64,000 bases of DNA, from NCBI GenBank assembly GCA_944389885.1, contig CALXNZ010000008.1:1-64000 (forward strand). The letters are read 5' to 3'. The stretch is from an uncultured Opitutales bacterium. GTDB lineage: Bacteria > Verrucomicrobiota > Verrucomicrobiia > Opitutales > Intestinicryptomonadaceae. The translations under genes were made by a program, and so were the position numbers. A model generated the notes under the pieces. It saw only the letters and a program-made list of their open reading frames with translations. It searched no databases and was not told the origin of the DNA. Below, piece by piece: positions 1-64,000 of this stretch. How positions within the stretch are numbered: position 1 is the stretch's first letter; each line of letters opens with the position of its first letter.

Positions 1-76
1 TGTAGAATGCGGGGTGAAACTATGAAAGACAAATCTAAAAAATCAACCTATTCCACAACCTTTGGTGTTGACCCAA
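1..76 (+). repeat. Direct repeat copy A (IS right end)
   Basis: Exact 76-base match to 262-337. It contains the transposase stop codon at 23-25 and the presumed terminal inverted repeat at its right edge. The repeat may extend further left outside the window. Confidence 0.9.
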
Positions 77-286
77 TACGAAGCGCCGACAGAGTTTGGG
101 AAACTTGCGGAAACGATAAGCGAATGGTTTGCGCCAATAATCAGGATGTGGAGGTTTACGAAGAATAACGGAATTACAGAAGGCTTCCACCGCAAGATGA
201 AGCTAATCCAAAGACGAGCCTACGGATACAGAAACTTTAAAAATTACCGCTTGAGAGTACTTGTAGAATGCGGGGTGAAACTATGA
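77..286 (+). pseudogene. ISL3-family transposase, C-terminal fragment
   Basis: The frame encodes only the last ~70 residues of an ISL3-type (IS204/IS1001/IS1165) transposase. The tell-tale segment is ITEGFHRKMKLIQRRAYGYR followed by NFxNYRLRV, the conserved C-terminal end of the catalytic DDE domain. The N-terminal zinc-finger, HTH and most of the catalytic domain are missing. The frame is open upstream to 62 only because it reads through the end of the preceding IS copy, so the ATG-like start there is not a real start. It ends at the TGA at 284-286, inside repeat copy B. It cannot encode an active transposase. Confidence 0.8.
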
Positions 287-337
287 AAGACAAATCTAAA
301 AAATCAACCTATTCCACAACCTTTGGTGTTGACCCAA
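262..337 (+). repeat. Direct repeat copy B (IS right end)
   Basis: Identical to 1-76 with an offset of 261 bases. After 337 the sequence diverges from copy A and runs into the tRNA-Cys terminator, so 337 is close to the true IS/chromosome boundary. Confidence 0.9.
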
Positions 338-357
338 ATTTTTACTCTCAAGTTTGC

Positions 358-395
358 AAAAAAAAACCGTACGAAATTGATAAACAACCGTACGG
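358..395 (-). terminator. Rho-independent terminator of tRNA-Cys
   Basis: On the minus strand the arms CCGTACG and CGTACGG form a 7-bp stem around a 15-nt loop and are followed by nine T. It lies 9 bases past the 3' end of the tRNA gene. Confidence 0.75.
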
Positions 396-404
396 AATAA
401 AAAA

Positions 405-475
405 AGGCGTGGATCGGAATCGAACCGATGGTGAAGCTTTTGCAGAGCCTTGCCTTACCACTTGGCTACCACGCC
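405..475 (-). tRNA. tRNA-Cys (GCA)
   Basis: The minus strand folds as a complete 71-nt cloverleaf. The acceptor pairs GGCGTGG with CCACGCC, the D arm begins GCCAAGTGG, the anticodon loop is CTGCAAA with anticodon GCA, and the T arm is ATCGG-TTCGATT-CCGAT. The discriminator base is U, as cysteinyl-tRNA synthetase expects. CCA is not encoded, so it must be added by the CCA-adding enzyme. The gene is a single-gene unit with its own promoter and terminator. Confidence 0.95.
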
Positions 476-489
476 GAAATAAAGTTTGT

Positions 490-518
490 ATTAGAGCTGA
501 AGGCGCCGATTCTTGCAA
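490..518 (-). promoter_or_regulatory. Promoter of tRNA-Cys
   Basis: On the minus strand TTGCAA (513-518) and TCTAAT (490-495) are separated by 17 bases, a near-consensus sigma-70 promoter. The -10 box ends 14 bases before the mature 5' end of the tRNA. Confidence 0.65.
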
Positions 519-648
519 GTTTTTTTTTAGTTTTTGTCTAAAGAGTTTCAATTTTGACCCTAAGTGTCCTTTCCGAAAAAGGCGTTCTCAGCTTTTTTGC
601 CGGTTTTAGTTTCCGGATTGTAATCTCAATTTGCAATAAATGGATTAT

Positions 649-677
649 TTGGTTTGCAAATGTGAATTAGATATAAT
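649..677 (+). promoter_or_regulatory. Promoter of the flavoprotein gene
   Basis: TTGGTT (649-654), 17-base spacer, then a perfect TATAAT (672-677). The predicted transcript start is about 24 bases before the ATG at 708. The -35 box is weak. Confidence 0.5.
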
Positions 678-707
678 ACATATTGTTAAACACTACACGG
701 AAATATT

Positions 708-1289
708 ATGAAAATATTGGCAATCAACGGGAGTCCCAGAAAGGACGGCAATACCGCCGTTCTACTCAATAGGGTTTTAGATACACTTAAGGCTAAGGGG
801 TTTGAGACTGAATTAGTTCAGCTTTGCGGCGAGCAGATAAGAGGTTGCAGAGCTTGCGGAATTTGCAAGAAGCTCCAGAATAAAAAATGCGTTTATGCCC
901 AAGATATCTTTAATGAAATCTTTTCTAAAATGTTGGATGCCGACGCTATTGTAGTAGGGTCTCCGACCTATTTTGCAAACATGACTTCGGAAATAAAGGC
1001 CATATTGGACAGAGCCGGAATTGTGAATAGGGCAAATGGAGGACTTTTAAAGGGAAAGGTAGGGGCGGCAGTCGTCGCGCAGCGCAGAGCGGGCGCTGAT
1101 TTTACATGGCTTTCTATGAATACTATGTTCCTTATGTCAGGAATGTTCGTTCCAGGAGCGTCTTATATGAATATAGGATTCGGCTCCGACAAGGGAGCCG
1201 TTGCGGAAGACGCCGAAGCCATGCGCACTATGGACGATCTCGCTGAAAACATAGCGATTCTTCTAAACGCCCTAAATAAAGCCAAGTAA
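708..1289 (+). CDS. Flavodoxin-fold NAD(P)H-dependent FMN reductase / iron-sulfur flavoprotein-like
   Basis: A 193-residue cytosolic protein of the NADPH-dependent FMN reductase superfamily. It begins with the flavodoxin-like phosphate-binding loop INGSPRKDGNT (residues 6-16). Next comes a compact cysteine cluster C-x2-C-x2-C-x7-C in the segment GCRACGICKKLQNKKC, the arrangement that binds a 4Fe-4S cluster in archaeal/clostridial iron-sulfur flavoproteins (Isf). The GSPTYFANMTSEIKAILDR block is the flavin and dimer signature of this group. Isf-type proteins pass electrons from ferredoxin and can reduce O2 or peroxide in anaerobes; the partner here is unknown. There is no clear SD. It has its own promoter and terminator, so it is monocistronic. 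Fold confidence is high; presence of an Fe-S cluster is inferred from the Cys spacing only. Confidence 0.85.
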   Translation: MKILAINGSPRKDGNTAVLLNRVLDTLKAKGFETELVQLCGEQIRGCRACGICKKLQNKKCVYAQDIFNEIFSKMLDADAIVVGSPTYFANMTSEIKAILDRAGIVNRANGGLLKGKVGAAVVAQRRAGADFTWLSMNTMFLMSGMFVPGASYMNIGFGSDKGAVAEDAEAMRTMDDLAENIAILLNALNKAK

Positions 1290-1344
1290 TCGCTCTTAGA
1301 TGTTAAATTGGCAACTCTTAACCTTCTAAGAATTATTTCCCCAT

Positions 1345-1377
1345 AGCGGGCTATTACTGCAAGATGTCCGCTTTTTT
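1345..1377 (+). terminator. Terminator after the flavoprotein gene
   Basis: AGCGGGC (1345-1351) pairs with GTCCGCT (1366-1372), including one G-U pair, and is followed by T6. Confidence 0.65.
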
Positions 1378-1410
1378 GCCATTATCTGAACCGTTTTGAC
1401 AAATACAGCA

Positions 1411-1438
1411 AAGGGGGTGAGATTTTATCTCCCCCCTT
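1411..1438. terminator. Strong hairpin terminator, probably bidirectional
   Basis: AAGGGGG-T-GAGAT and ATCTC-CCCCCTT form a 12-bp stem with one bulged T and a TTT loop. It lies just past the 3' end of the minus-strand 77-residue gene and closes the tail-fibre cassette on this side. Confidence 0.65.
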
Positions 1439-1467
1439 AATAGTATTATTTTTACAGTCAGACCTCA

Positions 1468-1701
1468 TTAGCCTTCAAAAAATGCTTCCGCCAGTTTTTT
1501 AAGTAATGTTGGATCGATTTTTTCAAGTTCAGGCGGATTGAGAGCGATATAATAATTCCCGGTGTCTGTAAGTCCATCGGAAGTTAGAGGATTTCCAGCC
1601 GCATCGACATAGTCGGCATGCACGTCAACCCTCTTTAGCTTTATATAATTTCCGCCGGATACTTGTAGTATGATGTTTGTATTTTGATTTTCTTCTGACA
1701 T
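1468..1701 (-). CDS. Hypothetical protein, partner of the tail-fibre-like gene
   Basis: A 77-residue unknown with no cysteines, signal peptide or membrane segment. Its N-terminal half is beta-prone (IILQVSGGNYIKLKRVDVHA) and the C-terminus is a short helix (LLKKLAEAFFEG). It starts 10 bases after the stop of the large tail-fibre-like gene and both end at the hairpin at 1411-1438, so the two are co-transcribed. A small product directly downstream of a tail fibre gene is often a fibre chaperone or assembly protein in phages; this role is only suggested by position here. The coding call rests on operon geometry and plausible amino-acid composition. Confidence 0.65.
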   Translation of the reverse strand: MSEENQNTNIILQVSGGNYIKLKRVDVHADYVDAAGNPLTSDGLTDTGNYYIALNPPELEKIDPTLLKKLAEAFFEG

Positions 1702-1711
1702 TGATTTTATC

Positions 1712-3778
1712 CTATTTGCTTAGTATTGAACCTTCCACATGAACTTGTAGCGTCATCGGCGCTACCGAAGGCGAAAATACGAGTGTTTTTTCGGAGTTAT
1801 TGTATATAGTATTCGATTCAACCCATGAATCTTTCACTACTGATACTGTTTGTAGCGATACTCCGCTCCCGTTGTTTATTGTAATCGATCCATTGGCTGA
1901 ACTTTTCATGTAAACTCTAATTTTCGAGTTCTTTGGCAACACTTCCAGTACAGAACTTTTTAAGGCTTTTGGCCCGTTTTCAACCCATACGAGTTTCTCA
2001 TTGATGCTAAAATCTGATAACTGGAGGGTCGATTTTATCGTTCCTACAGAAAATGAATCGTTGTAGTTGCCTGACTTGTCTTGCGATATTTTATCGCACA
2101 GAGCGCCATCAAAGGAGAATAGTGTTCCATTTATCCTTATTTTTAATCCTTTTATCCAAACATATTTTCCTGTTTCCCAAACCCATGTGTTGTCTATAAT
2201 GCTTGTTATAATTCTTATTTCGGTGGAATCGTATTGGGCGGTTGAGGTTATCCATTCACCGGGAACAAGATTTACTTCCAAACTCTTTCCGGAATTCCCA
2301 TAAAAATAGAATCCTACAGACATTGTATATTTTGAAGTAATGCTTTGTTCAATGGATTCGTAATATAGCTCTGCTTGAGTTCCCGGAAGGAATGACAAAC
2401 CGGTTATTCTTATGAGGGCATAAGAATTCGTGTAGTCGGTTGTCACGATAATTTTTATCCCATCTGATTTGTCCAGGGTGTATAGCGATGTTTGCCATGC
2501 TGTCCAATTTGAAGAACTGTCGAAATATTGCGCCTCATTTAATAACATGGGCGGTATATCTTTTCCTTTTGCATAGTCTGAAACGCTATAAAGAGCGTTG
2601 CTTGCCGACATGTCGCAGTTCAAAAGCGTTATTTTTGAAACTATGGCTTTTGCGTACCCGGAAGAATCCGCGCTTCCTCCTATCAGATATGAGGATGGAA
2701 GAATAGATTCCGATATATTTTGTACATTTTGTGATAACGGTGATTGTTGAATTCCGTCTATGAATAATTTAAATTCAGACGGAGAGATGAATATGGCAGT
2801 GTATGCGTGCGCGTCGGATATATATTCCTTCCAGTCAAAGTCCATATAATTCTCGTTTTGGCCGTCGGAGTATTTGAGACGAAGTTCCGGTGACGATTCC
2901 GTGCCGCTAAATATAGCGCTTATGCATGGCGACGAGTTGAATGGCGTTGTCGAAAAAATACGGCAATTTGGAACGAATGTGAATGACCCCGTCCAAGATA
3001 TTGAGACGGGAAGTCTGGGTGCGCTCGACAATGTTCCGGAGAGGTACCCTTTATCAAAATACAATTTTGGATTTTCACGTTTGTTTATCGATAGCGCAGA
3101 GATTTTCGACGTATTGGAATGCGTGTCTTCTGCGAGTTTATCATAAGATTCGTGTGTATGTTCGCTAATTTGGGACTCAAGTTCCACTTTGGTCGCCGCT
3201 CCTATATTTTTACAGGCTTCCTCTTTATCATATATGTCGGCAAGGTTTTCTAATTTTGAGAGATAGTATCCGTCGGCAATATCTTTTGTGAGGGCTTTTT
3301 CCGGAGGAAATATTTGTTCTTCTCCACAGGGGTCTCCGTAGCTTTCCTCAATCTCAATCCAACCGGCCGAAAACGTAGTGCGTTCAGAGCCTTTTCCTAT
3401 TGTATATATGCGGAGCCATTTTGGCCCTTCCGGAATATCGCTCTTACCCTCGCTTATTTCAAATACTACATGGGCTCCGCCTATCTCCATATCGAATTCG
3501 GAAAAGTTTTTATAGATATGGTCGGAATCCACTTCCATGCGCAACAGCGTCTTTTGGCTGCGCGGCGCCGGAGAATTTAAATCGCCTATGTCTATTATTT
3601 CAAGAACGGCCTTTCTCACCGAATCTATATTCGCAATTTTGCCGGAATTAAAAAATACAACGTCGAGTGTTATGTCGTCGTTTCGGCGAAAACGCAGGGG
3701 TTTCCCGGTTTGTGCATTTGTCGGAGAATTAAATTCTGCGACATCGGCATATAACTTAATATGGTTTATTGGATTCAT
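1712..3778 (-). CDS. Phage tail-fibre-like protein (orphan)
   Basis: A 688-residue acidic protein without signal peptide. The N-terminal ~150 residues are beta-rich (start MNPINHIKLYADVAEFN). Around residues 185-215 is a segment of the form GYYLSKLENLADI..KEEACKNIGA, which resembles the NLSDLxDKxxARxNLGL linker typical of phage tail fibres. It is followed by a HTHE stretch recalling the H-x-H metal sites of fibre shafts. The middle (about 240-400) with YFDKGYLSG...SWTGSFTF and AIFISPSEFKLFIDG looks like a concanavalin/LamG-like lectin fold. The C-terminal ~250 residues are further beta-sandwich-like sequence. The longer frame reaches a TTG at 3824-3826, but that TTG lies in a -35 box, so the ATG at 3778 is chosen. 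Origin may be a domesticated prophage or tailocin part; no other tail gene is in the window. Confidence 0.6.
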   Translation of the reverse strand: MNPINHIKLYADVAEFNSPTNAQTGKPLRFRRNDDITLDVVFFNSGKIANIDSVRKAVLEIIDIGDLNSPAPRSQKTLLRMEVDSDHIYKNFSEFDMEIGGAHVVFEISEGKSDIPEGPKWLRIYTIGKGSERTTFSAGWIEIEESYGDPCGEEQIFPPEKALTKDIADGYYLSKLENLADIYDKEEACKNIGAATKVELESQISEHTHESYDKLAEDTHSNTSKISALSINKRENPKLYFDKGYLSGTLSSAPRLPVSISWTGSFTFVPNCRIFSTTPFNSSPCISAIFSGTESSPELRLKYSDGQNENYMDFDWKEYISDAHAYTAIFISPSEFKLFIDGIQQSPLSQNVQNISESILPSSYLIGGSADSSGYAKAIVSKITLLNCDMSASNALYSVSDYAKGKDIPPMLLNEAQYFDSSSNWTAWQTSLYTLDKSDGIKIIVTTDYTNSYALIRITGLSFLPGTQAELYYESIEQSITSKYTMSVGFYFYGNSGKSLEVNLVPGEWITSTAQYDSTEIRIITSIIDNTWVWETGKYVWIKGLKIRINGTLFSFDGALCDKISQDKSGNYNDSFSVGTIKSTLQLSDFSINEKLVWVENGPKALKSSVLEVLPKNSKIRVYMKSSANGSITINNGSGVSLQTVSVVKDSWVESNTIYNNSEKTLVFSPSVAPMTLQVHVEGSILSK

Positions 3779-3797
3779 TTTTGCGGTTTTCGCGCAA

Positions 3798-3826
3798 ATG
3801 ATATCAAAACCCACAATATGTATCAA
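3798..3826 (-). promoter_or_regulatory. Promoter of the tail-fibre cassette
   Basis: On the minus strand TTGATA (3821-3826), 17-base spacer and TATCAT (3798-3803); each box differs from consensus at one base. Transcription would start roughly 12 bases before the ATG at 3778, so the mRNA has a very short leader without SD. Confidence 0.65.
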
Positions 3827-3870
3827 AATAACATTTGATATTTTTGATTAAACGTGACTCTTTTATATTT

Positions 3871-3911
3871 TTGAATGAAAAAGCCCCGTTAATCGGGGCT
3901 TTTTCATTCAA
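3871..3911. terminator. Symmetrical bidirectional terminator
   Basis: Arms of 18 bases around a 5-base loop, with core AAAAAGCCCCG...CGGGGCTTTTT, so both strands end in a T-run after a GC stem. It ends transcription from the minus-strand chorismatase-like gene and insulates the tail-fibre cassette. Confidence 0.85.
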
Positions 3912-3930
3912 AAAATATTTGGCCTTGAAG

Positions 3931-5025
3931 TTATAAATTTACTGCGGCTTCAAGCTCCACTTCAAAGAGCAAATCCGATCGGCAAACTATGCTAAACGAC
4001 GGGCAATGGGGAATGTCAATGCCACGGCTCCTCTGCCATTCCAAGAATGATGCGTAATATTCCGGGCGCAGGCAATATACTATGCTGCGCACTGTGTCGG
4101 AAAAATTCATATTGCGGGAGCGCAGTATGGCTTCTATCACGTCCATGGTGAGTTTAACTTGCGCTTTGATGTCGCCTTCATGGGCGGTTTCCCCGCCGCT
4201 TTCTATACTTGCAGTTCCGGATATCATTATCCGCCTGGAATGCGGAGTCTCTATCTCGACAGCGCGGGAGAAGGAACTTCCGTAATCCGTGGCTCCGCAT
4301 TGCAGCGGAGATTCAAGTTCGGATATCTTGATTGAGTCGGAGTGGGGTTTCATGGCGATTGCGCCGCTGGTTATTTTTTTCCCGGCCCTATTCGGAGCCC
4401 CTATTCCTGTGCTGGCGGGCAGTAATCCTTCAAATATTTTGTGCTCAGAGTAGAACTCGGTGCGGGCCTTATTAAAAGGGGCATACCATGAAAGTATGTC
4501 GTCGTTATAAAACCAGGTTCTTGCGATATCGTTGTATGAAAAGCCAAATATTCCGAGAGCTGCGGATATTTCCTCAAGATTGTCGAGGGTGTGTTTGTAT
4601 CCGTCCGAATCTTCCGATTTTACTATTATTCCGAACGTGCGGCAGTAGTCGGCTTCGGGTGTGGAATAGAATACCGAGCGATTTTCTTGTTTTGTGGCGG
4701 CGAATTTTGGGGTGCAACCTTTTATTGCCGTAATATGCGCTCCGGCCAAAACGGGGAGCGAGGTTTCGTCGAGCGGCTTTATCCAATTCACAGGCAGGTT
4801 GGGAATTCCCATTGTCTCGAGAAATTCTTTAACGCCGCTCTCTGCGAAATCTCCAGAAAATACTTCCAATGTCACGGGAACGGCATTTTCTGATTTCAAT
4901 GCTTCAGCAAGTCTTGCAAGCGAATCTTTGGCAGATTTTGCGGAATCGAATATTATCGGATAATGCAGTTCCTCGATATTTTTGCTTAAATTGATTTTCT
5001 TCATCTGTATTGGCTTGGTACGCAA
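3931..5025 (-). CDS. Chorismatase / RidA-like family protein (FkbO/Hyg5/XanB2-like)
   Basis: A 364-residue cytosolic protein. The central motif DIARTWFYNDDILSWYAPFN and the following KARTEFY match the conserved core of FkbO/Hyg5/XanB2-type chorismatases, which split chorismate into pyruvate and a dihydroxy- or hydroxybenzoate. The C-terminal third (VEIETPHSRRIMISGTASIE to the end) is a YjgF/RidA-like domain. The end SIVCRSDLLFEVELEAAV carries the closely spaced glutamates in the region where the family keeps its catalytic acid. The TTG at 5023-5025 has a good SD (GGGGAG, 7-base gap); an ATG at codon 8 (5004) is the alternative. A TTGACA box lies on the minus strand at 5113-5118. Monocistronic, ended by 3871-3911. 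No aromatic-product gene cluster surrounds it, so substrate and product are unknown. Confidence 0.7.
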   Translation of the reverse strand: MRTKPIQMKKINLSKNIEELHYPIIFDSAKSAKDSLARLAEALKSENAVPVTLEVFSGDFAESGVKEFLETMGIPNLPVNWIKPLDETSLPVLAGAHITAIKGCTPKFAATKQENRSVFYSTPEADYCRTFGIIVKSEDSDGYKHTLDNLEEISAALGIFGFSYNDIARTWFYNDDILSWYAPFNKARTEFYSEHKIFEGLLPASTGIGAPNRAGKKITSGAIAMKPHSDSIKISELESPLQCGATDYGSSFSRAVEIETPHSRRIMISGTASIESGGETAHEGDIKAQVKLTMDVIEAILRSRNMNFSDTVRSIVYCLRPEYYASFLEWQRSRGIDIPHCPSFSIVCRSDLLFEVELEAAVNL

Positions 5026-5170
5026 TACAACTCTCCCCGAGAAGCAAAATAACGCACCCCTTTGTGTTGCAGGTCAAATGACGTTTTAGTATTCAATTTT
5101 TGTTTTGAAAAATGTCAACTAATAACATCATTATATTAACGTTATTGTCGCGTATAAGTTTCTTCGGAAA

Positions 5171-7300
5171 CTAAAAAAATGTCGCGCACTGGTAAAATAT
5201 AAAGCAGATGCAATATCCGAGCGCTGTAAGGCCGAAAAATTGCGCAAGGGCGAACTTTATAGAGCCGGTTTCCGAATAAGTCGTCGATATTGTGGCTATG
5301 CACGGAGCGCTTATAAGTATGAAGAGCAATATGCTGGCTCCTTGTATCGGCGTATAGTCGGCGGCTATTTTATCCCTGAGGGAGGAGTCGTCTTCGGCGT
5401 TGTCATTGCCGTAAACCATGCCGAGTTGCGCTATGAATACTTCTTTTGCGGCAAGGGCGCCGATTAGCGAGCTCACAATTTTGTTGTCGAATCCCAGAGG
5501 TTTGAAAATCGGGGTTGCAAATTGTGAAATGCGCCCCATGAAAGTGTGGTCGAATTTGGACGACACAAGCGCGGATTCAAGCTCGCTTATGGCGTGTTCG
5601 CGCATATCCAGCGGCATTTTTGTATCGCTTTTTACTGCTTCTATTTTTTGCGTTAGCTCTACTTCTGCCGCTGTATTTTTTGGGTATGTGGAAAGCAGCC
5701 ACAAAATTAGCGACATGCCCAGAATTAGAGTTCCGGCTTTTTGGAGGAATCCGAAAGTTCTAAAACCGACCTCGCGCGAGATATTTTTCATGCGCGGAAG
5801 CCTGTAAGGCGGCAATTCAATTAGGAAAGTGGAGTCGTTTCCCCTAAAGGTGGTGGAGCGCAAAATGCGGGCGCATATAAACGCCAGGGATATTCCCGCC
5901 AGATAGATGCAGAACATAGCCGTTCCGCGCAAATTCGGAGGGAAGAATGCCGGTATGAGCAGCACATATACGGGGAATCGGGCGCCGCAGCTGAAAAGCG
6001 GTATGACCATTGTGGCCGTGAGGCGCTCCGCGGGATTTTTTAACGCGCGCGTTCCCATTATTGCCGGAACGGAGCAGCCGAATCCTACGAGCATTGGTAT
6101 TATGCTTGAGCCGCTGAGTCCAAAGCGTTTCATAATTCTGTCGCAAAGGAATGCGGCCCTGGCCATGTATCCGCTGTCTTCGAGTATTGACAGGGCCAAG
6201 AACAGCAGAATTATATTGGGCAGAAACACGAGTATCGTGCCGACCCCGTTTATGACGCCGCCAATGAAAAATTCCTTTATGGCGCCTTCTCCGGGCCAAT
6301 ATTTTGCCGCGAGATTTTCTATATGCCCGAACAGCGATTCCATTATGCCCATCAGCGGATCTCCGAGCTCGAAAACGAATTCGAATATTCCGAACATGAG
6401 CAAAAGGAATATGGGGATTCCCAATAGTTTATTGAGAAGAATAGAATCGATAAGGCGGGTTCTGCCGTATTGCGGGTTTTCGACGGTCTTTAAGGCGGGA
6501 AGGCATATGCGGTCTATTATTCCGTAGCGCGCGGCCGATACGAGCGTTTCCGAATTGTCTCCAGTTTCCGTTTCCAGGCTCTGGGCTATGCCGCATATAG
6601 CGTCGTAGAGCAGGGGGGCTTTGGATTTTATTGACGACAGCACATATTCGTCATTTTCAAGGGCCCTTATGGCCATCCATTCCGAGCAATCGGCGAATTC
6701 TTCGGGCAGGTTGGCCTTTAGCAGATCTCTGGCCAGTTCGATTTTCTTTGAGAGTATGTTATTTTCGAGCCAATCCCAATGGAAGTGGGCAAGGGTGCAT
6801 ACATCGAGATTCGATACTATAAAATTTCTCAGTTTTTTTGCGGATTCCGCATCGTATCCAACGCATTTTGTCACGGGCACGCCTATTGCGTTTGAAAGCA
6901 TTGCGGCGTCCACTGTCTTGCCCCGTTTTCTGAGCTCGTCGGTCATGTTTAAAACCACTATCATAGGGACCCGCATTTCGGCTATTTGCATGGTCAAATA
7001 GAGGTTCCTCTCGAAGTTTGACGAATCGACAACGTTTACTATTAAATCGTAGGAGTTTTCAAGTATGGCGTCGCGGGTTATTTTTTCCTCCGCGCTCGAT
7101 GCGGAAAGCGTATATACTCCCGGCAGGTCTTCTATTTCAACCTCCGTATTGCCAACTGAAAACATTCCCTCTTTTTTAGAAACTGTCACGCCGGGATAGT
7201 TTGCCACTTTTGCATGCAATCCGGCCAGAGAGTTGAAAATCGTAGTCTTTCCTGAATTGGGATTTCCGACAAGAAGTATCTTATAGCGAACTTTATTCAT
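5171..7300 (-). CDS. feoB: Ferrous iron transport protein B
   Basis: A 709-residue inner-membrane Fe(II) transporter with an N-terminal G domain. G1 is GNPNSGKTT (12-20), G3 is DLPG (~58-61) and G4 is NMTD (~119). A helical spacer follows, then two Gate regions separated by the FeoB core, with several hydrophobic segments from ~290 to the end. The Cys-containing GFGCSVPAIMGTR segment is the first gate signature. Length is typical. It is the second gene of an operon, 51 bases behind the DtxR-FeoA fusion, which replaces a separate feoA. The ATG at 7300 has no SD. At its 3' end a 6-bp hairpin with loop CGAA (5157-5172) overlaps the stop codon but lacks a T-run. Confidence 0.97.
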   Translation of the reverse strand: MNKVRYKILLVGNPNSGKTTIFNSLAGLHAKVANYPGVTVSKKEGMFSVGNTEVEIEDLPGVYTLSASSAEEKITRDAILENSYDLIVNVVDSSNFERNLYLTMQIAEMRVPMIVVLNMTDELRKRGKTVDAAMLSNAIGVPVTKCVGYDAESAKKLRNFIVSNLDVCTLAHFHWDWLENNILSKKIELARDLLKANLPEEFADCSEWMAIRALENDEYVLSSIKSKAPLLYDAICGIAQSLETETGDNSETLVSAARYGIIDRICLPALKTVENPQYGRTRLIDSILLNKLLGIPIFLLLMFGIFEFVFELGDPLMGIMESLFGHIENLAAKYWPGEGAIKEFFIGGVINGVGTILVFLPNIILLFLALSILEDSGYMARAAFLCDRIMKRFGLSGSSIIPMLVGFGCSVPAIMGTRALKNPAERLTATMVIPLFSCGARFPVYVLLIPAFFPPNLRGTAMFCIYLAGISLAFICARILRSTTFRGNDSTFLIELPPYRLPRMKNISREVGFRTFGFLQKAGTLILGMSLILWLLSTYPKNTAAEVELTQKIEAVKSDTKMPLDMREHAISELESALVSSKFDHTFMGRISQFATPIFKPLGFDNKIVSSLIGALAAKEVFIAQLGMVYGNDNAEDDSSLRDKIAADYTPIQGASILLFILISAPCIATISTTYSETGSIKFALAQFFGLTALGYCICFIFYQCATFF

Positions 7301-7351
7301 GTTATTTTTGTTAGCTTGCCCTAACTATATCTCAAAAAAAATATGGGTTCG

Positions 7352-8026
7352 TCATATTTTTTTAACTTTTATGAGGTCGAGTTGTTCCTTGCGCATGGAT
7401 ATTTCAGATCCGCGCACTCCGATTATTACAGGATCACCAAGCGGAGCCACTCTTATGATTTCAACCACGCTTCCTATGGTCAATCCCATTCCGGCATATG
7501 TGCCCTGCCGCCCAAGTTTGTTGGACATATCCAATACTATCGCTTTTTCCCCGCGTTTTAGGGAAGACAATTCAACCGCATGCGGGCAATTAGCCGCCGT
7601 GCATGTGCAATTCTTGTTGGGGCATCCGGAACAGCTTGCCGTGGAGGTTTTTTTGAGGAATTTTACAAGCTTCATCATTATGCCGTCTTTCAGGGCGTGT
7701 TCCATCTTGCAGGCGGCTATATCGGCTTCGCTGGCTTCAACCCCGAGCACATCGGTAAAAAACGAGCTCAACAGCTGGTGTTTCCGGCGCACATTTTTTG
7801 CAATGGACTCCCCGTCTTTGGTAAGTGTCACGGGCTTGTATTTTTCATACTCTACATAACCGCGTTCAGCAAGCGCGTTGAGAGCCGCTGTGACGGAGGG
7901 TTTTTTTACGCTCATTGCTTTTGCGATATCCGTGGGTCTGGCGGATCCGCTTTCAGAGGAGAGAGATGAAATAGTCTCCAAATAGTCCTCAAGATTTTCG
8001 GACAATTCTTTCCTATCAGTCTTCAT
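7352..8026 (-). CDS. DtxR/MntR-type metalloregulator fused to a FeoA domain
   Basis: A 224-residue transcription regulator, expected to repress its own feo operon when Fe(II) is plentiful. Residues 1-70 are the DtxR winged helix (ETISSLSS...RPTDIAKAMSVKKPSV). Residues 70-125 form the dimerisation domain with metal ligands C106, E109 and H110 (ACKMEH), as in DtxR, while D14 sits where MntR has Asp and DtxR has Met. Residues 153-224 are an SH3-like FeoA domain, so regulator and FeoA are one chain. Between them is a dense cysteine cluster, C132, C135, C140, C142, C147 plus H149, absent from classical DtxR proteins. The ATG at 8026 lies in a perfect dyad and has no SD. It is translated first, followed by feoB. 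Confidence 0.9.
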   Translation of the reverse strand: MKTDRKELSENLEDYLETISSLSSESGSARPTDIAKAMSVKKPSVTAALNALAERGYVEYEKYKPVTLTKDGESIAKNVRRKHQLLSSFFTDVLGVEASEADIAACKMEHALKDGIMMKLVKFLKKTSTASCSGCPNKNCTCTAANCPHAVELSSLKRGEKAIVLDMSNKLGRQGTYAGMGLTIGSVVEIIRVAPLGDPVIIGVRGSEISMRKEQLDLIKVKKI

Positions 8027-8066
8027 TATTGGAAAATAATGAAAATATCCAATCTCTACCTGTCAA
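8022..8066 (-). promoter_or_regulatory. Promoter and candidate DtxR-type operator of the feo operon
   Basis: A perfect TTGACA (minus strand, 8061-8066) is followed by a dyad at 8022-8043 with arms TTCATTATT and AATAATGAA around a 4-base centre. The dyad covers the expected -10/+1 region and the start codon of the regulator, the position of an autoregulatory repressor site. The -10 hexamer is unclear (CATTAT with a 19-base spacer is the best). The operator role is inferred. Confidence 0.5.
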
Positions 8067-8192
8067 CAAGATTTATCGTATAATCGCGCATTTTTAAAAG
8101 GTTTTTATCTCATTAAAAATTCAGGCGATGCATTGAGATTTCCATTGAAAGTGTTCTGAATTTTTATACCGTATTCACAAAGGGTGCTTTTA

Positions 8193-8198
8193 TATAAT
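8193..8198 (+). promoter_or_regulatory. -10 box of the YhcH-like lipoprotein gene
   Basis: Perfect TATAAT 14 bases before the ATG at 8213. No convincing -35 is visible. It implies a leader of under ten bases. Confidence 0.4.
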
Positions 8199-8212
8199 TT
8201 AGATTGGGAGCT

Positions 8213-8752
8213 ATGAAATTTATTCGCGCAATATTTTTAGGTGTATTATATTTTATAATTATGTCAGTATCTTCATGCACTTCTAACGATTTTCACGAAC
8301 ACATAGGAGTTCCGGAAGCCTACGGAACAATATTCTATTCGGGAAATAAAAATATGGACAAGGCATTGTCGTATCTTTCTGGATGCGATGTATCGAGCCT
8401 AAAAAACGGGACTTACCAAATAGATCCAGGAAAGATTACCATTACGGTGTCGGATAATTCCCTGCGTTCTGAAAGCGACGCAAAGCTTGAATCGCATAGG
8501 AGTTATGCTGACATTCAAATAGTAATCTCCGGAACGGAGCGCTTTGGCTTAGCAGACGTTAAAAACTGTAAGTCGGTGGCGGTTCCATACGATTCCCAAA
8601 AGGACATAGAATTTTTTAACGACGCTCCGGAGCGTCATGTGGAGCTTTCCGCCGGGCAAATGATAATACTTCCTCCAGACTGTGCCCATATGCCGCTTTT
8701 GGGAGAGGGAAATGTTAGAAAATGTGTCGTGAAAGTCTTGTTGGCCGAGTAG
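8213..8752 (+). CDS. YhcH/YjgK/YiaL (EbgC-like, DUF386) family lipoprotein
   Basis: A 179-residue protein. Residues 1-22 (MKFIRAIFLGVLYFIIMSVS and SC) are a signal peptide with lipobox VSSC, so the mature protein should be membrane-anchored. The rest is a cupin-like YhcH/EbgC domain with the characteristic block LESHRSYADIQIVISGTERF and a late histidine in PPDCAHMP that joins the metal site. Family members are cytosolic and act near sialic acid or beta-galactoside metabolism, probably as sugar anomerases or isomerases. Export as a lipoprotein is unusual. The frame opens at a TTG at 8204, but the ATG at 8213 gives the clean signal peptide and a GGGAG lies just before it. No sugar-pathway gene is adjacent. 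Confidence 0.8.
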   Translation: MKFIRAIFLGVLYFIIMSVSSCTSNDFHEHIGVPEAYGTIFYSGNKNMDKALSYLSGCDVSSLKNGTYQIDPGKITITVSDNSLRSESDAKLESHRSYADIQIVISGTERFGLADVKNCKSVAVPYDSQKDIEFFNDAPERHVELSAGQMIILPPDCAHMPLLGEGNVRKCVVKVLLAE

Positions 8753-8809
8753 CGGTTAGATGGCATTTTATTTGACAATACATAGCTTAGCGGAAAACTT
8801 TACAATTCT

Positions 8810-9790
8810 ATGGAAACATCGAAGTTTATGATATTCCCCCCGTATCGCGCGGGAGAATGTGTCGAATTTACGCCGGTGCAGGAGCGTATATTGCGCCTGA
8901 AAAAAGAAAAAAATGCGGTGATATTGGCCCATAATTATGTAGATCCGCAAATACAAGATATCGCCGACTTCGTTGGGGATTCCTTGGGGCTTTCTCGACA
9001 GGCCAAAAATACGGGAGCGGACATAATAGTATTTGCCGGTGTGGATTTTATGGCTGAAACCGCCAAAATCTTGAATCCTCAAAAAATAGTGCTCATTCCG
9101 GACAAGTCCGCGGGGTGCTCGCTTGAGGAAATGTGCGATCCTTTAAAATTGAAAGCTTTAAAGTCTGCGAATCCCGATGCCATTGTGATTTCGTATATAA
9201 ATTGCAGCGCGGCGGTAAAAGAATTGAGCGATATAATTTGCACGAGCGGCAACGCCCTTGACATAGTCCGCCAGATTCCGGAGGATAAGCAGATAATATT
9301 TTGTCCAGACAAGCATTTGGGCTCTTGGATAAATGAGAAAACCGGAAGGAACATGATACTTTGGGACGGTTTTTGCGTATCCCACGCAATGTACGACGCC
9401 CGCGAACTTGCGGAGTTAAAGGCTGAATTCCCAAAATCTCCTCTGGTGTGCCATCCGGAGTGTCCAAAATCGGTGCGCGACATATCCGATTGTGTATGCA
9501 GCACGGAGAAAATGATAAAATTCTGCAGAGACAACCCCGCCGAATCATTTATAATCGCGACGGTTGTTGAGATGATACACCGCCTGCGCAAAGAAGTTCC
9601 CGGCAAAACCTTTATCGCCGCCAGGGCTGCGGGAAAATCATGCCAGCAGTGTTCCAGCATGCGCAGGAACACCCCTGAGAAAGTCTTGGCATGCCTTGAA
9701 AACCTCTCTCCGCGAATCGAGGTGCCAGCGGAAACCGCATCGCGGGCCCTAAAACCGATAGAGCGCATGCTTGAGATGTCTGCGGGATAA
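8810..9790 (+). CDS. nadA: Quinolinate synthase
   Basis: A 326-residue cytosolic 4Fe-4S enzyme that condenses iminoaspartate with dihydroxyacetone phosphate to quinolinate in de novo NAD synthesis. It has the family start AVILAHNYVDPQIQDIADFV, then FAGVDFMAETAKIL. The three expected cluster cysteines are C103 (AGCSLEE), C218 (CHPECP) and C281 (CQQCSSM). Length is that of the short NadA type. nadB and nadC are not nearby. A TTGACA lies at 8772-8777, but no matching -10 is convincing. No SD is visible. The oxygen-sensitive cluster fits an anaerobic lifestyle. Confidence 0.96.
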   Translation: METSKFMIFPPYRAGECVEFTPVQERILRLKKEKNAVILAHNYVDPQIQDIADFVGDSLGLSRQAKNTGADIIVFAGVDFMAETAKILNPQKIVLIPDKSAGCSLEEMCDPLKLKALKSANPDAIVISYINCSAAVKELSDIICTSGNALDIVRQIPEDKQIIFCPDKHLGSWINEKTGRNMILWDGFCVSHAMYDARELAELKAEFPKSPLVCHPECPKSVRDISDCVCSTEKMIKFCRDNPAESFIIATVVEMIHRLRKEVPGKTFIAARAAGKSCQQCSSMRRNTPEKVLACLENLSPRIEVPAETASRALKPIERMLEMSAG

Positions 9791-9827
9791 TATTTTAGCT
9801 CTGTAATAAAGGAAATTCTAAAAATAT

Positions 9828-11168
9828 ATGAAAACATCTTTGTATATAAAATTCGCCTCTCGTTTAGCTTTATTTTTTGCGTTTATAGCAAGCATATCTG
9901 TGTTTGCGGAGACCAAATCCGAGGGTGGGTATTCTGCAAATTTGAAGGCCTCGCGCGACGGTTCTGTTTACTCTGTGGGAGAAACTGCAACTTTTGCCCT
10001 TAAGGTTGAGAAAGACGGTAAGGCTGTGGACGGCATCGCTGTTGATATGTTGGTTTGCGAAGACGGAGGATTCCCCCCGAAACATCGCGAATCCGTGATT
10101 ACAAAGGACGGATTGGCAAAAGTGTCGGGCTCTCTAAAAAAAGCGGGATTTCTCACATGCAAAGCTTTTGTAAAAATACCGTCTGCCGACGACCCCTCAA
10201 AAACAAAAATTCTCGAGTTGTACGCAGGGGCGGCTTTCGATCCCTTGAATATAGAGCCGTCTGCTCCTGTGCCTGAAGATTTTGACTCCTATTGGAATAA
10301 GCAAAAGCAAATTCTTTCCGCAATTCCTATGGAACTTAAGACGGAAGAAGTCCCGTCGGGAGACAAGAACATAAAATTGTTCCATGTGGAGGCTAAGACA
10401 TTCAACGGTTTTCTCCGCGGCTATCTGGCCTATCCTTCAAATGCCGCTCCCGCGAGCCTTCCGGCGGTATTGGTATGTCACGGAGCAGGGGTTTCTCCGT
10501 CGTTTAAAGGCGTTGCCATAGATTGGGCGCGCAGCGGATTTATAGCCATGGATTTCAACGCGCACGGCATTCTCAGCACCTTTAAACCCGACGAATACAA
10601 GAGAATGTTTAAGGAGGAATTAAAGGGATACTATATCAAAAACCCTCGCTCGCGCGACAAAGTATTTTTTAGGGAACTTTATTTGAGGGATCTTAGGGCA
10701 GTAGATGTTATAACATCTTTCCCGCAGTGGGATGGCAAAAATCTTGTGGCTTTCGGCGGAAGCCAGGGCGGGGGGCAAGCGCTTGCTCTCGGAGGACTGT
10801 CTGAAAAAGTGTCGCTTGCGGTGCCCCTCTATCCGGCAGTGTGCGACCATTCAGGCCCAATGATAGGCCGCACTTGCGGTTGGCCGCATTTCTCGCGCGT
10901 TCCAGATGCGGAGATAGCCAGGGAGATGGCTTATATAGACGGCGTAAATATGGCAACAAGATTTAAATGTCCGGCGATATTTATGATAAACTATGCCGAC
11001 GATGTCTGCGAACCTACGAGTTGTTATGCCGCGTATAACGCTGTAAAGACACCCAAGAAACTTGTCGTAAATGAGGAAAGCCGCCATACTCCTACGAGTA
11101 AATCTATGGAATTGGTGAAAAAATTAGTTCGCGATTTTTGTTTCAAAGGCCCTGAGAGCGTGTTCTGA
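9828..11168 (+). CDS. Secreted acetyl xylan esterase-type (CE7) alpha/beta hydrolase
   Basis: A 446-residue exported esterase. A signal peptide ends near residue 27 (SVFA). Residues ~30-140 are an Ig-like beta domain, followed by an AXE1/cephalosporin-C deacetylase-type alpha/beta hydrolase (~145-440). The nucleophile elbow GGSQGG places the catalytic Ser at 312. Asp391/392 (YADDVCEP) and His420 (ESRHTP) complete the triad at the usual spacing. Such enzymes remove acetyl groups from xylan or xylo-oligosaccharides, which fits a polysaccharide-degrading Verrucomicrobium. Two further cysteines around the active-site entrance may be bridged. The gene follows nadA by 37 bases and ends base-to-base against the convergent stop of the next gene, with no terminator between them. 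Confidence 0.88.
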   Translation: MKTSLYIKFASRLALFFAFIASISVFAETKSEGGYSANLKASRDGSVYSVGETATFALKVEKDGKAVDGIAVDMLVCEDGGFPPKHRESVITKDGLAKVSGSLKKAGFLTCKAFVKIPSADDPSKTKILELYAGAAFDPLNIEPSAPVPEDFDSYWNKQKQILSAIPMELKTEEVPSGDKNIKLFHVEAKTFNGFLRGYLAYPSNAAPASLPAVLVCHGAGVSPSFKGVAIDWARSGFIAMDFNAHGILSTFKPDEYKRMFKEELKGYYIKNPRSRDKVFFRELYLRDLRAVDVITSFPQWDGKNLVAFGGSQGGGQALALGGLSEKVSLAVPLYPAVCDHSGPMIGRTCGWPHFSRVPDAEIAREMAYIDGVNMATRFKCPAIFMINYADDVCEPTSCYAAYNAVKTPKKLVVNEESRHTPTSKSMELVKKLVRDFCFKGPESVF

Positions 11169-12422
11169 CTATAGCCTTATCTCTTTGGGGAAAGCTTCTT
11201 TTCTCATAATTTTCCACATCTTATCGATGTAGGCGAGGGTGTGGAAATTTTCGTAATGGTGGTAGTAAAATACGCCTTTGGGCGTCATGGTATATATTCC
11301 GTCATCTTCGACTATAAGTCCCAAGAGCTTGGCGAGCCCCAATTCTACGCCGTACGCTTTTTTGAGCGGGATTCCGAAAAATTTCTCAAAATCGCGGGCG
11401 TCAATTTTTGTGCTGTACGCGGTCCAGAATAAATAATATAGCATTCGCTGGCGCAAGGAGAAACGAATGGTTAGAGAAGTTGGCAGTTTGTCGCCGCTTA
11501 TTCTCTGGCAATATTCTTTTACGGAAAATGTATTTATTTTAAATTGGTCCTTTAGCAAAGTTGTAGCGGAGCATCCAAATCCCAGAAAATTGTCTCTTGT
11601 CATAGACGAATATCTGGCGTTTGCGTCGTTTGAAAATGTCCAAATGGAGGTGCGGGTGTAGCCCTTTTTTATACAGTGCGCGGTAATCGAATCCAAAAGG
11701 GCCCTCTTTTCTTTTTTGGGCATGGCGTGTATTGTGCTTGGAGTAAACGTGAAGTCGATGAACGGATAAATTGCAACATGGTTTGCTCCGTTTTGGAAGG
11801 CAGTGTCGATATCCTCTTTCAAATCGCCGTCAGTTTGGTTGGGCAGGGCGAAAATGAAATCCATGGATACCGTCTCAAATGGGACTTCGGATAATGCATG
11901 TTTTAACGTTGCGATATTTATATGCTTTCTTCCCAAAACACTTTGAAATTTTCTTCCGAAAGATTGAATCCCTATGCTTATTTTTGTCACTCCGGCATCT
12001 TTTAAAATTTTTAGAACATGCGGGACGGCGTCGTCCGGGTGGAGCTCAACGCCTATCCCCTGGGTGATTATAAAATGTTCCTTAAGGGCGCCGATAATTT
12101 CCCTTAGGCGCCCCGCGGCAAGAGCCGGCGTGCCGCCGCCAAAGTAGAGGCTCGTGGCGGTTTTCTTGGCATTGTGTCGTTTGCCCACAAGGTGTATTTC
12201 TTTAACGAGGGAGTCTATATACATATCGCATAGCTTCTTGGAATATCTGACTTTGCAATACGGGCAGAAGTCGCAGATGTCTTTGCAGAACGGGATATGT
12301 ACATACAATCCGAGATTGTCGCAATTTATATAGGGTAGTTTCTGGTCGAATTCATTCTTGAATATGAAAGGCCTTATTGAGCGTGTAAGCCAAATTCTTG
12401 TAAGTTTAGTTAGGGGATCCAT
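11169..12422 (-). CDS. HemN/HemW-like radical SAM protein
   Basis: A 417-residue radical SAM enzyme of the coproporphyrinogen III oxidase-like family. The N-terminal LYVHIPFCKDICDFCPYC holds the cluster cysteines C46, C50 and C53 with an extra C56. It is followed by YFGGGTPAL (SAM glycine motif), VELHPDD, ISIGIQSF and MDFIFALPNQT, all HemN-family blocks. The C-terminal part (~330-417) is a winged-helix HemN_C-like domain. Family members include true HemN, the haem chaperone HemW and anaerobic haem-degrading or methyltransferring enzymes; sequence alone does not decide. The gene starts 7 bases behind a second radical SAM gene and is its operon partner. A dedicated two-enzyme pathway is inferred. 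Confidence 0.85.
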   Translation of the reverse strand: MDPLTKLTRIWLTRSIRPFIFKNEFDQKLPYINCDNLGLYVHIPFCKDICDFCPYCKVRYSKKLCDMYIDSLVKEIHLVGKRHNAKKTATSLYFGGGTPALAAGRLREIIGALKEHFIITQGIGVELHPDDAVPHVLKILKDAGVTKISIGIQSFGRKFQSVLGRKHINIATLKHALSEVPFETVSMDFIFALPNQTDGDLKEDIDTAFQNGANHVAIYPFIDFTFTPSTIHAMPKKEKRALLDSITAHCIKKGYTRTSIWTFSNDANARYSSMTRDNFLGFGCSATTLLKDQFKINTFSVKEYCQRISGDKLPTSLTIRFSLRQRMLYYLFWTAYSTKIDARDFEKFFGIPLKKAYGVELGLAKLLGLIVEDDGIYTMTPKGVFYYHHYENFHTLAYIDKMWKIMRKEAFPKEIRL

Positions 12423-12429
12423 GCTGTTG

Positions 12430-13332
12430 CTAAATGTACTTCAAATAAGTTCCCAACATCTCGATGGCGACTTTTAAATTTCCGCGGAATAAGAGAGAGT
12501 ATTCGGCGGCGAAAAAATATCCGCATTCTTGGCAGAGCCCCGGTATTTCTACGCAGCGTCCACAGGTCGAAATCTTGCCGTTTTCGATTACCACGCATTG
12601 ATGGCAGGGCGTGGGAAATTTATTTTCGATAATATAAGGAAACGCGCTTTGCAGATTAAATACCGGAAATCCTTTTTGCTTCATAGCCGAAATGACCTCG
12701 CAGCATTGCTTTTTTTCTTCTTTTGACAGCGCCAATTCCCTTGTATCGGGATATGGCGTATGAAAATTGAATGATACCGCCCTCACATTTGTCGCATCTC
12801 GAGCGGCTATGCAGACGTCTCGTACGGCGCATTGGTTGATTTTGTTTATTGCCATGTAGAAACAGATGTTGTCGGAAGTCGCATTTTTTACGTTTTCCAT
12901 AATGGTGTCGTATGTATTGCCGCGGATTGCATTGTGGCGGCTTCTATCTCCATCGAGGCTGAGCAAAATTAAATCCGCTTCGGGCAGATCTATCGGCAAG
13001 GTTCCATTTGTGACGGCATTGACGATTAAAAATCCCATTTCTTTCGCTTCCGCGACAAGGCTTTTCAAAGTGTGGTTTCCGTCTTTCCAAAGAAATGTTT
13101 CTCCCCCGCAGAAAAACAAAATGCGCACGCCGATATCATAGAGTTGCCGCATTTCGTTTTTTATTTGGGCATAGGGGTGGAGGATTGTCGTGATGTTGTT
13201 TACGGAACAGTGCTTGCAGCTTAAATTGCACTTGTCGGTGAGTATGACCGTGCCGACAATAGGGCTTCTTTTCTTGAGTAGAATGGTTTTAATGCCGAAG
13301 GCCGCGAAGTGTATGAATGAGGAAATCTTCAT
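12430..13332 (-). CDS. Radical SAM protein with C-terminal cysteine pairs
   Basis: A 300-residue radical SAM enzyme. LTDKCNLSCKHC gives the CxxxCxxC cluster site at C35, C39 and C42. FFCGGETFL is the SAM-binding GGE motif. LILLSLDGDRSRHNAIRG is the typical SPASM/HpnH-like beta-strand region. The C-terminus has CHQC, CGRC and CQEC pairs (about residues 237-263), which could hold an auxiliary Fe-S cluster. A hydrophobic N-terminal stretch (SFIHFAAFGIKTILL) may lie on the membrane. It is the first gene of the two-gene radical SAM operon. Substrate unknown; a peptide precursor gene was not found next to it. Confidence 0.8.
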   Translation of the reverse strand: MKISSFIHFAAFGIKTILLKKRSPIVGTVILTDKCNLSCKHCSVNNITTILHPYAQIKNEMRQLYDIGVRILFFCGGETFLWKDGNHTLKSLVAEAKEMGFLIVNAVTNGTLPIDLPEADLILLSLDGDRSRHNAIRGNTYDTIMENVKNATSDNICFYMAINKINQCAVRDVCIAARDATNVRAVSFNFHTPYPDTRELALSKEEKKQCCEVISAMKQKGFPVFNLQSAFPYIIENKFPTPCHQCVVIENGKISTCGRCVEIPGLCQECGYFFAAEYSLLFRGNLKVAIEMLGTYLKYI

Positions 13333-13398
13333 ATTGCTTTAGCCTGTTTTAGCGTGTGCAATAAATGTTGCTTGGCAATAATCCTTTTTTTGCGTTAA

Positions 13399-13427
13399 AG
13401 AATATGTGATTCCGAACAAGTGGACAA
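13399..13427 (-). promoter_or_regulatory. Possible promoter of the radical SAM pair
   Basis: On the minus strand TTGTCC (13422-13427), 17-base spacer, TATTCT (13399-13404). The leader to the ATG at 13332 would be about 60 bases. Moderate match only. Confidence 0.35.
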
Positions 13428-13429
13428 TG

Positions 13430-13465
13430 AAAAAAGGCACTTGGCTTTTACAAAACCAAGTGCCT
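13430..13465 (-). terminator. Terminator of the rubrerythrin operon
   Basis: Arms AGGCACTTGG and CCAAGTGCCT form a 10-bp perfect stem with an 11-nt loop, followed on the minus strand by T-rich sequence. It is 127 bases beyond the rubrerythrin stop. The 13466-13591 stretch holds no gene I can support. Confidence 0.7.
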
Positions 13466-13591
13466 ATGTCTTACATTAACGGAGAATGTCGTGATAATTG
13501 CAATAGCACCTGAATATAGGTTATCCTATAAATAGAAAGTTAGCGCAAGCCCCGTAGGGTTTCACTCCGGCGGGACATTGCAAAACGCATT

Positions 13592-14140
13592 CTATTTAAA
13601 ATAGCGCTTCAATAGACCCGCGAAAGCGGAACCGTGCCTGGCTTCGTCTTTGCACATTTCGTGCACGGTGTCGTGTATGGCGTCATAGCCAAGTTCCTTG
13701 GCGCGTTTGGCGAGCTTAAGCTTGCCCTCCGTCGCACCGTGTTCGGCTTCGACGCGCACTGTGAGATTTTTCTTTGTGTCCGCGTCAACACATTCGCCCA
13801 AAAGTTCCGCGAATTTCGCAGCGTGTTCGGCCTCTTCAAAAGCTATGCGCTTATAGGCTTCGGCAACTTCGGGATAACCCTCCCTATCGGCTTGTCTGCT
13901 CATGGCAAGATACATTCCGACTTCTGTGCATTCGCCTGTAAAGTTGGCGCGCAGGCCTTCCACTACTTCTGCGTCCAACCCTTTTGCAACCCCGATTTTG
14001 TGTTCATCGGCCCAGGAGAGCGGGGCGCTGTCGTCCTTGGTGACGAACTTCGATTTTGGAGCCTTACATTGCGGGCAGAAGTCGGGTATATTATCGCCTT
14101 CCATTACATAGCCGCAGACTGTGCATACTGTTTTTTTCAT
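13592..14140 (-). CDS. Reverse rubrerythrin
   Basis: A 182-residue peroxide-detoxifying protein with the rubredoxin domain at the N-terminus (C6xxC9G and C22PQC25), the reverse of classical rubrerythrin. A four-helix ferritin-like di-iron domain follows with ExxH-type ligand blocks ([45 protein letters not shown]). Reverse rubrerythrins act as NAD(P)H-dependent peroxidases and O2 scavengers in anaerobes. The ATG overlaps the stop of the upstream Rrf2-type regulator by 4 bases (ATGA), so the two are translationally coupled and the regulator probably controls it. Confidence 0.95.
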
Positions 14141-14586
14141 TGGTTTACCTTTTTTATTTTTGTTCTTAGTTGTTTGATTTGCGTAGTGTTTAAATAGTTT
14201 TTAAATTCCTCATTGAATCGCTTTATCATCGGTCCAAAAATGCAGTTTTTACAATCGCATAATGGATTCCGATACAAACAGGAGTTTAAGTCAAGCTTTC
14301 CTTCCACCGCATCGTACACGCATGCGAGCCTCTTTTTGCTTTGTTTGTCGGTCAGAAAAAATCCTCCACCGGCTCCCTTAGCGGCGCTTACAATGTCCGA
14401 CTCCACAAGTTTCCTCATTATTTTTGAAAGATGGTTGGCGGAGAATCCCGTTAGACTGCTTATTCGCGGAGCGCTGACGCAGGAGCCTTCCGCGACAATT
14501 ACATTGAGCGCATGAAGGGCGATTGACAGGCCTTCTGAAACATTCAGAACCCGCGTGCATGAAAATCTGGAGTTTGCATTGAGCAT
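14137..14586 (-). CDS. Rrf2-family Fe-S/redox-sensing transcriptional regulator
   Basis: A 149-residue winged-helix regulator. HTH residues lie in [20 protein letters not shown] and the wing GAGGGFFL follows, as in IscR/NsrR/Rrf2. The three-cysteine Fe-S region is present in the altered form C103-x6-C110-x-C112-x2-C115, so a redox or NO/O2-sensing cluster is likely. The frame stays open to a TTG at 14610. The ATG at 14586 is preferred because Rrf2 proteins begin close to the first helix. It is co-transcribed with the reverse rubrerythrin, consistent with a peroxide- or O2-responsive unit. Confidence 0.88.
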
Positions 14587-14613
14587 TGTCTTGGATATGG
14601 CGTCTTTCAAACC

Positions 14614-14640
14614 CCGGCATGTTGTTTATCGGCATGCCGG
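14614..14640 (-). promoter_or_regulatory. Hairpin just upstream of the Rrf2 gene
   Basis: CCGGCATG and CATGCCGG are perfect 8-bp arms with an 11-base spacer, immediately 5' of the regulator coding region. It could be a leader hairpin affecting translation or a repressor site. No T-run follows, so it is not a terminator. Confidence 0.45.
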
Positions 14641-14656
14641 AGGTTTAAAATCGTAT

Positions 14657-14676
14657 AATGGTACTACAATACCATT
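14657..14676 (-). promoter_or_regulatory. Candidate Rrf2 operator dyad
   Basis: AATGGTA and TACCATT are perfect 7-bp arms around CTACAA, in the promoter region of the rrf2-rubrerythrin operon. An autoregulatory role is inferred from position. Confidence 0.4.
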
Positions 14677-14767
14677 TTTACTTTTTGCGCAAGCATTTTT
14701 TTCAATTTTTTGGAATATTTTAATTTTAAGGCGAAATTTTAGAATTTTCTGCCCTTGTTTGGGAATT

Positions 14768-14826
14768 GCAAAACAAGCCGCCGCAGCCCGCCGCGTCGGC
14801 CCTCATGCTTCCGGTGTTCAGGCGGC
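14768..14826 (-). terminator. GC-rich foldable stretch, possible terminator of the P1B ATPase operon
   Basis: In an otherwise AT-rich gap of ~260 bases, the minus strand reads GCCGCC...GGCGGC with an inner GCCG-ACG-CGGC hairpin and then TTGTTTTG. It lies ~45 bases past the ATPase stop. The structure is imperfect. Confidence 0.3.
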
Positions 14827-14870
14827 CTGGTAATTGTATAGTCCAGCGGTTTTAAAGTGCGGAATTTTCT

Positions 14871-16892
14871 TTACTTAAAATCGCTATTTCTTCCCAATAG
14901 GCGGGCGGAATTCAAGACTACGATTACGGAGCTCATATTGTGCACCAAAGCGCCTGAAACTGGGTTTAAAATTCCGTAAACGCTCAATGCTACCGCGGCA
15001 AGGTTTATGGCGATAGACAGCGATATATTTGTTCGTATCGTATTCAGGACGGATTTTGAGAATTTCAGTATGCCGCATATTTTATAGATGTCAGAACCAA
15101 GAAGCGAAACTTGGGCGGTGTCTATTGCGACGTCGCTTCCGAGAGCCGCAACAGCTATGGAGCAGTCGGCAGTGGCAAGAGCGGGGGCGTCGTTCACGCC
15201 GTCGCCAACCATGCATACGCACTCCCCCGATTTCTGGGCGTTCCTTATTGCTGCGGATTTATCGATGGGCATGAGTCCCGCATAGGCTTTTCCCACGCCT
15301 ACTTCCGACGCTACGGTATCGGCGGTTTCGCGTGAGTCTCCGGTCAACATTGCGGTTTTATATCCGAGCTTCTTGAGGCGCGACACCATTTTTTTAGCGT
15401 CTTCTCGAATTGTGTCCCGCAGTGATATACCGCCTATTAGATTTCCGTTTTCGCACACCAAAACAAAAGTTTCTCCCGCGGCTGCGCACCTATTCCTTAT
15501 GGATTCAAGTTTTTCCCTTCCCTTGATTCCATTTGGAAGACTTTTCCACTGGCTTACCAATATTTCTTTTCCCGATACTTCCGCTTTTATGCCAATGCCC
15601 ACGAGCGAATTTGTATTTTTGGGATTTGCGCATTTCAGTCCCCGTTCTTCGGCTTTTGCGGTTATCGCTTTGGCAATCGGGTGTTCGGAAAACTTTTCTG
15701 CGGAGGCCGCGAGGTTCAGTAGATAATCTTCGTCGTTTTTTAAGGGATATATTCCGCTCACATTTATTATTCCTTTTGTGAGGGTTCCGGTTTTGTCAAA
15801 AAAAACGCAATCTACTTTTGAGAGCGATTCCAGGGCCTCTCCGCTTTTTATGAGCACGCCCTTCTTTGCGGCGTTTCCAAGACCTGCCGCAATGGCTGTC
15901 GGAGTGGCCAAAACAAATGCGCATGGACAAAATACTACGAGGATTGTCACCGACCTTATTACGGCTTCCACCGTCGTCGTATCCAATATAAATAAGGATA
16001 TGAAAAAAACTATTATTGATAATACTATGGCAGATGGCACTACATAAGACGCCCATTTGTCTGCGATTTTAGATATGGGGGCGCGTTTTCCCTCCGCCTC
16101 TTCAACAAGGTTTATAAGCTTGGCTATTGCGCTGTCTGAAGATGTTTTTGCGGCTCGTATTTCCACAGCTCCCGATTTGTTCCAAGTTCCTCCGAGAACT
16201 TCGTCGCCGACAGATTTATCAACGGGCAGGGATTCTCCAGTCATATTTGACTGGTCCACCGAAGTATTTCCGGACACTATGACTCCGTCTATTGGAATCA
16301 TGTCGTTTGGGCGCACTAAGAGCAAGTCGCCTATTTTTACTTTTGAGACTTCTATTTCGCTTATTCCTTCGGTGGTTTTTAATCTTGCTTTGCGCGGGGC
16401 CAGACTTACGAGCCTTTCTATTCCCGCGCGGCTTTTCTTGACCGTTATGTCTTCGAGCCATTCTCCGAGCGCCATTAGAAATGATATTTCCCCAACTACA
16501 AATATATAGCTCTCTGAATGACCGGGAGCTTCGTCCCCAGAACACAACGCGAGTATTTGCAGGGCAAAAGCCGCGCTCATCGCTATGCTAACTAAGAGCG
16601 ATGACGTAATTTTTCCCTTTTTGTGAAGCGCCTCCCAGGCCTCCTTGTATATTGGAATTGCGCATAAGAAAACTGCTATCCATGACGGGTCTGTCAGGGG
16701 GAACAGGGGAATTTGCGCACCAAAATAAGTTATTGCAAAACCTGCGCACAATGAGACGGCGGATACCGCAAGTTTACTTTCCTCTCTAAAGCTGCGTTTC
16801 GGGGAATGTTGCTTCTCATGATTGCGGCATGCGGCATTGCAAGCGCATTTCCTTCTTTCAGGGATATTTTCGTGTTTTAAAGTTTCGTCCAT
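14871..16892 (-). CDS. P1B-type heavy-metal-translocating ATPase
   Basis: A 673-residue inner-membrane metal pump. Visible motifs are TGES (218-221, actuator), FCPC (C322, C324, transport site in TM6), DKTGTLT (D366 is phosphorylated), SEHP (H404-P405) and GDGVNDAP. The last membrane helix has HNMSSVIVVLNSARLL. The N-terminal HMA domain found in CopA/ZntA is missing. In its place is a short Cys/His-rich tail (C16, C18, C22, H25, H29). The CsoR-like repressor 6 bases upstream uses a Cu(I)-type C-H-C site, so copper export is the best guess, but the TM8 sequence is not the usual CopA one and zinc or cadmium cannot be excluded. Confidence 0.93.
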   Translation of the reverse strand: MDETLKHENIPERRKCACNAACRNHEKQHSPKRSFREESKLAVSAVSLCAGFAITYFGAQIPLFPLTDPSWIAVFLCAIPIYKEAWEALHKKGKITSSLLVSIAMSAAFALQILALCSGDEAPGHSESYIFVVGEISFLMALGEWLEDITVKKSRAGIERLVSLAPRKARLKTTEGISEIEVSKVKIGDLLLVRPNDMIPIDGVIVSGNTSVDQSNMTGESLPVDKSVGDEVLGGTWNKSGAVEIRAAKTSSDSAIAKLINLVEEAEGKRAPISKIADKWASYVVPSAIVLSIIVFFISLFILDTTTVEAVIRSVTILVVFCPCAFVLATPTAIAAGLGNAAKKGVLIKSGEALESLSKVDCVFFDKTGTLTKGIINVSGIYPLKNDEDYLLNLAASAEKFSEHPIAKAITAKAEERGLKCANPKNTNSLVGIGIKAEVSGKEILVSQWKSLPNGIKGREKLESIRNRCAAAGETFVLVCENGNLIGGISLRDTIREDAKKMVSRLKKLGYKTAMLTGDSRETADTVASEVGVGKAYAGLMPIDKSAAIRNAQKSGECVCMVGDGVNDAPALATADCSIAVAALGSDVAIDTAQVSLLGSDIYKICGILKFSKSVLNTIRTNISLSIAINLAAVALSVYGILNPVSGALVHNMSSVIVVLNSARLLGRNSDFK

Positions 16893-16898
16893 CGGAAT

Positions 16899-17171
16899 TC
16901 ATCGAACTTTTTTTAAATGCTCTATGAGCTGGTCAACCAGTTTATCGTCTTTCTTTGTCAGAGCGTCGGCTATACAACCCTTCAAATGGTCGCTTAAGAC
17001 TTGCACCCATACGCCGTGCAGGGCTCCGGATACCGCCGATATTTGCCTCAAAACCTCGATGCATTCGCGATTTGAATCTATCATGGCGGCTATTCCTCTT
17101 ATTTGCCCTTCAATCTTCTTTAGCCTCATGGCTATTCTCTTGTGCTCGTTCTCATCACCGCATAATGCCAT
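16899..17171 (-). CDS. CsoR/RcnR-family (DUF156) metal-sensing repressor
   Basis: A 90-residue all-helical repressor without classical HTH. The family start RLKKIEGQIRGIAAMI is followed by the sensor ligands C37, H62 and C66, the C-H-C triad of Cu(I)-sensing CsoR rather than the H-rich set of RcnR. It has a proper SD (GAGAGG, about 8 bases from the ATG). It is the first gene of an operon with the P1B ATPase; metal binding should release it from the site upstream and induce the pump. Confidence 0.93.
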   Translation of the reverse strand: MALCGDENEHKRIAMRLKKIEGQIRGIAAMIDSNRECIEVLRQISAVSGALHGVWVQVLSDHLKGCIADALTKKDDKLVDQLIEHLKKVR

Positions 17172-17206
17172 AAATTTTTCCTCTCAATATAGTCTTATGT
17201 GTTTAA

Positions 17207-17247
17207 TATACCCTATACTCGTATTATGTATATTCTGATTTTGTCAA
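17207..17247 (-). promoter_or_regulatory. Promoter region and candidate CsoR operator
   Basis: A perfect TTGACA lies on the minus strand at 17242-17247. The plus strand at 17207-17224 reads TATACCCTATACTCGTAT, a TACC-tract with partial dyad like known DUF156-type operators. The -10 is not clear-cut; CATAAT and TAATAC are near the expected place. Operator assignment is inferred. Confidence 0.4.
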
Positions 17248-17464
17248 TAAATTTTTTATCCGCAAAATTTTTAAGCTTTTATTTTAGGGCATGCGGGAAA
17301 TTTTTTTGTTGAGTTTTAAGGAGATTTCGTGTTTTGTATTTTCAAAGCGAAATATATAAAATTATTGTCGCTTTTCCGTTCGGAAATTACATTTGCGGGG
17401 AGTATAAACTATATGTTTGGCTTTTTGTGCTTTCGGGCGGAGTTAATTCTACAAAGGACATTTA

Positions 17465-18433
17465 ATGCTGACTCTTTTTCTTGCTGTGACCATAGCCATG
17501 TCTGTGAGCTTTTTGTGCTCTCTAATGGAGGCCGCAATTTTGAGCCTGAATCCTGGGAAGCTTGCAATGCTTCAAAAAAAGAATGCCCGAGCCGGAAAAA
17601 TTTGTGCGGGGTTTAAGAAGAACATTGAGAAGCCGATAGCCGTAATTCTCATATTGAATACAGCTGCCCATACTTTTGGGGCCGCCATAGCCGGGGCGGA
17701 GTTCGACAAGCTTTTTGGAAGCAACTATGTATGGTTGTTCTCGTTGATATTTACCATACTTATGGTGCAATATACGGAGATTCTTCCAAAAACGTTAGGG
17801 GTAAGATTTAATGCGCAGGTGATGTCGCTTACGGCGGGTTTTCTTAAGTTTTCAATAGGCGTTATAAATCCCGTAATATGGTTTGTGCATTTTGTAAATA
17901 GGCCCTTTGAAACCCGGCGCAGCAGCTCCGAGAAAACCGCCTCGCTCGACGAACTCGACGCCCTGGCCACTGTAGCCAGAGAAGAGAAGTGCATAACGAG
18001 GCTTCAAGAATTCGCCATACAGGAAATACCGGATCTTCAAGAAGACTATGTGACGGAGGTAATGATACCTTTGGACCGCATGGTGTGCGCGAGCCTTGAC
18101 ATGTCAAAATCTGACGTATTGCTTATGATGCGCGCGCACAGGCATTCTCGTTATCCCGTGAGAAAATCGGCGGAGTCTGATGAATTCGTTGGGGTTATCG
18201 AGTTGCGCAAGATGATATTTGACGACGGAGATGATTGGCAAAAGCTTGTGACTCCTCCGGTCACTGTTTCAAGCGATTGCACTCTCTTGCGCATTGCCGA
18301 GAATGTTCGCCAATATGACTCCAAACTATTACTGGTAAGCGGTAAGGACGGAAGAATTGCGGGTATGCTCACCACAAACAATTTATTCATGCGCCTGTTT
18401 CCGCACGGGGCGTCCGCTTCAAAGGCGTCATAA
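17465..18433 (+). CDS. CNNM/DUF21-CBS membrane protein (hemolysin-C-like)
   Basis: A 322-residue inner-membrane protein. Residues ~1-165 are the DUF21/CNNM transmembrane domain (MSVSFLCSLMEAAILSLNPG, IAVILILNTAAHTFGAAIAG, YTEILPKTLGVRF). Residues ~195-310 are a CBS pair that probably senses nucleotides. The C-terminal CorC_HlyC domain of longer relatives is absent. CNNM family members are linked to Mg2+ or Co2+ efflux and transport. SD AAAGGA is 7 bases upstream of the ATG. It converges on gmk with only 12 bases between stops. A second frame begins at 17329 behind a strong SD but looks like noise. Confidence 0.88.
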   Translation: MLTLFLAVTIAMSVSFLCSLMEAAILSLNPGKLAMLQKKNARAGKICAGFKKNIEKPIAVILILNTAAHTFGAAIAGAEFDKLFGSNYVWLFSLIFTILMVQYTEILPKTLGVRFNAQVMSLTAGFLKFSIGVINPVIWFVHFVNRPFETRRSSSEKTASLDELDALATVAREEKCITRLQEFAIQEIPDLQEDYVTEVMIPLDRMVCASLDMSKSDVLLMMRAHRHSRYPVRKSAESDEFVGVIELRKMIFDDGDDWQKLVTPPVTVSSDCTLLRIAENVRQYDSKLLLVSGKDGRIAGMLTTNNLFMRLFPHGASASKAS

Positions 18434-18445
18434 AGGGCCGACTGG

Positions 18446-19039
18446 TTAAATTGAGGCCTTTTTGGCGAGGTATATATTTTTTAGGGCTTCAAAGTCCGCT
18501 TCTCGAGTCGTCGAATTTATGCGGGCGTCGAATTCGTCTGCGGATTTTAGTTCGGATTCCGCTGTCAGCATGCGCCGGTCTATTTCCGATTGTGATTCGG
18601 TGCCTCTTCCGGCAAGGCGTTCCCGCAATTCGGCGATTGAGGCGGGGGCTATAAACACCCTTAGCATGCGTTGGGCGAGCTCGCCGTCAGACTCGGCTAT
18701 TTTCTTCCACGTTTTAGCTCCTTGAACGTCTATTATAAGTATGAGATCTTTATCGTTCTCCCAAGCTTTGCGCACGGCAGATTTCGATGTTCCGTAATAT
18801 CTGTCGTGGACCTTGGCATATTCGTAGAAGTCTCCTCTGGCGATGCCCTTTTCAAATTCTTCTTTGGATAGGAAGTGGTAGTCTAAGCCGTCTTTTTCCT
18901 GGCCGCGGGGTGGACGGGAAGTGGAAGTGATTACGCGTTCTATTGAACTTGGGAAGGCGCTCATAAGACGCTCCGCAACGGTGTTCTTACCGCTCCCCGC
19001 GGGGCCGCTTATTATAAGCAATATGGATTTTGAGCCCAT
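18446..19039 (-). CDS. gmk: Guanylate kinase
   Basis: A 197-residue cytosolic enzyme converting GMP to GDP. The P-loop is GPAGSGKNT (12-20), with Asn where Ser is usual. STSRPPRGQEKDGLDYHFLS is the GMP-binding block, then YEYAKVHDRYYGTSKSAV and LIIDVQGAKTWKK. Length is typical. It starts 2 bases after the stop of a membrane-protein gene, so both are probably in one transcript with the upstream thioesterase. Confidence 0.96.
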   Translation of the reverse strand: MGSKSILLIISGPAGSGKNTVAERLMSAFPSSIERVITSTSRPPRGQEKDGLDYHFLSKEEFEKGIARGDFYEYAKVHDRYYGTSKSAVRKAWENDKDLILIIDVQGAKTWKKIAESDGELAQRMLRVFIAPASIAELRERLAGRGTESQSEIDRRMLTAESELKSADEFDARINSTTREADFEALKNIYLAKKASI

Positions 19040-19041
19040 TT

Positions 19042-19578
19042 TTAATAGTAGAGTGAAGATATTACGAGCGAGAGTCCGGCCATTAGCATGAGAGCCCCGA
19101 AGGTTTTTGGCCTATGGGATTTTGCGTACAGCCAATGAATTAGGTCTCTCATTCTATAGGGAAGGGCGCCGAAATATAAGCTGGCTAAAATTATCGCGTA
19201 TGTGAGGCTGACGAGAGTCAGTCTTGAAGTTGGTTCCTGCATAAATGCGGAGTCGAGAAAATGGCGGGAGAGCAGGAGTAGCGCCACGGCGAGCCCCCTG
19301 ACCGATAAAAAGTCCGGGAGGTATTTGAATGCGAGAACCGCCGCCCCGCCGAACACGACAATTAGCATTTCTTTTATGTTCCCGAAGTCCGCTTCTCCAA
19401 GCTGGGACAGTAAATACACAAAATATACCGCGCTCCCTCCGAATAGTATATAGGCGGCATTTTTACTGCGGGGAAATGCATATACTGCGCTCTTGTATTT
19501 TTCCGGGAAGAAAGCGAAAATTATTCCCATAAAGATAAAGAGAGCCGCGAGCGTGTATGTTGAAATGTATAAATTCAT
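19042..19578 (-). CDS. Hypothetical integral membrane protein
   Basis: A 178-residue protein with about six hydrophobic helices from the first residues (MNLYISTYTLAALFIFMGII) to the end (GALMLMAGLSLVISSLYY). I do not recognise a family. Positively charged loops (FPEKYKS, YRMRDLIHWLYAKSHRPK) suggest cytosolic sides. It is tightly coupled to gmk (2-base gap) and follows the thioesterase by 39 bases, which suggests one operon but gives no clear function. Confidence 0.75.
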   Translation of the reverse strand: MNLYISTYTLAALFIFMGIIFAFFPEKYKSAVYAFPRSKNAAYILFGGSAVYFVYLLSQLGEADFGNIKEMLIVVFGGAAVLAFKYLPDFLSVRGLAVALLLLSRHFLDSAFMQEPTSRLTLVSLTYAIILASLYFGALPYRMRDLIHWLYAKSHRPKTFGALMLMAGLSLVISSLYY

Positions 19579-19617
19579 TGGATACTATAAAAATTTTTTC
19601 GACGGCTTAATCAAGTA

Positions 19618-20361
19618 TCAAATCTTTACCCATTGAATGTTTATGCGCGCGCATTCATGGCCGCTTTCTTTATTGAGAAGAGAGTGGGTCGTGAAGGCGC
19701 CTTCCATGGCGCAATTTGACTCTATGCGATTTTTAGGAAAGGTTTCTTCAAGAAAGTTTATAGTTATTTTTTGGGGGCGGTGCTCGTCGAGAAATTCCTG
19801 CGGCAAAGGTTCTATAGCCCATACTATGTAAACGCTGTTATTTACATGGGCGTTTAGGTCTATATCGTCGTTCCGCACTGTGCATACAACTGGGGGCATG
19901 GTGGGAGGCAGATTCTGAAGGTGCGATGAAAAATCGCACTCTACGGCTTTTGAATTATCTCTCGGCCAGTCTGTCTCCAAGCGTTCAAGCTTTGCTATGC
20001 GGCGGGTCTTTGAATCGAAGAGCAGCCATTGGGAACTCGCTCTAAAAAGTGGATTCCCGCTTTCGGAAACAGCATCAAATTCCCTGTATGTCACTATTCT
20101 CTCCCGCCCTGAGGCCCATGTTTTTAGAAATACGCGTTCGTCCCATTTAGGCAACCTATCTACTTCGACAGCCATTTTTGAAAGAGCCCACGCCAGATTT
20201 TTTTCTTTAAGGTCGGGCGCAGATACCCTCAACTTGCGGGCATGGGCGTCGGCTATTTCCTGCAGCATTTGGAATAGAGCCCTAAGTTTTAATATGCCGT
20301 TTCTATCCGCATCTGTGACGCGAACTCTATAATTTGCTGTAAATATCGCTTCGTTTTCCAT
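19618..20361 (-). CDS. Acyl-ACP thioesterase (FatA-like)
   Basis: A 247-residue cytosolic protein with two hot-dog folds. The N-terminal half has the family start FTANYRVRVTDADRNGILKL and LAWALSKMAVEVDRLPKWDE. The second half begins with NDDIDLNAHVNNSVYIVWAI, which carries the Asp, Asn and His expected in the active site of FatA/FatB-type thioesterases. It releases free fatty acids from acyl-ACP. Its ATG overlaps the T-tract of the preceding terminator, so little leader is available. Several fatty-acid genes (fabG, acpP, fabF) are elsewhere in the window. Confidence 0.88.
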   Translation of the reverse strand: MENEAIFTANYRVRVTDADRNGILKLRALFQMLQEIADAHARKLRVSAPDLKEKNLAWALSKMAVEVDRLPKWDERVFLKTWASGRERIVTYREFDAVSESGNPLFRASSQWLLFDSKTRRIAKLERLETDWPRDNSKAVECDFSSHLQNLPPTMPPVVCTVRNDDIDLNAHVNNSVYIVWAIEPLPQEFLDEHRPQKITINFLEETFPKNRIESNCAMEGAFTTHSLLNKESGHECARINIQWVKI

Positions 20362-20400
20362 AAAAAAATAAAAGCGCCCCTCAAATTTTCTTGGGGCGCG
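20362..20400 (-). terminator. Terminator of the cytochrome c peroxidase gene
   Basis: GCGCCCC (20374-20380) pairs with GGGGCGC (20393-20399) and is followed on the minus strand by TTTTATTTTTTT. The T-run abuts the thioesterase start codon. Confidence 0.8.
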
Positions 20401-20417
20401 TTAAAAATGGGACAAGC

Positions 20418-21785
20418 TTAGTTCTTTTGCAGAGGTTTTCCGTCTATAGTTCCCGTAAGCGATTCGAGAAATTTTACGATTTGCTCGATTTCTTTGTCGC
20501 TCAGCTTTTTGTCGCGTTGATATTTTGCCATTATATCAACGGCCTGCTTGAGGCTCGCCGTTGAACCGTCATGGAAATACGGCGCCGTGAGGGCCACATT
20601 TCTAAGGGTTGGGGTCTTAAATTTATGCAGGTCTCTATCGTCTTGGGTAAAGGATAGCAAGCCCTTGTCGTTTATCTTACCAACATTTCCCCTGTCGTTA
20701 AAGTAGCTTTTCTTCAGCCCCATGTATTCAAATGTCTGTCCGCCGAGGTTTTGGCCGGAATGGCATGTAGAGCATTTTGCGGCTTTAAATAGTTCGTATC
20801 CTTTTATTTGATCTTCAGTGAGAGCGGACGAGTCGCCCTTGAGATATTTATCAAACGGACTGTCCGGAGTTATGAGAGTGCGCTCAAAAGCTCCGATTGC
20901 GTCCGTAATATTTTTCTCAGTGAAACCGTCGGGATAAACTTTCTCAAATTCTTTTTTGAGTTCAGTATCCTTTGCAAGGCGTTTGGCGATTTTTTCCCAT
21001 GATACGCCGTCCATTTCTACTGGGTTCAGAGGCGGCATGCCTGCCTGTTCTTCGAGAGTTCCGGCTCTTCCGTCCCAGAATTGGCGGGTATTGAAAGTGG
21101 CGTTATATACGGTTGGGGCGTTTATATCGCCTTTTTGTTTGCGTATGCCGGTAGAGGTTTGGAGGCCGTCAACTCCGCCTTTGTCGAGAGGGTGGCATGT
21201 GGCGCACGACACCGTATTGTCTCCCGACAGGGCAGTGTGGTGATAAAGAATGGAACCAAGTTCCGCTTTACGGGCGTCCACATCGAGTTTTGATGGAATA
21301 GGCCAGACGGGTTCGTTCGCGAATTTTTCGACAACTCCGCTATTTGCGTTTAATCTTTTTCTTTCCGACTTTACCCAGTCGAGAATCACCTGTCTTTCGG
21401 GAGCCGATATTGTAGCCGACCAGTGTACAAAGCGGAATTGGAAAGGAGGCATCGACGCGTCGGACACCGTGCTTTCTATTTTTGCCAGGATAGTTTCGTT
21501 AGTGGGGATTCCCTTTTTAAGGTCATTTACTATTCCGCCCATATCGAAGTGTTTTAGGCCTTCGGACATATCGTGCTTTATCAATGTCCCTATAATCGGG
21601 ATATGGGCGTAGAATGGCGGTTCCGCATTTTTGGTATGGCAAAGCACGCAACCGGCGTTATCGAGCACATAAAGAGCTTTTTGTTGCATGGTGCCATCTG
21701 GTATTGATGAGCGGGAGCTCTCTATGAAGTATCCCGTTGTCCATGCCACGCAGAGCAGAATTAATACTATTAATGATTTTTTCAT
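20418..21785 (-). CDS. Three-haem cytochrome c peroxidase (MauG/CcpA family)
   Basis: A 455-residue periplasmic, membrane-anchored haem protein. Residues 1-18 are a hydrophobic anchor (MKKSLIVLILLCVAWTTGYF). A first CxxCH (CVLCH, C46) lies in an N-terminal haem-binding domain. The two-domain peroxidase follows with CATCH and CSTCH, plus the FWDGRAGTLEEQA and PTLRNVALTAPYFHDGS blocks of di-haem peroxidases. It reduces H2O2 with electrons from c-type cytochromes. The frame extends upstream to a TTG at 21842, but the ATG at 21785 starts directly at the anchor. Fusion with a third haem domain is seen in Bacteroidota/Verrucomicrobiota relatives. It lies beside the Bat operon but has its own terminator. 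Confidence 0.92.
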   Translation of the reverse strand: MKKSLIVLILLCVAWTTGYFIESSRSSIPDGTMQQKALYVLDNAGCVLCHTKNAEPPFYAHIPIIGTLIKHDMSEGLKHFDMGGIVNDLKKGIPTNETILAKIESTVSDASMPPFQFRFVHWSATISAPERQVILDWVKSERKRLNANSGVVEKFANEPVWPIPSKLDVDARKAELGSILYHHTALSGDNTVSCATCHPLDKGGVDGLQTSTGIRKQKGDINAPTVYNATFNTRQFWDGRAGTLEEQAGMPPLNPVEMDGVSWEKIAKRLAKDTELKKEFEKVYPDGFTEKNITDAIGAFERTLITPDSPFDKYLKGDSSALTEDQIKGYELFKAAKCSTCHSGQNLGGQTFEYMGLKKSYFNDRGNVGKINDKGLLSFTQDDRDLHKFKTPTLRNVALTAPYFHDGSTASLKQAVDIMAKYQRDKKLSDKEIEQIVKFLESLTGTIDGKPLQKN

Positions 21786-21872
21786 GATGCGGTCGGTTTT
21801 AGTTCCTGTAAAATATACTGACGACGATAATACCGAGCGCAATCAAATTTTTTAGGTGAAATTTCGTGGAAA

Positions 21873-22604
21873 TCAATCTTCCACGGTCAGCATTTTTCCG
21901 CGCTTAGCCCAACCGCACTTTCCCGAAGGAGCTTCCACATACATGAAATCTCCGAAACGCTTTTTTACGGCGGCAATCTGGCCTTCGGCCATTCTGGCTG
22001 TTATCGGGGCGTTGGATGCAGGAGATACGAGCAGGGGAGTGTCGTCTGACATTGCGATTGCGGTGGAGGCGTATGTGCGCCAGTTGTATATTCCGGCAAT
22101 AGCCGTGAGCATTACAATGGTGCATGCGAGCGCAAGAAAGGTCCAGACCGCGCTTTTCTTAAAGTAGAGCGGCGGGACAAATACAAAGATAGCCATAAGC
22201 CAGAAGCTTACAAACGCTATGATAGTCCATTCATATTCCGAGAGCTCGTAGCAGAAAGAAGCCGCGCCATCTTTTGACGGGAGTTCAAGCGAGGCGTCTT
22301 TTGCGAGAATTGCGAGGTTTGCCTCTGCTTCCCTCATGCGCGGATTGCGATAGAGGGCTTTCATGTAGGCGAGTTGGGCTTGAGATTTTTCCCCGAGCTT
22401 TGCATGTGTATTTGCAAGATTGAAAAGTAAATCCGAGTCAGCCATGCCCGCCTTTTGGGACTCTAAATAGTTTTCTTTAGCGCGGGCGTAATCTTGCGCT
22501 TTATAGGCGTTATTGCCCATCATGAAGAACTCTTGGGCCGTCTGCCCGCCCAGATATGCGGGCATTAAGGCCAGCGTCGCGAAAATCAATTTGATTATTT
22601 TCAT
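21873..22604 (-). CDS. batE: BatE-like TPR/SH3 membrane protein
   Basis: A 243-residue protein and the last gene of the Bat operon. Signal peptide to ~20, TPR-type helices (~25-110: NNAYKAQDYARAKENYLESQ, LLFNLANTHAKLG), two membrane helices (~125-170), then a C-terminal bacterial SH3-like domain (DDTPLLVSPASNAPI to WAKRGKMLTVED). Its ATG overlaps the batD stop by 4 bases. BatE is thought to act at the envelope with the VWA proteins BatA/B, but the molecular function of the system is not settled. Confidence 0.85.
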   Translation of the reverse strand: MKIIKLIFATLALMPAYLGGQTAQEFFMMGNNAYKAQDYARAKENYLESQKAGMADSDLLFNLANTHAKLGEKSQAQLAYMKALYRNPRMREAEANLAILAKDASLELPSKDGAASFCYELSEYEWTIIAFVSFWLMAIFVFVPPLYFKKSAVWTFLALACTIVMLTAIAGIYNWRTYASTAIAMSDDTPLLVSPASNAPITARMAEGQIAAVKKRFGDFMYVEAPSGKCGWAKRGKMLTVED

Positions 22605-24469
22605 CTTTTTGCGTTTTCTATTTCTTTTACGGCGCTTTTCAGGCTTTGCGACAATTTGTTCAAGTCGAGATAGGAGATATCGAGCCCCCCGTATTCGAGA
22701 GCGTCGGATCCTTCAAAAAATATTTTCAACGATTCTATGCGCTCCGAGTCGAATCCCTTTTCTGTTAGGAGTTTTTGGGCTTCTCCAAAGAGCATGGCGT
22801 CGGGTTCGTATTCGCTGTCTGCGGCGAGAATGTTTTGCAATGAAGAGCGTCCAAAGTTTAGGAAATCCTTTGCGCCGGATTTTGCGGCTGATGACAAAGC
22901 CTTTTTCAAATACTTATGGGCCTCGTTTTGGCAGCGCACCTTTTTAGCGTATGCGGGATCGGAAATTAGGCGCGCCGTTTTTCTGCGATTTGCGACGAAC
23001 CCCACTACAATTGCCAAAATTAAAACTTGCACTATCCAGAAATATGGCGACACCCATATGCTTTTCCCAAATTCCGTGCGCGGGGAAATATTTTCCGAAA
23101 TTTTGGAAAAGGGCGGGGCGGATACTTCATCAGACTTAGTTTCTATGCGCTTTGAGCGTCCGGTAGGCGCCACGCTTACCTGCACAGAGTCAGATTTCAG
23201 CTCTTCATATTTTCCTGATAGCGGATTGAAAAAGGAGAATATAACTTGAGGTGTTTTTGCCAGGTCTGCTTTTTGGGGCACGGCGGTAAAAGTAAAGGTT
23301 TTTATTCCAATATATCCCAATCCGTTGCTTTCGTCCACAAACGAGCTTTTAGGCTTATAGCTTTTCCATTCTCCGCGCGTATCAAGCGATGGCGTCCCCA
23401 CCCTGGCGAAATTTCCCATTCCGACGAGTTTTGCTGTTATTATGCACGGTTCTCCAACTGTAAGGGCGTCGGGTTCGGCCGTGATTTGTTCGAGGGAGAA
23501 TGTTCCTATTGCCCCTTCAAAAGACGCCGGCTTGCCTTCTTCTGGCAGTGGCAATACCTCTATTTTTACGGCTTCCATATTTGTCTCAAAAGGAATTTGC
23601 GAAGCTCCCCCCATATTCATAGCCCTCTCGAAAAAAGACATGTTAATGAGCTCGTCCATTCCTATTTCCCTGACAAATACTCCTTGCGCAGAGAAATCCA
23701 AATCATAGGTTCCCACTTTTAACGGAGTGATTACCGTGGAATATGAGATTATTATCTTATCTGGATCGGTGCTTGCGTCCACGTCAGGTTTGCCGTTAAA
23801 CGCCGGGCAGTCAAAATCGTCGGCCTTCTTTATCTGAGGTACGAGCTGCGCGAGTTTGAAGCCGTTCTCGTATAGTTTCTTGTCGCACGAGAACACCAGC
23901 CTACATGGCACGGTTTCGCCGACATAGATTTTCTTGCGTTCTATTTCAAGCTTCAGCGAGGAGTTTTTCCTAAGTGTGTCTTCGTAGGAGTGCTGCACCT
24001 CCTGTCTCTGTCTTTGGGCATTTTGGCGCATCGACATTGTCGGGAATGCGCTTCGTATGGTTATGTTGCCCATATTCCCAAATCCGCGGCTTTGATCTTC
24101 GCGTTCCGGGGCGTCTTTATCAAATTTGACGGTTGCAGCGGGAATATCGTATGTGTTCCCCTGGAGGGTAATTTTCCAAGCGGGAATTGTATAGGTACCC
24201 TCGCTTTCAGCCACCATACTGAGTCCTATGGCGCTGCTTATCTCGCCGTTTATGTTGTAGCTTGAGTTCGATTGCCCGACAACTCTTAATCCGGAAGGTA
24301 TGGGAATATCTCTCAAGCTAATGCGGCCGGACACCCCCGTAAAGGTAATCGTATATGTGGCGGTTTCATCTGGGCGCACCGCTTCGGCATCGAATTTTGC
24401 GCTTATCGACGCCGCAAAGCTTTGCGCTATGAATGTTAAAAATGTAAGTATTATTATTATATTTTTCAT
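22601..24469 (-). CDS. batD: BatD-like oxygen-tolerance protein
   Basis: A 622-residue envelope protein: signal peptide (~1-20, ending SFAA), several Ig-like beta domains (first AEAVRPDETATYTITFTGVS), a membrane helix near 455-475 (YFWIVQVLILAIVVGFVANR) and a cytosolic helical tail. It has the BatD_Oxygen_tol pattern with LEIERKKIYVGETVPCRLVF. The start is the ATG sharing one base with the batBC stop (TAATG); the TTG two codons upstream is less likely. Expected partner of the VWA proteins encoded upstream. Confidence 0.88.
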   Translation of the reverse strand: MKNIIIILTFLTFIAQSFAASISAKFDAEAVRPDETATYTITFTGVSGRISLRDIPIPSGLRVVGQSNSSYNINGEISSAIGLSMVAESEGTYTIPAWKITLQGNTYDIPAATVKFDKDAPEREDQSRGFGNMGNITIRSAFPTMSMRQNAQRQRQEVQHSYEDTLRKNSSLKLEIERKKIYVGETVPCRLVFSCDKKLYENGFKLAQLVPQIKKADDFDCPAFNGKPDVDASTDPDKIIISYSTVITPLKVGTYDLDFSAQGVFVREIGMDELINMSFFERAMNMGGASQIPFETNMEAVKIEVLPLPEEGKPASFEGAIGTFSLEQITAEPDALTVGEPCIITAKLVGMGNFARVGTPSLDTRGEWKSYKPKSSFVDESNGLGYIGIKTFTFTAVPQKADLAKTPQVIFSFFNPLSGKYEELKSDSVQVSVAPTGRSKRIETKSDEVSAPPFSKISENISPRTEFGKSIWVSPYFWIVQVLILAIVVGFVANRRKTARLISDPAYAKKVRCQNEAHKYLKKALSSAAKSGAKDFLNFGRSSLQNILAADSEYEPDAMLFGEAQKLLTEKGFDSERIESLKIFFEGSDALEYGGLDISYLDLNKLSQSLKSAVKEIENAKR

Positions 24470-27114
24470 TACCAATCCTTGTAGGATTTTTCAAATCTGT
24501 CTTTTTGTTCGCCGAATCCGCTCATGGGCAGACGCTTTTCGGATTCTTTCATAGAGTTTAACAGTTGGCGGGCTTCTCCGCGGGTCATCACTCCCGCAGC
24601 GCGTCGGGCGGCGTCTTTTTTAGCTTCCTCCGACTGCTCCGCCGAAGCTGTCTCTATGGGTTTTGGAGCTTCTCCAGCCTTTTCTTCGGCAGGTGTGGGC
24701 AGCTCCTCTTTTTTCTCTCCATTTTCGGATTCTTGTTGCTGTTTGGGTTGTGAGATTGCTTGTTCGTCTTTCTTATCTTCGGAATTTTGAGCGTCAGATT
24801 CCGAGTTTTGTTCCCGATTTTTTTCAGCTTCGTTTTTTTGCGAATCGTCCTGGCGCTCTTTATCCTTATCGGGGGAGTCTTTCCGGGACTGCTCCGGCTC
24901 GTTTTTCTTTTGCTCCGAATCTTTCTTGTCTTGGTTGCTGTTTTTATCCTGTTGATTGTCCTGCGGCTGATTTTGTTTGTCGTTTTGATTCTGTTGATTC
25001 TGCTGGTTGTTTTGCTGACTGTTTTGGTCTTGGTTCTGCTGTTGGTCTTGGTTCTGTTGCTGATTCTGCTGATTTTGTTGTTGATTCTTGTCGTTTTGCT
25101 GGTTCTGCTGTTGATTTTGCTGCTGGTTCTGTTGGTTCTGATTATCTTGGTTTTGTTGTTGATTTTGATTGTCTTGATTTTGGTCGTTCTTATCGCGCAG
25201 GAGTTTCTTAAGCTCTTCTTTCAGCTTTGCCACTTCTTTCAGACTGCGAGCGTTGGCGTCCAAAATTTTAGACGCTTTTGCGCAGTCTTGGATTTGCTTG
25301 TCGATTTGTCCCAACACTGAATTTCCGGAGGCAATCGCGGAATTCTTTTTTGCCTTGTCGAATTTTGGGTTCAACTCAAAAGCCGAATCATACAATTTTT
25401 TGGCTCTTTGGGATTGTTCTTTTACGGTATTCCACTCGCCGCTGTTTTTGTCGGCGTTTTTTCTAATTTCGCCGTCATTTTTTTCTACGGCTTCGCACTG
25501 TGATATTTCCTGCTTTAATTTCTGTTGGAACTTTTCGTCCTCGAGCGGACTTTTTGTCTCTGGGCTTTTCTGGTTGCTGTCTGCGTGGTTGGCCTTAGAA
25601 TCGCTTTTTTGCGGTAGCTTACCAGAGGCCTTCATCTCGTTTTCCAACTTTAAAAGTTCAAGACCTTGCTTTAGCGTCTCATATCCGCTCGCGAGAGCAG
25701 TTTGCGTAGCCTGAGTATTTTGGGCGGCCGAATTTAAAACTTCTCCGGAAGATTTTGTTTTGGAGGCCAATTCAGAGGCAATCATATATTCGGCGTTGCC
25801 GATATTGTATAGGGCTTTGGAATGTAGCTCCAAATCTTGGGAGCTCTTCATGGCAGATATGAAAGCCTCTTTTGATTCTTCGTATTTTTTCTCTTTGTAT
25901 TTGTCTATTCCGGAGTTGAATATTTCCCTTGCCGTGGGTTCTCTATCTTCCGTATTTTTCTTAGCGGCGGGGGCATCTTCGGATTTTGCCTCCACCCGGC
26001 TGTCGGGAGCGGGTTCCTGCACGGTCGCGGGAGTTGAGTCCTGAGCCATCAACCTGTCGGAATTTCCGGCGACCAATGCGCAGAGAACTATGGCTGCAAG
26101 CATTCCGGGACGCCTTTTAACAAAGAATTTGCGCGTTCCTATAAGCGACTCCAACGCTATGAGAAATATTGCTATGCCGAGAAAAATCTGAAAGCGCTCT
26201 ATTGCGAATTGTTTCATTCTGGCGCTCAATTCCTCTTGGGGAACTTTTTTCAAGCCCTCGTTATAAATTGTATCCATTCCGTCGGCCGACAATGGCTCGT
26301 AGAATCCGCCCGTACTCTTTGCTATCTCTTCGAGCACGGTTTCGTTGAGTTGGCTCTTTACAAATTCCCCGTTTGAGTCTTTGAGGAAAGTTTGTTTGCC
26401 GTAGGCGTCTCTAACGGGAATGAGTTCGCCCTTTGCTCCGCCCACTCCGAGCGTATAAATTACAACACCTCTTTTAGCGGCGTCTTTGGCGGCTTCAATC
26501 GCCGACGATTCAAGCTCCTCGCCGTCGCTTATCAGCACTATTATCTTGCGGTTTACTGTGCTTGCAAAGGCGACCTCCGCTTCCTTTATGGCGGCTGCGA
26601 TATTGGTTCCGCCCCTCTGTATTATATCCGTGTCTACGGCTTCCAGCGACATTCTGAAGGCGTCGTAATCCAGAGTGAGAGGGCATTGCAAGAAAGCTTG
26701 TCCACTGAAGGCTACAAGCCCTATTTTATCTCCGTCGAGTACATTTACAAGATCCAGTATAGACAGCCTTGCCCGCTCGAGCCTATCGGGCTTGACGTCT
26801 TCTGCGAGCATGCTTTTAGAGGTGTCAACGGCAAATACTATGTCTATGCCCCGCGTTTTTGTCTCCTCCCATCTGTATCCCCATTGCGGGCGGGCCATTG
26901 CCACGAACAATAGGGCTACGGATATCAGGAAAAGAAACTTTTTTAAAAATACCTTTTGCTTGCTTACCGTGCGCGAGAGTTCCGGCAAGAGCCTTAGCGA
27001 CGCAAACCTTGACAGAAGATTGCGTTCGCGCCTTGCCGCGAGAATGTATATTGCCACAACGCCCGCGCATGCGGCCGCTCCGGCATAGAGCCAAATTGGA
27101 GAATTAAAGTTCAT
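24469..27114 (-). CDS. BatB-BatC fusion: VWA domain, TPR and Gln/Asn-rich tail
   Basis: An 881-residue protein. Residues 1-80 hold two membrane helices and the MARPQWG motif. Residues ~88-290 are a von Willebrand A domain with MIDAS sequence DTSKSM, a TNIAAAI loop and LISDGEE. A third membrane helix lies near 305-325, ending the BatB part. A second hydrophobic stretch (~345) precedes a BatC-type TPR section (~390-620). The region ~640-730 is nearly pure Q/N/D/K, then an E/K-rich part, closing with RGEARQLLNSMKESEKRLPM and a terminal KDW, the BatC end signature. BatB and BatC are separate genes in many Bacteroidota. It overlaps batA by 4 bases. Confidence 0.88.
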   Translation of the reverse strand: MNFNSPIWLYAGAAACAGVVAIYILAARRERNLLSRFASLRLLPELSRTVSKQKVFLKKFLFLISVALLFVAMARPQWGYRWEETKTRGIDIVFAVDTSKSMLAEDVKPDRLERARLSILDLVNVLDGDKIGLVAFSGQAFLQCPLTLDYDAFRMSLEAVDTDIIQRGGTNIAAAIKEAEVAFASTVNRKIIVLISDGEELESSAIEAAKDAAKRGVVIYTLGVGGAKGELIPVRDAYGKQTFLKDSNGEFVKSQLNETVLEEIAKSTGGFYEPLSADGMDTIYNEGLKKVPQEELSARMKQFAIERFQIFLGIAIFLIALESLIGTRKFFVKRRPGMLAAIVLCALVAGNSDRLMAQDSTPATVQEPAPDSRVEAKSEDAPAAKKNTEDREPTAREIFNSGIDKYKEKKYEESKEAFISAMKSSQDLELHSKALYNIGNAEYMIASELASKTKSSGEVLNSAAQNTQATQTALASGYETLKQGLELLKLENEMKASGKLPQKSDSKANHADSNQKSPETKSPLEDEKFQQKLKQEISQCEAVEKNDGEIRKNADKNSGEWNTVKEQSQRAKKLYDSAFELNPKFDKAKKNSAIASGNSVLGQIDKQIQDCAKASKILDANARSLKEVAKLKEELKKLLRDKNDQNQDNQNQQQNQDNQNQQNQQQNQQQNQQNDKNQQQNQQNQQQNQDQQQNQDQNSQQNNQQNQQNQNDKQNQPQDNQQDKNSNQDKKDSEQKKNEPEQSRKDSPDKDKERQDDSQKNEAEKNREQNSESDAQNSEDKKDEQAISQPKQQQESENGEKKEELPTPAEEKAGEAPKPIETASAEQSEEAKKDAARRAAGVMTRGEARQLLNSMKESEKRLPMSGFGEQKDRFEKSYKDW
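24925..25190 (-). repeat. Gln/Asn codon repeat inside batBC
   Basis: The coding strand is an irregular run of CAG/CAA/AAC/AAT codons giving QQNQ, QNQQ and DNQNQQ units for about 90 residues. The composition differs sharply from the flanks and is prone to replication slippage. Confidence 0.85.
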
Positions 27115-28145
27115 GGCAGAGTACGCAATGTTGTGTTTACCAATATTAATTTAATGCCCAAAACAAGGAGTCCCGCGCCGAGAAACCATTGGAAGAGTTC
27201 CTCGTATGAAGTGAAATTGCGCAGCTTTACTTTAGTCTTTTCAAGCGAGTCTATGGAGTTGTATATATCCTCAAGTTGGGCGAGGTTGGAGGCGGTGTAG
27301 AATTTTCCGCCGGTGATTTCGGCTATTTTCTTTAGGGTGGCGTCGTCATTTTCGCTTCTGGCGTCGCCGCCATATACGGGATTGCCGGATCTGTCCCTTA
27401 TGACGCGCTGCTGTTCGTCGAGTCTTGCCATGGGCACTATGCCCCTGCTTCCCGCGGCGATGGTGTATATCTTGGTGTCGTAGCTTGCGGCAGCTTCGGC
27501 GGCGGCAATCGGAGATATTTTTCCGGCGTTGTTTTCGCCGTCTGTGAGCAGGATTATAACGCGCGATTTCGCGTTTTTTAAATCCCTCAATCTGTTGACG
27601 CTCATTCCTATCGCCGAGCCTATTGCCGTGCGGGTTGAGTCTATTACGCCAATATCGAGCCTATCTATGTTTTTAAAAACCCAGTCGTGGTTAAGGGTCA
27701 TAGGGGACACCAGAAAGGGGTTTGCCGCGAAAGCTATTACGCCTATCCTGTCGTTTGGGCGCTTCTTTATGAAGTCTATCAAAACCTCTTTGACCGCGTC
27801 GAGGCGAGTTATGAGTTTAGACCGCGTCGAGAAGTCGAGCGCCGACATTGAACCGGATACGTCAACGGCCAATACTATGTCTATACCGCTTTCCTCGCGT
27901 TCGCTGTATCCCGTCCCTATCCTTGGCCTGGCGAATGCCGCTATTAGGAGCGCAAGGGATAAAAGCGTGAGCAGGAATCGGAAAAGGCCGGGGCGCGATT
28001 TGCTCTTTTTTGCCGCTTCTCCGGCTATTGCCACGCTCGAAAATATTATGGAGCCGGTTTTGCCGCTTGCCCCGCGCAATATCGCCAATATTGGCAGGAG
28101 CAGGAGAAGCCAGAGAAACTCGGGATTTGCAAAGTCGAAATTCAT
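27111..28145 (-). CDS. batA: BatA-like VWA membrane protein
   Basis: A 344-residue inner-membrane protein. Two N-terminal helices (LWLLLLLPILAIL; FLLTLLSLALLIAAFARPR), then a VWA domain (~88-295) with intact MIDAS DVSGSM, a TRTAIGSAIG loop and LLTDGENNAG, and a C-terminal helix (WFLGAGLLVLGIKLILV). It overlaps batBC and the DUF4381 gene by 4 bases on either side. BatA and BatB probably form a VWA pair at the membrane served by the MoxR ATPase. Confidence 0.92.
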   Translation of the reverse strand: MNFDFANPEFLWLLLLLPILAILRGASGKTGSIIFSSVAIAGEAAKKSKSRPGLFRFLLTLLSLALLIAAFARPRIGTGYSEREESGIDIVLAVDVSGSMSALDFSTRSKLITRLDAVKEVLIDFIKKRPNDRIGVIAFAANPFLVSPMTLNHDWVFKNIDRLDIGVIDSTRTAIGSAIGMSVNRLRDLKNAKSRVIILLTDGENNAGKISPIAAAEAAASYDTKIYTIAAGSRGIVPMARLDEQQRVIRDRSGNPVYGGDARSENDDATLKKIAEITGGKFYTASNLAQLEDIYNSIDSLEKTKVKLRNFTSYEELFQWFLGAGLLVLGIKLILVNTTLRTLP

Positions 28146-28861
28146 TTTTCAATCTCCGTTTTTTCTTCTTCGGGATTTTTATCTTTGGAAATTTTATTAT
28201 CAGTTGATATTTCTTGTGTGTTTTTTGCCTGCTCAGGATATAATTCGTTAAAACGCTTTTGGTCCGTCAGCTTTAAATTGTCGTAATCAACGAACTTTCT
28301 TGCGGCTTCAAGCAGTTGGGCGCGGGCGGTTGCGTCTATGCCTTCCATGGAGAATTTCACAAGGTCGGCGAGTTTCAAGAGATCTTCAAGCAATTTGCGC
28401 TGAACCTTGTCGAAAAGCTCCGATTCTGAAGCTATGGTTAGAAATTCTTCGGTGGTGCGTTCCGGAGCGGGAATGTTGTGGACGGCTTCTATGTAATCTC
28501 TTACGGCTTGGCTCACTTCCTGGGCGTAGGCCTTTGCTCCGAGGGCTTCGTAAACTTCGGGACATTTTGAAAGCCTGCCCGACGCTATTTCGTACGGGGA
28601 CGGCGGCGGCGTCTTGCGGCGCAGAATTAGAAATAATCCAGCGGCCAACACTATTCCTCCGAGAGAAATCCAGTGCCAGTAGCTCTCCCAAAAGCCGGCT
28701 TGGATCTTGCCTGTCACGTCCTCTATCGGAGGAAATTCTACAACGCTCGCGGCGGGCGTTTGCGAAGATTGCGTTTGCGACGGCGGTTGTTCCTGCGGCA
28801 TTTGGGCTTGCACAGCCGTGGCGTATGCTGCAAGCGTCAAAATACAAAATAATTTTTTCAT
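28142..28861 (-). CDS. DUF4381-like signal-anchored protein of the Bat operon
   Basis: A 239-residue protein with signal peptide (to ~19, VQA), a Pro/Gln-rich linker, one membrane helix (~65-82, WISLGGIVLAAGLFLILRR) and a cytosolic helical domain (~90-205; AKAYAQEVSQAVRDYIEAVH, RTTEEFLTIAS). The tail is E/K-rich. Position between DUF58 and batA, with 4-base overlaps on both sides, is where DUF4381 proteins usually sit in MoxR/Bat operons. Function unknown. Confidence 0.75.
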   Translation of the reverse strand: MKKLFCILTLAAYATAVQAQMPQEQPPSQTQSSQTPAASVVEFPPIEDVTGKIQAGFWESYWHWISLGGIVLAAGLFLILRRKTPPPSPYEIASGRLSKCPEVYEALGAKAYAQEVSQAVRDYIEAVHNIPAPERTTEEFLTIASESELFDKVQRKLLEDLLKLADLVKFSMEGIDATARAQLLEAARKFVDYDNLKLTDQKRFNELYPEQAKNTQEISTDNKISKDKNPEEEKTEIEK

Positions 28862-29778
28862 CGTTTTGCGCGTTTTTCAAAGAATTTGCGTAGGGCGCTT
28901 ATGAATGGCTTGTCGGTGAACACTTCAAGCAGGTCTATTCTCGAGCGGGCGAGGGCGCGGCGGAATTTTGCCAGACGCATTGAATTTATTGTATTATATG
29001 CCTCTCTAACTTTTTGGTTTGAAGTGTTTAGAGATACCATTTGTCCGGTCTCGCTATCCTCGAGGCATATGATGCCAAGTTCGGGCAAATCGAGCTCGCG
29101 CCGGTCGACCAATTCAAAACAAACAAGGTCGTGGCGGCGGTTTGTGATGTCGAGCGCCTTGAATACGGAGTCTCCAAATTTCTCGTCGGGATTCGGCAAT
29201 TTGCCGTCAGGCCCCTGAAGAAAATCGCTTATCAATATCACTATCGATTTACGCTTGAGCATGCGGTTTACATCGTCGAGAGCAGTAGATATGTCGGTTC
29301 CGCGCCCCGATGGCTCAAATGCGAGAATATCGCGGATTACTCTCAGTATATGGCGTCGCCCCTTCCGCGGCGGAATGACGTGTTCGACCTTGTTCGTGAA
29401 GAGTACAAGCCCGACTTTGTCGTTATTTCTCGATGCGGAGAAGGCGAGGGTGCTTGCCAGTTCTGCCGCGAGCTCTCTCTTCGAGAGTTCGCCGCTGCCG
29501 AATTCGCCGCTCGCTGAGAGATCCACGACCAACATCATTGTGAGCTCGCGTTCCTCCCGGTACTTTTTGACATGGGCTTTGCCCGTGCGCGCCGTGACAT
29601 TCCAATCTATGCTTCGGATTTCGTCACCTGGCATATATTCGCGGGCCTCTTCAAAGTCGATTCCTCGGCCTTTGAACAGGCTGTGATAGGCGCCCGCGAG
29701 GGCGTCGCTCACCTGCTTGTTGGTGCGGATTTCTATTTGCCGCACCTTTTTTAGCATATCCGCAATTTTATCGCTCAT
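28858..29778 (-). CDS. DUF58 protein
   Basis: A 306-residue cytosolic protein of the DUF58 family, which is related to VWA domains. The signature is GRGIDFEEAREYMPGDEIRS followed by IDWNVTARTGKAHVKKYREE. A VWA-like core follows (LVVDLSASGEFG, RGTDISTALD, ILISDFL). It is the second gene of the operon, 29 bases behind moxR and overlapping the DUF4381 gene by 4 bases. The MoxR-DUF58 pair is conserved and suggests ATPase-driven assembly of VWA-protein complexes. Confidence 0.92.
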   Translation of the reverse strand: MSDKIADMLKKVRQIEIRTNKQVSDALAGAYHSLFKGRGIDFEEAREYMPGDEIRSIDWNVTARTGKAHVKKYREERELTMMLVVDLSASGEFGSGELSKRELAAELASTLAFSASRNNDKVGLVLFTNKVEHVIPPRKGRRHILRVIRDILAFEPSGRGTDISTALDDVNRMLKRKSIVILISDFLQGPDGKLPNPDEKFGDSVFKALDITNRRHDLVCFELVDRRELDLPELGIICLEDSETGQMVSLNTSNQKVREAYNTINSMRLAKFRRALARSRIDLLEVFTDKPFISALRKFFEKRAKR

Positions 29779-29807
29779 AATATAATCGTATTACAGGGGC
29801 GTTTTCT

Positions 29808-30797
29808 TTATGGAACCGCTATCTTGTTGAGAACTTTTGTTATGATGTCTTCGCTCGAGATTCCCTCGGCCTCAGCCTCGTAAGTGACTATAATTCTGTG
29901 CCTGAGTACATCGTGGGCCAGATCTTTTATGTCTTGCGGCACAACGTATCCTCTGCCTTGCAGGAATGCGTGCGCTTTTGCGGCGAGCGTAAGGGCTATC
30001 GTTGCTCTCGGACTCGCTCCGAATTGAATCATATTATTAAGCTCTTTCAAACCATATTTTTCCGGTTCGCGAGTCGCAAAAATTATCTCCACCACATAGT
30101 CCTTGATTTTGTCGTCCATGTAGATTTCATCGACTATTTCGCGGGCTGCCATTATTTTTTCAGGGGTGGCAACTACGTTGATATCTTCGGAAGTCTTTGT
30201 TTTGGCCATTAGGTCGAGAATCAGCCTTTCCTCCTTGCGATCGGGATAGCCTATCTTTAACTTTAACATGAAGCGGTCAACTTGCGCTTCGGGGAGCTGG
30301 TATGTTCCCTCTTGGTCTATGGGGTTTTGGGTTGCCAGAACAAGGAAGGGTTCAGGAAGCGGATAGGTCTCTCCGCCTATCGTCACTTGCTTTTCCTGCA
30401 TGGCTTCAAGCAGGGCGCTTTGCACTTTTGCGGGGGCCCTGTTAATTTCGTCGGCCAATATTATATTTGCGAATATCGGACCTTTTTGCGTTAGAAATTC
30501 GCCCTTTTGCTGGTTGAAAATAAGTGTTCCTATAATATCGGCCGGAAGCAAGTCGGGAGTGAACTGTATTCGGTTGAATTTTGCCTCCACCGCGGCGGAC
30601 ATCGTTTTTACCGCGAGCGTCTTAGCCAAGCCGGGAACGCCTTCGAGTAGCACGTGCCCGTTGGCAAGAATACCGGTTAACAGCCTGTCGATTAGGTACT
30701 TCTGCCCCACTATTACCTTGCCTATTTCATTCCTCAAAAGCGACGTCCATTCCGACGCCGCTTTGACTTTGTCGTTTATTTCTGTGAGATTGCTCAT
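29808..30797 (-). CDS. MoxR-family AAA+ ATPase
   Basis: A 329-residue ATPase heading the Bat operon. Walker A is GVPGLAKT, Walker B is ILADEINRAP, sensor region LVLATQNPIDQEGTYQLPEA, and the C-terminal AAA lid holds GASPRATIAL. MoxR proteins act as chaperone-like partners of VWA proteins. The probable promoter lies at 30800-30840 on the minus strand, with TATAAA near 30815 and a weak -35. All six downstream genes (DUF58 to batE) run on with overlaps or gaps under 30 bases. Confidence 0.95.
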   Translation of the reverse strand: MSNLTEINDKVKAASEWTSLLRNEIGKVIVGQKYLIDRLLTGILANGHVLLEGVPGLAKTLAVKTMSAAVEAKFNRIQFTPDLLPADIIGTLIFNQQKGEFLTQKGPIFANIILADEINRAPAKVQSALLEAMQEKQVTIGGETYPLPEPFLVLATQNPIDQEGTYQLPEAQVDRFMLKLKIGYPDRKEERLILDLMAKTKTSEDINVVATPEKIMAAREIVDEIYMDDKIKDYVVEIIFATREPEKYGLKELNNMIQFGASPRATIALTLAAKAHAFLQGRGYVVPQDIKDLAHDVLRHRIIVTYEAEAEGISSEDIITKVLNKIAVP

Positions 30798-30985
30798 ATT
30801 TTTTGATGATTTTTTATAATAAATCGAACCTTTATTGCTTAAATTAAATGTACGCTTTAGGCTTCTTTTGCCCCGGGCGCTCTCCCCGAACGTGTATGCC
30901 GCATTTGCGCGTTATATCAAAAAGTTTTGCGCTTTGTGCGGCGAAGCTTTTGACATATAAACTCTACGGCTGTTCCAAATTTTTT

Positions 30986-32122
30986 TTATAATCCCTGGGC
31001 GCCGCCGTTTAACGGAGAATTGACAAACTCGAAAGTTATTCTTGGCCTGTAATCGGGCTTTTCATTGCCTTTGTCTTCCGCTTCTTCGTCATCTAATAGT
31101 ATGCCGTCTCCGAGATTTTGCGGTATGGCGGCTTTTGCTATTTTTGCGGGCGATAGAGATGCTTTTGCGGATTCGGATACTTGGGCCAGTTTGGATTCTG
31201 GCGATTTTGTCCCATCGGATTTTTCCGTATTTTCTTTTTCCGGAACTTCGTCTCCGCTTTGTGTTTTATCTATTTCTTCACCCATGGAATTTGCAGAGTA
31301 GAAGAATATGCCGCTTTTCCCGGAGGCTTGTCTTATTATTATGGTTGGCCGTTCGAGCCGCGTCAGATGGCTTCTAAATTTGGAATCGTCACCTCTCGCA
31401 TGTGCCGCCCCATAGGCAAAATTTAGGTATGCGTCCAATTCCGGAGAGGTAAATTCCACCAAATCATCTTCTTCAAGCTTATCGATATTTATTTCAAGCT
31501 CTCCCAACTTGAGAATTCCGACGTCTTCCGGGACATCGTCTTTTGAATTATGTTTAGGGGCGGGGGCTGTATTGCTGCCGTCCCATGACACGCGTGATTT
31601 TTTCGTATTCTGCTCAAATGGGTCGTCATCGGTAATCCCGTAGAACTCAAGGAGCACTTTGCTCTCCGACGCGTTTTCAATATCTTCGGCTATGCTGTCG
31701 GCGGCTTCAGCAATGCTCGAGGAGATATTGCCTCCGCCTGATTCATCTTCTTGCCGCTCTTCTTTTTTTATTTTTTTGTTCTCCTCTTTTTCCTCTTTTT
31801 TAGACATGGGGTTTTCGTTGCGGTCGCGGCCAAATACAAACGGAAACACCTTTTTTACCCTCAGGGAAAGCGTGGCCAGTACAACTTTGTCGGATTCTGG
31901 GACAAATCCTATATCGGCGGCGTCGCCGATAAATGTCAGGTATGCCATGGCCCTGTCGCCTTTCTTGCAGGATACTCCTATATAGTCGGCATCTCCAAAA
32001 TCCTTGTCAGGAGATGATTCGCTGATGAAAGTGTCGCTTTTTTGCGCTATCAACACCACCGCATTGCAGCTTTGCGCAATACATAATCCCGCGATGAATG
32101 CGGCAATTAAAGACAATCTCAT
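30986..32122 (-). CDS. Secreted CBM96/DNRLRE-like protein with charged inserts
   Basis: A 378-residue exported protein with signal peptide to ~21. The start of the mature part (DTFISESSPDKDFGDADYIG, then GDRAMAYLTF) matches the N-terminal strand pattern of DNRLRE/CBM96 carbohydrate-binding domains. The domain is interrupted at ~105-150 by a K/E/D-rich, low-complexity insert (KKEEKEENKKIKKEERQEDE) and resumes with VLLEFYGITDDD and LEFTSPELDAYL. A second disordered acidic region (~285-360) precedes the C-terminal RPRITFEFVNSP. The function and the binding partner are not known. It is monocistronic, upstream of moxR on the same strand with a 188-base gap. Confidence 0.6.
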   Translation of the reverse strand: MRLSLIAAFIAGLCIAQSCNAVVLIAQKSDTFISESSPDKDFGDADYIGVSCKKGDRAMAYLTFIGDAADIGFVPESDKVVLATLSLRVKKVFPFVFGRDRNENPMSKKEEKEENKKIKKEERQEDESGGGNISSSIAEAADSIAEDIENASESKVLLEFYGITDDDPFEQNTKKSRVSWDGSNTAPAPKHNSKDDVPEDVGILKLGELEINIDKLEEDDLVEFTSPELDAYLNFAYGAAHARGDDSKFRSHLTRLERPTIIIRQASGKSGIFFYSANSMGEEIDKTQSGDEVPEKENTEKSDGTKSPESKLAQVSESAKASLSPAKIAKAAIPQNLGDGILLDDEEAEDKGNEKPDYRPRITFEFVNSPLNGGAQGL

Positions 32123-32249
32123 AATCTCCTCCTTGTGGCTAATTAAAGTCCGCGATTTTACCGCTGTCGAGCCTTTTGTATCCTCTTGTGCGGAATCTTA
32201 TACATTTGCGGCAGGGAAAAGGGAGCTTATAGCGTCCAATTAAAAAGAA

Positions 32250-32278
32250 AAAACCGCGGATATTAAATCCGCGGTTTT
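32250..32278 (-). terminator. Terminator of the hibernation factor gene
   Basis: AAAACCGCGGAT and ATCCGCGGTTTT form a 12-bp stem with a 5-base loop; the A/T ends make it able to work in both directions. Confidence 0.85.
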
Positions 32279-32298
32279 CTTTGAACAACTTTTATACT

Positions 32299-32658
32299 TT
32301 AAAGCTTGGGAAGGGCGGCTGGTATTTCGACTTCGTGCAGGCTATTGCGTTTTATGCGTTCAAGCCTATGCCTGCGGCGTATCTTTCGCGCAAGCTTTAC
32401 AAGCAGTTCGTCTATCGACTTATACATGTCGTCGCTTTCCACGCTGACAACCATATCCGGACCTTGTATTTCTATGCGCCCTTTTGCCGAAAACTCATTG
32501 TGATGATGTTTATTTGGCTTATAGGCCAGCTCGATTCTCAACCTTATGATTCGCTCGTCATGCGTAAACAATTTTTGCATTTTGTTCACGACATTTGTCT
32601 TTAGAGCTTCGGTCAGTTCGAGATTTTGGCCGGATATGATTATGTCGTTGCTGTTCAT
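32299..32658 (-). CDS. hpf: Ribosome hibernation promoting factor (HPF/YfiA family)
   Basis: A 119-residue cytosolic protein of the short HPF/RaiA type. It starts IIISGQNLELTEALKTNVVN, with the beta-alpha-beta-beta-beta-alpha fold, VSVESDDMYKSIDELLVKLA, and ends in a basic helix (RKIRRRHRLERIKRN). The long-form C-terminal dimerisation domain is missing, so 70S stabilisation rather than 100S formation by itself is expected. SD AAAGG lies 6-7 bases before the ATG. Monocistronic with a strong terminator. Induction in slow growth is known for the family. Confidence 0.93.
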   Translation of the reverse strand: MNSNDIIISGQNLELTEALKTNVVNKMQKLFTHDERIIRLRIELAYKPNKHHHNEFSAKGRIEIQGPDMVVSVESDDMYKSIDELLVKLARKIRRRHRLERIKRNSLHEVEIPAALPKL

Positions 32659-32887
32659 TTCTACCTTTCTTTTGTGTTTTGTCGCTTTCGGGCATTAGCA
32701 TTTTGCACGCGAAGGCGATGTTAAAGGGGATTTACTTTAATAAAGAACTTTTGAAATATTAGACAAAATCTCTCTTAATTCGTTCCTGTTTTGTCGAAAA
32801 TTTTTATTTGAATTTGGGAGGTAAGGTCTAATCTGTTGCTTTGAGGATAGAAAATTATATTTTTTTTTACAAGCTAAAAGGTGCAAA

Positions 32888-33691
32888 ATGACCTCTAATA
32901 AAATTGTCAAGTTGAAGGCGTATTTGAGCCAATACGACTGCGCTATAATCACGGGGGCATCTTCCGGCATAGGCGCTGCGTTTTTGCGTGTTTTAAAGGA
33001 ACTTGCGGACTTTCCCGTGTGCGATGTATCTCGAACCGGAAATCCCGAAGCCGACACATGGATTTCCGCGGATTTGGCGAATTCCGAAAGCTTTGCTAAC
33101 ACGCTTGGAAAATTAAAGAATTTCGTCGGGAAATTGTCGGAGAATAAGTCTCCTAAAATATTGATTATAAACAATGCCGGATTCGGAGGATACGGGTATT
33201 TTCCAATGCCGGATTTGTCGCATAACTTGAGAATGATAGACTTAAACGTTCGGGCTCTCGTCGGAATTTGCGGGGAATTTATGCCTATGCTTTGCGAGGG
33301 TAGGGGGGCAATAATAAATATAGCAAGCACAGCGGCCTTTCAGCCTTGCCCAAAGCTTTCGGTGTATGCGGCTACAAAGGCGTTTGTGTATTCTTTTACA
33401 CGCTCCTTATCGTATGAAATGCGCGGTAGCGGCGCGTCTTGCCTTTGCGTGTGTCCCGGCCCTACTTCGAGCAACTTCTTTAAGGCGGCCGGATTTGATT
33501 CGCCTCCATTGCCTTCGGGATTTGGGCATACCGCAAAAGAAGTCGCGGAGGCATCTCTATGGGCTTTATGCAAGGGAAAGAGCCTCAAAGTTATCGGAAT
33601 TGCAAACACTTTGCAGTCTTGCTTGGTGCGCTTTATTCCTCAGGGCGTTCTTCTTAGATTGTCGGGAATGATATTGGACAAAATTAGGTAG
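32888..33691 (+). CDS. Short-chain dehydrogenase/reductase
   Basis: A 267-residue classical SDR. The nucleotide-binding motif is TGASSGIG (~22-29), NNAG follows, and the catalytic set is Ser (NIASTAAF) with YAATK. The segment DVSRTGNPEAD after the second strand lacks the basic residues typical of NADPH-specific members, so cofactor choice is unclear. SD AAAGGTG precedes the ATG. The gene stands alone between minus-strand genes, and the substrate is unknown. A long minus-strand frame overlapping it is a shadow. Confidence 0.88.
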   Translation: MTSNKIVKLKAYLSQYDCAIITGASSGIGAAFLRVLKELADFPVCDVSRTGNPEADTWISADLANSESFANTLGKLKNFVGKLSENKSPKILIINNAGFGGYGYFPMPDLSHNLRMIDLNVRALVGICGEFMPMLCEGRGAIINIASTAAFQPCPKLSVYAATKAFVYSFTRSLSYEMRGSGASCLCVCPGPTSSNFFKAAGFDSPPLPSGFGHTAKEVAEASLWALCKGKSLKVIGIANTLQSCLVRFIPQGVLLRLSGMILDKIR

Positions 33692-33900
33692 CGGTGATTT
33701 CCCGAATATAACATGTGCCGCAATCGGATAGCTTGATTGTTGTCATGCCTGCCAATGGAATATAATTTTGGGCAAATTATCCGATACCTCGTTTCTTGGG
33801 CGGCAGATAAAATCGGATATTATGCTTGAATCCGTATATTCCATATATTTGCGCAGAAAACTTCTGCTGCTTTGTAGCTGACAATTTCTGAGCTATATAT

Positions 33901-34626
33901 TTAGCGGTCGTCGTCGTCAAAATCCCCGAAGTCGTCGTCATGCATTGTGTAATCGTCGTCTTCTCTATCGTCGTCGTCCCAATGCATGGTTTCGTCTTCT
34001 TCCATATCTTCTTCCTCTTGGACGTCTTCGATGTCGTCGTAGGTATCTTCTTGATCCTTATGTTCTTCGTCGTCATCGTCCTCAAGGGAGTAGCCGTCGG
34101 GAACATATTCGAGAATATCCATGACTTCGTGGAATATATGTATCGCCTTGCCCTCCATATAGTCGTTGGTGTAGTTCTGGCGAATTTCTTCTTCCAAATC
34201 TTCTATGGCTATGTCTTTTTCAAAATCAAAGGTGTCGTTTAGCATCTTGATTTGGAGGGCTGTTATATGGTCGAGAAATTCCGCATATGGCGAGCGTTCG
34301 TCGTCTATATTATCCGCCAGAAGAAAGAGTTGTTGATCGTCGGCTTCAAGCACGCTGTCTTGGCTTCTTGAAATGCGTATTTCATTTTTTGAAATGCGCT
34401 TATCGATTGAGAATGGTATAAAGGCCTTTTCCACAATAGCGTCGTCAAGGCCGTACTCGCGCAGGCCGTCGAGAGTCTCAAGCATATGGGCTGCCTGTCT
34501 GGGATCTATGACGCTTAGGCCGTCCATGTCCCAGTTAACTTTATCGCTGGTTTCGGTGACCCACCAGTTGAGGTCGTTTCCGAGTCTTACTTTGCACCAG
34601 CTTAATTTGGGGGAAGTTTTAGCCAT
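33901..34626 (-). CDS. Hypothetical protein with very acidic C-terminus
   Basis: A 241-residue cytosolic protein without recognised family. Residues 1-110 look folded (WCKVRLGNDLNWWVTETSDK; IDPRQAAHMLETLDGLREYG). Residues ~110-175 are helical (FLDHITALQIKMLNDTFDFE). The last ~60 residues are mostly Asp and Glu with scattered His and Met. Such tails occur in nucleic-acid mimics, chaperones and metal-buffering proteins; none can be chosen here. It lies upstream in sequence from no partner gene on its strand within 200 bases, and follows lnt by 78 bases across the same strand. Confidence 0.7.
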   Translation of the reverse strand: MAKTSPKLSWCKVRLGNDLNWWVTETSDKVNWDMDGLSVIDPRQAAHMLETLDGLREYGLDDAIVEKAFIPFSIDKRISKNEIRISRSQDSVLEADDQQLFLLADNIDDERSPYAEFLDHITALQIKMLNDTFDFEKDIAIEDLEEEIRQNYTNDYMEGKAIHIFHEVMDILEYVPDGYSLEDDDDEEHKDQEDTYDDIEDVQEEEDMEEDETMHWDDDDREDDDYTMHDDDFGDFDDDDR

Positions 34627-34704
34627 ATGATAGAATTATAGGATTTATTTGTGGGGGGAATATTTCAAGAAAACGTCCGACTTCAAGCTTTTTTAGAACT
34701 TTTT

Positions 34705-36471
34705 TTATTCATGCTTCTTCCTCCTGCTTATATTCGGCAAAATTGACGCTATAAAAAATATCATACTTAGCCAAACGACCCAGTCTCCATATCTTACATA
34801 AAAAGTTTTTTGCGATATGTCGAAATTGCCGTAAATAGGCAGGTCCGCAAATGCCGCTCCCCTAAAATATATATTCCCGTCGTTGTCGCTCATAGGATAT
34901 GGGCGTTTTGCTCTTAGGGTGTTTTCGTCTATGAGTTTTCCGTCGGGAGTCCTTATTTCAATCGGTTTTTCGGGCTCTGTGCCGGGGGCGCCGTCCCAAA
35001 CTTGTCCATGGCTGTTTTTTAACGTTTGCGACGGCACCATTCTTCCGTATTGGTCAAATACAGTACTCAGACCGTTGTTTGACGAGCGTATTAGGGGTTT
35101 GCGCGTAGATACCGCTTGAAGCGCAGAGTGGGCGGCGTGTTGCCACGCGCCTCCCTCGCGGCCGTACCAGGAATCGTTTGTGCATACAAATAGAATTTGG
35201 GCGCCGTTTAAGGCAGCTTCCCTGCCCATAGAGGGGAATATGTCTTCGTAGCATATCATGCAGCCGAGTTTATAGTCTTTCCCTTTGATGTCGGCCTCGA
35301 GGGGTTGCGATGAAACTCCCGCTTCCAATGCTCCTATTGGAACTACAGACGACATAAAAAACGCCCATTTAGGAACGTATTCTCCAAAAGGCACAAGTTT
35401 ACGTTTTGCGTAATATTCCCTTTTTAGCCCTGAGTTGGGCTCTATTACAAAAGCTCCGTTTTGCGATGCGCGCTTTTCGTTGAGATAGGCCATATTCCCG
35501 GTTATTATGGGCTTGCCTAAATCTTTTGCCAGGGTCTCAAACCACGATTGCATTTCGTCCAATCCCACTATGGGCCACATTGGCGGGGTCGCCGCTTCGG
35601 GGAGAGCGACGACGTCCACATTTGCCTTTTTCAAGCCCAGGGTCAAATTTTTTACGGCTGCGAGGTTTTGGTATCCCAATTCCGGTTTCCATTTTAATAT
35701 TCCGGCGAGGTCGGTTTGGACCAATCCGACCCTAAGCGTTTCTGCGGGATTGCCGTGTGGCATGCGCCACGCGTATATCCAAACTCCGCTTAGCATCAGC
35801 AGGAGCGCCGTGTAGAATTCCGGGCTTATGCGTCTTAAAAACGGTGTTTGCGTGCCGGTGAGAAGTTTGTTTCTCTGTATGGCGTATATTCTCCTAAGGT
35901 ATTCCGCAACCGCCAAGTTGAAGAATATTAGCATAAAGGAAATTATCCACACCCCGCCGAACTCCGCAGTCTGAATCACCGCCGTTCTCCTCCATTGGCT
36001 CTCGCCTAACAGCAGCCACGGAAATCCAGTAAAAATCCAGCTTCTCAGCCATTCGAGAATTATCCAAAAGCCCGCCAGACCGAGTATCTTTAAAAACGAC
36101 GCCCATATTCCGTCACTTTCCTTTGGCAGCATTTGCGGCAGGGCGTAAAACCACGGAAATATGAAGAGCGTAGATATCACCAGCGGCAGCGACAGCATCG
36201 CAAAGAATCCGAAAGGTTCGTAAACGTGCCTCAGCCATACGAGTATTCCGATCCACGCCGCATAGGAAAATCCAAAAGTTGACCAAACCCATGCTGGGCG
36301 TCCGCCCGCATTTGATACCAAGCGCGCCGCCAATATGGACGGCACCGCGAACACATATGCGGCTTCGGCCGCTCCGAATGGCTCAAAAGCAACCGCGTAC
36401 AGCGCGAATGAGATTCCTACACAGAATACTATTAGGATATTCCTGGCGATTGCGCGCGCTCTCTTATCCAT
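34705..36471 (-). CDS. lnt: Apolipoprotein N-acyltransferase
   Basis: A 588-residue inner-membrane enzyme that adds the third acyl chain to lipoproteins. About eight membrane helices (first ILIVFCVGISFALYAVAFEP, last at the C-terminus) frame a periplasmic nitrilase domain (~250-510). The catalytic triad is visible: Glu in VVALPEAATPP, Lys in KRKLVPFGEYVP and Cys in GCMICYEDIFP. It is 4 bases behind secA, so the two are co-transcribed. Lipoprotein maturation, Sec export and signal peptidase I are grouped here (lnt, secA, lepB). Confidence 0.95.
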   Translation of the reverse strand: MDKRARAIARNILIVFCVGISFALYAVAFEPFGAAEAAYVFAVPSILAARLVSNAGGRPAWVWSTFGFSYAAWIGILVWLRHVYEPFGFFAMLSLPLVISTLFIFPWFYALPQMLPKESDGIWASFLKILGLAGFWIILEWLRSWIFTGFPWLLLGESQWRRTAVIQTAEFGGVWIISFMLIFFNLAVAEYLRRIYAIQRNKLLTGTQTPFLRRISPEFYTALLLMLSGVWIYAWRMPHGNPAETLRVGLVQTDLAGILKWKPELGYQNLAAVKNLTLGLKKANVDVVALPEAATPPMWPIVGLDEMQSWFETLAKDLGKPIITGNMAYLNEKRASQNGAFVIEPNSGLKREYYAKRKLVPFGEYVPKWAFFMSSVVPIGALEAGVSSQPLEADIKGKDYKLGCMICYEDIFPSMGREAALNGAQILFVCTNDSWYGREGGAWQHAAHSALQAVSTRKPLIRSSNNGLSTVFDQYGRMVPSQTLKNSHGQVWDGAPGTEPEKPIEIRTPDGKLIDENTLRAKRPYPMSDNDGNIYFRGAAFADLPIYGNFDISQKTFYVRYGDWVVWLSMIFFIASILPNISRRKKHE

Positions 36472-36475
36472 GGCA

Positions 36476-39448
36476 TCAGTGTTTCACAAGCTTCCAGCCC
36501 TCGTTCATTATGAGGGGTTCGGCCTTTTTGAACTTCATAGTCTGCTGTTCTCCGCCTTTTTCTATGGTGACAATATCGTTGCGCCCGATTTTCGGCAGAT
36601 TTATAGATATGGACGGTAGCTTGCGGGTTTCCGACCTTATTTGTCTTGGGGCGGGCACGGAGGTTCCGCCTTCGTTTGGACGGTTTCGGCTCACCTTATC
36701 GTGGAGCTTTTGTATCATCGACTGCAATACTTCTATGCTCGATGCGCTTCGGAATATTCCGAGGCATACGTCTCCGCGAATCCTCTCCATGAGCCTTTCA
36801 AAATATTTGTAGGCTTCGCTCTTATATTCGTAGAGGGGATCGCGTTGGGCGTATCCGCGCAGCCCTATGCTTCTGCGCAAGTCCTCCATCTCCGTGAGAT
36901 GATCTTGCCAATTCTTGTCTATCGCCCGCAAGGTGACGAAACGTTCTATCGACTTTAGGGCCTCAGGATCCTCAACTTCCTCTCTCACCTTATAGACTGC
37001 CATGATTTCGTCCGTTATGATCTTGCGGACGTCGTCTTGGCTCTTGTGCAATAATTGTTCGGGTATTATTGCTATCGGGAAACGGCTTGTAATCCAGGAG
37101 CACAGCTCTTTTATGGATTGTTCGTCGGCTTCGGTTCCGTTCGGCATTATTCTCGCAATCCGTTCGTCGAGCTCGTCTTGTATAAAGTCGAATACGAGCT
37201 TGCGCGGGTTGTCGGAATACATGCATTCGTTGCGCAGGCCATAGACTATTTCGCGCTGTTTGTTAAGAACGTCGTCGTACTGCAATAGACGCTTTCTTAT
37301 AGAGTAGTACTGGCCTTCCACATTCTTTTGCGCGCGTTCTATTGAGCGGTTTAGCAATGGGTGGTCAATCGGCATTCCCTCTTTGAAGGTTTTGTCGAGA
37401 ATTTTGGCCATTGGGCTGTTCCCGAATACCCTCAACAGGTCGTCTTCAAGCGAGAGCAGGAATTTTGAGCTTCCCCTGTCGCCCTGTCGGGCGCAGCGTC
37501 CGCGGAGCTGGCGGTCTATGCGGCGGGCCTCATGGCGTTCAGTGCCAAGAACATATAGCCCTCCGAGTTCTTCGACGCCTTCGCCGAGTTTTATGTCCGT
37601 GCCTCTTCCGGCCATGTTTGTGGCTATGGTGACGGCTCCGCGCTCTCCGGCTCTCGCTATTATTTCAGCTTCTTTCTCATGGTTTTTTGCGTTGAGAACG
37701 GTGTGTGGAATTCCCGTCCTGCGCAGCATGCGGCTCAAGAGCTCGCTGGCTTCCACGGAGGCCGTTCCAACGAGAACCGGCTGCCCGCGCTTGTGCGACT
37801 CAACAATCTCCGCTATGGCGGCGTTATATTTTTCGCGCCTGGTCTTGTATATTACGTCGTTGAAATCCTTGCGGCGGCACGGCTTATTTGTGGGAATAGC
37901 CATGACGTTGAGCCCGTATATGTCGTGGAATTCCTGGGCTTCAGTTTCCGCCGTACCAGTCATGCCTGCGAGTTTCTCATACAGGCGGAAATAATTTTGC
38001 ATCGTTATTGTGGCGTATGTTTTTGTTTCGCCTTCTATTGCGACCCCCTCTTTAGCCTCGACAGCTTGGTGCAGGCCTTCGCTCCACCTTCTGCCGTACA
38101 TTATTCTTCCGGTATTGGGGTCAACTATGTGCACTTTCCCGTCTTGCACCACATATTCCACGTCGCGCTCATATATCGAGTATGCGCGCAAGAGCTGGCT
38201 GATGCAGTGTATTTCTTCAGACTTCTTGATAAAGAGGTTTTCCGCTTCAAGTTTTGCTTCCTGTTTTTGCTTCGGGTCTTTTGCGGTGTCGGCGTCTATC
38301 TCGACGAAAATCGACGGCAAATCCGGAAGCACAAACGCGTCGGGATCTTCCGGATGTATGGCCACGCGCCCACGTTCGGTTAGGTCGGAGGTGTGCTGTT
38401 TTTCGTCTATTACATAGTAAAGTTCTTCCTTATATTTAAAAGCCTCTCGCTTTCGGAAGTCTGCGGCGAATTCCATGTCTATTTTGTCGAGCTTCTTGCG
38501 AAACTTGGAATCCTCCATAAGCTGCATCAATATTTTATTTTTCGGCGCGCCCATCTTCACCTGCCACATCTTGATTATTGTGGCTTCGTCGGGTTCCTTT
38601 CCGGAGTCGTGGACGGCTTTCACGTCGTTTATCAGGCGGGCGCAGAGTTGTGTTTGCAGCTTTACTACTTTTTCCACAAAGGGCTTCATCGGAACGAAGG
38701 GTTCTTTGTGGTCTTCTTGTATCGGTCCGGAAATTATTAAGGGAGTTCTTGCTTCGTCTATTAAAATTGAGTCAACTTCATCGACTATGCAAAAGTAATG
38801 CGGGCGTTGGACTTGTTGCTCGGGATCTGAGGCCATGCCGTTGTCGCGCAGATAGTCAAATCCGAACTCGCTTGCCGTTCCGTATGTAATATCGGCCTTG
38901 TAGGCGGCTTTTTTCTCCTCCATATCTTGCATGTTGTATATCCATGCCACCGACAATCCGAGAAATTTAAAGAGATAGCCCATCCACTCCGAGTCTCGTT
39001 TTGCGAGATATTCGTTTACCGTGACAAGATGGCAACCTTTGCCCGTTATGGCATTTAGATAGAGGGGAAGGGTGGCTACGAGAGTTTTTCCTTCGCCGGT
39101 AGCCATTTCCGCTATCATATTTGAGTTTAGGGCTATGCCGCCTATAAGTTGAACGTCGTAGTGGACCATGTTCCATTCCAGTTCATGGCCGCATACGCTT
39201 ATTTTCTTGCCGCAAAGCCTCCGGGCGGCGTTCTTGACAGTGGCAAACGCTTCGGGCAGCATGGAATCCAAGGATTCTCCCTGGGAGTAGCGCCTCTTAA
39301 ATTCGTCTGTCTTTGCCTTTAGTTCGTCGTCCGAAAGCGCTTGGTATTGCGCTTCAAGTTCGTTTATCTTCGCAACTATTGGACGCGTCTTCTTGTAAAA
39401 GCGTTTGTAATGGCTTCCTGCAAATATTTTTAAAATTCTGCCTAACAT
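36476..39448 (-). CDS. secA: Preprotein translocase ATPase SecA
   Basis: A 990-residue Sec motor. Walker A is [14 protein letters not shown], Walker B DEVDSIL, with [20 protein letters not shown] and [12 protein letters not shown] in the second nucleotide domain and [17 protein letters not shown]-type scaffold helix (here [20 protein letters not shown]). The preprotein cross-linking domain has an insert of ~80 residues ([20 protein letters not shown] onward), as in Bacteroidota/Verrucomicrobiota SecA. The C-terminal zinc motif is missing and the chain ends NEGWKLVKH. Confidence 0.97.
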
Positions 39449-39532
39449 ATGATTTATATTTATTTAGAAAATTATTATTAAAATGGTTGGCCGCCTCCAA
39501 TGGAGCATTGCGGCTTGATGCGGATATTATTT

Positions 39533-40822
39533 CTATTCTGCCGGTCCCCAACGCGCTGAGAAAGGATAGAATATTATCAGGGCCTTGCCGACTACCGCCC
39601 GTTCCGGAACCTGTCCCCAATATCTGCTGTCGAGGCTGTTCGCGGAGTTGTCTCCCATGGCAAAATAATGGTGCGGGTGGACTTTTGCCGTTCCCCCGTC
39701 CTTGAATATTCCTTCAGGTTTGTATCCGCAATAGTCTTTTATCTTGTTCGCATTCTTCTTAAAGGCGTCTGAGCCTTCGGCGGGTTTGCCGTTTATAAAC
39801 AATGTGTCGTCTTTTACGGAAAGCGTATCTCCGCCGGCTCCTACAAGCCTTTTTATGTAGTATTTGTCGTCCGGAACGCCGTGGTTCATCATTGTCATTC
39901 CGTCGCAGTATTTTGTGAGAAATACTATCGGATCTCCTATTTTAGGCTTTGTGAAATTATAGGAAAATCTATCCACAAACAGCATGTCGCCACCGAGTAT
40001 GTCGAAGTCCAAGAATGTCTGGCCGCGCTTATATTTGCCTAAATTCAGATAGATTTTACCGTTTCTTCTCTCCAGTAGATTCTTTTCGTAGGCGGCTTGC
40101 AGGTATGCGCTTATGTCCTTGGGATCCACCCCTTCCATCGGGAAGGCTTTTGTTATGACACTGTCGAGATTGAAATCTGCTGGAATGGCCAGTTCCAATT
40201 CCTCGTCTCCGGCAAGAAAACGATAGACACGTTCCGTAGTAGGCCATAGCCCAAGATATTTGCGGACATTTACCATGTCGAAGTTAAAAGCCCCGCCTTT
40301 TCTGTTGGCCGCTTCCGGGGTGTTTACTTCTATGAGAACATCGCAATCCTTTGGCGATTCGAGCTTGTAGTTTGACGCCGACAATGTCAGGAAGCGGGTT
40401 AGCCTTTTCAGGGCATTCGGTGGAGGGTTTTCCTCTCCGTACACTTGCGATGTCATTCCGTAGAAACTCGGGTACATTGAGTTTGTCGGAATTTTAAAGG
40501 GTTGAATGAAAAAGCTTCTTATGCCTATGGCGAGGATTCCCGCGACTATTATCGTATCTACATAGTCTCCTATGGTGTTTACAGGATAAATTGTACCCCC
40601 GCATTTGCGCATTAGTTTCTTTAGGGAGTCTGCGGTGGAGTCGTATTCTTGCGTGCCAACTTTGCCGTCGAGTATTAACTCGTCGAGTTTTTCTATCATG
40701 TCGGCCATGCTTGCGGCATCGCGTTCGGCCATTAAATCCCGGCGGTAATCGTAAACTTTGCACGCCATTGAGAATAGGGCTTTGGCGTCTTTGCGTTTCT
40801 TGCTTGTATAAAATCCGAACAT
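39533..40822 (-). CDS. lepB: Signal peptidase I, enlarged form
   Basis: A 429-residue inner-membrane serine protease that removes signal peptides. N-terminal cytosolic helical region (~1-80), membrane helix (~87-105, TIIVAGILAIGIRSFFI), nucleophile S115 (IPTNSMYPS), general base K324 (YYIKRLVGAGGDTL) and GDNSANSLDSRYWG near the end. Ser and Lys are ~210 residues apart against ~55 in E. coli LepB, so about 150 residues are inserted between them. It lies 36 bases behind lepA, the usual lepA-lepB pair. Confidence 0.95.
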   Translation of the reverse strand: MFGFYTSKKRKDAKALFSMACKVYDYRRDLMAERDAASMADMIEKLDELILDGKVGTQEYDSTADSLKKLMRKCGGTIYPVNTIGDYVDTIIVAGILAIGIRSFFIQPFKIPTNSMYPSFYGMTSQVYGEENPPPNALKRLTRFLTLSASNYKLESPKDCDVLIEVNTPEAANRKGGAFNFDMVNVRKYLGLWPTTERVYRFLAGDEELELAIPADFNLDSVITKAFPMEGVDPKDISAYLQAAYEKNLLERRNGKIYLNLGKYKRGQTFLDFDILGGDMLFVDRFSYNFTKPKIGDPIVFLTKYCDGMTMMNHGVPDDKYYIKRLVGAGGDTLSVKDDTLFINGKPAEGSDAFKKNANKIKDYCGYKPEGIFKDGGTAKVHPHHYFAMGDNSANSLDSRYWGQVPERAVVGKALIIFYPFSARWGPAE

Positions 40823-40858
40823 TTTTTTTTGTAGGTTTTCGCGTTTCGCGGATTCAGA

Positions 40859-42658
40859 TTATTGGGTATTCTTTAGAACGTTTACGAACGCCTCTTGCGG
40901 TATGGCGACTTTCCCTATTTGTTTCATGCGCTTTTTGCCTTCTTTTTGTTTCTCGAGAAGCTTTCGCTTTCTTGTTATATCTCCGCCGTAGCATTTTGCG
41001 GTGACGTCTTTGCGGAATGAGCCGAGAGTTTCTCTTGCTATGATTTTGCCCCCGGTAGCCGCCTGTATGGCCACTTTAAACATCTGGCGCGGCAATATCT
41101 CCTTTAATTTTGCGCAGAGAGCTCTTCCTTTGCCCTCGCATTTATCCACATGCGCTATGGAGGAAAATGCGTCTATTTGCTCGCCGTTCACGAGAATGTC
41201 GAGCTTTAACAGTTTTGACTCCGCATAGCCGGCATTTTCGTAGTCCATACTGCCGTATCCGCGGGTTATGCTTTTTAGGCGGTCGTTGAAATCAATAAGG
41301 ATTTCGTTTAAGGGCAGGGTACATTCCAGAATAACGCGGGTGTCGTCGAGACTTTCTGTGCGGTTGCAGAATCCGCGCTTTTCTGCTATGAGCGCAAGAA
41401 TATCGCCTATGGATTCCGTCGGAATCATTATGTGGGCTTTTATGAGGGGCTCTTCTATGCTTTTTATTACCGACGGATCCGGCAACGACACGGGATTGTC
41501 TATTTCTATTTGAGTCCCGTTTGTCAGGTTGACTTTGTACACCACGCTCGGATAAGTTGAAATTATGTCGAGATCGTATTCTCTGCGCAGGCGTTCTTGT
41601 ACTATCTCCATGTGTAGTAGCCCGAGAAATCCGCATCTGAAACCGAATCCGAGGGCGGCCGACGTCTCAGCCTGATATACCAAAGCGGCGTCGTTGAGCT
41701 GAAGTTTGGCTATTGATACTTTTAATTTTTCGTAATCCGATGTGTCCACAGGATATATTCCGGCAAATACCATAGGCTTTACTTCTTTATATCCGGGCAA
41801 CATTTCCTGCGCGGGGGAGTTGGCTGATGTTATGGTGTCGCCTATGCGTATTTCGGTGAGGTCTTTTATATTTCCGACGACATATCCTGTACAGCCTGTC
41901 TCTATTACTTTTTCCGAAACCATGTTGGGTCTAAAGGCTCCGACTTCTTTTATCGAGGTCGTCCGGCCGTTGCTCATGAACATAATCTCGTCTCCGGGCT
42001 TGAGGGCTCCGGAAAAAACCCTGACATAGCATATCACGCCTTTGTACGTGTCGAAAACGGAATCGAATATCAACGCTCGCGCAGCCGGGTAATCCGCGAG
42101 TTTTGGCGGCGGAATGCGCTCAACTACCGCTTGCAGAATTGAATCTATTCCTATTCCGGCCTTGCCGCTTGCCTCTATGGCGTCGGAGGCTGGAATCGCC
42201 AGTACGTCTTCAAGTTGCCTTCTGCATTTTTCCGGTTGGGCGCTCGGCAAATCTATTTTGTTTATTACCGGAATTATCGCAAGATTTTGCAGGTCTGCCA
42301 GATGCGCGTTCGCCACGGTTTGCGCTTCAACCCCCTGCGCGGCGTCTATTAGCAACAGCGCCCCTTCGCACGCGGCCAAGGACCTTGATACCTCGTATGA
42401 AAAATCGACGTGTCCGGGAGTGTCTATCAGGTTTAAGAGGTAGTCTTCCCCGCGATAGTTATAATGCATTGTCACAGGGTGGCTCTTTATGGTTATGCCG
42501 CGTTCGCGCTCCAAATCCATAGAGTCGAGTAGTTGGTCCTGCATGTCGCGTTTCTGTATGGTTCCGGTGGCCTCCAGAAGCCTGTCTGAAAGCGTCGTCT
42601 TGCCGTGGTCAACATGCGCTATTATGCAAAAATTTCTGATGTGCTTAAGGTCGTGCAT
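40859..42658 (-). CDS. lepA: Elongation factor 4
   Basis: A 599-residue translational GTPase that back-translocates stalled ribosomes. G1 AHVDHGKTTLSDRLL, G2/G3 with DTPGHVDFSYEVSRSLAACE, G4 NKIDLPSA, then the LepA-specific C-terminal domain (KLLEKQKEGKKRMKQIGKVA, ending PQEAFVNVLKNTQ). Length is typical. First gene of lepA-lepB. A TATACT box lies about 30 bases upstream on the minus strand (near 42691) without clear -35. Confidence 0.97.
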   Translation of the reverse strand: MHDLKHIRNFCIIAHVDHGKTTLSDRLLEATGTIQKRDMQDQLLDSMDLERERGITIKSHPVTMHYNYRGEDYLLNLIDTPGHVDFSYEVSRSLAACEGALLLIDAAQGVEAQTVANAHLADLQNLAIIPVINKIDLPSAQPEKCRRQLEDVLAIPASDAIEASGKAGIGIDSILQAVVERIPPPKLADYPAARALIFDSVFDTYKGVICYVRVFSGALKPGDEIMFMSNGRTTSIKEVGAFRPNMVSEKVIETGCTGYVVGNIKDLTEIRIGDTITSANSPAQEMLPGYKEVKPMVFAGIYPVDTSDYEKLKVSIAKLQLNDAALVYQAETSAALGFGFRCGFLGLLHMEIVQERLRREYDLDIISTYPSVVYKVNLTNGTQIEIDNPVSLPDPSVIKSIEEPLIKAHIMIPTESIGDILALIAEKRGFCNRTESLDDTRVILECTLPLNEILIDFNDRLKSITRGYGSMDYENAGYAESKLLKLDILVNGEQIDAFSSIAHVDKCEGKGRALCAKLKEILPRQMFKVAIQAATGGKIIARETLGSFRKDVTAKCYGGDITRKRKLLEKQKEGKKRMKQIGKVAIPQEAFVNVLKNTQ

Positions 42659-42872
42659 TTAACTATTTATATACAATACGCCAGTATAAAAGCGAACGTC
42701 GCGCCATTTTCCCGAATTTTTATTGTTTTGGCAACCTTTATTTTGTCATTTTGCGCGCTTTGCCCTCGCGCCTTTGGCAAGGTTGCAGGGGCGGATTTCC
42801 GGCGCAATTCTTCTCTTGCTGCACGCAGCTAAAAATTAGCGGGAACACTGTTGCGCTAATTTTATTTGGCGC

Positions 42873-42906
42873 AAAAAAAACCGCACCGTTTAACGGTGCG
42901 GTTTTT
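42873..42906 (-). terminator. Terminator of the sdh operon
   Basis: CCGCACCG and CGGTGCGG with a TTTAA loop, flanked by A-run and T-run, directly after sdhB. Confidence 0.88.
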
Positions 42907-42918
42907 GCGTAAAACCGA

Positions 42919-43671
42919 TTACTTTGCGGCTTCGGCGGCTTTTGCTATTGCGTAGTCGCGGTTCATCTTCGCGATGAAATCGAGCGTTATGCCTTTTGGG
43001 CATACAGCCTGGCATTCCCCGTAATTCGAGCAGTTGCCGAACCCGAGCTCGTCCATCTTCTCAACCATCGCTATCGTGCGGCGATTCCTTTCGGGAGCTC
43101 CCTGCGGCAAATAGTTGAGGTGGGATACCTTTGCCGAAGTAAATAGCATTGCCGACGCGTTCGGGCAAGCAGCAACGCATGCTCCGCAGCCTATGCAGGC
43201 GGCAGCGTCCATGGCCTTGTCGGCGATTTCCTTTGGTATCGGAATTGCGTTTGCGTCTTGAGGAGAGCCGATTCTCGCCGATATAAAGCCTCCCGCCTGC
43301 TGTATGAGGTCGAGGGCGTCGCGCGAAACAATAAGGTCCTGTTTCAGCGGGAAGGCCCCGGCTCTCCACGGTTCGACGACTATGGTGTCGCCGTCTTTGA
43401 ATTTGCGCATATGCAGTTGGCATACGGTGGTTTTGCGCTCCGGCCCGTGCGGAATGCCGTTTATGGTCATTGAGCACATGCCGCATATGCCTTCGCGGCA
43501 GTCGTGGTCGAATACTATCGGTTCTTTGTCTTGCGCGACAAGCTGTTCGTTAAGAATGTCGAACATTTCAAGAAACGAGCTGTCGGGACTGACATTGTCG
43601 ACGGTATAGGTTTCAAATTTGCCTTTTGCGGCTCCCTGTTTCTGTCTCCAGACTTTGAGATGTACTTTCAT
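42919..43671 (-). CDS. sdhB: Succinate dehydrogenase/fumarate reductase iron-sulfur subunit
   Basis: A 250-residue subunit carrying three clusters: 2Fe-2S in CREGICGMC with a distal Cys, then [12 protein letters not shown] and [12 protein letters not shown] for the 4Fe-4S and 3Fe-4S centres. It passes electrons between the flavoprotein and the cytochrome b subunit. Third gene of sdhC-sdhA-sdhB, 20 bases behind sdhA, then the terminator. The order and subunit type are those of class B enzymes that can work as succinate:menaquinone oxidoreductase or fumarate reductase. Confidence 0.96.
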
Positions 43672-43691
43672 CTTTTTTTCCTAAATTTTGA

Positions 43692-45623
43692 TTATTTGTA
43701 TGAGCGTACGACGGGTTTTACTTCGTCGTGGGTGATGACTTCCTTATACAGGTTGGGAGCCTTGCCTTCGCCTGCGTATTCCCATACGGCAGCATAGGAA
43801 TATTCGGCGTCGTTGCGCTTTGCTTCGCCGTCTTCGGTCTGGTATTCGACCCTGAAGTGGGCTCCGCAGCTCTCATTGCGGTTTAGGGCGTCGAGGCACA
43901 TTACCTCCGCAAACTCGAGAAAATCCGCTACTCTTCCTGCGCGTTCGAGTTCGGTGTTGATGTTGTCTTCCGTGCCCACGACCTTTACATTTTTCCAGAA
44001 GTCTTCCCTTATCTTGGGTATTAGCTCCAAGGCTTTTTTTAAGCTTTCTTCAGAGCGGGCCATTCCGCAGTATTCCCACATGACTTTCCCGAGCTCTATA
44101 TGGAATTGGCGCGGGCTCTTGTTGCCCTTGACCGCCATGAGCTTTTCTATCTTGGCCCTGACTTCCTTCTCGACTTCGTCGAATTCCGAGCGGTCTGTCG
44201 AAATGTTTTTGGCTCCCACTCTCGCCAGATAATCGGGCAGTGTGTAGGGTATGACAAAGTATCCGTCGGCCAACCCCTGCATGAGCGCGGAAGCTCCGAG
44301 TCTGTTTGCGCCGTGGTCGGAGAAGTTTGCTTCGCCGAGGACAAAAAGGCCGGGAATTGTGCTCTGCAAGTTGTAATCTACCCAGAGTCCGCCCATCGTG
44401 TAGTGGGAGGCGGGATATATGCGCATCGGGGTTTCATAGGCGTTTTCCCCTGTTATGCGTTCGTACATTTCAAAGAGGTTGCCGTACTTTTCTTCGACAG
44501 TCTTGAGCCCGTCGCGTTTTATAGCGTCGGCAAAGTCCAGATATACTCCGCGGCGCTCGCCGTTTACAGCGGGGCCTACGCCTCTCCCGTCGTCGCACGC
44601 CTCTTTTGCTGCCCTTGAGGAAATATCGCGCGGGGCGAGGTTCCCGAAGCTTGGATATTTTCTTTCAAGGTAGTAGTCGCGGGCGTCTTCCGGAATGTCG
44701 TTTGGATTTTTTGTGCAATCTTCAGCCTTCTTTGGAACCCATACGCGGCCGTCGTTTCTCAGAGATTCGCTCATGAGAGTGAGCTTGCTTTGCTGGTCGC
44801 CGTGCTGGGGAATACAGGTGGGGTGTATTTGCGTAAAACACGGATTTGCGAATCCCGCGCCGCGCTTGTAGCAGCGATATGCCGCGGTGACGTTGCAGCC
44901 TTGGGCGTTTGTGGAGAGATAAAATACGTTTCCGTAGCCACCCGTGCAGAGCAGAACGGCGTCGGCGGCGTATCTTTCAATTTCCCCGGTGACGAGATTT
45001 CTTACGATTATGCCCTTGGCATGCCCGTCGACCTTTACGAGGTCGAGCATTTCGCGGCGGGTGTACATTTTTACTTTTCCCAGGCCTATTTGCCTTTCGA
45101 GGGCGGAATAGGCTCCGAGCAGAAGTTGTTGTCCGGTCTGCCCCCTCGCGTAAAAGGTGCGGCTCACTTGGGCGCCTCCAAAGGAGCGGTTTGCGAGCAA
45201 TCCGCCGTATTCTCTTGCGAAGGGAACTCCGAGAGCCACGCATTGGTCGATTATGTTTACGCTAACTTCGGCCAGGCGGTACACATTAGCTTCGCGCGAG
45301 CGGAAGTCTCCGCCTTTTACGGTGTCGTAGAAGAGTCTGTAAATGCTGTCGCCGTCGTTCTGATAGTTTTTGGCCGCGTTTATGCCGCCCTGGGCGGCTA
45401 TTGAGTGGGCGCGGCGCGGGCTGTCTTGATAGCAGAAGCATTTTATATTGTAGCCTTGCTCGGCGAGGCTTGCGGCCGCGCTGGCTCCGGCGAGCCCGCT
45501 GCCCACTACTATTACCGAGAATTTGCGGCGGTTCGACGGATTTACGAGTTTTGCGTGAAATTTAAAGTTTGACCACTTTTTTGAAATTTCACCCTCAGGA
45601 ATTTTTGAATCCAAATTCAACAT
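43692..45623 (-). CDS. sdhA: Succinate dehydrogenase/fumarate reductase flavoprotein subunit
   Basis: A 643-residue FAD subunit. FAD-binding start [20 protein letters not shown]; the flavinylation site is in [20 protein letters not shown]; substrate-binding residues lie in FARGQTGQQ-type sequence ([20 protein letters not shown]), HPTCIP and [17 protein letters not shown]. Longer N- and C-terminal parts are typical of the Bacteroidota-like form. Direction of use (succinate oxidation or fumarate reduction) cannot be read from sequence. Confidence 0.97.
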
Positions 45624-45645
45624 GATATTGCCTGTCGTTGTTGGG

Positions 45646-46494
45646 TTATTTCGCCTTTACCGGCGCGGTGGAAGAGCAGGTTTTGCAGTTCTTCAGAAAA
45701 TTGTAATCGATGAAAATAGGAGTTTTATTTTGAGCTTTTTGGGCGTCGAACTGTTTCATCACTTCTTTTTGCGGGAGAATCTGGCACGGGGTATATTTTG
45801 AAACCAAGACGGAGAGCGGATTGAGCGAGAACCCCGCCGCCACAATCGTGCAATATATTACCGCTATTGCGTTGAGGCGGTACCTCCATTTTTCGTCGCG
45901 CATGCCTACGCTCTGGAACATGCTGGATACGCCGTGCGACAGATGGAAACCGATCAATATCATGGAAACTATATACGCTATTGCGACCCAGTCGTTGGAA
46001 AAAGCGACTATCATCATTGCATATACGTCGTGAATAGTCTTCCCCTCGTACATTCCGCTTGTAGCCACCCAATCGAGCTCTTTAAGTTCCGGGTTGAGAT
46101 TTATGACAGTATAGTGCATTATGTGCACTATTGCGAAGAGTAATATTATTATGCCCGAATAAATCATAGTTCTTGCCGCGGGCGACGACGCCAAACTCTT
46201 CTTTACCGCATAGGCTTGCGGCCTTGCGTTTCTATTTTCCACAACCAAGAGGAATGCTGTGAGGAAATGGAGCACAAAGCATGCCGCGAGCACTATTCTA
46301 AAGCCCCAGAGAAATTCCCACGGCAGAGTTTGCAGGAAATTCGCGTATGCGTTAATCGCGTTGGGGCCGCCTTCAAGCATTTGCAAGTTGCCAAGCATAT
46401 GCACCAGCAGAAACGACGCCAACACGAAGCCAGTAATTGCCATCACGAATTTTTTTATAAGCGACGACAGTAGTGTTCTTTTTAATTTACCCAT
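45646..46494 (-). CDS. sdhC: Succinate dehydrogenase/fumarate reductase cytochrome b subunit
   Basis: A 282-residue membrane subunit with five helices and haem-ligand histidines in [31 protein letters not shown] and [12 protein letters not shown], the single-chain di-haem class B type. The frame is open to 46575, but the ATG at 46494 ([18 protein letters not shown]) matches the usual start. No SD is visible. It is first in the operon, 22 bases before sdhA. The promoter region overlaps that of divergent fabG (134 bases between the starts). Confidence 0.93.
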
Positions 46495-46628
46495 GATTTT
46501 TTGACTCGATTTTGCTAAAAAAATTGAAGTTTTCAATAAGGCAAAACTCGCGGAGACTTTCAACACATTTTTCAAAATTTCTTAACAAAAAGCTTTTATT
46601 TTTTTAGGGCAAATTGTACTCTTAAAAA

Positions 46629-47378
46629 ATGGAAAAAATACTTGAAAACAAGGTTGCGCTCGTCAGTGGCGCGGGTAGGGGCATAGGCAGGGCAATAGCA
46701 TTGAAGCTTGCCGATGCGGGGGCGAAAGTGGTTTGCGTAAGCAAAAATCCGGCCTCTTGCGGCAAAGTTGCCGAAGACATAGTGTCCAAAGGCGGAATTG
46801 CCGAGGCGTTCGCCGCAGACGTTTCAAAACCCGCTGAAATAAAAGAACTTTGCGCTAATGTTATCAAGAAATACACCTGTGTTGACGTCCTCGTAAACAA
46901 TGCGGGGATTACCAAAGACAACCTGTTTATGAGAATGACGGACGATGAATGGGACGATGTAATAGCCACTAATCTCTCATCTTGCTTTCATATGACCCGC
47001 GGGCTTATTCGCGGAATGGTTTCGGCGCGTTGGGGCAGAATAATAAACATATCGTCGGTATCCGGGCAGATGGGCAACGCCGGCCAGGTAAACTATTCGG
47101 CGGCGAAGGCAGGCTTGATAGGCTTTACAAAATCGGTCGCAAGGGAAGTGGCTTCGCGCAACATAACGGTGAATGCCGTGGCTCCGGGCTTTGTGGAAAC
47201 CGATATGACGGCTTCTTTGCCTCCGGCGGTAATTGAAGGCGTTTCAAAATTCGTGCCTTTGAAAAGAATGGCAGTCGCCGATGAAATTGCGGCTGCAGTG
47301 TTATTTTTAGCCTCTCCGGAAGCGTCGTATATAACTGGGCAGGTCATATCAGTAAACGGCGGTCTTTTGATGCCCTAA
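46629..47378 (+). CDS. fabG: 3-oxoacyl-ACP reductase
   Basis: A 249-residue SDR that reduces 3-oxoacyl-ACP with NADPH in fatty acid elongation. SGAGRGIGRA nucleotide motif, NNAG at ~90, catalytic SSVSGQ...YSAAK, and AVAPGFVETDM. The C-terminal YITGQVISVNGGLLMP is typical FabG. Divergent from sdhCAB. Monocistronic with a clear terminator. No SD. Confidence 0.93.
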   Translation: MEKILENKVALVSGAGRGIGRAIALKLADAGAKVVCVSKNPASCGKVAEDIVSKGGIAEAFAADVSKPAEIKELCANVIKKYTCVDVLVNNAGITKDNLFMRMTDDEWDDVIATNLSSCFHMTRGLIRGMVSARWGRIINISSVSGQMGNAGQVNYSAAKAGLIGFTKSVAREVASRNITVNAVAPGFVETDMTASLPPAVIEGVSKFVPLKRMAVADEIAAAVLFLASPEASYITGQVISVNGGLLMP

Positions 47379-47429
47379 TTTATCCTTTAAGTATCTTTGT
47401 AAATATTTGAATATAACCATCTTTTCTTT

Positions 47430-47457
47430 AGAATCCCATTTTTATGGGATTCTTTTT
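47430..47457 (+). terminator. Terminator after fabG
   Basis: AGAATCCCAT and ATGGGATTCT form a 10-bp perfect stem with a TTTT loop, followed by TTTT. Confidence 0.88.
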
Positions 47458-47633
47458 ATATTATTCGTTAAACTTTTCCTTATAAATACTGTTATATTTT
47501 TCATAAGATTCTAATTATCAGAATAATAAGTAATATTTTACTCGAATTTTATTAAAACGTATTGACTTTTATATGAGATAATACTAATAACCGAAATGAA
47601 ATCTAACGAATTCAATTTGATTATGAGTTTATT

Positions 47634-50513
47634 ATGAAAATGAGATTTGTAGCGGTTGTGGCACTCTTATTTGCATGTGCTTTTTCGGCTCACGCCGAAA
47701 CTTACGTTTATATACAATCGACTCAAATGTCGTCTTCTAGTACTGGTGGAAATACGGCGTGGCAATGTAGCAGTGACCGTTGCTGGTATCTGGCTTCCGA
47801 TGTTATGACCGACGGCGTAATAGATGCCGAGAAATTGAAAACCGCCGCCCCCGCTCAAATTTATAAACCCCAACCGGGCGATAGCGTAATTTTTGCCGCT
47901 TATCAGGGGGGTACTACGGATAAGGAGAATAATCCATATCGCAACGGAGAAACTCCGGATCCCGGCTACATTTGGCAGCTCTATCCCAGTTTTCATAACG
48001 CCAGCGTCCCCTTAACTGTTGAGAATATGGATGTGGGCTTTGACAGCTCTTTTGAGTTTAGGACTTCCTCAAACAATTTTAGCTTTATAACGGTGAATCT
48101 CGACGGTAAGGCCGGTAATCACGATAACAATATATTCACCGTGAACGACACCCTCTCTGTCACCGGCGGTAAAAACGTAAGAATATACGGTTATGCAAAC
48201 ACCTTTGTCGACGATACTCTTACAAGATATTCAAATTGGACTTTAGTGGACCTGAACAAAGTCAATGTCAAGACGACTGATACAGCCGATGGAGCGTCGG
48301 CCTCTTTTCAAGTGTCTGACTATGTTAATGAAATGCGGCTTGGCGTTTCAAAATCCGACGACGGCGTATATTCTGTTAGAGAAAATGCGACTTCTGTTGT
48401 AGGAGCCAACTCGGTTTTGCGCTTGGGCAGCAACAACCAGGAAAACAATTCTGCTAATTTCTATCTTGGCAATATCAATAATTCCGGGGTGATATCGCTC
48501 GAAGGTTCTTCCACAACCCATAATGTATTGGGTACGATAAATAATCTTGCCGATCCCGACAATCCGGGGGCGGTAAATATTACAGGGGGTACTATTAACT
48601 CTTTAAATGTCAATGGGGGCACAATAAATATGACAGGGGGAACCTTGGATGGCACCCTAAACACAAATTCGGAGTTTTATACGACAAACGGAATGGACGT
48701 GACATTTACAGAGAATAGCGTAGTAAACGCCACTACCCATCGCTTTTGGATAAATTTTACGGCCGAGATAGGTGGAGGAACTGCTATAACCGGGTCTTAC
48801 AGTAAAGATGTAAATCTCTTAGGTGTTTTGAATTTTACGGGAGACGGAATAAATTATGGGGATTACGGCAGCGGCAAGCCAATAACACAGGTGAATATAT
48901 GCGGCAAAAGTGTAAATATAAACGAGATAAATTTCAACGGCGGATTTTACTATAGGGAAGACGGAACTACTGGAAATACCATTGATTATGGGAATCGCAT
49001 ATCTTCAAACTCGAGCATGAATATAAATAAGCTTACATATTCCGGCTCCGAGAGCGACAGCCTGATGGCAAAACAATTCCTTTATATTTTAAATAACAGC
49101 AGCGGGGGATATATCCACATAGGCTCTTTTGAGTTTAAAGGTTCCGACGATTCCGCGAATCCCACCCAATATTCAGAAGCCCGCATAAATTCTTGGATGG
49201 GCTCCGCCGATGTGGATACTCTTTCTTTTACGGGTTTCGTAAAAAGCCGCTCACAATTAGACTTGCACGGTACGGATACATTCAAAATAGGCACTTTGTT
49301 TGCAGAGGCCGCATTTTATCTCAACCATCAGTATAATTCTTCTGTCGCCACGTATAAAGGTTCGGATATAAGCATCTCCAACTTTGAAACGTCTTTTAAT
49401 TCCGCAGGGACAAGCGAAATACGCGCAAAAACTTTAACCGTGGAAAATGCAACAATTGAAAACGCATCTTCCGGAGATGTTTATGTGGCCGTTGACGTAT
49501 TCGAGTCGGCAAAGATAAACAATCTTACTTTGGGGTCGGATACGGGACCTGTTATGGTTATGTATCTAAAAGGTTCAACCCATGTTGATTCCGGGGAGAC
49601 TGTCGATAATCGTGATACTTTTTCTTTCGGTAATGTCACAATCAAGAATTCCGGGGTGCTTCAAGCTGGAGGATATATTAAGGACGGCGCAGAATACAAT
49701 GTGACGTTTGATTCTGTCACCATTGAGAATTCCGGTTCCATTCAGTTGGGATATGTGGCTGAAAATGTAGATATTCCGTTTTATGCGAAAATAGGTAAAC
49801 TTGAAGGCACAAGCGGAAATATTAGCACCTATGTGATATCGGGCGGGTCGCCTTCGTATCATACAATTTTGACTTTGGGAAACGATACTTTGGCGTCGAG
49901 TTTATACGGCGGGGCCATAAGCGAACCCGGATCTTCTTATAATACTGTCTTAGATATAATAAAAGAAGGCACAAACACTCAAATACTGTCCGGATGGAAT
50001 AACTTTAAAGGCAGCGTGGAAGTTAAAGGTGGTACCCTCTTCCTATCGCATGTTGACACGGTGAGTTCCGTAAAGCTGAATGGCGGAAATTTTGGCGTGT
50101 ACGGTTCGAATTTAATGGTGAATAGTATAGATTATATTTCCGGAAAGTTCGCATACGATTTTGCCGCATCTAAAAATTGTGTGTTAGTGCTTGATAGTAA
50201 ATCTCTCACTGGAGATATAGGGGCGGATTCATTCGCTTATTCAAATATATCCGAGGGGGAGCAGCTCTGGCTCTTTAATTTTACCGACGGGCAAATGAAC
50301 GATTCTTTGAAATCCATAATAGAGTCGGAAGATAATGGGGCTTACAGCTATATAGATGCTGCGACCGGGTTTACTTATAAGGCTACTTACGCTGAAAATG
50401 GAGGCGTATTTATGGTGGACTTTTCTTATGTCATACCTGAACCGGCGGAAATTGGAATGGTTTTCGGATTTGCGGCTTTAGCGTTTGTGGCGATGAAGCG
50501 CAGGCGCAGTTAG
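47634..50513 (+). CDS. Large PEP-CTERM-type surface protein
   Basis: A 959-residue exported protein. Signal peptide ends at AHA (~21). The body is Asn/Ser/Gly/Thr-rich beta sequence with short autotransporter-like repeats (GGTINSLNVNGGTINMTGGT at ~315-335), suggesting a beta-helix. The C-terminus is VIPEPAEIG, a hydrophobic helix (MVFGFAALAFVAM) and KRRRS, the tripartite PEP-CTERM sorting signal recognised by exosortases, so final location is probably the cell surface or exopolysaccharide layer. Few cysteines. A TTGACT lies at 47562-47567, with no good -10. No SD. Bounded by terminators on both sides. No exosortase gene is in the window. Confidence 0.82.
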   Translation: MKMRFVAVVALLFACAFSAHAETYVYIQSTQMSSSSTGGNTAWQCSSDRCWYLASDVMTDGVIDAEKLKTAAPAQIYKPQPGDSVIFAAYQGGTTDKENNPYRNGETPDPGYIWQLYPSFHNASVPLTVENMDVGFDSSFEFRTSSNNFSFITVNLDGKAGNHDNNIFTVNDTLSVTGGKNVRIYGYANTFVDDTLTRYSNWTLVDLNKVNVKTTDTADGASASFQVSDYVNEMRLGVSKSDDGVYSVRENATSVVGANSVLRLGSNNQENNSANFYLGNINNSGVISLEGSSTTHNVLGTINNLADPDNPGAVNITGGTINSLNVNGGTINMTGGTLDGTLNTNSEFYTTNGMDVTFTENSVVNATTHRFWINFTAEIGGGTAITGSYSKDVNLLGVLNFTGDGINYGDYGSGKPITQVNICGKSVNINEINFNGGFYYREDGTTGNTIDYGNRISSNSSMNINKLTYSGSESDSLMAKQFLYILNNSSGGYIHIGSFEFKGSDDSANPTQYSEARINSWMGSADVDTLSFTGFVKSRSQLDLHGTDTFKIGTLFAEAAFYLNHQYNSSVATYKGSDISISNFETSFNSAGTSEIRAKTLTVENATIENASSGDVYVAVDVFESAKINNLTLGSDTGPVMVMYLKGSTHVDSGETVDNRDTFSFGNVTIKNSGVLQAGGYIKDGAEYNVTFDSVTIENSGSIQLGYVAENVDIPFYAKIGKLEGTSGNISTYVISGGSPSYHTILTLGNDTLASSLYGGAISEPGSSYNTVLDIIKEGTNTQILSGWNNFKGSVEVKGGTLFLSHVDTVSSVKLNGGNFGVYGSNLMVNSIDYISGKFAYDFAASKNCVLVLDSKSLTGDIGADSFAYSNISEGEQLWLFNFTDGQMNDSLKSIIESEDNGAYSYIDAATGFTYKATYAENGGVFMVDFSYVIPEPAEIGMVFGFAALAFVAMKRRRS

Positions 50514-50556
50514 GTTGGGACGTAATTTCATTTTTCGCCTTTGTTCAAAGATTCCG

Positions 50557-50605
50557 AAAAAAGCAAGCCCCCGAAGATATATAAATCTTCGGGGGCTTGC
50601 TTTTT
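50557..50605. terminator. Long bidirectional terminator
   Basis: A 21-22-bp stem (GCAAGCCCCCGAAGAT and its complement) with A-run and T-run ends and a 6-base loop sits between the convergent surface-protein and HPr genes and serves both. Confidence 0.9.
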
Positions 50606-50622
50606 AAAAATGAAATTGTCAA

Positions 50623-50904
50623 TTATTCTTCGTCGAATTTGCGATTAAAAAGGTCCTCAATTTCGTCGAGCATAGCCGAAGCGTCTTCGCCTTCGGCTAT
50701 GAATTTTATTTGCGAGCCTTTACCAGCTGCGAGCATCATGAGGCTCATAATGCTTTTACCGTTGACCTCTTCGCCGTCTTTTTCGACTTTGACGTCTGTG
50801 TCCGAGTATTTATTGGAAATGCGCACAATCATTGCCGCAGGGCGTGCGTGAATCCCCATCTTATTTTGAACGGTGAGGGTGCGTGTTTCTTCTTGGGTTG
50901 GCAT
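50623..50904 (-). CDS. HPr-family phosphocarrier
   Basis: A 93-residue HPr-like protein. GIHARPAAM holds the phosphorylatable H19; GKSIMSLMMLAAGKG holds the regulatory S51 region. The frame opens far upstream (50994), but that part overlaps a terminator; the ATG at 50904 with GGAA six bases before it is chosen. No PTS enzyme genes are nearby. HPr without a full PTS often serves as a regulator of carbon metabolism via HprK. Confidence 0.92.
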   Translation of the reverse strand: MPTQEETRTLTVQNKMGIHARPAAMIVRISNKYSDTDVKVEKDGEEVNGKSIMSLMMLAAGKGSQIKFIAEGEDASAMLDEIEDLFNRKFDEE

Positions 50905-50965
50905 AAGCGTTTCCATGTTGATAAAAAATGTGATGTTGCGGAAAGTTTCAAATCCGTCAAGCATA

Positions 50966-50997
50966 AAAATGCCGCCTTTATTTAAAGGCGGCATTTT
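50966..50997 (-). terminator. Terminator of the FadL-like gene
   Basis: AAAATGCCGCCTTTA and TAAAGGCGGCATTTT form a 15-bp stem with a 2-base loop, 14 bases beyond the FadL-like stop codon. Confidence 0.85.
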
Positions 50998-51011
50998 GCG
51001 TATATAAAATA

Positions 51012-52289
51012 TTAAAACTTATAGCCTATTTGTACTGAAACCACATGGGCTCTTCCTTCAAAATAGCCTTCTATTTCAGAACTGAAGGGTAGGCCGTTTA
51101 TAGTAGTTTTATCATTCATATTTGGTTCGTCGCAAAATAGTATGTATGTGTATGCCAGGTCTATATTAAAATTCTCATATTTGTAACCTATGCCGCCGGA
51201 GAACCAAATTCTGTCGGTGCAGGGGATTCTGGCATAGCGGTGTTTTGAGTCTTTTATGGGAGTTTGGTCCCATGCCGTACCGAGCCTTATAACGAGGTCG
51301 TCGTTTTCAAGGGGGAAGAAGTGTATACCGGCGCAGACTCTGGAGGTATTTCGCCAATCTTCATCTTGGTTGCATGCGGGATTGCTCGGGTCGGCGGTGT
51401 TCGATATATAGAGCCTATCGAAACATGACCACAGAGTGTATGAATAATCAATCATCAGCGCAAAACGTTTGAGGTCCCCGCGGAGCCTTTGATACCAGCC
51501 TACTGTAAACGATTGGGGAAGATCCAGATCACATTCAACAGGATATATTACGCTGTCGTTTCTATGGTTGTTTCCGGTAATATTGTGGCTGACTTCGCTT
51601 CTCCATTGGAATCCAAAACGTCCGTCTTCGGCGTAGTTGACAGTAAAGCCGATATTGCCTCCCACCGACCAACTTGAACCTGTGACGGTATATTCATTTA
51701 TAAGGTCGGGAGATGATGAAAGGTTTGCGTGCAACCACTGGGCTGAAACGCCTCCAGATATAGACAGATAATCGTTTATTTTGTACGCCACGCTCGGATT
51801 GATATCGAAAGTGGTCAGATTGCTATTTAGGGCCATTTGCCTTCCGACCCAGTCGTCATCGTAGTCTGTTTCAAGGGCGTAGGGAGCCGTCACCGACAGC
51901 GACAGAAGGATATCTTCTGTGAGTTGGTGGAGAACAAAAAAGTTCGGAACAACGTTCACGCAACCGGCGTCGCCGCTCTTGCCGGTTCTTCCGTCTATGG
52001 GATTTGGATCTGGCGGGAAATTGGAAACTGCTTTGGTACATACGAAGTCGAACTTGGAGATTACGATATTTCCCGCCAAGTCGACTTTAGTTTCGCCTAC
52101 TTTTAGGCCGGCATTGAATCCCGATGAAGGATTCCAAAATGCGGCGGAAGCGTCCGCATTTGCGTTGACAGAGGAACCGGCGAGAGCCGTTCCCAAATTA
52201 GAGGCGCCTTGTTCCAGGGTTTGAAAGCCGGAACCGAAAACCGCCGTAGCGCCAAATAGGGCGCTCATAGCGAATAATCCTTTTTTCAT
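51012..52289 (-). CDS. FadL/OmpP1-type outer membrane transporter
   Basis: A 425-residue outer-membrane beta-barrel. Signal peptide to ~19, then the FadL hatch motif SGFQTLEQGASNLGTALAGS and ASAAFWNPS. Alternating strands run to the C-terminal VVSVQIGYKF ending in Phe, the barrel-insertion signal. FadL proteins import long-chain fatty acids or other hydrophobic molecules. Several cysteines (C84, C108-type loops) may form extracellular bridges. On the opposite strand to acpP, with a shared 380-base upstream region. Confidence 0.9.
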   Translation of the reverse strand: MKKGLFAMSALFGATAVFGSGFQTLEQGASNLGTALAGSSVNANADASAAFWNPSSGFNAGLKVGETKVDLAGNIVISKFDFVCTKAVSNFPPDPNPIDGRTGKSGDAGCVNVVPNFFVLHQLTEDILLSLSVTAPYALETDYDDDWVGRQMALNSNLTTFDINPSVAYKINDYLSISGGVSAQWLHANLSSSPDLINEYTVTGSSWSVGGNIGFTVNYAEDGRFGFQWRSEVSHNITGNNHRNDSVIYPVECDLDLPQSFTVGWYQRLRGDLKRFALMIDYSYTLWSCFDRLYISNTADPSNPACNQDEDWRNTSRVCAGIHFFPLENDDLVIRLGTAWDQTPIKDSKHRYARIPCTDRIWFSGGIGYKYENFNIDLAYTYILFCDEPNMNDKTTINGLPFSSEIEGYFEGRAHVVSVQIGYKF

Positions 52290-52669
52290 AATAATCGAGT
52301 TTATGATTTTATAAATCTTCCATAATTGGCGAAAGATTTTGGGCGGGAAGTGTGAACCTTTGACGATAAATTAAAAGCTTTTTTTTCGATTTTTATTTTT
52401 TTAACTATATTTAGTTTTGCAAGATACGAAAATCGCGGCGGAATTTGTTCCAATTTTTGTTCTAATATTATCTTTAAGTATTGGGAATTCTGGAAGTTCC
52501 CAATTTTTATTTAAACATAAAATATGGATTCTCTGGTTTTTATCGAGCTTTTGTTCTATTTATGGAGAAATAAAGAAATAAAAAAAACTTTACAAAAAGT
52601 GTAAAAAGGGTTTGAGTCGCCAAAATCTCATATATGAGTTAATAAAAATAACAATATAAAGACACCATC
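52290..52669. other. Divergent intergenic region between the FadL-like gene and acpP
   Basis: 380 AT-rich bases with no gene I can support. A TATAAA near 52307 on the minus strand may serve the FadL-like gene. A perfect palindrome CTCATATATGAG lies at 52627-52638 upstream of acpP. A hairpin is listed separately. Confidence 0.5.
52480..52508 (+). promoter_or_regulatory. Orphan hairpin with T-run
   Basis: ATTGGGAA and TTCCCAAT form an 8-bp stem with a 9-base loop, followed by TTTTT on the plus strand. It looks like a terminator, but no plus-strand gene precedes it. It may end a small RNA or act as attenuator. Confidence 0.35.
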
Positions 52670-52930
52670 ATGTCAGACTCAGATATCGAAAAGAAAGTAA
52701 AAGAAATAATCGTAAACCAGCTCAGCGTCAATGAAGAGCAAATCACCCCCGAGGCCAGCTTTATAGATGACCTCGGAGCCGATTCGCTGGACACCGTTGA
52801 ACTCATCATGGCTTTTGAAGACGAGTTTAAGGATCAGATTGGCGGAGGGGAAATTCCCGAGTCGGACGCGGAGAAACTCACTACGGTGAGCAAGGTTATC
52901 GAATATATCAAGGAAAAGAGCAAGAAATAA
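52670..52930 (+). CDS. acpP: Acyl carrier protein
   Basis: An 86-residue acidic helical protein. The phosphopantetheine attachment serine is S39 in [10 protein letters not shown], with flanking FIDDLG and helix III ([15 protein letters not shown]). It carries growing acyl chains in type II fatty acid synthesis. fabF follows after 162 bases. No SD; the upstream AATATAAAGACACCATC is A-rich. Confidence 0.97.
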
Positions 52931-53049
52931 AACGTTCTTGCGCCTTGTCGATTTCGCCGGCCCGTCGCAGCATAAGTAGCTGAACGGGTTGTTTTTTGCA
53001 GGAGGAACCCGGCTTTTATTTTGCGGGGTTTGCTTTAATATTTAATCCG

Positions 53050-53091
53050 CTTTCCAAAAGGAGATTTTATCTTTCCAAAAGGAGATTTTAT
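53050..53091 (+). repeat. Tandem duplication of the fabF ribosome binding site
   Basis: A 21-base unit (CTTTCCAAAAGGAGATTTTAT) occurs twice without gap, at 53050-53070 and 53071-53091. Each holds AAAAGGAG. The second copy is 8 bases from the ATG at 53093. Confidence 0.9.
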
Positions 53092-53092
53092 T

Positions 53093-54337
53093 ATGGATAG
53101 ACAAAAAATTGTTGTCACAGGATTGGGAGTGGTGTCGTCTTTCGGCGACGGGGTCGAAGTTTTTTGGGACTCGCTGACCCATTCTAAGATAGGAATAGGC
53201 CCGGTGACCCTCTTCGACGCTACCGAGCTCAACTGCAGGGTAGCCGCCGAATGCAAGGATTTTGACGCCGCAAAGTACATGGATCCGAAAGAGGCCAAGC
53301 GCAGCGACAGATATACGCATTTTGCGGTTGCTGCAGCCAGACTCGCTGTGAAGGACGCCGGCCTGGATCTCGATAAAATAGACAAGGAACGTTTCGGCGT
53401 TATAATCGGCTCCGGTGTCGGGGGCATGGACACCATAGAGAAACAGTCGCGGGCCTTTATAGAGCGCGGGCCGAGAAGAGTTTCCCCATTTATGATACCC
53501 AATTTGCTGTCCAATATGTCTTCTGGCGTGGTTGCCATAGATTTGGGGGCAAAAGGTGTGAATTTCAGTGTTGTGAGCGCCTGTGCTACTGGCTCGCACG
53601 CAATAGGCGAGGCTCTTTTACACCTGCAGAATGGAAGCGAAGACATTATCTTAGCCGGCGGCAGCGAAGCTGCCGTCACTCCTCTTAGTTTTGCCGGATT
53701 CTGCGCCATGAAAGCTATGGCTACCAACTTTAATGATGAGCCGCAGAGGGCATCAAGGCCTTTTGACGCGGATCGCTGCGGTTTCGTGATGGGAGAAGGC
53801 GCGGGGATTGTCGTGCTTGAACGCTACGATCATGCGGTTGCGCGCGGTGCAAAAATCTATTGCGAGCTTGCCGGATACGGGGCTTCGTGCGATGCGTATC
53901 ATATCACAAGCCCAGATATAGAGGGCAGGGGTTTGGCGAACTGCCTGAAGAAAGTTATGGAAGACGGGAAAGTGGCTCTTGAGGACGTTCAGTATATCAA
54001 CGCCCACGGAACTTCAACTCCCTATAACGACAAGTTCGAGACGGCGGCGATCCACAAAGTTTTCGGTCCGCATTCAAAGAAATTGATGGTGAGCTCCACA
54101 AAGGGAATGACGGGACATCTTCTCGGCGCCGCCGGGGCAATAGAAGCTGTTGTTTGCGCCAAGACAATAGAAACAGGAATAATAGCCCCGACTGTCAATT
54201 ACGAACATCCCGATCCCGATTGCGATCTGGACTATGTCCCAAATACTGCAAGAGAAGTAAAAGTGGACACTGTTATAAGCACGAATCTCGGTTTCGGCGG
54301 ACACAACGGAGCTCTTCTTTTTAAGCGCATGAAATAG
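53093..54337 (+). CDS. fabF: 3-oxoacyl-ACP synthase II
   Basis: A 414-residue thiolase-fold condensing enzyme for chain elongation. Catalytic C164 (VSACATGS), His in NAHGTSTPYND and His in GHLLGAAGAIEAV form the C-H-H triad of FabF/B. GFGGHNGALLFKR closes the protein. It starts behind a duplicated strong SD, one of the few clear SDs in the window, and follows acpP as in many bacteria. Confidence 0.97.
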   Translation: MDRQKIVVTGLGVVSSFGDGVEVFWDSLTHSKIGIGPVTLFDATELNCRVAAECKDFDAAKYMDPKEAKRSDRYTHFAVAAARLAVKDAGLDLDKIDKERFGVIIGSGVGGMDTIEKQSRAFIERGPRRVSPFMIPNLLSNMSSGVVAIDLGAKGVNFSVVSACATGSHAIGEALLHLQNGSEDIILAGGSEAAVTPLSFAGFCAMKAMATNFNDEPQRASRPFDADRCGFVMGEGAGIVVLERYDHAVARGAKIYCELAGYGASCDAYHITSPDIEGRGLANCLKKVMEDGKVALEDVQYINAHGTSTPYNDKFETAAIHKVFGPHSKKLMVSSTKGMTGHLLGAAGAIEAVVCAKTIETGIIAPTVNYEHPDPDCDLDYVPNTAREVKVDTVISTNLGFGGHNGALLFKRMK

Positions 54338-54357
54338 TATATGTATTGTTTCACAGG

Positions 54358-54390
54358 GGGAGGTTGCCAAAGGGTGCCTCCCTTTTTTTT
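54358..54390 (+). terminator. Terminator after fabF
   Basis: GGGAGG and CCTCCC with a 13-base loop, then eight T. Confidence 0.8.
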
Positions 54391-54495
54391 GAAATAATTT
54401 TAATGCATTGCCATGGAATGCGTTTTGCAGAGTAAAAAAAGGTTTGACAGCCGCCTTTACCAACCCTAATTCCACTTAGGGAAAATCGAGAAGAT

Positions 54496-56049
54496 ATGAG
54501 CAACGCTATAGACGATAAATTCTTTTTGGACGCAGACGCGTTCTTTTCCGCAAATGCCCGCGAAGGACTCACCTACGACGACGTATCTTTGGCAACGCAA
54601 TATTCTGAGGTTCTTCCCCGCCAGACTCGCCTCGACACTTCGCTTTCCGAATCTATAAGTTTGAGCCTGCCGATAATATCGTCGGATATGGACACCGTGA
54701 CGGAGTCAAAGATGGCCATAGGAATGGCGCGCAACGGGGGGCTCGGCCTCATACATTGCAATATGACGCAAGACGAGCAGCTTCTTGAAGTGTCTCGCGT
54801 GAAGAATTACATACACGGGCTAATAAGGGAGCCCGCCACAATTTCTCCGGATATGAAAATCGGGGACGTTCTAAATCTGGTCGCCGATAAGAGTTTTAGG
54901 TTTCGCACATTTCCGGTGGTCGATTCCAATCGCAAACTTGTGGGGTTGCTGCCGGGGAGCGTGGTAAAGGAGCGCTATGGAAATTTGTCGGTGTCTAAGG
55001 CGATGACGTCGCGCAAAGACGTGTTTACTGTGCGCGAGGACGAACTTGGCGCCGATCCCATATCGGTGGCGGATTCTTTCTTCGATGAGCATTTTGGCGT
55101 CCACAAGCTGCTTGTCGTAAACAAAGACGACGTCTTATGCGGTCTCTTTACTCTCAGCGACATAGAGCGTATAATATCGGAGCGAAGCGCCCAGCAAAAA
55201 CATTCGCGAGATTCAAAATTTAGGCTGCTCTGCGGGGCGTCGATAGCAATGATGCGCACTCCGGGCGGGGAGTTGGACTTTAAGCGCATAATAGGACATG
55301 TAGGCAATCTCGTTGATGCCGGTTTGGACGTGGCAGCCGTGTCAACGGCTCACGGCTTTACGGAGGGAGTAGGGTCAACAGTAAAGGCCATACGCGATGC
55401 CTTCCCCGAATTGACTATCATAGGCGGAAATGTGACGAGCGCGGCGGGAGTTGAATATTTGGCAAAATGCGGGGCAAATTCAATAAAGATAGGGCAGGGG
55501 CCTGGCTCAATATGTATTACTCGCATAATTTCTGGAGTAGGTATACCGCAGTTGACGGCGTTGTATGTATGCTCTAAAGCCGCGCGGGAAGTCGGGGTGA
55601 CCACGATAGCCGACGGCGGCATTACAAAATCCGGCGATATGGTCAAGGCGCTTACGCTTGCCGATTGCATGATATGCGGGGGCCTTTTGGCGGGTTGCCC
55701 GGAGGCGCCGGGGCAAGTAATGGAAATTAACGGAAAAATGTACAAGCAGTATAGGGGCATGGGGAGCCTGGCCGCGATGAAGGCAGGTAGCGCCGCCAGA
55801 TACGGACACGATATTTCCAATAAGACAGACAAGGTGACTGCGGAGGGAGTAGAGGCGTTAAAAGAAGTGTCCGGTTCCCTTGACGAGGCTTTGAGGCAAT
55901 ATTCCGGAGGCATACAGAGCGGTCTCGGATATTTGGGGGCCCACAACTTGGCGGAGTTGAGGGCGAATGCGCGCTACATACGCGTTTCGGGAGCCGGCCA
56001 AAAAGAGAGCGCCCCCCACGATATAATAGAGGTTAAAAAAACCAACTGA
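54496..56049 (+). CDS. guaB: Inosine-5'-monophosphate dehydrogenase (divergent)
   Basis: A 517-residue cytosolic enzyme making XMP from IMP for guanine nucleotides. TIM barrel split by a CBS pair (~110-225; [17 protein letters not shown] and [20 protein letters not shown]). The catalytic loop has C340 in GPGSICITR, with Ile at the position after Cys where Thr is usual; the Thr one further (T342) is kept. The normally invariant Asp of the VDTAHG motif is Ser283 here (VSTAHG). The flap has ARYG...EGVE, consistent with IMPDH rather than GMP reductase. First gene of guaB-FGE-hisA-methyltransferase, with 7-base spacing to the next. Confidence 0.92.
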
Positions 56050-56056
56050 TTTTAAG

Positions 56057-57757
56057 ATGAAGTTTTTAAAAGTAATTTTTATCATATTGGGAATCGTTCT
56101 CATACTGGGGGCATTTTATGGAGTTGCCATGCTCGGCCCCGGAGGGAAGATGGAAGACGACTATGTGTATGTGGATCCCGACGCAGATGCGAGAGCCATA
56201 CTTATGGAGTCAGAAAGTTTGGAAGCTGAATTTGAAAAGGCGGCAGCGGTTTCTCAGAACGTTCCCGACGAGGCCATAGAGAAGTTAAAAAAAGCCATAG
56301 CTTTGCAGGAGATATATATAAGCAAATCGCGGACGATGGATAGGACTCCTGCGGAAAGGCTAATGAAGTTGCAGGTGCGCCTCAATGATGTAGAGGCCAT
56401 GCCTTTTGCCGAAAAACTTGCCAGCGTCGAGGCTTCTGCGATAAAGTTTGAGGAAGCCGGCGAGTTTGACAAGGCCCTCGAGGCCTTCCGCGAAGCCTTT
56501 GATCTTCAGTCGAAGATCAATAACGACTTTCCCCAATCCTCATATAAAGACATTCGCAAACTTGTGCGCTTCGACCGCGAGGTGAAAATGTTGCAGGCTC
56601 GCCCCCTGTATATGGAATCAATGGAGCATGAAGACGCTGCCAATAAGGCTCTTGAGGATAAAGATTGGACCAAGGCCCGCGTTGAATTAGAAAAGACTAT
56701 AGAAATTTTAGTGCGCCTCAACTCGCTTTATCCGACTTCCGTTTATACCGATTTCGCGCGCATGCAAAAGCTTGATGTGGAACTTGAATCTCTAAAATCT
56801 ACGGAATTGCAGCTCAAAATAGAGAATTTCGAGAAAAAAGCCGCAGAGCTTGAGTCTAAAGGCGAATTTCTTGCCGCTTCGGAGGCCTATTCAGACGCGG
56901 AAGAAACTCAGCGCAGTTTGAATAAATTGTTCCCCAAGAGCAGACATGCCTCCGAAGAAAAACTTAGCGATTTTAATCGCAAGAAGGAGGATACATACAG
57001 TTGGAAATTTGCAAAGGAGATATTAAACCAGGAGGAGCAAATGGAGTCGGCCCTCTTAAAGGGCGAAGTGAGAGACGCTGTGGGAATATCTGGAAATCTG
57101 ATAAGGAAAGTCGAACAGTTCAAAAGCGATTTTCCCCGAAGTCAGATAATACCTTCGGATATGGTATTGCGTCTGCGCTATATAAACTACATGTCCAAGG
57201 ATATCGCTAAAATACAAAAAATGGTTTTAGAAGATTTGCGGGATATAAACGGAGTAAAAATGCTTAAGCACGAAGTCTCTCAAGAGCTATTCAAGCTCGT
57301 CATGCAGGAAAATCCGAGCAGAAATTCGGAAAGCGCCGGCAATCCGGTGGATTCCGTGACCTTTGACGACGCAACAAGATTCTGCACAAGGCTCTCATGG
57401 ATATTGGCAAAAGACGTTTCTTTGCCCTCTAAGAAGGTTTTCGCAGACGCCATAGGAGAACTTCGCTATGTAAATTTAGACGAACTTTCGTGGAATAACA
57501 TGAATAGCGGTGGAAAGACCCACGCTGTAGGCTCGAAAAAACCAAACGACAAGGGTTTTTACGACCTTCTCGGAAATGTGGCCGAATATGTAATCTCGGA
57601 CAATTCCGACGACAGATTTGCGCTCACTATGGGCGGCAGCGCCCAGACCTCGACTGACGAGATGCTTGATTTGGCGGTAGTTCAGGTAGATTCCAGGCAG
57701 CGCAACCGCATGGTAGGATTTAGGATAGTAGTGGGCGATAAGTCGGATAAGAAATGA
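56057..57757 (+). CDS. Membrane-anchored helical-repeat protein with FGE/SUMF1-like C-terminal domain
   Basis: A 566-residue protein. One N-terminal membrane helix (FLKVIFIILGIVLILGAFYG), then ~370 residues of coiled-coil/TPR-like helical repeats (AIKFEEAGEFDKALEAFREA, KALEDKDWTKARVELEKTIE, KAAELESKGEFLAASEAYSD). The last ~140 residues match the formylglycine-generating enzyme/sulfatase-modifying factor fold: NPVDSVTFDDATRFCTRLSW, LPSKKVFADAI, GFYDLLGNVAEYV, MGGSAQT and VGFRIV. The paired catalytic cysteines of true FGE are not evident, so it is probably a non-enzymatic binding domain. Its end overlaps hisA by 4 bases. Confidence 0.75.
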   Translation: MKFLKVIFIILGIVLILGAFYGVAMLGPGGKMEDDYVYVDPDADARAILMESESLEAEFEKAAAVSQNVPDEAIEKLKKAIALQEIYISKSRTMDRTPAERLMKLQVRLNDVEAMPFAEKLASVEASAIKFEEAGEFDKALEAFREAFDLQSKINNDFPQSSYKDIRKLVRFDREVKMLQARPLYMESMEHEDAANKALEDKDWTKARVELEKTIEILVRLNSLYPTSVYTDFARMQKLDVELESLKSTELQLKIENFEKKAAELESKGEFLAASEAYSDAEETQRSLNKLFPKSRHASEEKLSDFNRKKEDTYSWKFAKEILNQEEQMESALLKGEVRDAVGISGNLIRKVEQFKSDFPRSQIIPSDMVLRLRYINYMSKDIAKIQKMVLEDLRDINGVKMLKHEVSQELFKLVMQENPSRNSESAGNPVDSVTFDDATRFCTRLSWILAKDVSLPSKKVFADAIGELRYVNLDELSWNNMNSGGKTHAVGSKKPNDKGFYDLLGNVAEYVISDNSDDRFALTMGGSAQTSTDEMLDLAVVQVDSRQRNRMVGFRIVVGDKSDKK

Positions 57758-58488
57758 AGATATATCCTGCCGTAGATATAAAAGACGGGGCATGCGTGCG
57801 CCTTAAACAGGGATTGGCGGACGATAAGACCGTGTATTACAAGAATCCCGTCGATGCCGCAAAATTTTTTGCGGATTCCGGAAGCGACAGAATACATGTC
57901 GTGGATTTGGACGGAGCCTTTGATGGCCGAATGAGGAATTTAAAAATCATAGAGGCGATATCGTCTCTTGGAATGTTTGTTGAGCTCGGCGGAGGAATGC
58001 GCGATATCGATGCCGTAAGGGCGGCTCTCGACGCGGGGGTTGACAGGGCAATAATAGGCACGCTCGCGGCGAAATCTCCGGAAAAGGCGCTTAATATTGC
58101 AGGAGAGTATGGTGGAAAAGTGGCCGTGGGAATAGACGCTAAAAATGGAATGGTTGCGGTTCACGGCTGGGTTGACGTGCTTGACATCTCGGCTCTCGAT
58201 TTGGCTGTTTTAATGGCTAAAGGCGGTGTGGGGACTTTCATATATACAGATATATCTACGGACGGAATGCTTTCCGGGCCTAATATTCCCGCGCAAAGGG
58301 CAATGGCAAAAGCCTTGTCGGAGCACGGCGCGGAGCTGATAGCCAGCGGAGGTGTGTCGTGTTTGGACGACATTCTTGCAATAGATGCCCTTTCAAAAGA
58401 AAATTCTAATTTGCATGGAGCCATAGTGGGCAAGGCCATATACGAGGGGCGCGTGGATTTGGCGGAGGCTCTAAAAGCTCTTAAATAG
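57754..58488 (+). CDS. hisA: Phosphoribosyl-formimino-AICAR-ribotide isomerase
   Basis: A 244-residue TIM barrel of histidine synthesis. Start MKIYPAVDIKDGACVRLKQG with catalytic Asp8, second catalytic Asp in FIYTDISTDGMLSGPN, phosphate-binding GGGMRD and ASGGVSCLDD. It overlaps the FGE-domain gene by 4 bases and is separated from other his genes, which are not in the window. HisF is the nearest alternative, but the YTDISTDGM motif favours HisA. Confidence 0.95.
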   Translation: MKIYPAVDIKDGACVRLKQGLADDKTVYYKNPVDAAKFFADSGSDRIHVVDLDGAFDGRMRNLKIIEAISSLGMFVELGGGMRDIDAVRAALDAGVDRAIIGTLAAKSPEKALNIAGEYGGKVAVGIDAKNGMVAVHGWVDVLDISALDLAVLMAKGGVGTFIYTDISTDGMLSGPNIPAQRAMAKALSEHGAELIASGGVSCLDDILAIDALSKENSNLHGAIVGKAIYEGRVDLAEALKALK

Positions 58489-58495
58489 TTATAGT

Positions 58496-59398
58496 ATGTT
58501 GGATACCGTTCGAATACTCGACGCTGAGTGGGTTGATTACGAACTGCTCGATAGCGGCGAAAGACAAAAGCTTGAAAGGTTCGGACACTGTATGGTTATT
58601 CGTCCCGAACCCAAGGCGTGGTGGTCGCCGCTTCGCCCCGACTTATGGGATAGGGCGCACGCCCGTTTTGTCGATAAAGGAAGCAATGATTCGCATTGGG
58701 AATTTTCCGGAAAATTCTCTCCTCCGGTTTTGGAGTATGGGAAGATTAAATTTTCCACTAAATTCATGGACGGATCCAAGCATCTTGGAGTATTTCCGGA
58801 GCAGAAACCCCATTGGGAGTATATCGATGAAAAACTTGCGGGATTTGTTCCGTACTCTGAGCGCGGAATGGAAATCAATAGGCCGCGGGTGTTGAATCTT
58901 TTTGGATATACTGGCGGCGCATCTTTGGTTGCGGCGGAAGCGGGGGCTTTTGTGACGCATGTTGACGCGTCAAAGCCGTCTGTAGATTGGGCTCGCAAGA
59001 ATCAGAATATTAGCGGATTGCCTTCCGACTCTATACGTTGGATATTGGACGACGCCCTTAAATTTGTGCGCCGCGAAGAGCGCAGAGGAGCACGCTATGA
59101 GGCCATAATTTTGGATCCGCCGGCTTTTGGACGCGGCCCCCGTGGAGAATTGTGGAAGTTGGAAAAAATGCTGCCGGAACTTCTGGCAAGTTGCTCGAAC
59201 CTGCTTTCTTCCAAACCTATGTTTGTTTTGATGACTCTATATTCCATAGAAGCGTCTTCCCTGATGGCCGCGAATATGATAAGGCAGTATTTTTCGCGCA
59301 GAATAAAGCCTGTTGTGGAGTGCGGAGAGCTTGTCCTCAAGCCTTCGGGGAATGGCTTGGTGCTGCCTTTATCTATTTGGGCTAAGGCGGACTTTTAA
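58496..59398 (+). CDS. SAM-dependent rRNA-type methyltransferase (RlmI-like family)
   Basis: A 300-residue class I methyltransferase of the COG1092 group, without N-terminal PUA domain. Motif I is LNLFGYTGGASLVAAEAGA, motif II THVDASKPSVDWARKN, motif IV LDPPAFGRGP. N-terminal ~110 residues hold a beta-rich substrate part (RPEPKAWWSP, HWEFSGKF). RNA is the likely substrate, site unknown. It lies 7 bases after hisA and is the last gene of the guaB operon. Confidence 0.88.
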   Translation: MLDTVRILDAEWVDYELLDSGERQKLERFGHCMVIRPEPKAWWSPLRPDLWDRAHARFVDKGSNDSHWEFSGKFSPPVLEYGKIKFSTKFMDGSKHLGVFPEQKPHWEYIDEKLAGFVPYSERGMEINRPRVLNLFGYTGGASLVAAEAGAFVTHVDASKPSVDWARKNQNISGLPSDSIRWILDDALKFVRREERRGARYEAIILDPPAFGRGPRGELWKLEKMLPELLASCSNLLSSKPMFVLMTLYSIEASSLMAANMIRQYFSRRIKPVVECGELVLKPSGNGLVLPLSIWAKADF

Positions 59399-59889
59399 AT
59401 AGGGTATTTCTTTTGAATTTTATGGCGGCATCAGGGGCTTTTGTTTCCATATGAGATTATTTTGGGGCATGATGAGAGTCTGAGAAAGTGTCTTTGAGTA
59501 ATTTGACCGCAATTTTCTTGTAAGAAAATCGAGGAGAAAATTCCAAGGGGAAAGGGGCGAATTTTTTACAAAGTCCCTATTTAAAAGGCTTGGGGGGTTT
59601 GCAAGGTTTTTTGCGCGTTTTTTCTAAAAAAATTTTAATTTTTTAAATAGTAAATTTTGTTCTTATTTATATATCTAAAATCTTGATAATAAAATAATTA
59701 AAATATTACGTTAAAAAAATGAAAAAGCGTTGACAAGTATCGATTATGAGAGTTTTTCTATCATGAGAATTATATGTTTCGGATTGTGAAACATTGAATT
59801 TTAGTTCGCTTTGGAAATAGGGTTTTGTTCTGCGGCGGATTGAAAGGAATTTATAAATCTTGTAATTTAACTGAGAAAGAAAAGGGAAT
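59399..59889. other. Long upstream region of nrdJ
   Basis: 491 bases with no open frame of note. Contents: an 8-bp palindrome ATTTTCTT-GT-AAGAAAAT (59512-59529), very AT-rich tract (59620-59720), a perfect TTGACA (59730-59735) without a well-spaced -10, and a TTGAAA...TGTAAT pair (59840-59866, 15-base spacer) close to the gene. I see no cobalamin riboswitch signature and no clear NrdR box. Confidence 0.5.
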
Positions 59890-62800
59890 ATGGCAAAGAT
59901 TACAGTCGACGGCGGTCAGGTAATTGATCTGGGTAAGAAAGGGGCAGGCAAGGGCTTTAAGATAAACCGTGTGTTCACCAAAGAGGGAACTTTTGCCTAT
60001 GATACTGTAAAATGGGTGAAGCACGATGTAAAAATGTACGCCGTTGGAGAAACCGTGTTTGAGCGCAAAGGAGTTTTAGTCCCGGAGCATTGGGGCGAAA
60101 ACGCTTTGAAAATTACGGTGAGCAAATACATATTCGGAAAAGATCCTCAAACTCCGGAATACGAAGATTCCCTAAAGCAGGTCTTCGACCGCATCGCAAA
60201 TACATATACGGTTTGGGGCTTCCAGCTGGGATATTTTGCCGACACGAAGAGCGCCCTGGTGTTCAATCAAGAAATGAAGTATATGCTCGTACACCAGATA
60301 TGGGCGCCGAATAGTCCAGTGTGGTTTAACATAGGGCATTGGGAACAGTGGCGTTGGGGCAGGCCGGATTTGCGCGGAATACTCGGCAATAAGGGAAATG
60401 ACGCGTACTATGGTGTGGAGGTCAAAAACGGGGAAGTCGAAGCCCGCAAGGCGGTTAATGCATATGCGAATCCCCAAGCAAGCGCATGCTTTATACTTGG
60501 AGTAAAAGACTCGATGGAGGCAATACTCCGCCATCAATACACTGAAGGCAGCATATTCTCAAGCGGCTCCGGAATAGGCATAAACATTTCCTCAATAAGG
60601 AGCGAAGGAGAACCCATAGCGGGAAAAGGTTCGGCATCGGGTCCCCTATCTTTCGACAGGGGCTGGGATAAGATGGCCGGCGCCATAAAATCCGGCGGCA
60701 AGACGCGCAGAGCCGCGAGAATGGTAGTCTTGTACTCCGACCATCCGGACGTGTTTGAATTTGTAAAAACTAAGTTCAAGCAAGAGGAAGTGGCAAAGGT
60801 AATCCTTCAAGAGCACAATGTCCAATACGGATTGCGCAAGCTTGCCGAACAAAAACTTTCCGACGGTACGCCGGAAGAGCAAATAGCCGCAAAAATGCTT
60901 TTGAGCTTCCCGTTTGTGGTGGATAAGTCGTTTAGCCCGGCTATGGACGATCTCATTTACGGCCAAACCCTTTCAAACCAGAATGCAAACCATACGGTGT
61001 CGATGAAGAGCGGATTTTGGCTGGCCTTCAAGAGGGGAGAAAAGTATGCCACTCGCTGGGTAAAAGATCCGTCGCATATAGTTCGCGAATACGATCCCGT
61101 AGAGCTGTTGAAAATGATGGCGAATGCCATCTGGAATAATGCCGAACCGGGATTGCACAATAACGACATCATTAATTTCTGGAGCACCTTCCGCGACGAA
61201 TGCCAGCTTGAGACCAGCAATCCTTGTTCGGAATACCTCGGGCCTCTGTTTAGCTCCTGCAATTTGAGTTCATTTAATGTATTGCGCTTTTATCGCAACG
61301 GCAAATTCGACATACAGAAATTTAAGGCGGCCGTTCAAATCGCCATGATGGCTGCGGACATGAATGTTTCAAGAGGGGGCTTCCCGATACCCGACATAGC
61401 AATAAATACCGTAAATTATCGCACAACGGGAATTGGAATGGCCAATATAGGTGGCCTGTTGATGTCGTTGGGCATTCCGTACGACTCTTCAAACGGCAGG
61501 GCTATAGCGGCTGCTTTGGCGTCCTTGCTCACATCGGCTTGCTACGAGGTGAGCGCGAGGCTATCCGACGCTTTGGGAGCCTTCGCAAAATTCCCGGTGA
61601 TAAAAGGCAGCATGCGCAAAGTAATAAACATGCATACCTTGATGAACGAGGAATTAAAGAAGGCTTACGGATTGAAATACAACTCCAAGATAAAACATTC
61701 CGAATTGCCCGCTGAAGATTCCTTCTCCCCGGAGGACGCCGTGCGCGGATTCAATTTGAGCTTGGACGGCGATGTCACGCTTGGCGACGAATGGAAAGCC
61801 GTTGTGTCGGAAGCCGGTGAGTTGTGGGCTACAGTACAGAAAGCGGATTCTTTCCGAAACAGCTTTGTTTCATGCATAGCTCCTACGGGTACCATAAGCG
61901 CACCATTGGGCATATATGAAGAGGGAACAACCTCTGCGGAGCCTGAATATTCCTTGGTAAAGCATAAGCAGCTCAGCGGCGGCGGCACCATGACCCTAAT
62001 TAACGGACTTGTTCCTCTCGGCCTTTCAAAATTAGGGTATTCCTTTGAACAGATACTTACAATAGTCGCTGAGGTATCCGGGCTCGCCGGAGCGGAAAAC
62101 TATTTGCAGGCTAAGAAAGTCTCAGACAGGTTGGAGGTTCTGAAACAAATAGGCAACGGCGGTGAAATCTGTAAGGAGATTATATCCAGAATCGGAATGT
62201 TTAGGGACGACGACGAATATCACCAGTTCTTCAAGCGTCTTACCGATTTATCCGAGAAGGGCAAATTGCCCGTGGCTGATATGTCTTTGTATTTTGGCTG
62301 CGGCCATATGGAGGGCATTCCATGGATAAACGAAGCCACTTTGCGGGTGTTCGATTGCGCGAATACTGCCTTTGGAGGTACTCGCTGCATAGCCACGGCC
62401 GGGCACGTTAAAATGTTGGGAGCCCTGCAGCCCTTTATCTCCGGAGCTTCGTCAAAGACAATAAACATGCCTGCTTCGGCGACGGAGGATGATATCGTAA
62501 ACGGACTTATCGAGAGCCACGACTTAGGCGTAAAATGCATAGCTATTTATCGCGACGGCTCAAAGGCAAATGCAGTTTACAGTACGCGCCTCGATTCGAG
62601 CGAAATACAAGACGCATGGCAGAATATACTTCAGACCGCCACGCAAATACGGATACAGGAGCACGCCAACCCGATAAGAAAGCGCTTGCCATATAGGCGC
62701 TGGGGCCAAACCGTGAAATTTACAATAGGCGACGACATCAACGGTTTTATGACTGTCGGAATTTCCGAGACCGGCTATTGCGCCGAAATATTCGGCAGAC

Positions 62801-63321
62801 TGGGACAAGGCGGCTCTTTCATAAACGGAATGTTTGACGCTTTCTGTAAAGCCTTCTCCATCGCCTTGCAGTACGGCGTTCCATTCGACGAATTTGTATC
62901 ATCTTTCCGCTATATGTCCTTTGACCCCGCCGGTTGGGTTCGCATAGGAGACTATAACGACGAAGACAAGCCGGAAATCCATACTTGTAAGAGCATAGTG
63001 GACTTGCTCATGCAGCTTCTCGATTGGATGTTCCCGTCGGAAAACGGCCGCAGGCTGCGTTCTCTGGATCAGAACTATATAAGCCAAATGTTCTCGAACG
63101 ACACCGCAAAGCTATCCATACATTCCGTCTCAAAAACTCCATTGCAAACGGAATTGCCGCTTTCGAGCGCGCCGTCTGCAAAGAAGGCAGAACCTAAGAA
63201 AGCCGGCGGATTGGGAACGGCATTGACTTGCCCGCGCTGCCATTCTTTCGCGTATGTGTTCGACGGGAAATGCCGCTCTTGCAGGGATTGCGGCTATAAG
63301 GACGGAGGCTGCGGAGCCTAA
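59890..63321 (+). CDS. nrdJ: Class II (adenosylcobalamin-dependent) ribonucleotide reductase
   Basis: A 1143-residue enzyme making deoxynucleotides without oxygen need. Active-site blocks are ASACFIL (redox Cys), NPCSEYLGP (thiyl-radical Cys with Asn and Glu partners), RTTGIGMANIGGLLMSLG and CIAPTGTISAPLGIYEEGT. The long C-terminal part holds a TSCPD-like region (GETGYCAE-type, here ISETGYCAEIFGRLGQGGSF) and a Cys-rich tail with CPRC, CRSCRDCG and CGC-like cysteines that recycle the active-site disulfide or bind zinc. A weak SD (AAGGGA) sits just before the ATG. No NrdB/NrdG partner is present, as expected for class II. Confidence 0.97.
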   Translation: MAKITVDGGQVIDLGKKGAGKGFKINRVFTKEGTFAYDTVKWVKHDVKMYAVGETVFERKGVLVPEHWGENALKITVSKYIFGKDPQTPEYEDSLKQVFDRIANTYTVWGFQLGYFADTKSALVFNQEMKYMLVHQIWAPNSPVWFNIGHWEQWRWGRPDLRGILGNKGNDAYYGVEVKNGEVEARKAVNAYANPQASACFILGVKDSMEAILRHQYTEGSIFSSGSGIGINISSIRSEGEPIAGKGSASGPLSFDRGWDKMAGAIKSGGKTRRAARMVVLYSDHPDVFEFVKTKFKQEEVAKVILQEHNVQYGLRKLAEQKLSDGTPEEQIAAKMLLSFPFVVDKSFSPAMDDLIYGQTLSNQNANHTVSMKSGFWLAFKRGEKYATRWVKDPSHIVREYDPVELLKMMANAIWNNAEPGLHNNDIINFWSTFRDECQLETSNPCSEYLGPLFSSCNLSSFNVLRFYRNGKFDIQKFKAAVQIAMMAADMNVSRGGFPIPDIAINTVNYRTTGIGMANIGGLLMSLGIPYDSSNGRAIAAALASLLTSACYEVSARLSDALGAFAKFPVIKGSMRKVINMHTLMNEELKKAYGLKYNSKIKHSELPAEDSFSPEDAVRGFNLSLDGDVTLGDEWKAVVSEAGELWATVQKADSFRNSFVSCIAPTGTISAPLGIYEEGTTSAEPEYSLVKHKQLSGGGTMTLINGLVPLGLSKLGYSFEQILTIVAEVSGLAGAENYLQAKKVSDRLEVLKQIGNGGEICKEIISRIGMFRDDDEYHQFFKRLTDLSEKGKLPVADMSLYFGCGHMEGIPWINEATLRVFDCANTAFGGTRCIATAGHVKMLGALQPFISGASSKTINMPASATEDDIVNGLIESHDLGVKCIAIYRDGSKANAVYSTRLDSSEIQDAWQNILQTATQIRIQEHANPIRKRLPYRRWGQTVKFTIGDDINGFMTVGISETGYCAEIFGRLGQGGSFINGMFDAFCKAFSIALQYGVPFDEFVSSFRYMSFDPAGWVRIGDYNDEDKPEIHTCKSIVDLLMQLLDWMFPSENGRRLRSLDQNYISQMFSNDTAKLSIHSVSKTPLQTELPLSSAPSAKKAEPKKAGGLGTALTCPRCHSFAYVFDGKCRSCRDCGYKDGGCGA

Positions 63322-63343
63322 TCGAATGCCTCCAAAAAATATG

Positions 63344-63378
63344 AAGTTCGCGGGCGATTGTGGCCGCGAACTTTTTTT
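63344..63378 (+). terminator. Terminator after nrdJ
   Basis: AAGTTCGCGG and CCGCGAACTT form a perfect 10-bp stem with a 10-base loop, ending in T7. Confidence 0.9.
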
Positions 63379-63468
63379 GTGTCGGCTGCATCGCATAAAG
63401 CGCAGTTTGTGGAATTGCCGAAAGCTTTTCTGTTTGCATATGTTTTTTTTTATGTTAGCTTATGGCAG

Positions 63469-64000
63469 ATGATTTTTTTTGATAAAGTGGCAATTCTCGG
63501 AACGGGTTTGCTGGGGGCGTCTTTCGCTTTTGCTTTAAAGGAAAAGAAACTTGCCGGAAAAATATCGGCCTGGTCGCGCAGCCCGTCCACACGCGAAAAA
63601 TGCAAGGCTCGTGGGGACATATTTGACGCCGTGTGCGAGACTCCTTGGGAAGCCGTAAAAGATGCGGATTTGGTTTTAATATGCACCCCAACCTCGACGA
63701 TAGCGCGCCTATTGGCCCAGGTCTCGAAATCCTTGAAGAAAGGAGCCCTCGTCAGCGATGTAGGCAGCGTAAAAGGTTCCGTTTGCCGCGATTGTTCAAA
63801 AATAATGGAAAATACCGGCGCTTCTTTTATAGGATCACACCCGATGGCTGGTTCTGAAAAAATAGGCATTGATTATGCGGATTCGTCGCTTTTTACCGGC
63901 AGGCCGTGCTTTGTGGTCGCGGAAAAAAACGAGAACAAGTTGGGGCAAAAGGTTCTGGGGGAGCTCTGGAAGAATTTGGGAATGAAAGTCTTTTTTGCGA
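63469..64000 (+). CDS. tyrA: Prephenate dehydrogenase, cut by window end
   Basis: At least 177 residues, no stop before the window ends. MIFFDKVAILGTGLLGASFA is the Rossmann start of TyrA. DADLVLICTPTSTIARLL, LVSDVGSVKG and SHPMAGSEKIGIDYA are family blocks, the last holding the catalytic His. It oxidatively decarboxylates prephenate to 4-hydroxyphenylpyruvate for tyrosine. The ATG at 63469 gives the complete nucleotide-binding start; an ATG at 63462 is out of frame and stops early. No SD. Confidence 0.93.
   Translation, partial: MIFFDKVAILGTGLLGASFAFALKEKKLAGKISAWSRSPSTREKCKARGDIFDAVCETPWEAVKDADLVLICTPTSTIARLLAQVSKSLKKGALVSDVGSVKGSVCRDCSKIMENTGASFIGSHPMAGSEKIGIDYADSSLFTGRPCFVVAEKNENKLGQKVLGELWKNLGMKVFFA

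Follow-up and report, generated by a model that had tools for sequence, protein, structure and literature searches.

Organization of the fibre cassette

The window, that is, the whole stretch of 64,000 nucleotides analysed here from an uncultured Opitutales bacterium (family Intestinicryptomonadaceae), is the first part of contig C8, from base 1 onwards, in a 2.2-Mb genome. Close to this contig end, we observed a fibre gene of 688 codons with an ATG start (positions 1712-3778, minus strand) and, separated from it by 10 bp on the same strand, an ORF of 77 codons encoding a partner protein (1468-1701). A hairpin of about -21 kcal/mol lies 3' of the partner gene (1402-1450, minus strand) and is a probable terminator. 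Between the fibre gene and a RidA-like gene, a symmetrical, strand-neutral hairpin with an 18-bp stem (3870-3912, about -29 kcal/mol on either strand) is probably a bidirectional terminator. An earlier note on this DNA had described the fibre-like gene and its partner as a lone unit between two strong hairpins, and both observations were confirmed. It had also reported a near-consensus promoter. The site concerned, TTGATA-17-TATCAT (3826-3798, minus strand), is well placed, matches at 10 of 12 positions and has a TG before the second hexamer, but promoter-like sites occur in the region at chance frequency (13 observed vs 12.0 ± 3.3 expected in shuffled sequence); as the promoter of the cassette it is plausible and no more.

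Ten neighbouring genes of the cassette are ordinary metabolic, transport and regulatory genes (FMN reductase, RidA-like, FeoB, DtxR/FeoA, NadA and similar). When particle-gene profiles were run against the entire window, the fibre was the sole match, in agreement with the earlier claim that no other phage gene lies nearby; on the contig-start side, 1.4 kb is visible beyond the partner gene. This side contains a transposase C-terminal fragment, ISL3-like by eye (62-286, plus strand), and, at 1-60 and 262-321, the two copies of a direct repeat of 60 bp; the end of the contig is probably a break at an insertion sequence. The cassette is AT-rich (GC 0.409 vs 0.469 ± 0.025 for the genome), as is the C-terminal half of the fibre gene (38.6% GC).

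Predicted domains of the fibre and its partner

Scans of the fibre and partner proteins against Pfam, PHROGs and PADLOC gave no significant match; neither tblastn against 50,697 phage records nor scans of IMG/VR with fibre and partner peptide patterns gave any match. The AlphaFold model of the fibre, a single chain (monomer) built from 15 aligned sequences, reached an overall pLDDT of 56 with two confident domains. The first is the N-terminal domain (residues 1-149; 3332-3778, minus strand; pLDDT about 70-94 up to residue 140), in which the model places a BppU-type anchor fold. It aligned to the N-terminal domain of BppU from the TP901-1 baseplate (3uh8) with a Z of 10.7 and an rmsd of 2.5 Å over 112 residues, and to 4v96 and 9c39 with a Z of 11.3 each; the phage neck proteins 9c39 and 9mt4 were also among the fold matches of this domain. 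BppU (ORF48 of the lactococcal phage TP901-1) carries the receptor-binding protein on the baseplate. Unlike in BppU, anchor and receptor-binding domains are here parts of a single polypeptide of 688 aa, and sequence identity is about 10%.

The anchor is followed by a linker with predicted helices and the NLADIYDKEEACKNIGA motif (3065-3331, minus strand). This stretch, already noted as NLADI..KEEACKNIGA, is common to the relatives of the fibre, with the consensus NLxDLxDxxxARxNLG, and the linker profile matched a short tail fibre of known structure (9zd7, E 5e-21). The HTH motif mentioned in the earlier note is present as His-Thr-His within this linker. Next comes a middle domain (residues 239-406; 2561-3064, minus strand) that is probably lectin-like, at low model confidence: it matched lectin-type domains with a VIA-align Z of about 8 at a pLDDT of about 30-60, so the lectin-like sequence announced earlier is retained at that confidence only. 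Residues 413-571 were also modelled at low confidence. The second confident domain is a C-terminal jelly roll (residues 585-688; 1715-2026, minus strand; pLDDT about 70-90), predicted to resemble carbohydrate-binding modules, with a Z of 8-9 to CBM6/CBM29 and to the phage YomS, XepA and cement proteins.

The partner profile matched near the fibre gene in the other readable cassettes of the window's family and after the fibre gene in a prophage of genome G001. To judge from this position, the 77-aa partner is a probable fibre chaperone or accessory protein.

Fibre relatives in a particle cluster across the order

Relatives of the fibre N-terminal domain were detected in 49 of the 140 genomes of the order. 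In Puniceicoccales MAGs with genomes of 0.8-1.0 Mb, which we take to be from termite guts from their isolate codes, the fibre gene stands inside a compact cluster in the order TerS, TerL, portal, protease, F4, capsid, F1, F8, F7, fibre, hub, F29. A shorter cluster, with the fibre gene after F1, was observed in Cerasicoccus arenae and G037. The idea of a detached receptor-binding module, put forward in the earlier note, is supported by the baseplate-anchor fold together with these relatives in phage structural clusters of other families. The search for N-terminal copies beside tail genes, which had been proposed for the same genome, found a single copy in the window's genome; it is in related genomes that such copies stand beside structural genes.

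The portal of the cluster belongs to Portal_Mu (PF06074, E 9e-54), the protease is of the Mu I type, TerL has both terminase domains and the capsid is of the phage capsid family. The hub F6, modelled at a pLDDT of 76, is predicted to have the gp27/VgrG/Mu gp44 fold, with a Z of 22.7 to the PVC spike and of 18.4-18.5 to Mu. F1, F7, F8 and F10 gave no significant family match. With PF10145 no tape measure was recognised in the cluster, a profile that missed even known prophage tape measures, and the T4 tube family search matched in no control genome. The contractile sheath profile PF04984 had no match in the window's genome while the controls were positive; a very divergent sheath could escape it. 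Near one particle cluster, we also observed a repeat-rich protein of 992 aa whose C-terminus is PEP-CTERM-like (L071:8279-11257).

Three loci in the genome of the window

Contig C2 of the window's genome carries an orthologous cluster, portal-protease-F4-capsid-F1-F8-F7-hub-F10, whose capsid is 58% identical to that of G122. This cluster contains neither a fibre gene nor TerL: the gap between F7 and the hub gene, which the fibre anchor relatives fill in the Puniceicoccales clusters, is about 150 bp and empty. TerL was found on contig C9, adjoining a TerS-like gene, amid unrelated genes. A small conserved gene lies near TerS-TerL in four species (L247:10424-10837, L249:11371-11778, L251:7906-8313 and L252:8654-9058); its membrane-protein-like product of about 135 aa has one hydrophobic segment followed by a coiled-coil-like region, reminiscent of the small pre-terminase genes of Mu-like phages.

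The cassette was present in 15 of the 19 listed genomes of the window's family, and in none of these 15 was the fibre gene near a capsid gene; in G001, a genome of three contigs, 75 kb separate the two. Among 30 genomes of other families, the fibre gene lay within 3 kb of a capsid gene in 21, and in the remaining nine the two were on different contigs, some probably through contig ends. Co-occurrence of fibre and capsid gave a Fisher p of about 2e-14, a value uncorrected for shared ancestry and not used here as proof. Four fibre-positive genomes had no capsid gene, and in G002 and G007 capsid and TerL were present and the fibre undetected. Single gene absences weigh little, since rpoB was also undetected in several genomes besides G010. 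In G010 itself, joint loss of capsid, TerL and fibre was considered and dropped, as rpoB was also absent and the genome yielded almost no candidates for anything.

Inheritance and selection

The trees of TerL and rpoB from 20 genomes had 11 of 17 splits in common; when labels were permuted, the mean was 0.27 and no permutation exceeded 3. The TerL and rpoB distances were correlated (0.81). The two trees conflicted within a genus over the placement of G003 and G009. TerL had a dN/dS of 0.07-0.12, which indicates purifying selection, and its ATPase and nuclease signature residues (motifs assigned from sequence) were invariant. The chromosomal neighbours of the cluster were kept within a genus: in several species it is flanked on one side by PurH and a LysM/TPR protein, and in two species by UGPase and GalE on the other. 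Among the 17 flanking genes scanned in four genomes, we found no integrase or transposase; the flanks were housekeeping genes.

The anchors of the detached fibres formed one clade with a support of 1.000, and its subgroups matched pairs of hosts. In the window, G001 and G011, one and the same RidA-like gene adjoins the cassette; in the first two, FeoB and DtxR are also near it. Taken together, the single clade and the common RidA-like locus suggest that the fibre was probably detached once, in the ancestor of the window's family, and has been inherited since, with some relocation between subclades.

Comparison with gene transfer agents and bacteriophage Mu

Gene transfer agents (GTAs) are made of tailed-phage-related proteins, are fully endogenised, often at multiple loci, and are mostly inherited vertically with co-diversification with the host; they package mostly random host DNA in a head too small for their own genes and deliver it to cells (PMC9662315). 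Single GTA loci may hold one or two genes (PMC9662315, PMC11841831). As to the first feature, Portal_Mu, the Mu-like protease, the terminase domains, the capsid family and the hub fold all relate the present genes to tailed phages. The genes are endogenised at several loci, on C2, C8 and C9, with housekeeping flanks. Vertical inheritance is seen in the TerL/rpoB splits and the single clade of fibre anchors, with one conflict within a genus. These three features are the ones that sequence can test. On this basis we read the gene pair as GTA-like: the cassette is likely to be where the receptor-binding fibre, now detached, and its probable chaperone are encoded for a particle that packages DNA and is phage-derived, domesticated and vertically inherited.

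Like RcGTA of Rhodobacter capsulatus, BhGTA of Brachyspira and BaGTA of Bartonella, this putative particle combines phage-derived head and packaging genes, dispersed loci and vertical inheritance. Unlike them, it belongs to another phylum and has a Mu-type portal, protease and capsid and a smaller cluster with no recognised tape measure. With bacteriophage Mu it has in common the families of the portal (PF06074), protease I, terminase and capsid, the gene order and a hub of the gp44/gp27 fold, whereas it differs from Mu in having no transposase in the scanned flanks, no sheath gene in the genome and, in the window's family, a module split over contigs. Our searches of open-access papers turned up no GTA from Verrucomicrobiota.

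Prophages and possible exchange of receptor-binding ends

The window's genome also contains, on contigs C17 and C15, two prophages that combine a Mu-type head with tape-measure genes (L073-L076). The dispersed TerL of the window's family has theirs as its sister, and the prophages could be related to the domesticated particle or have escaped from it. In G001, the fibre and partner of a prophage (L032:8138-10398) resemble the C-terminal half of the cassette fibre and its partner. This resemblance to a prophage of a sister species suggests module exchange between the cassette and phages of the same hosts; the receptor-binding end of the cassette seems to change fast.

These observations could also be read differently: an ordinary prophage, for instance one of the Mu-headed pair on C15 and C17 with their related heads, might use the cassette for fibre switching, as a spare fibre or one that has been relocated. 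The G001 prophage genes and the AT-richness of the cassette would fit this explanation, which we nevertheless hold to be unlikely: the N-terminal anchor is single-copy in the genome, prophages included, the fibre of the G001 prophage differs at the N-terminus, and presence in 15 of 19 family genomes as one clade tracking host pairs is unlike the fibre of one prophage.

A further explanation is that the cluster and cassette are old prophage remnants, or belong to an order-wide prophage family co-diverging with its hosts, and have no present host function. All the genes are phage-derived and known GTAs closely resemble remnant phages. Against this, nearly all genomes have intact ORFs, selection on TerL is purifying, the chromosomal neighbours of the cluster are kept within a genus, and the cluster is retained by genomes of 0.8-1.0 Mb, which makes this explanation quite improbable.

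Finally, there is very little probability that the cassette serves a tailocin or an extracellular contractile injection system, as had been proposed earlier, or is a cell-surface adhesin: the nearest fold matches of the hub are indeed spikes of injection systems, PVC and AFP among them (Z 21-23), and the fibre has carbohydrate-binding-like domains, but the hub fold is also common to Mu gp44 and T4 gp27, the genome had no match to the sheath profile, the intact portal, protease, capsid and terminase of the cluster speak against a tailocin, which has no head or packaging genes, and a baseplate-anchor domain is unexpected in a surface adhesin. The earlier suggestion of a domesticated adhesin thus appears right as to domestication, in the wider sense of the whole particle locus, and not as to a mere adhesin.

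Proposed particle and its implications

Returning to a GTA-like particle, we infer, beyond the directly observed gene content, co-inheritance, selection on TerL, predicted folds and a fibre missing from the cluster but present at another locus, that such a particle forms, mounts the fibre, packages host DNA and delivers it. The particle would be encoded at three places, with TerS-TerL on C9, the head-to-hub cluster on C2 and the fibre-partner pair on C8. Its head would be built from the Mu-type portal, protease and capsid proteins, loaded with DNA by TerS/TerL and closed by a short tail tip on the gp27/VgrG-fold hub. The fibre would dock via its BppU-type N-terminal domain, the 77-aa partner aiding its folding or trimerisation, and its lectin/CBM-like C-terminal half would bind a surface glycan of a related cell.

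Several observations count against this reading. In an HK97-type prophage (L253:9682-10353) and in another phage-like locus (L254:8946-9653), large fibre-like genes are preceded by a separate short gene for a BppU-like anchor, so the anchor alone cannot assign the fibre to the particle. The cluster has no recognised tape measure, which leaves DNA delivery unexplained, and the cassette is AT-rich, as recently exchanged DNA would be. The undetected fibre of G002 and G007, the fibre-positive genomes without capsid and the TerL/rpoB conflict over G003 and G009 weigh in the same direction.

In its widest form, the proposal is that of an undescribed, order-wide GTA of Verrucomicrobiota that has a Mu-type head and a minimal tail, lacks a tape measure and persists even in presumed termite-gut bacteria of 0.8-1.0 Mb; in gut Opitutales, terminase and fibre would have left the cluster, and the fibre would be a free-standing module trading receptor-binding ends with resident prophages. 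We regard the case for and against this wider proposal as evenly balanced. If true, a Verrucomicrobiota lineage would bring in a further phylum and one more independent domestication event, that of a Mu-type phage, and a locus kept in genomes down to 0.8 Mb would strongly signal selection for it. The detached fibre would also account for a pair of phage-like genes standing alone, which annotation would otherwise label an orphan, the cassette illustrating that a fibre is able to leave its cluster yet remain with the host lineage. The idea is open to direct test in cultured Cerasicoccus strains, whose cluster is contiguous.

A search of IMG/VR with the capsid alignment recovered 10 contigs. One of them, L185, of 16 kb, carries all genes of the TerS-to-F29 cluster, arranged as in bacterial chromosomes; although catalogued as viral, it may not be a phage but chromosomal DNA filed in the wrong place.
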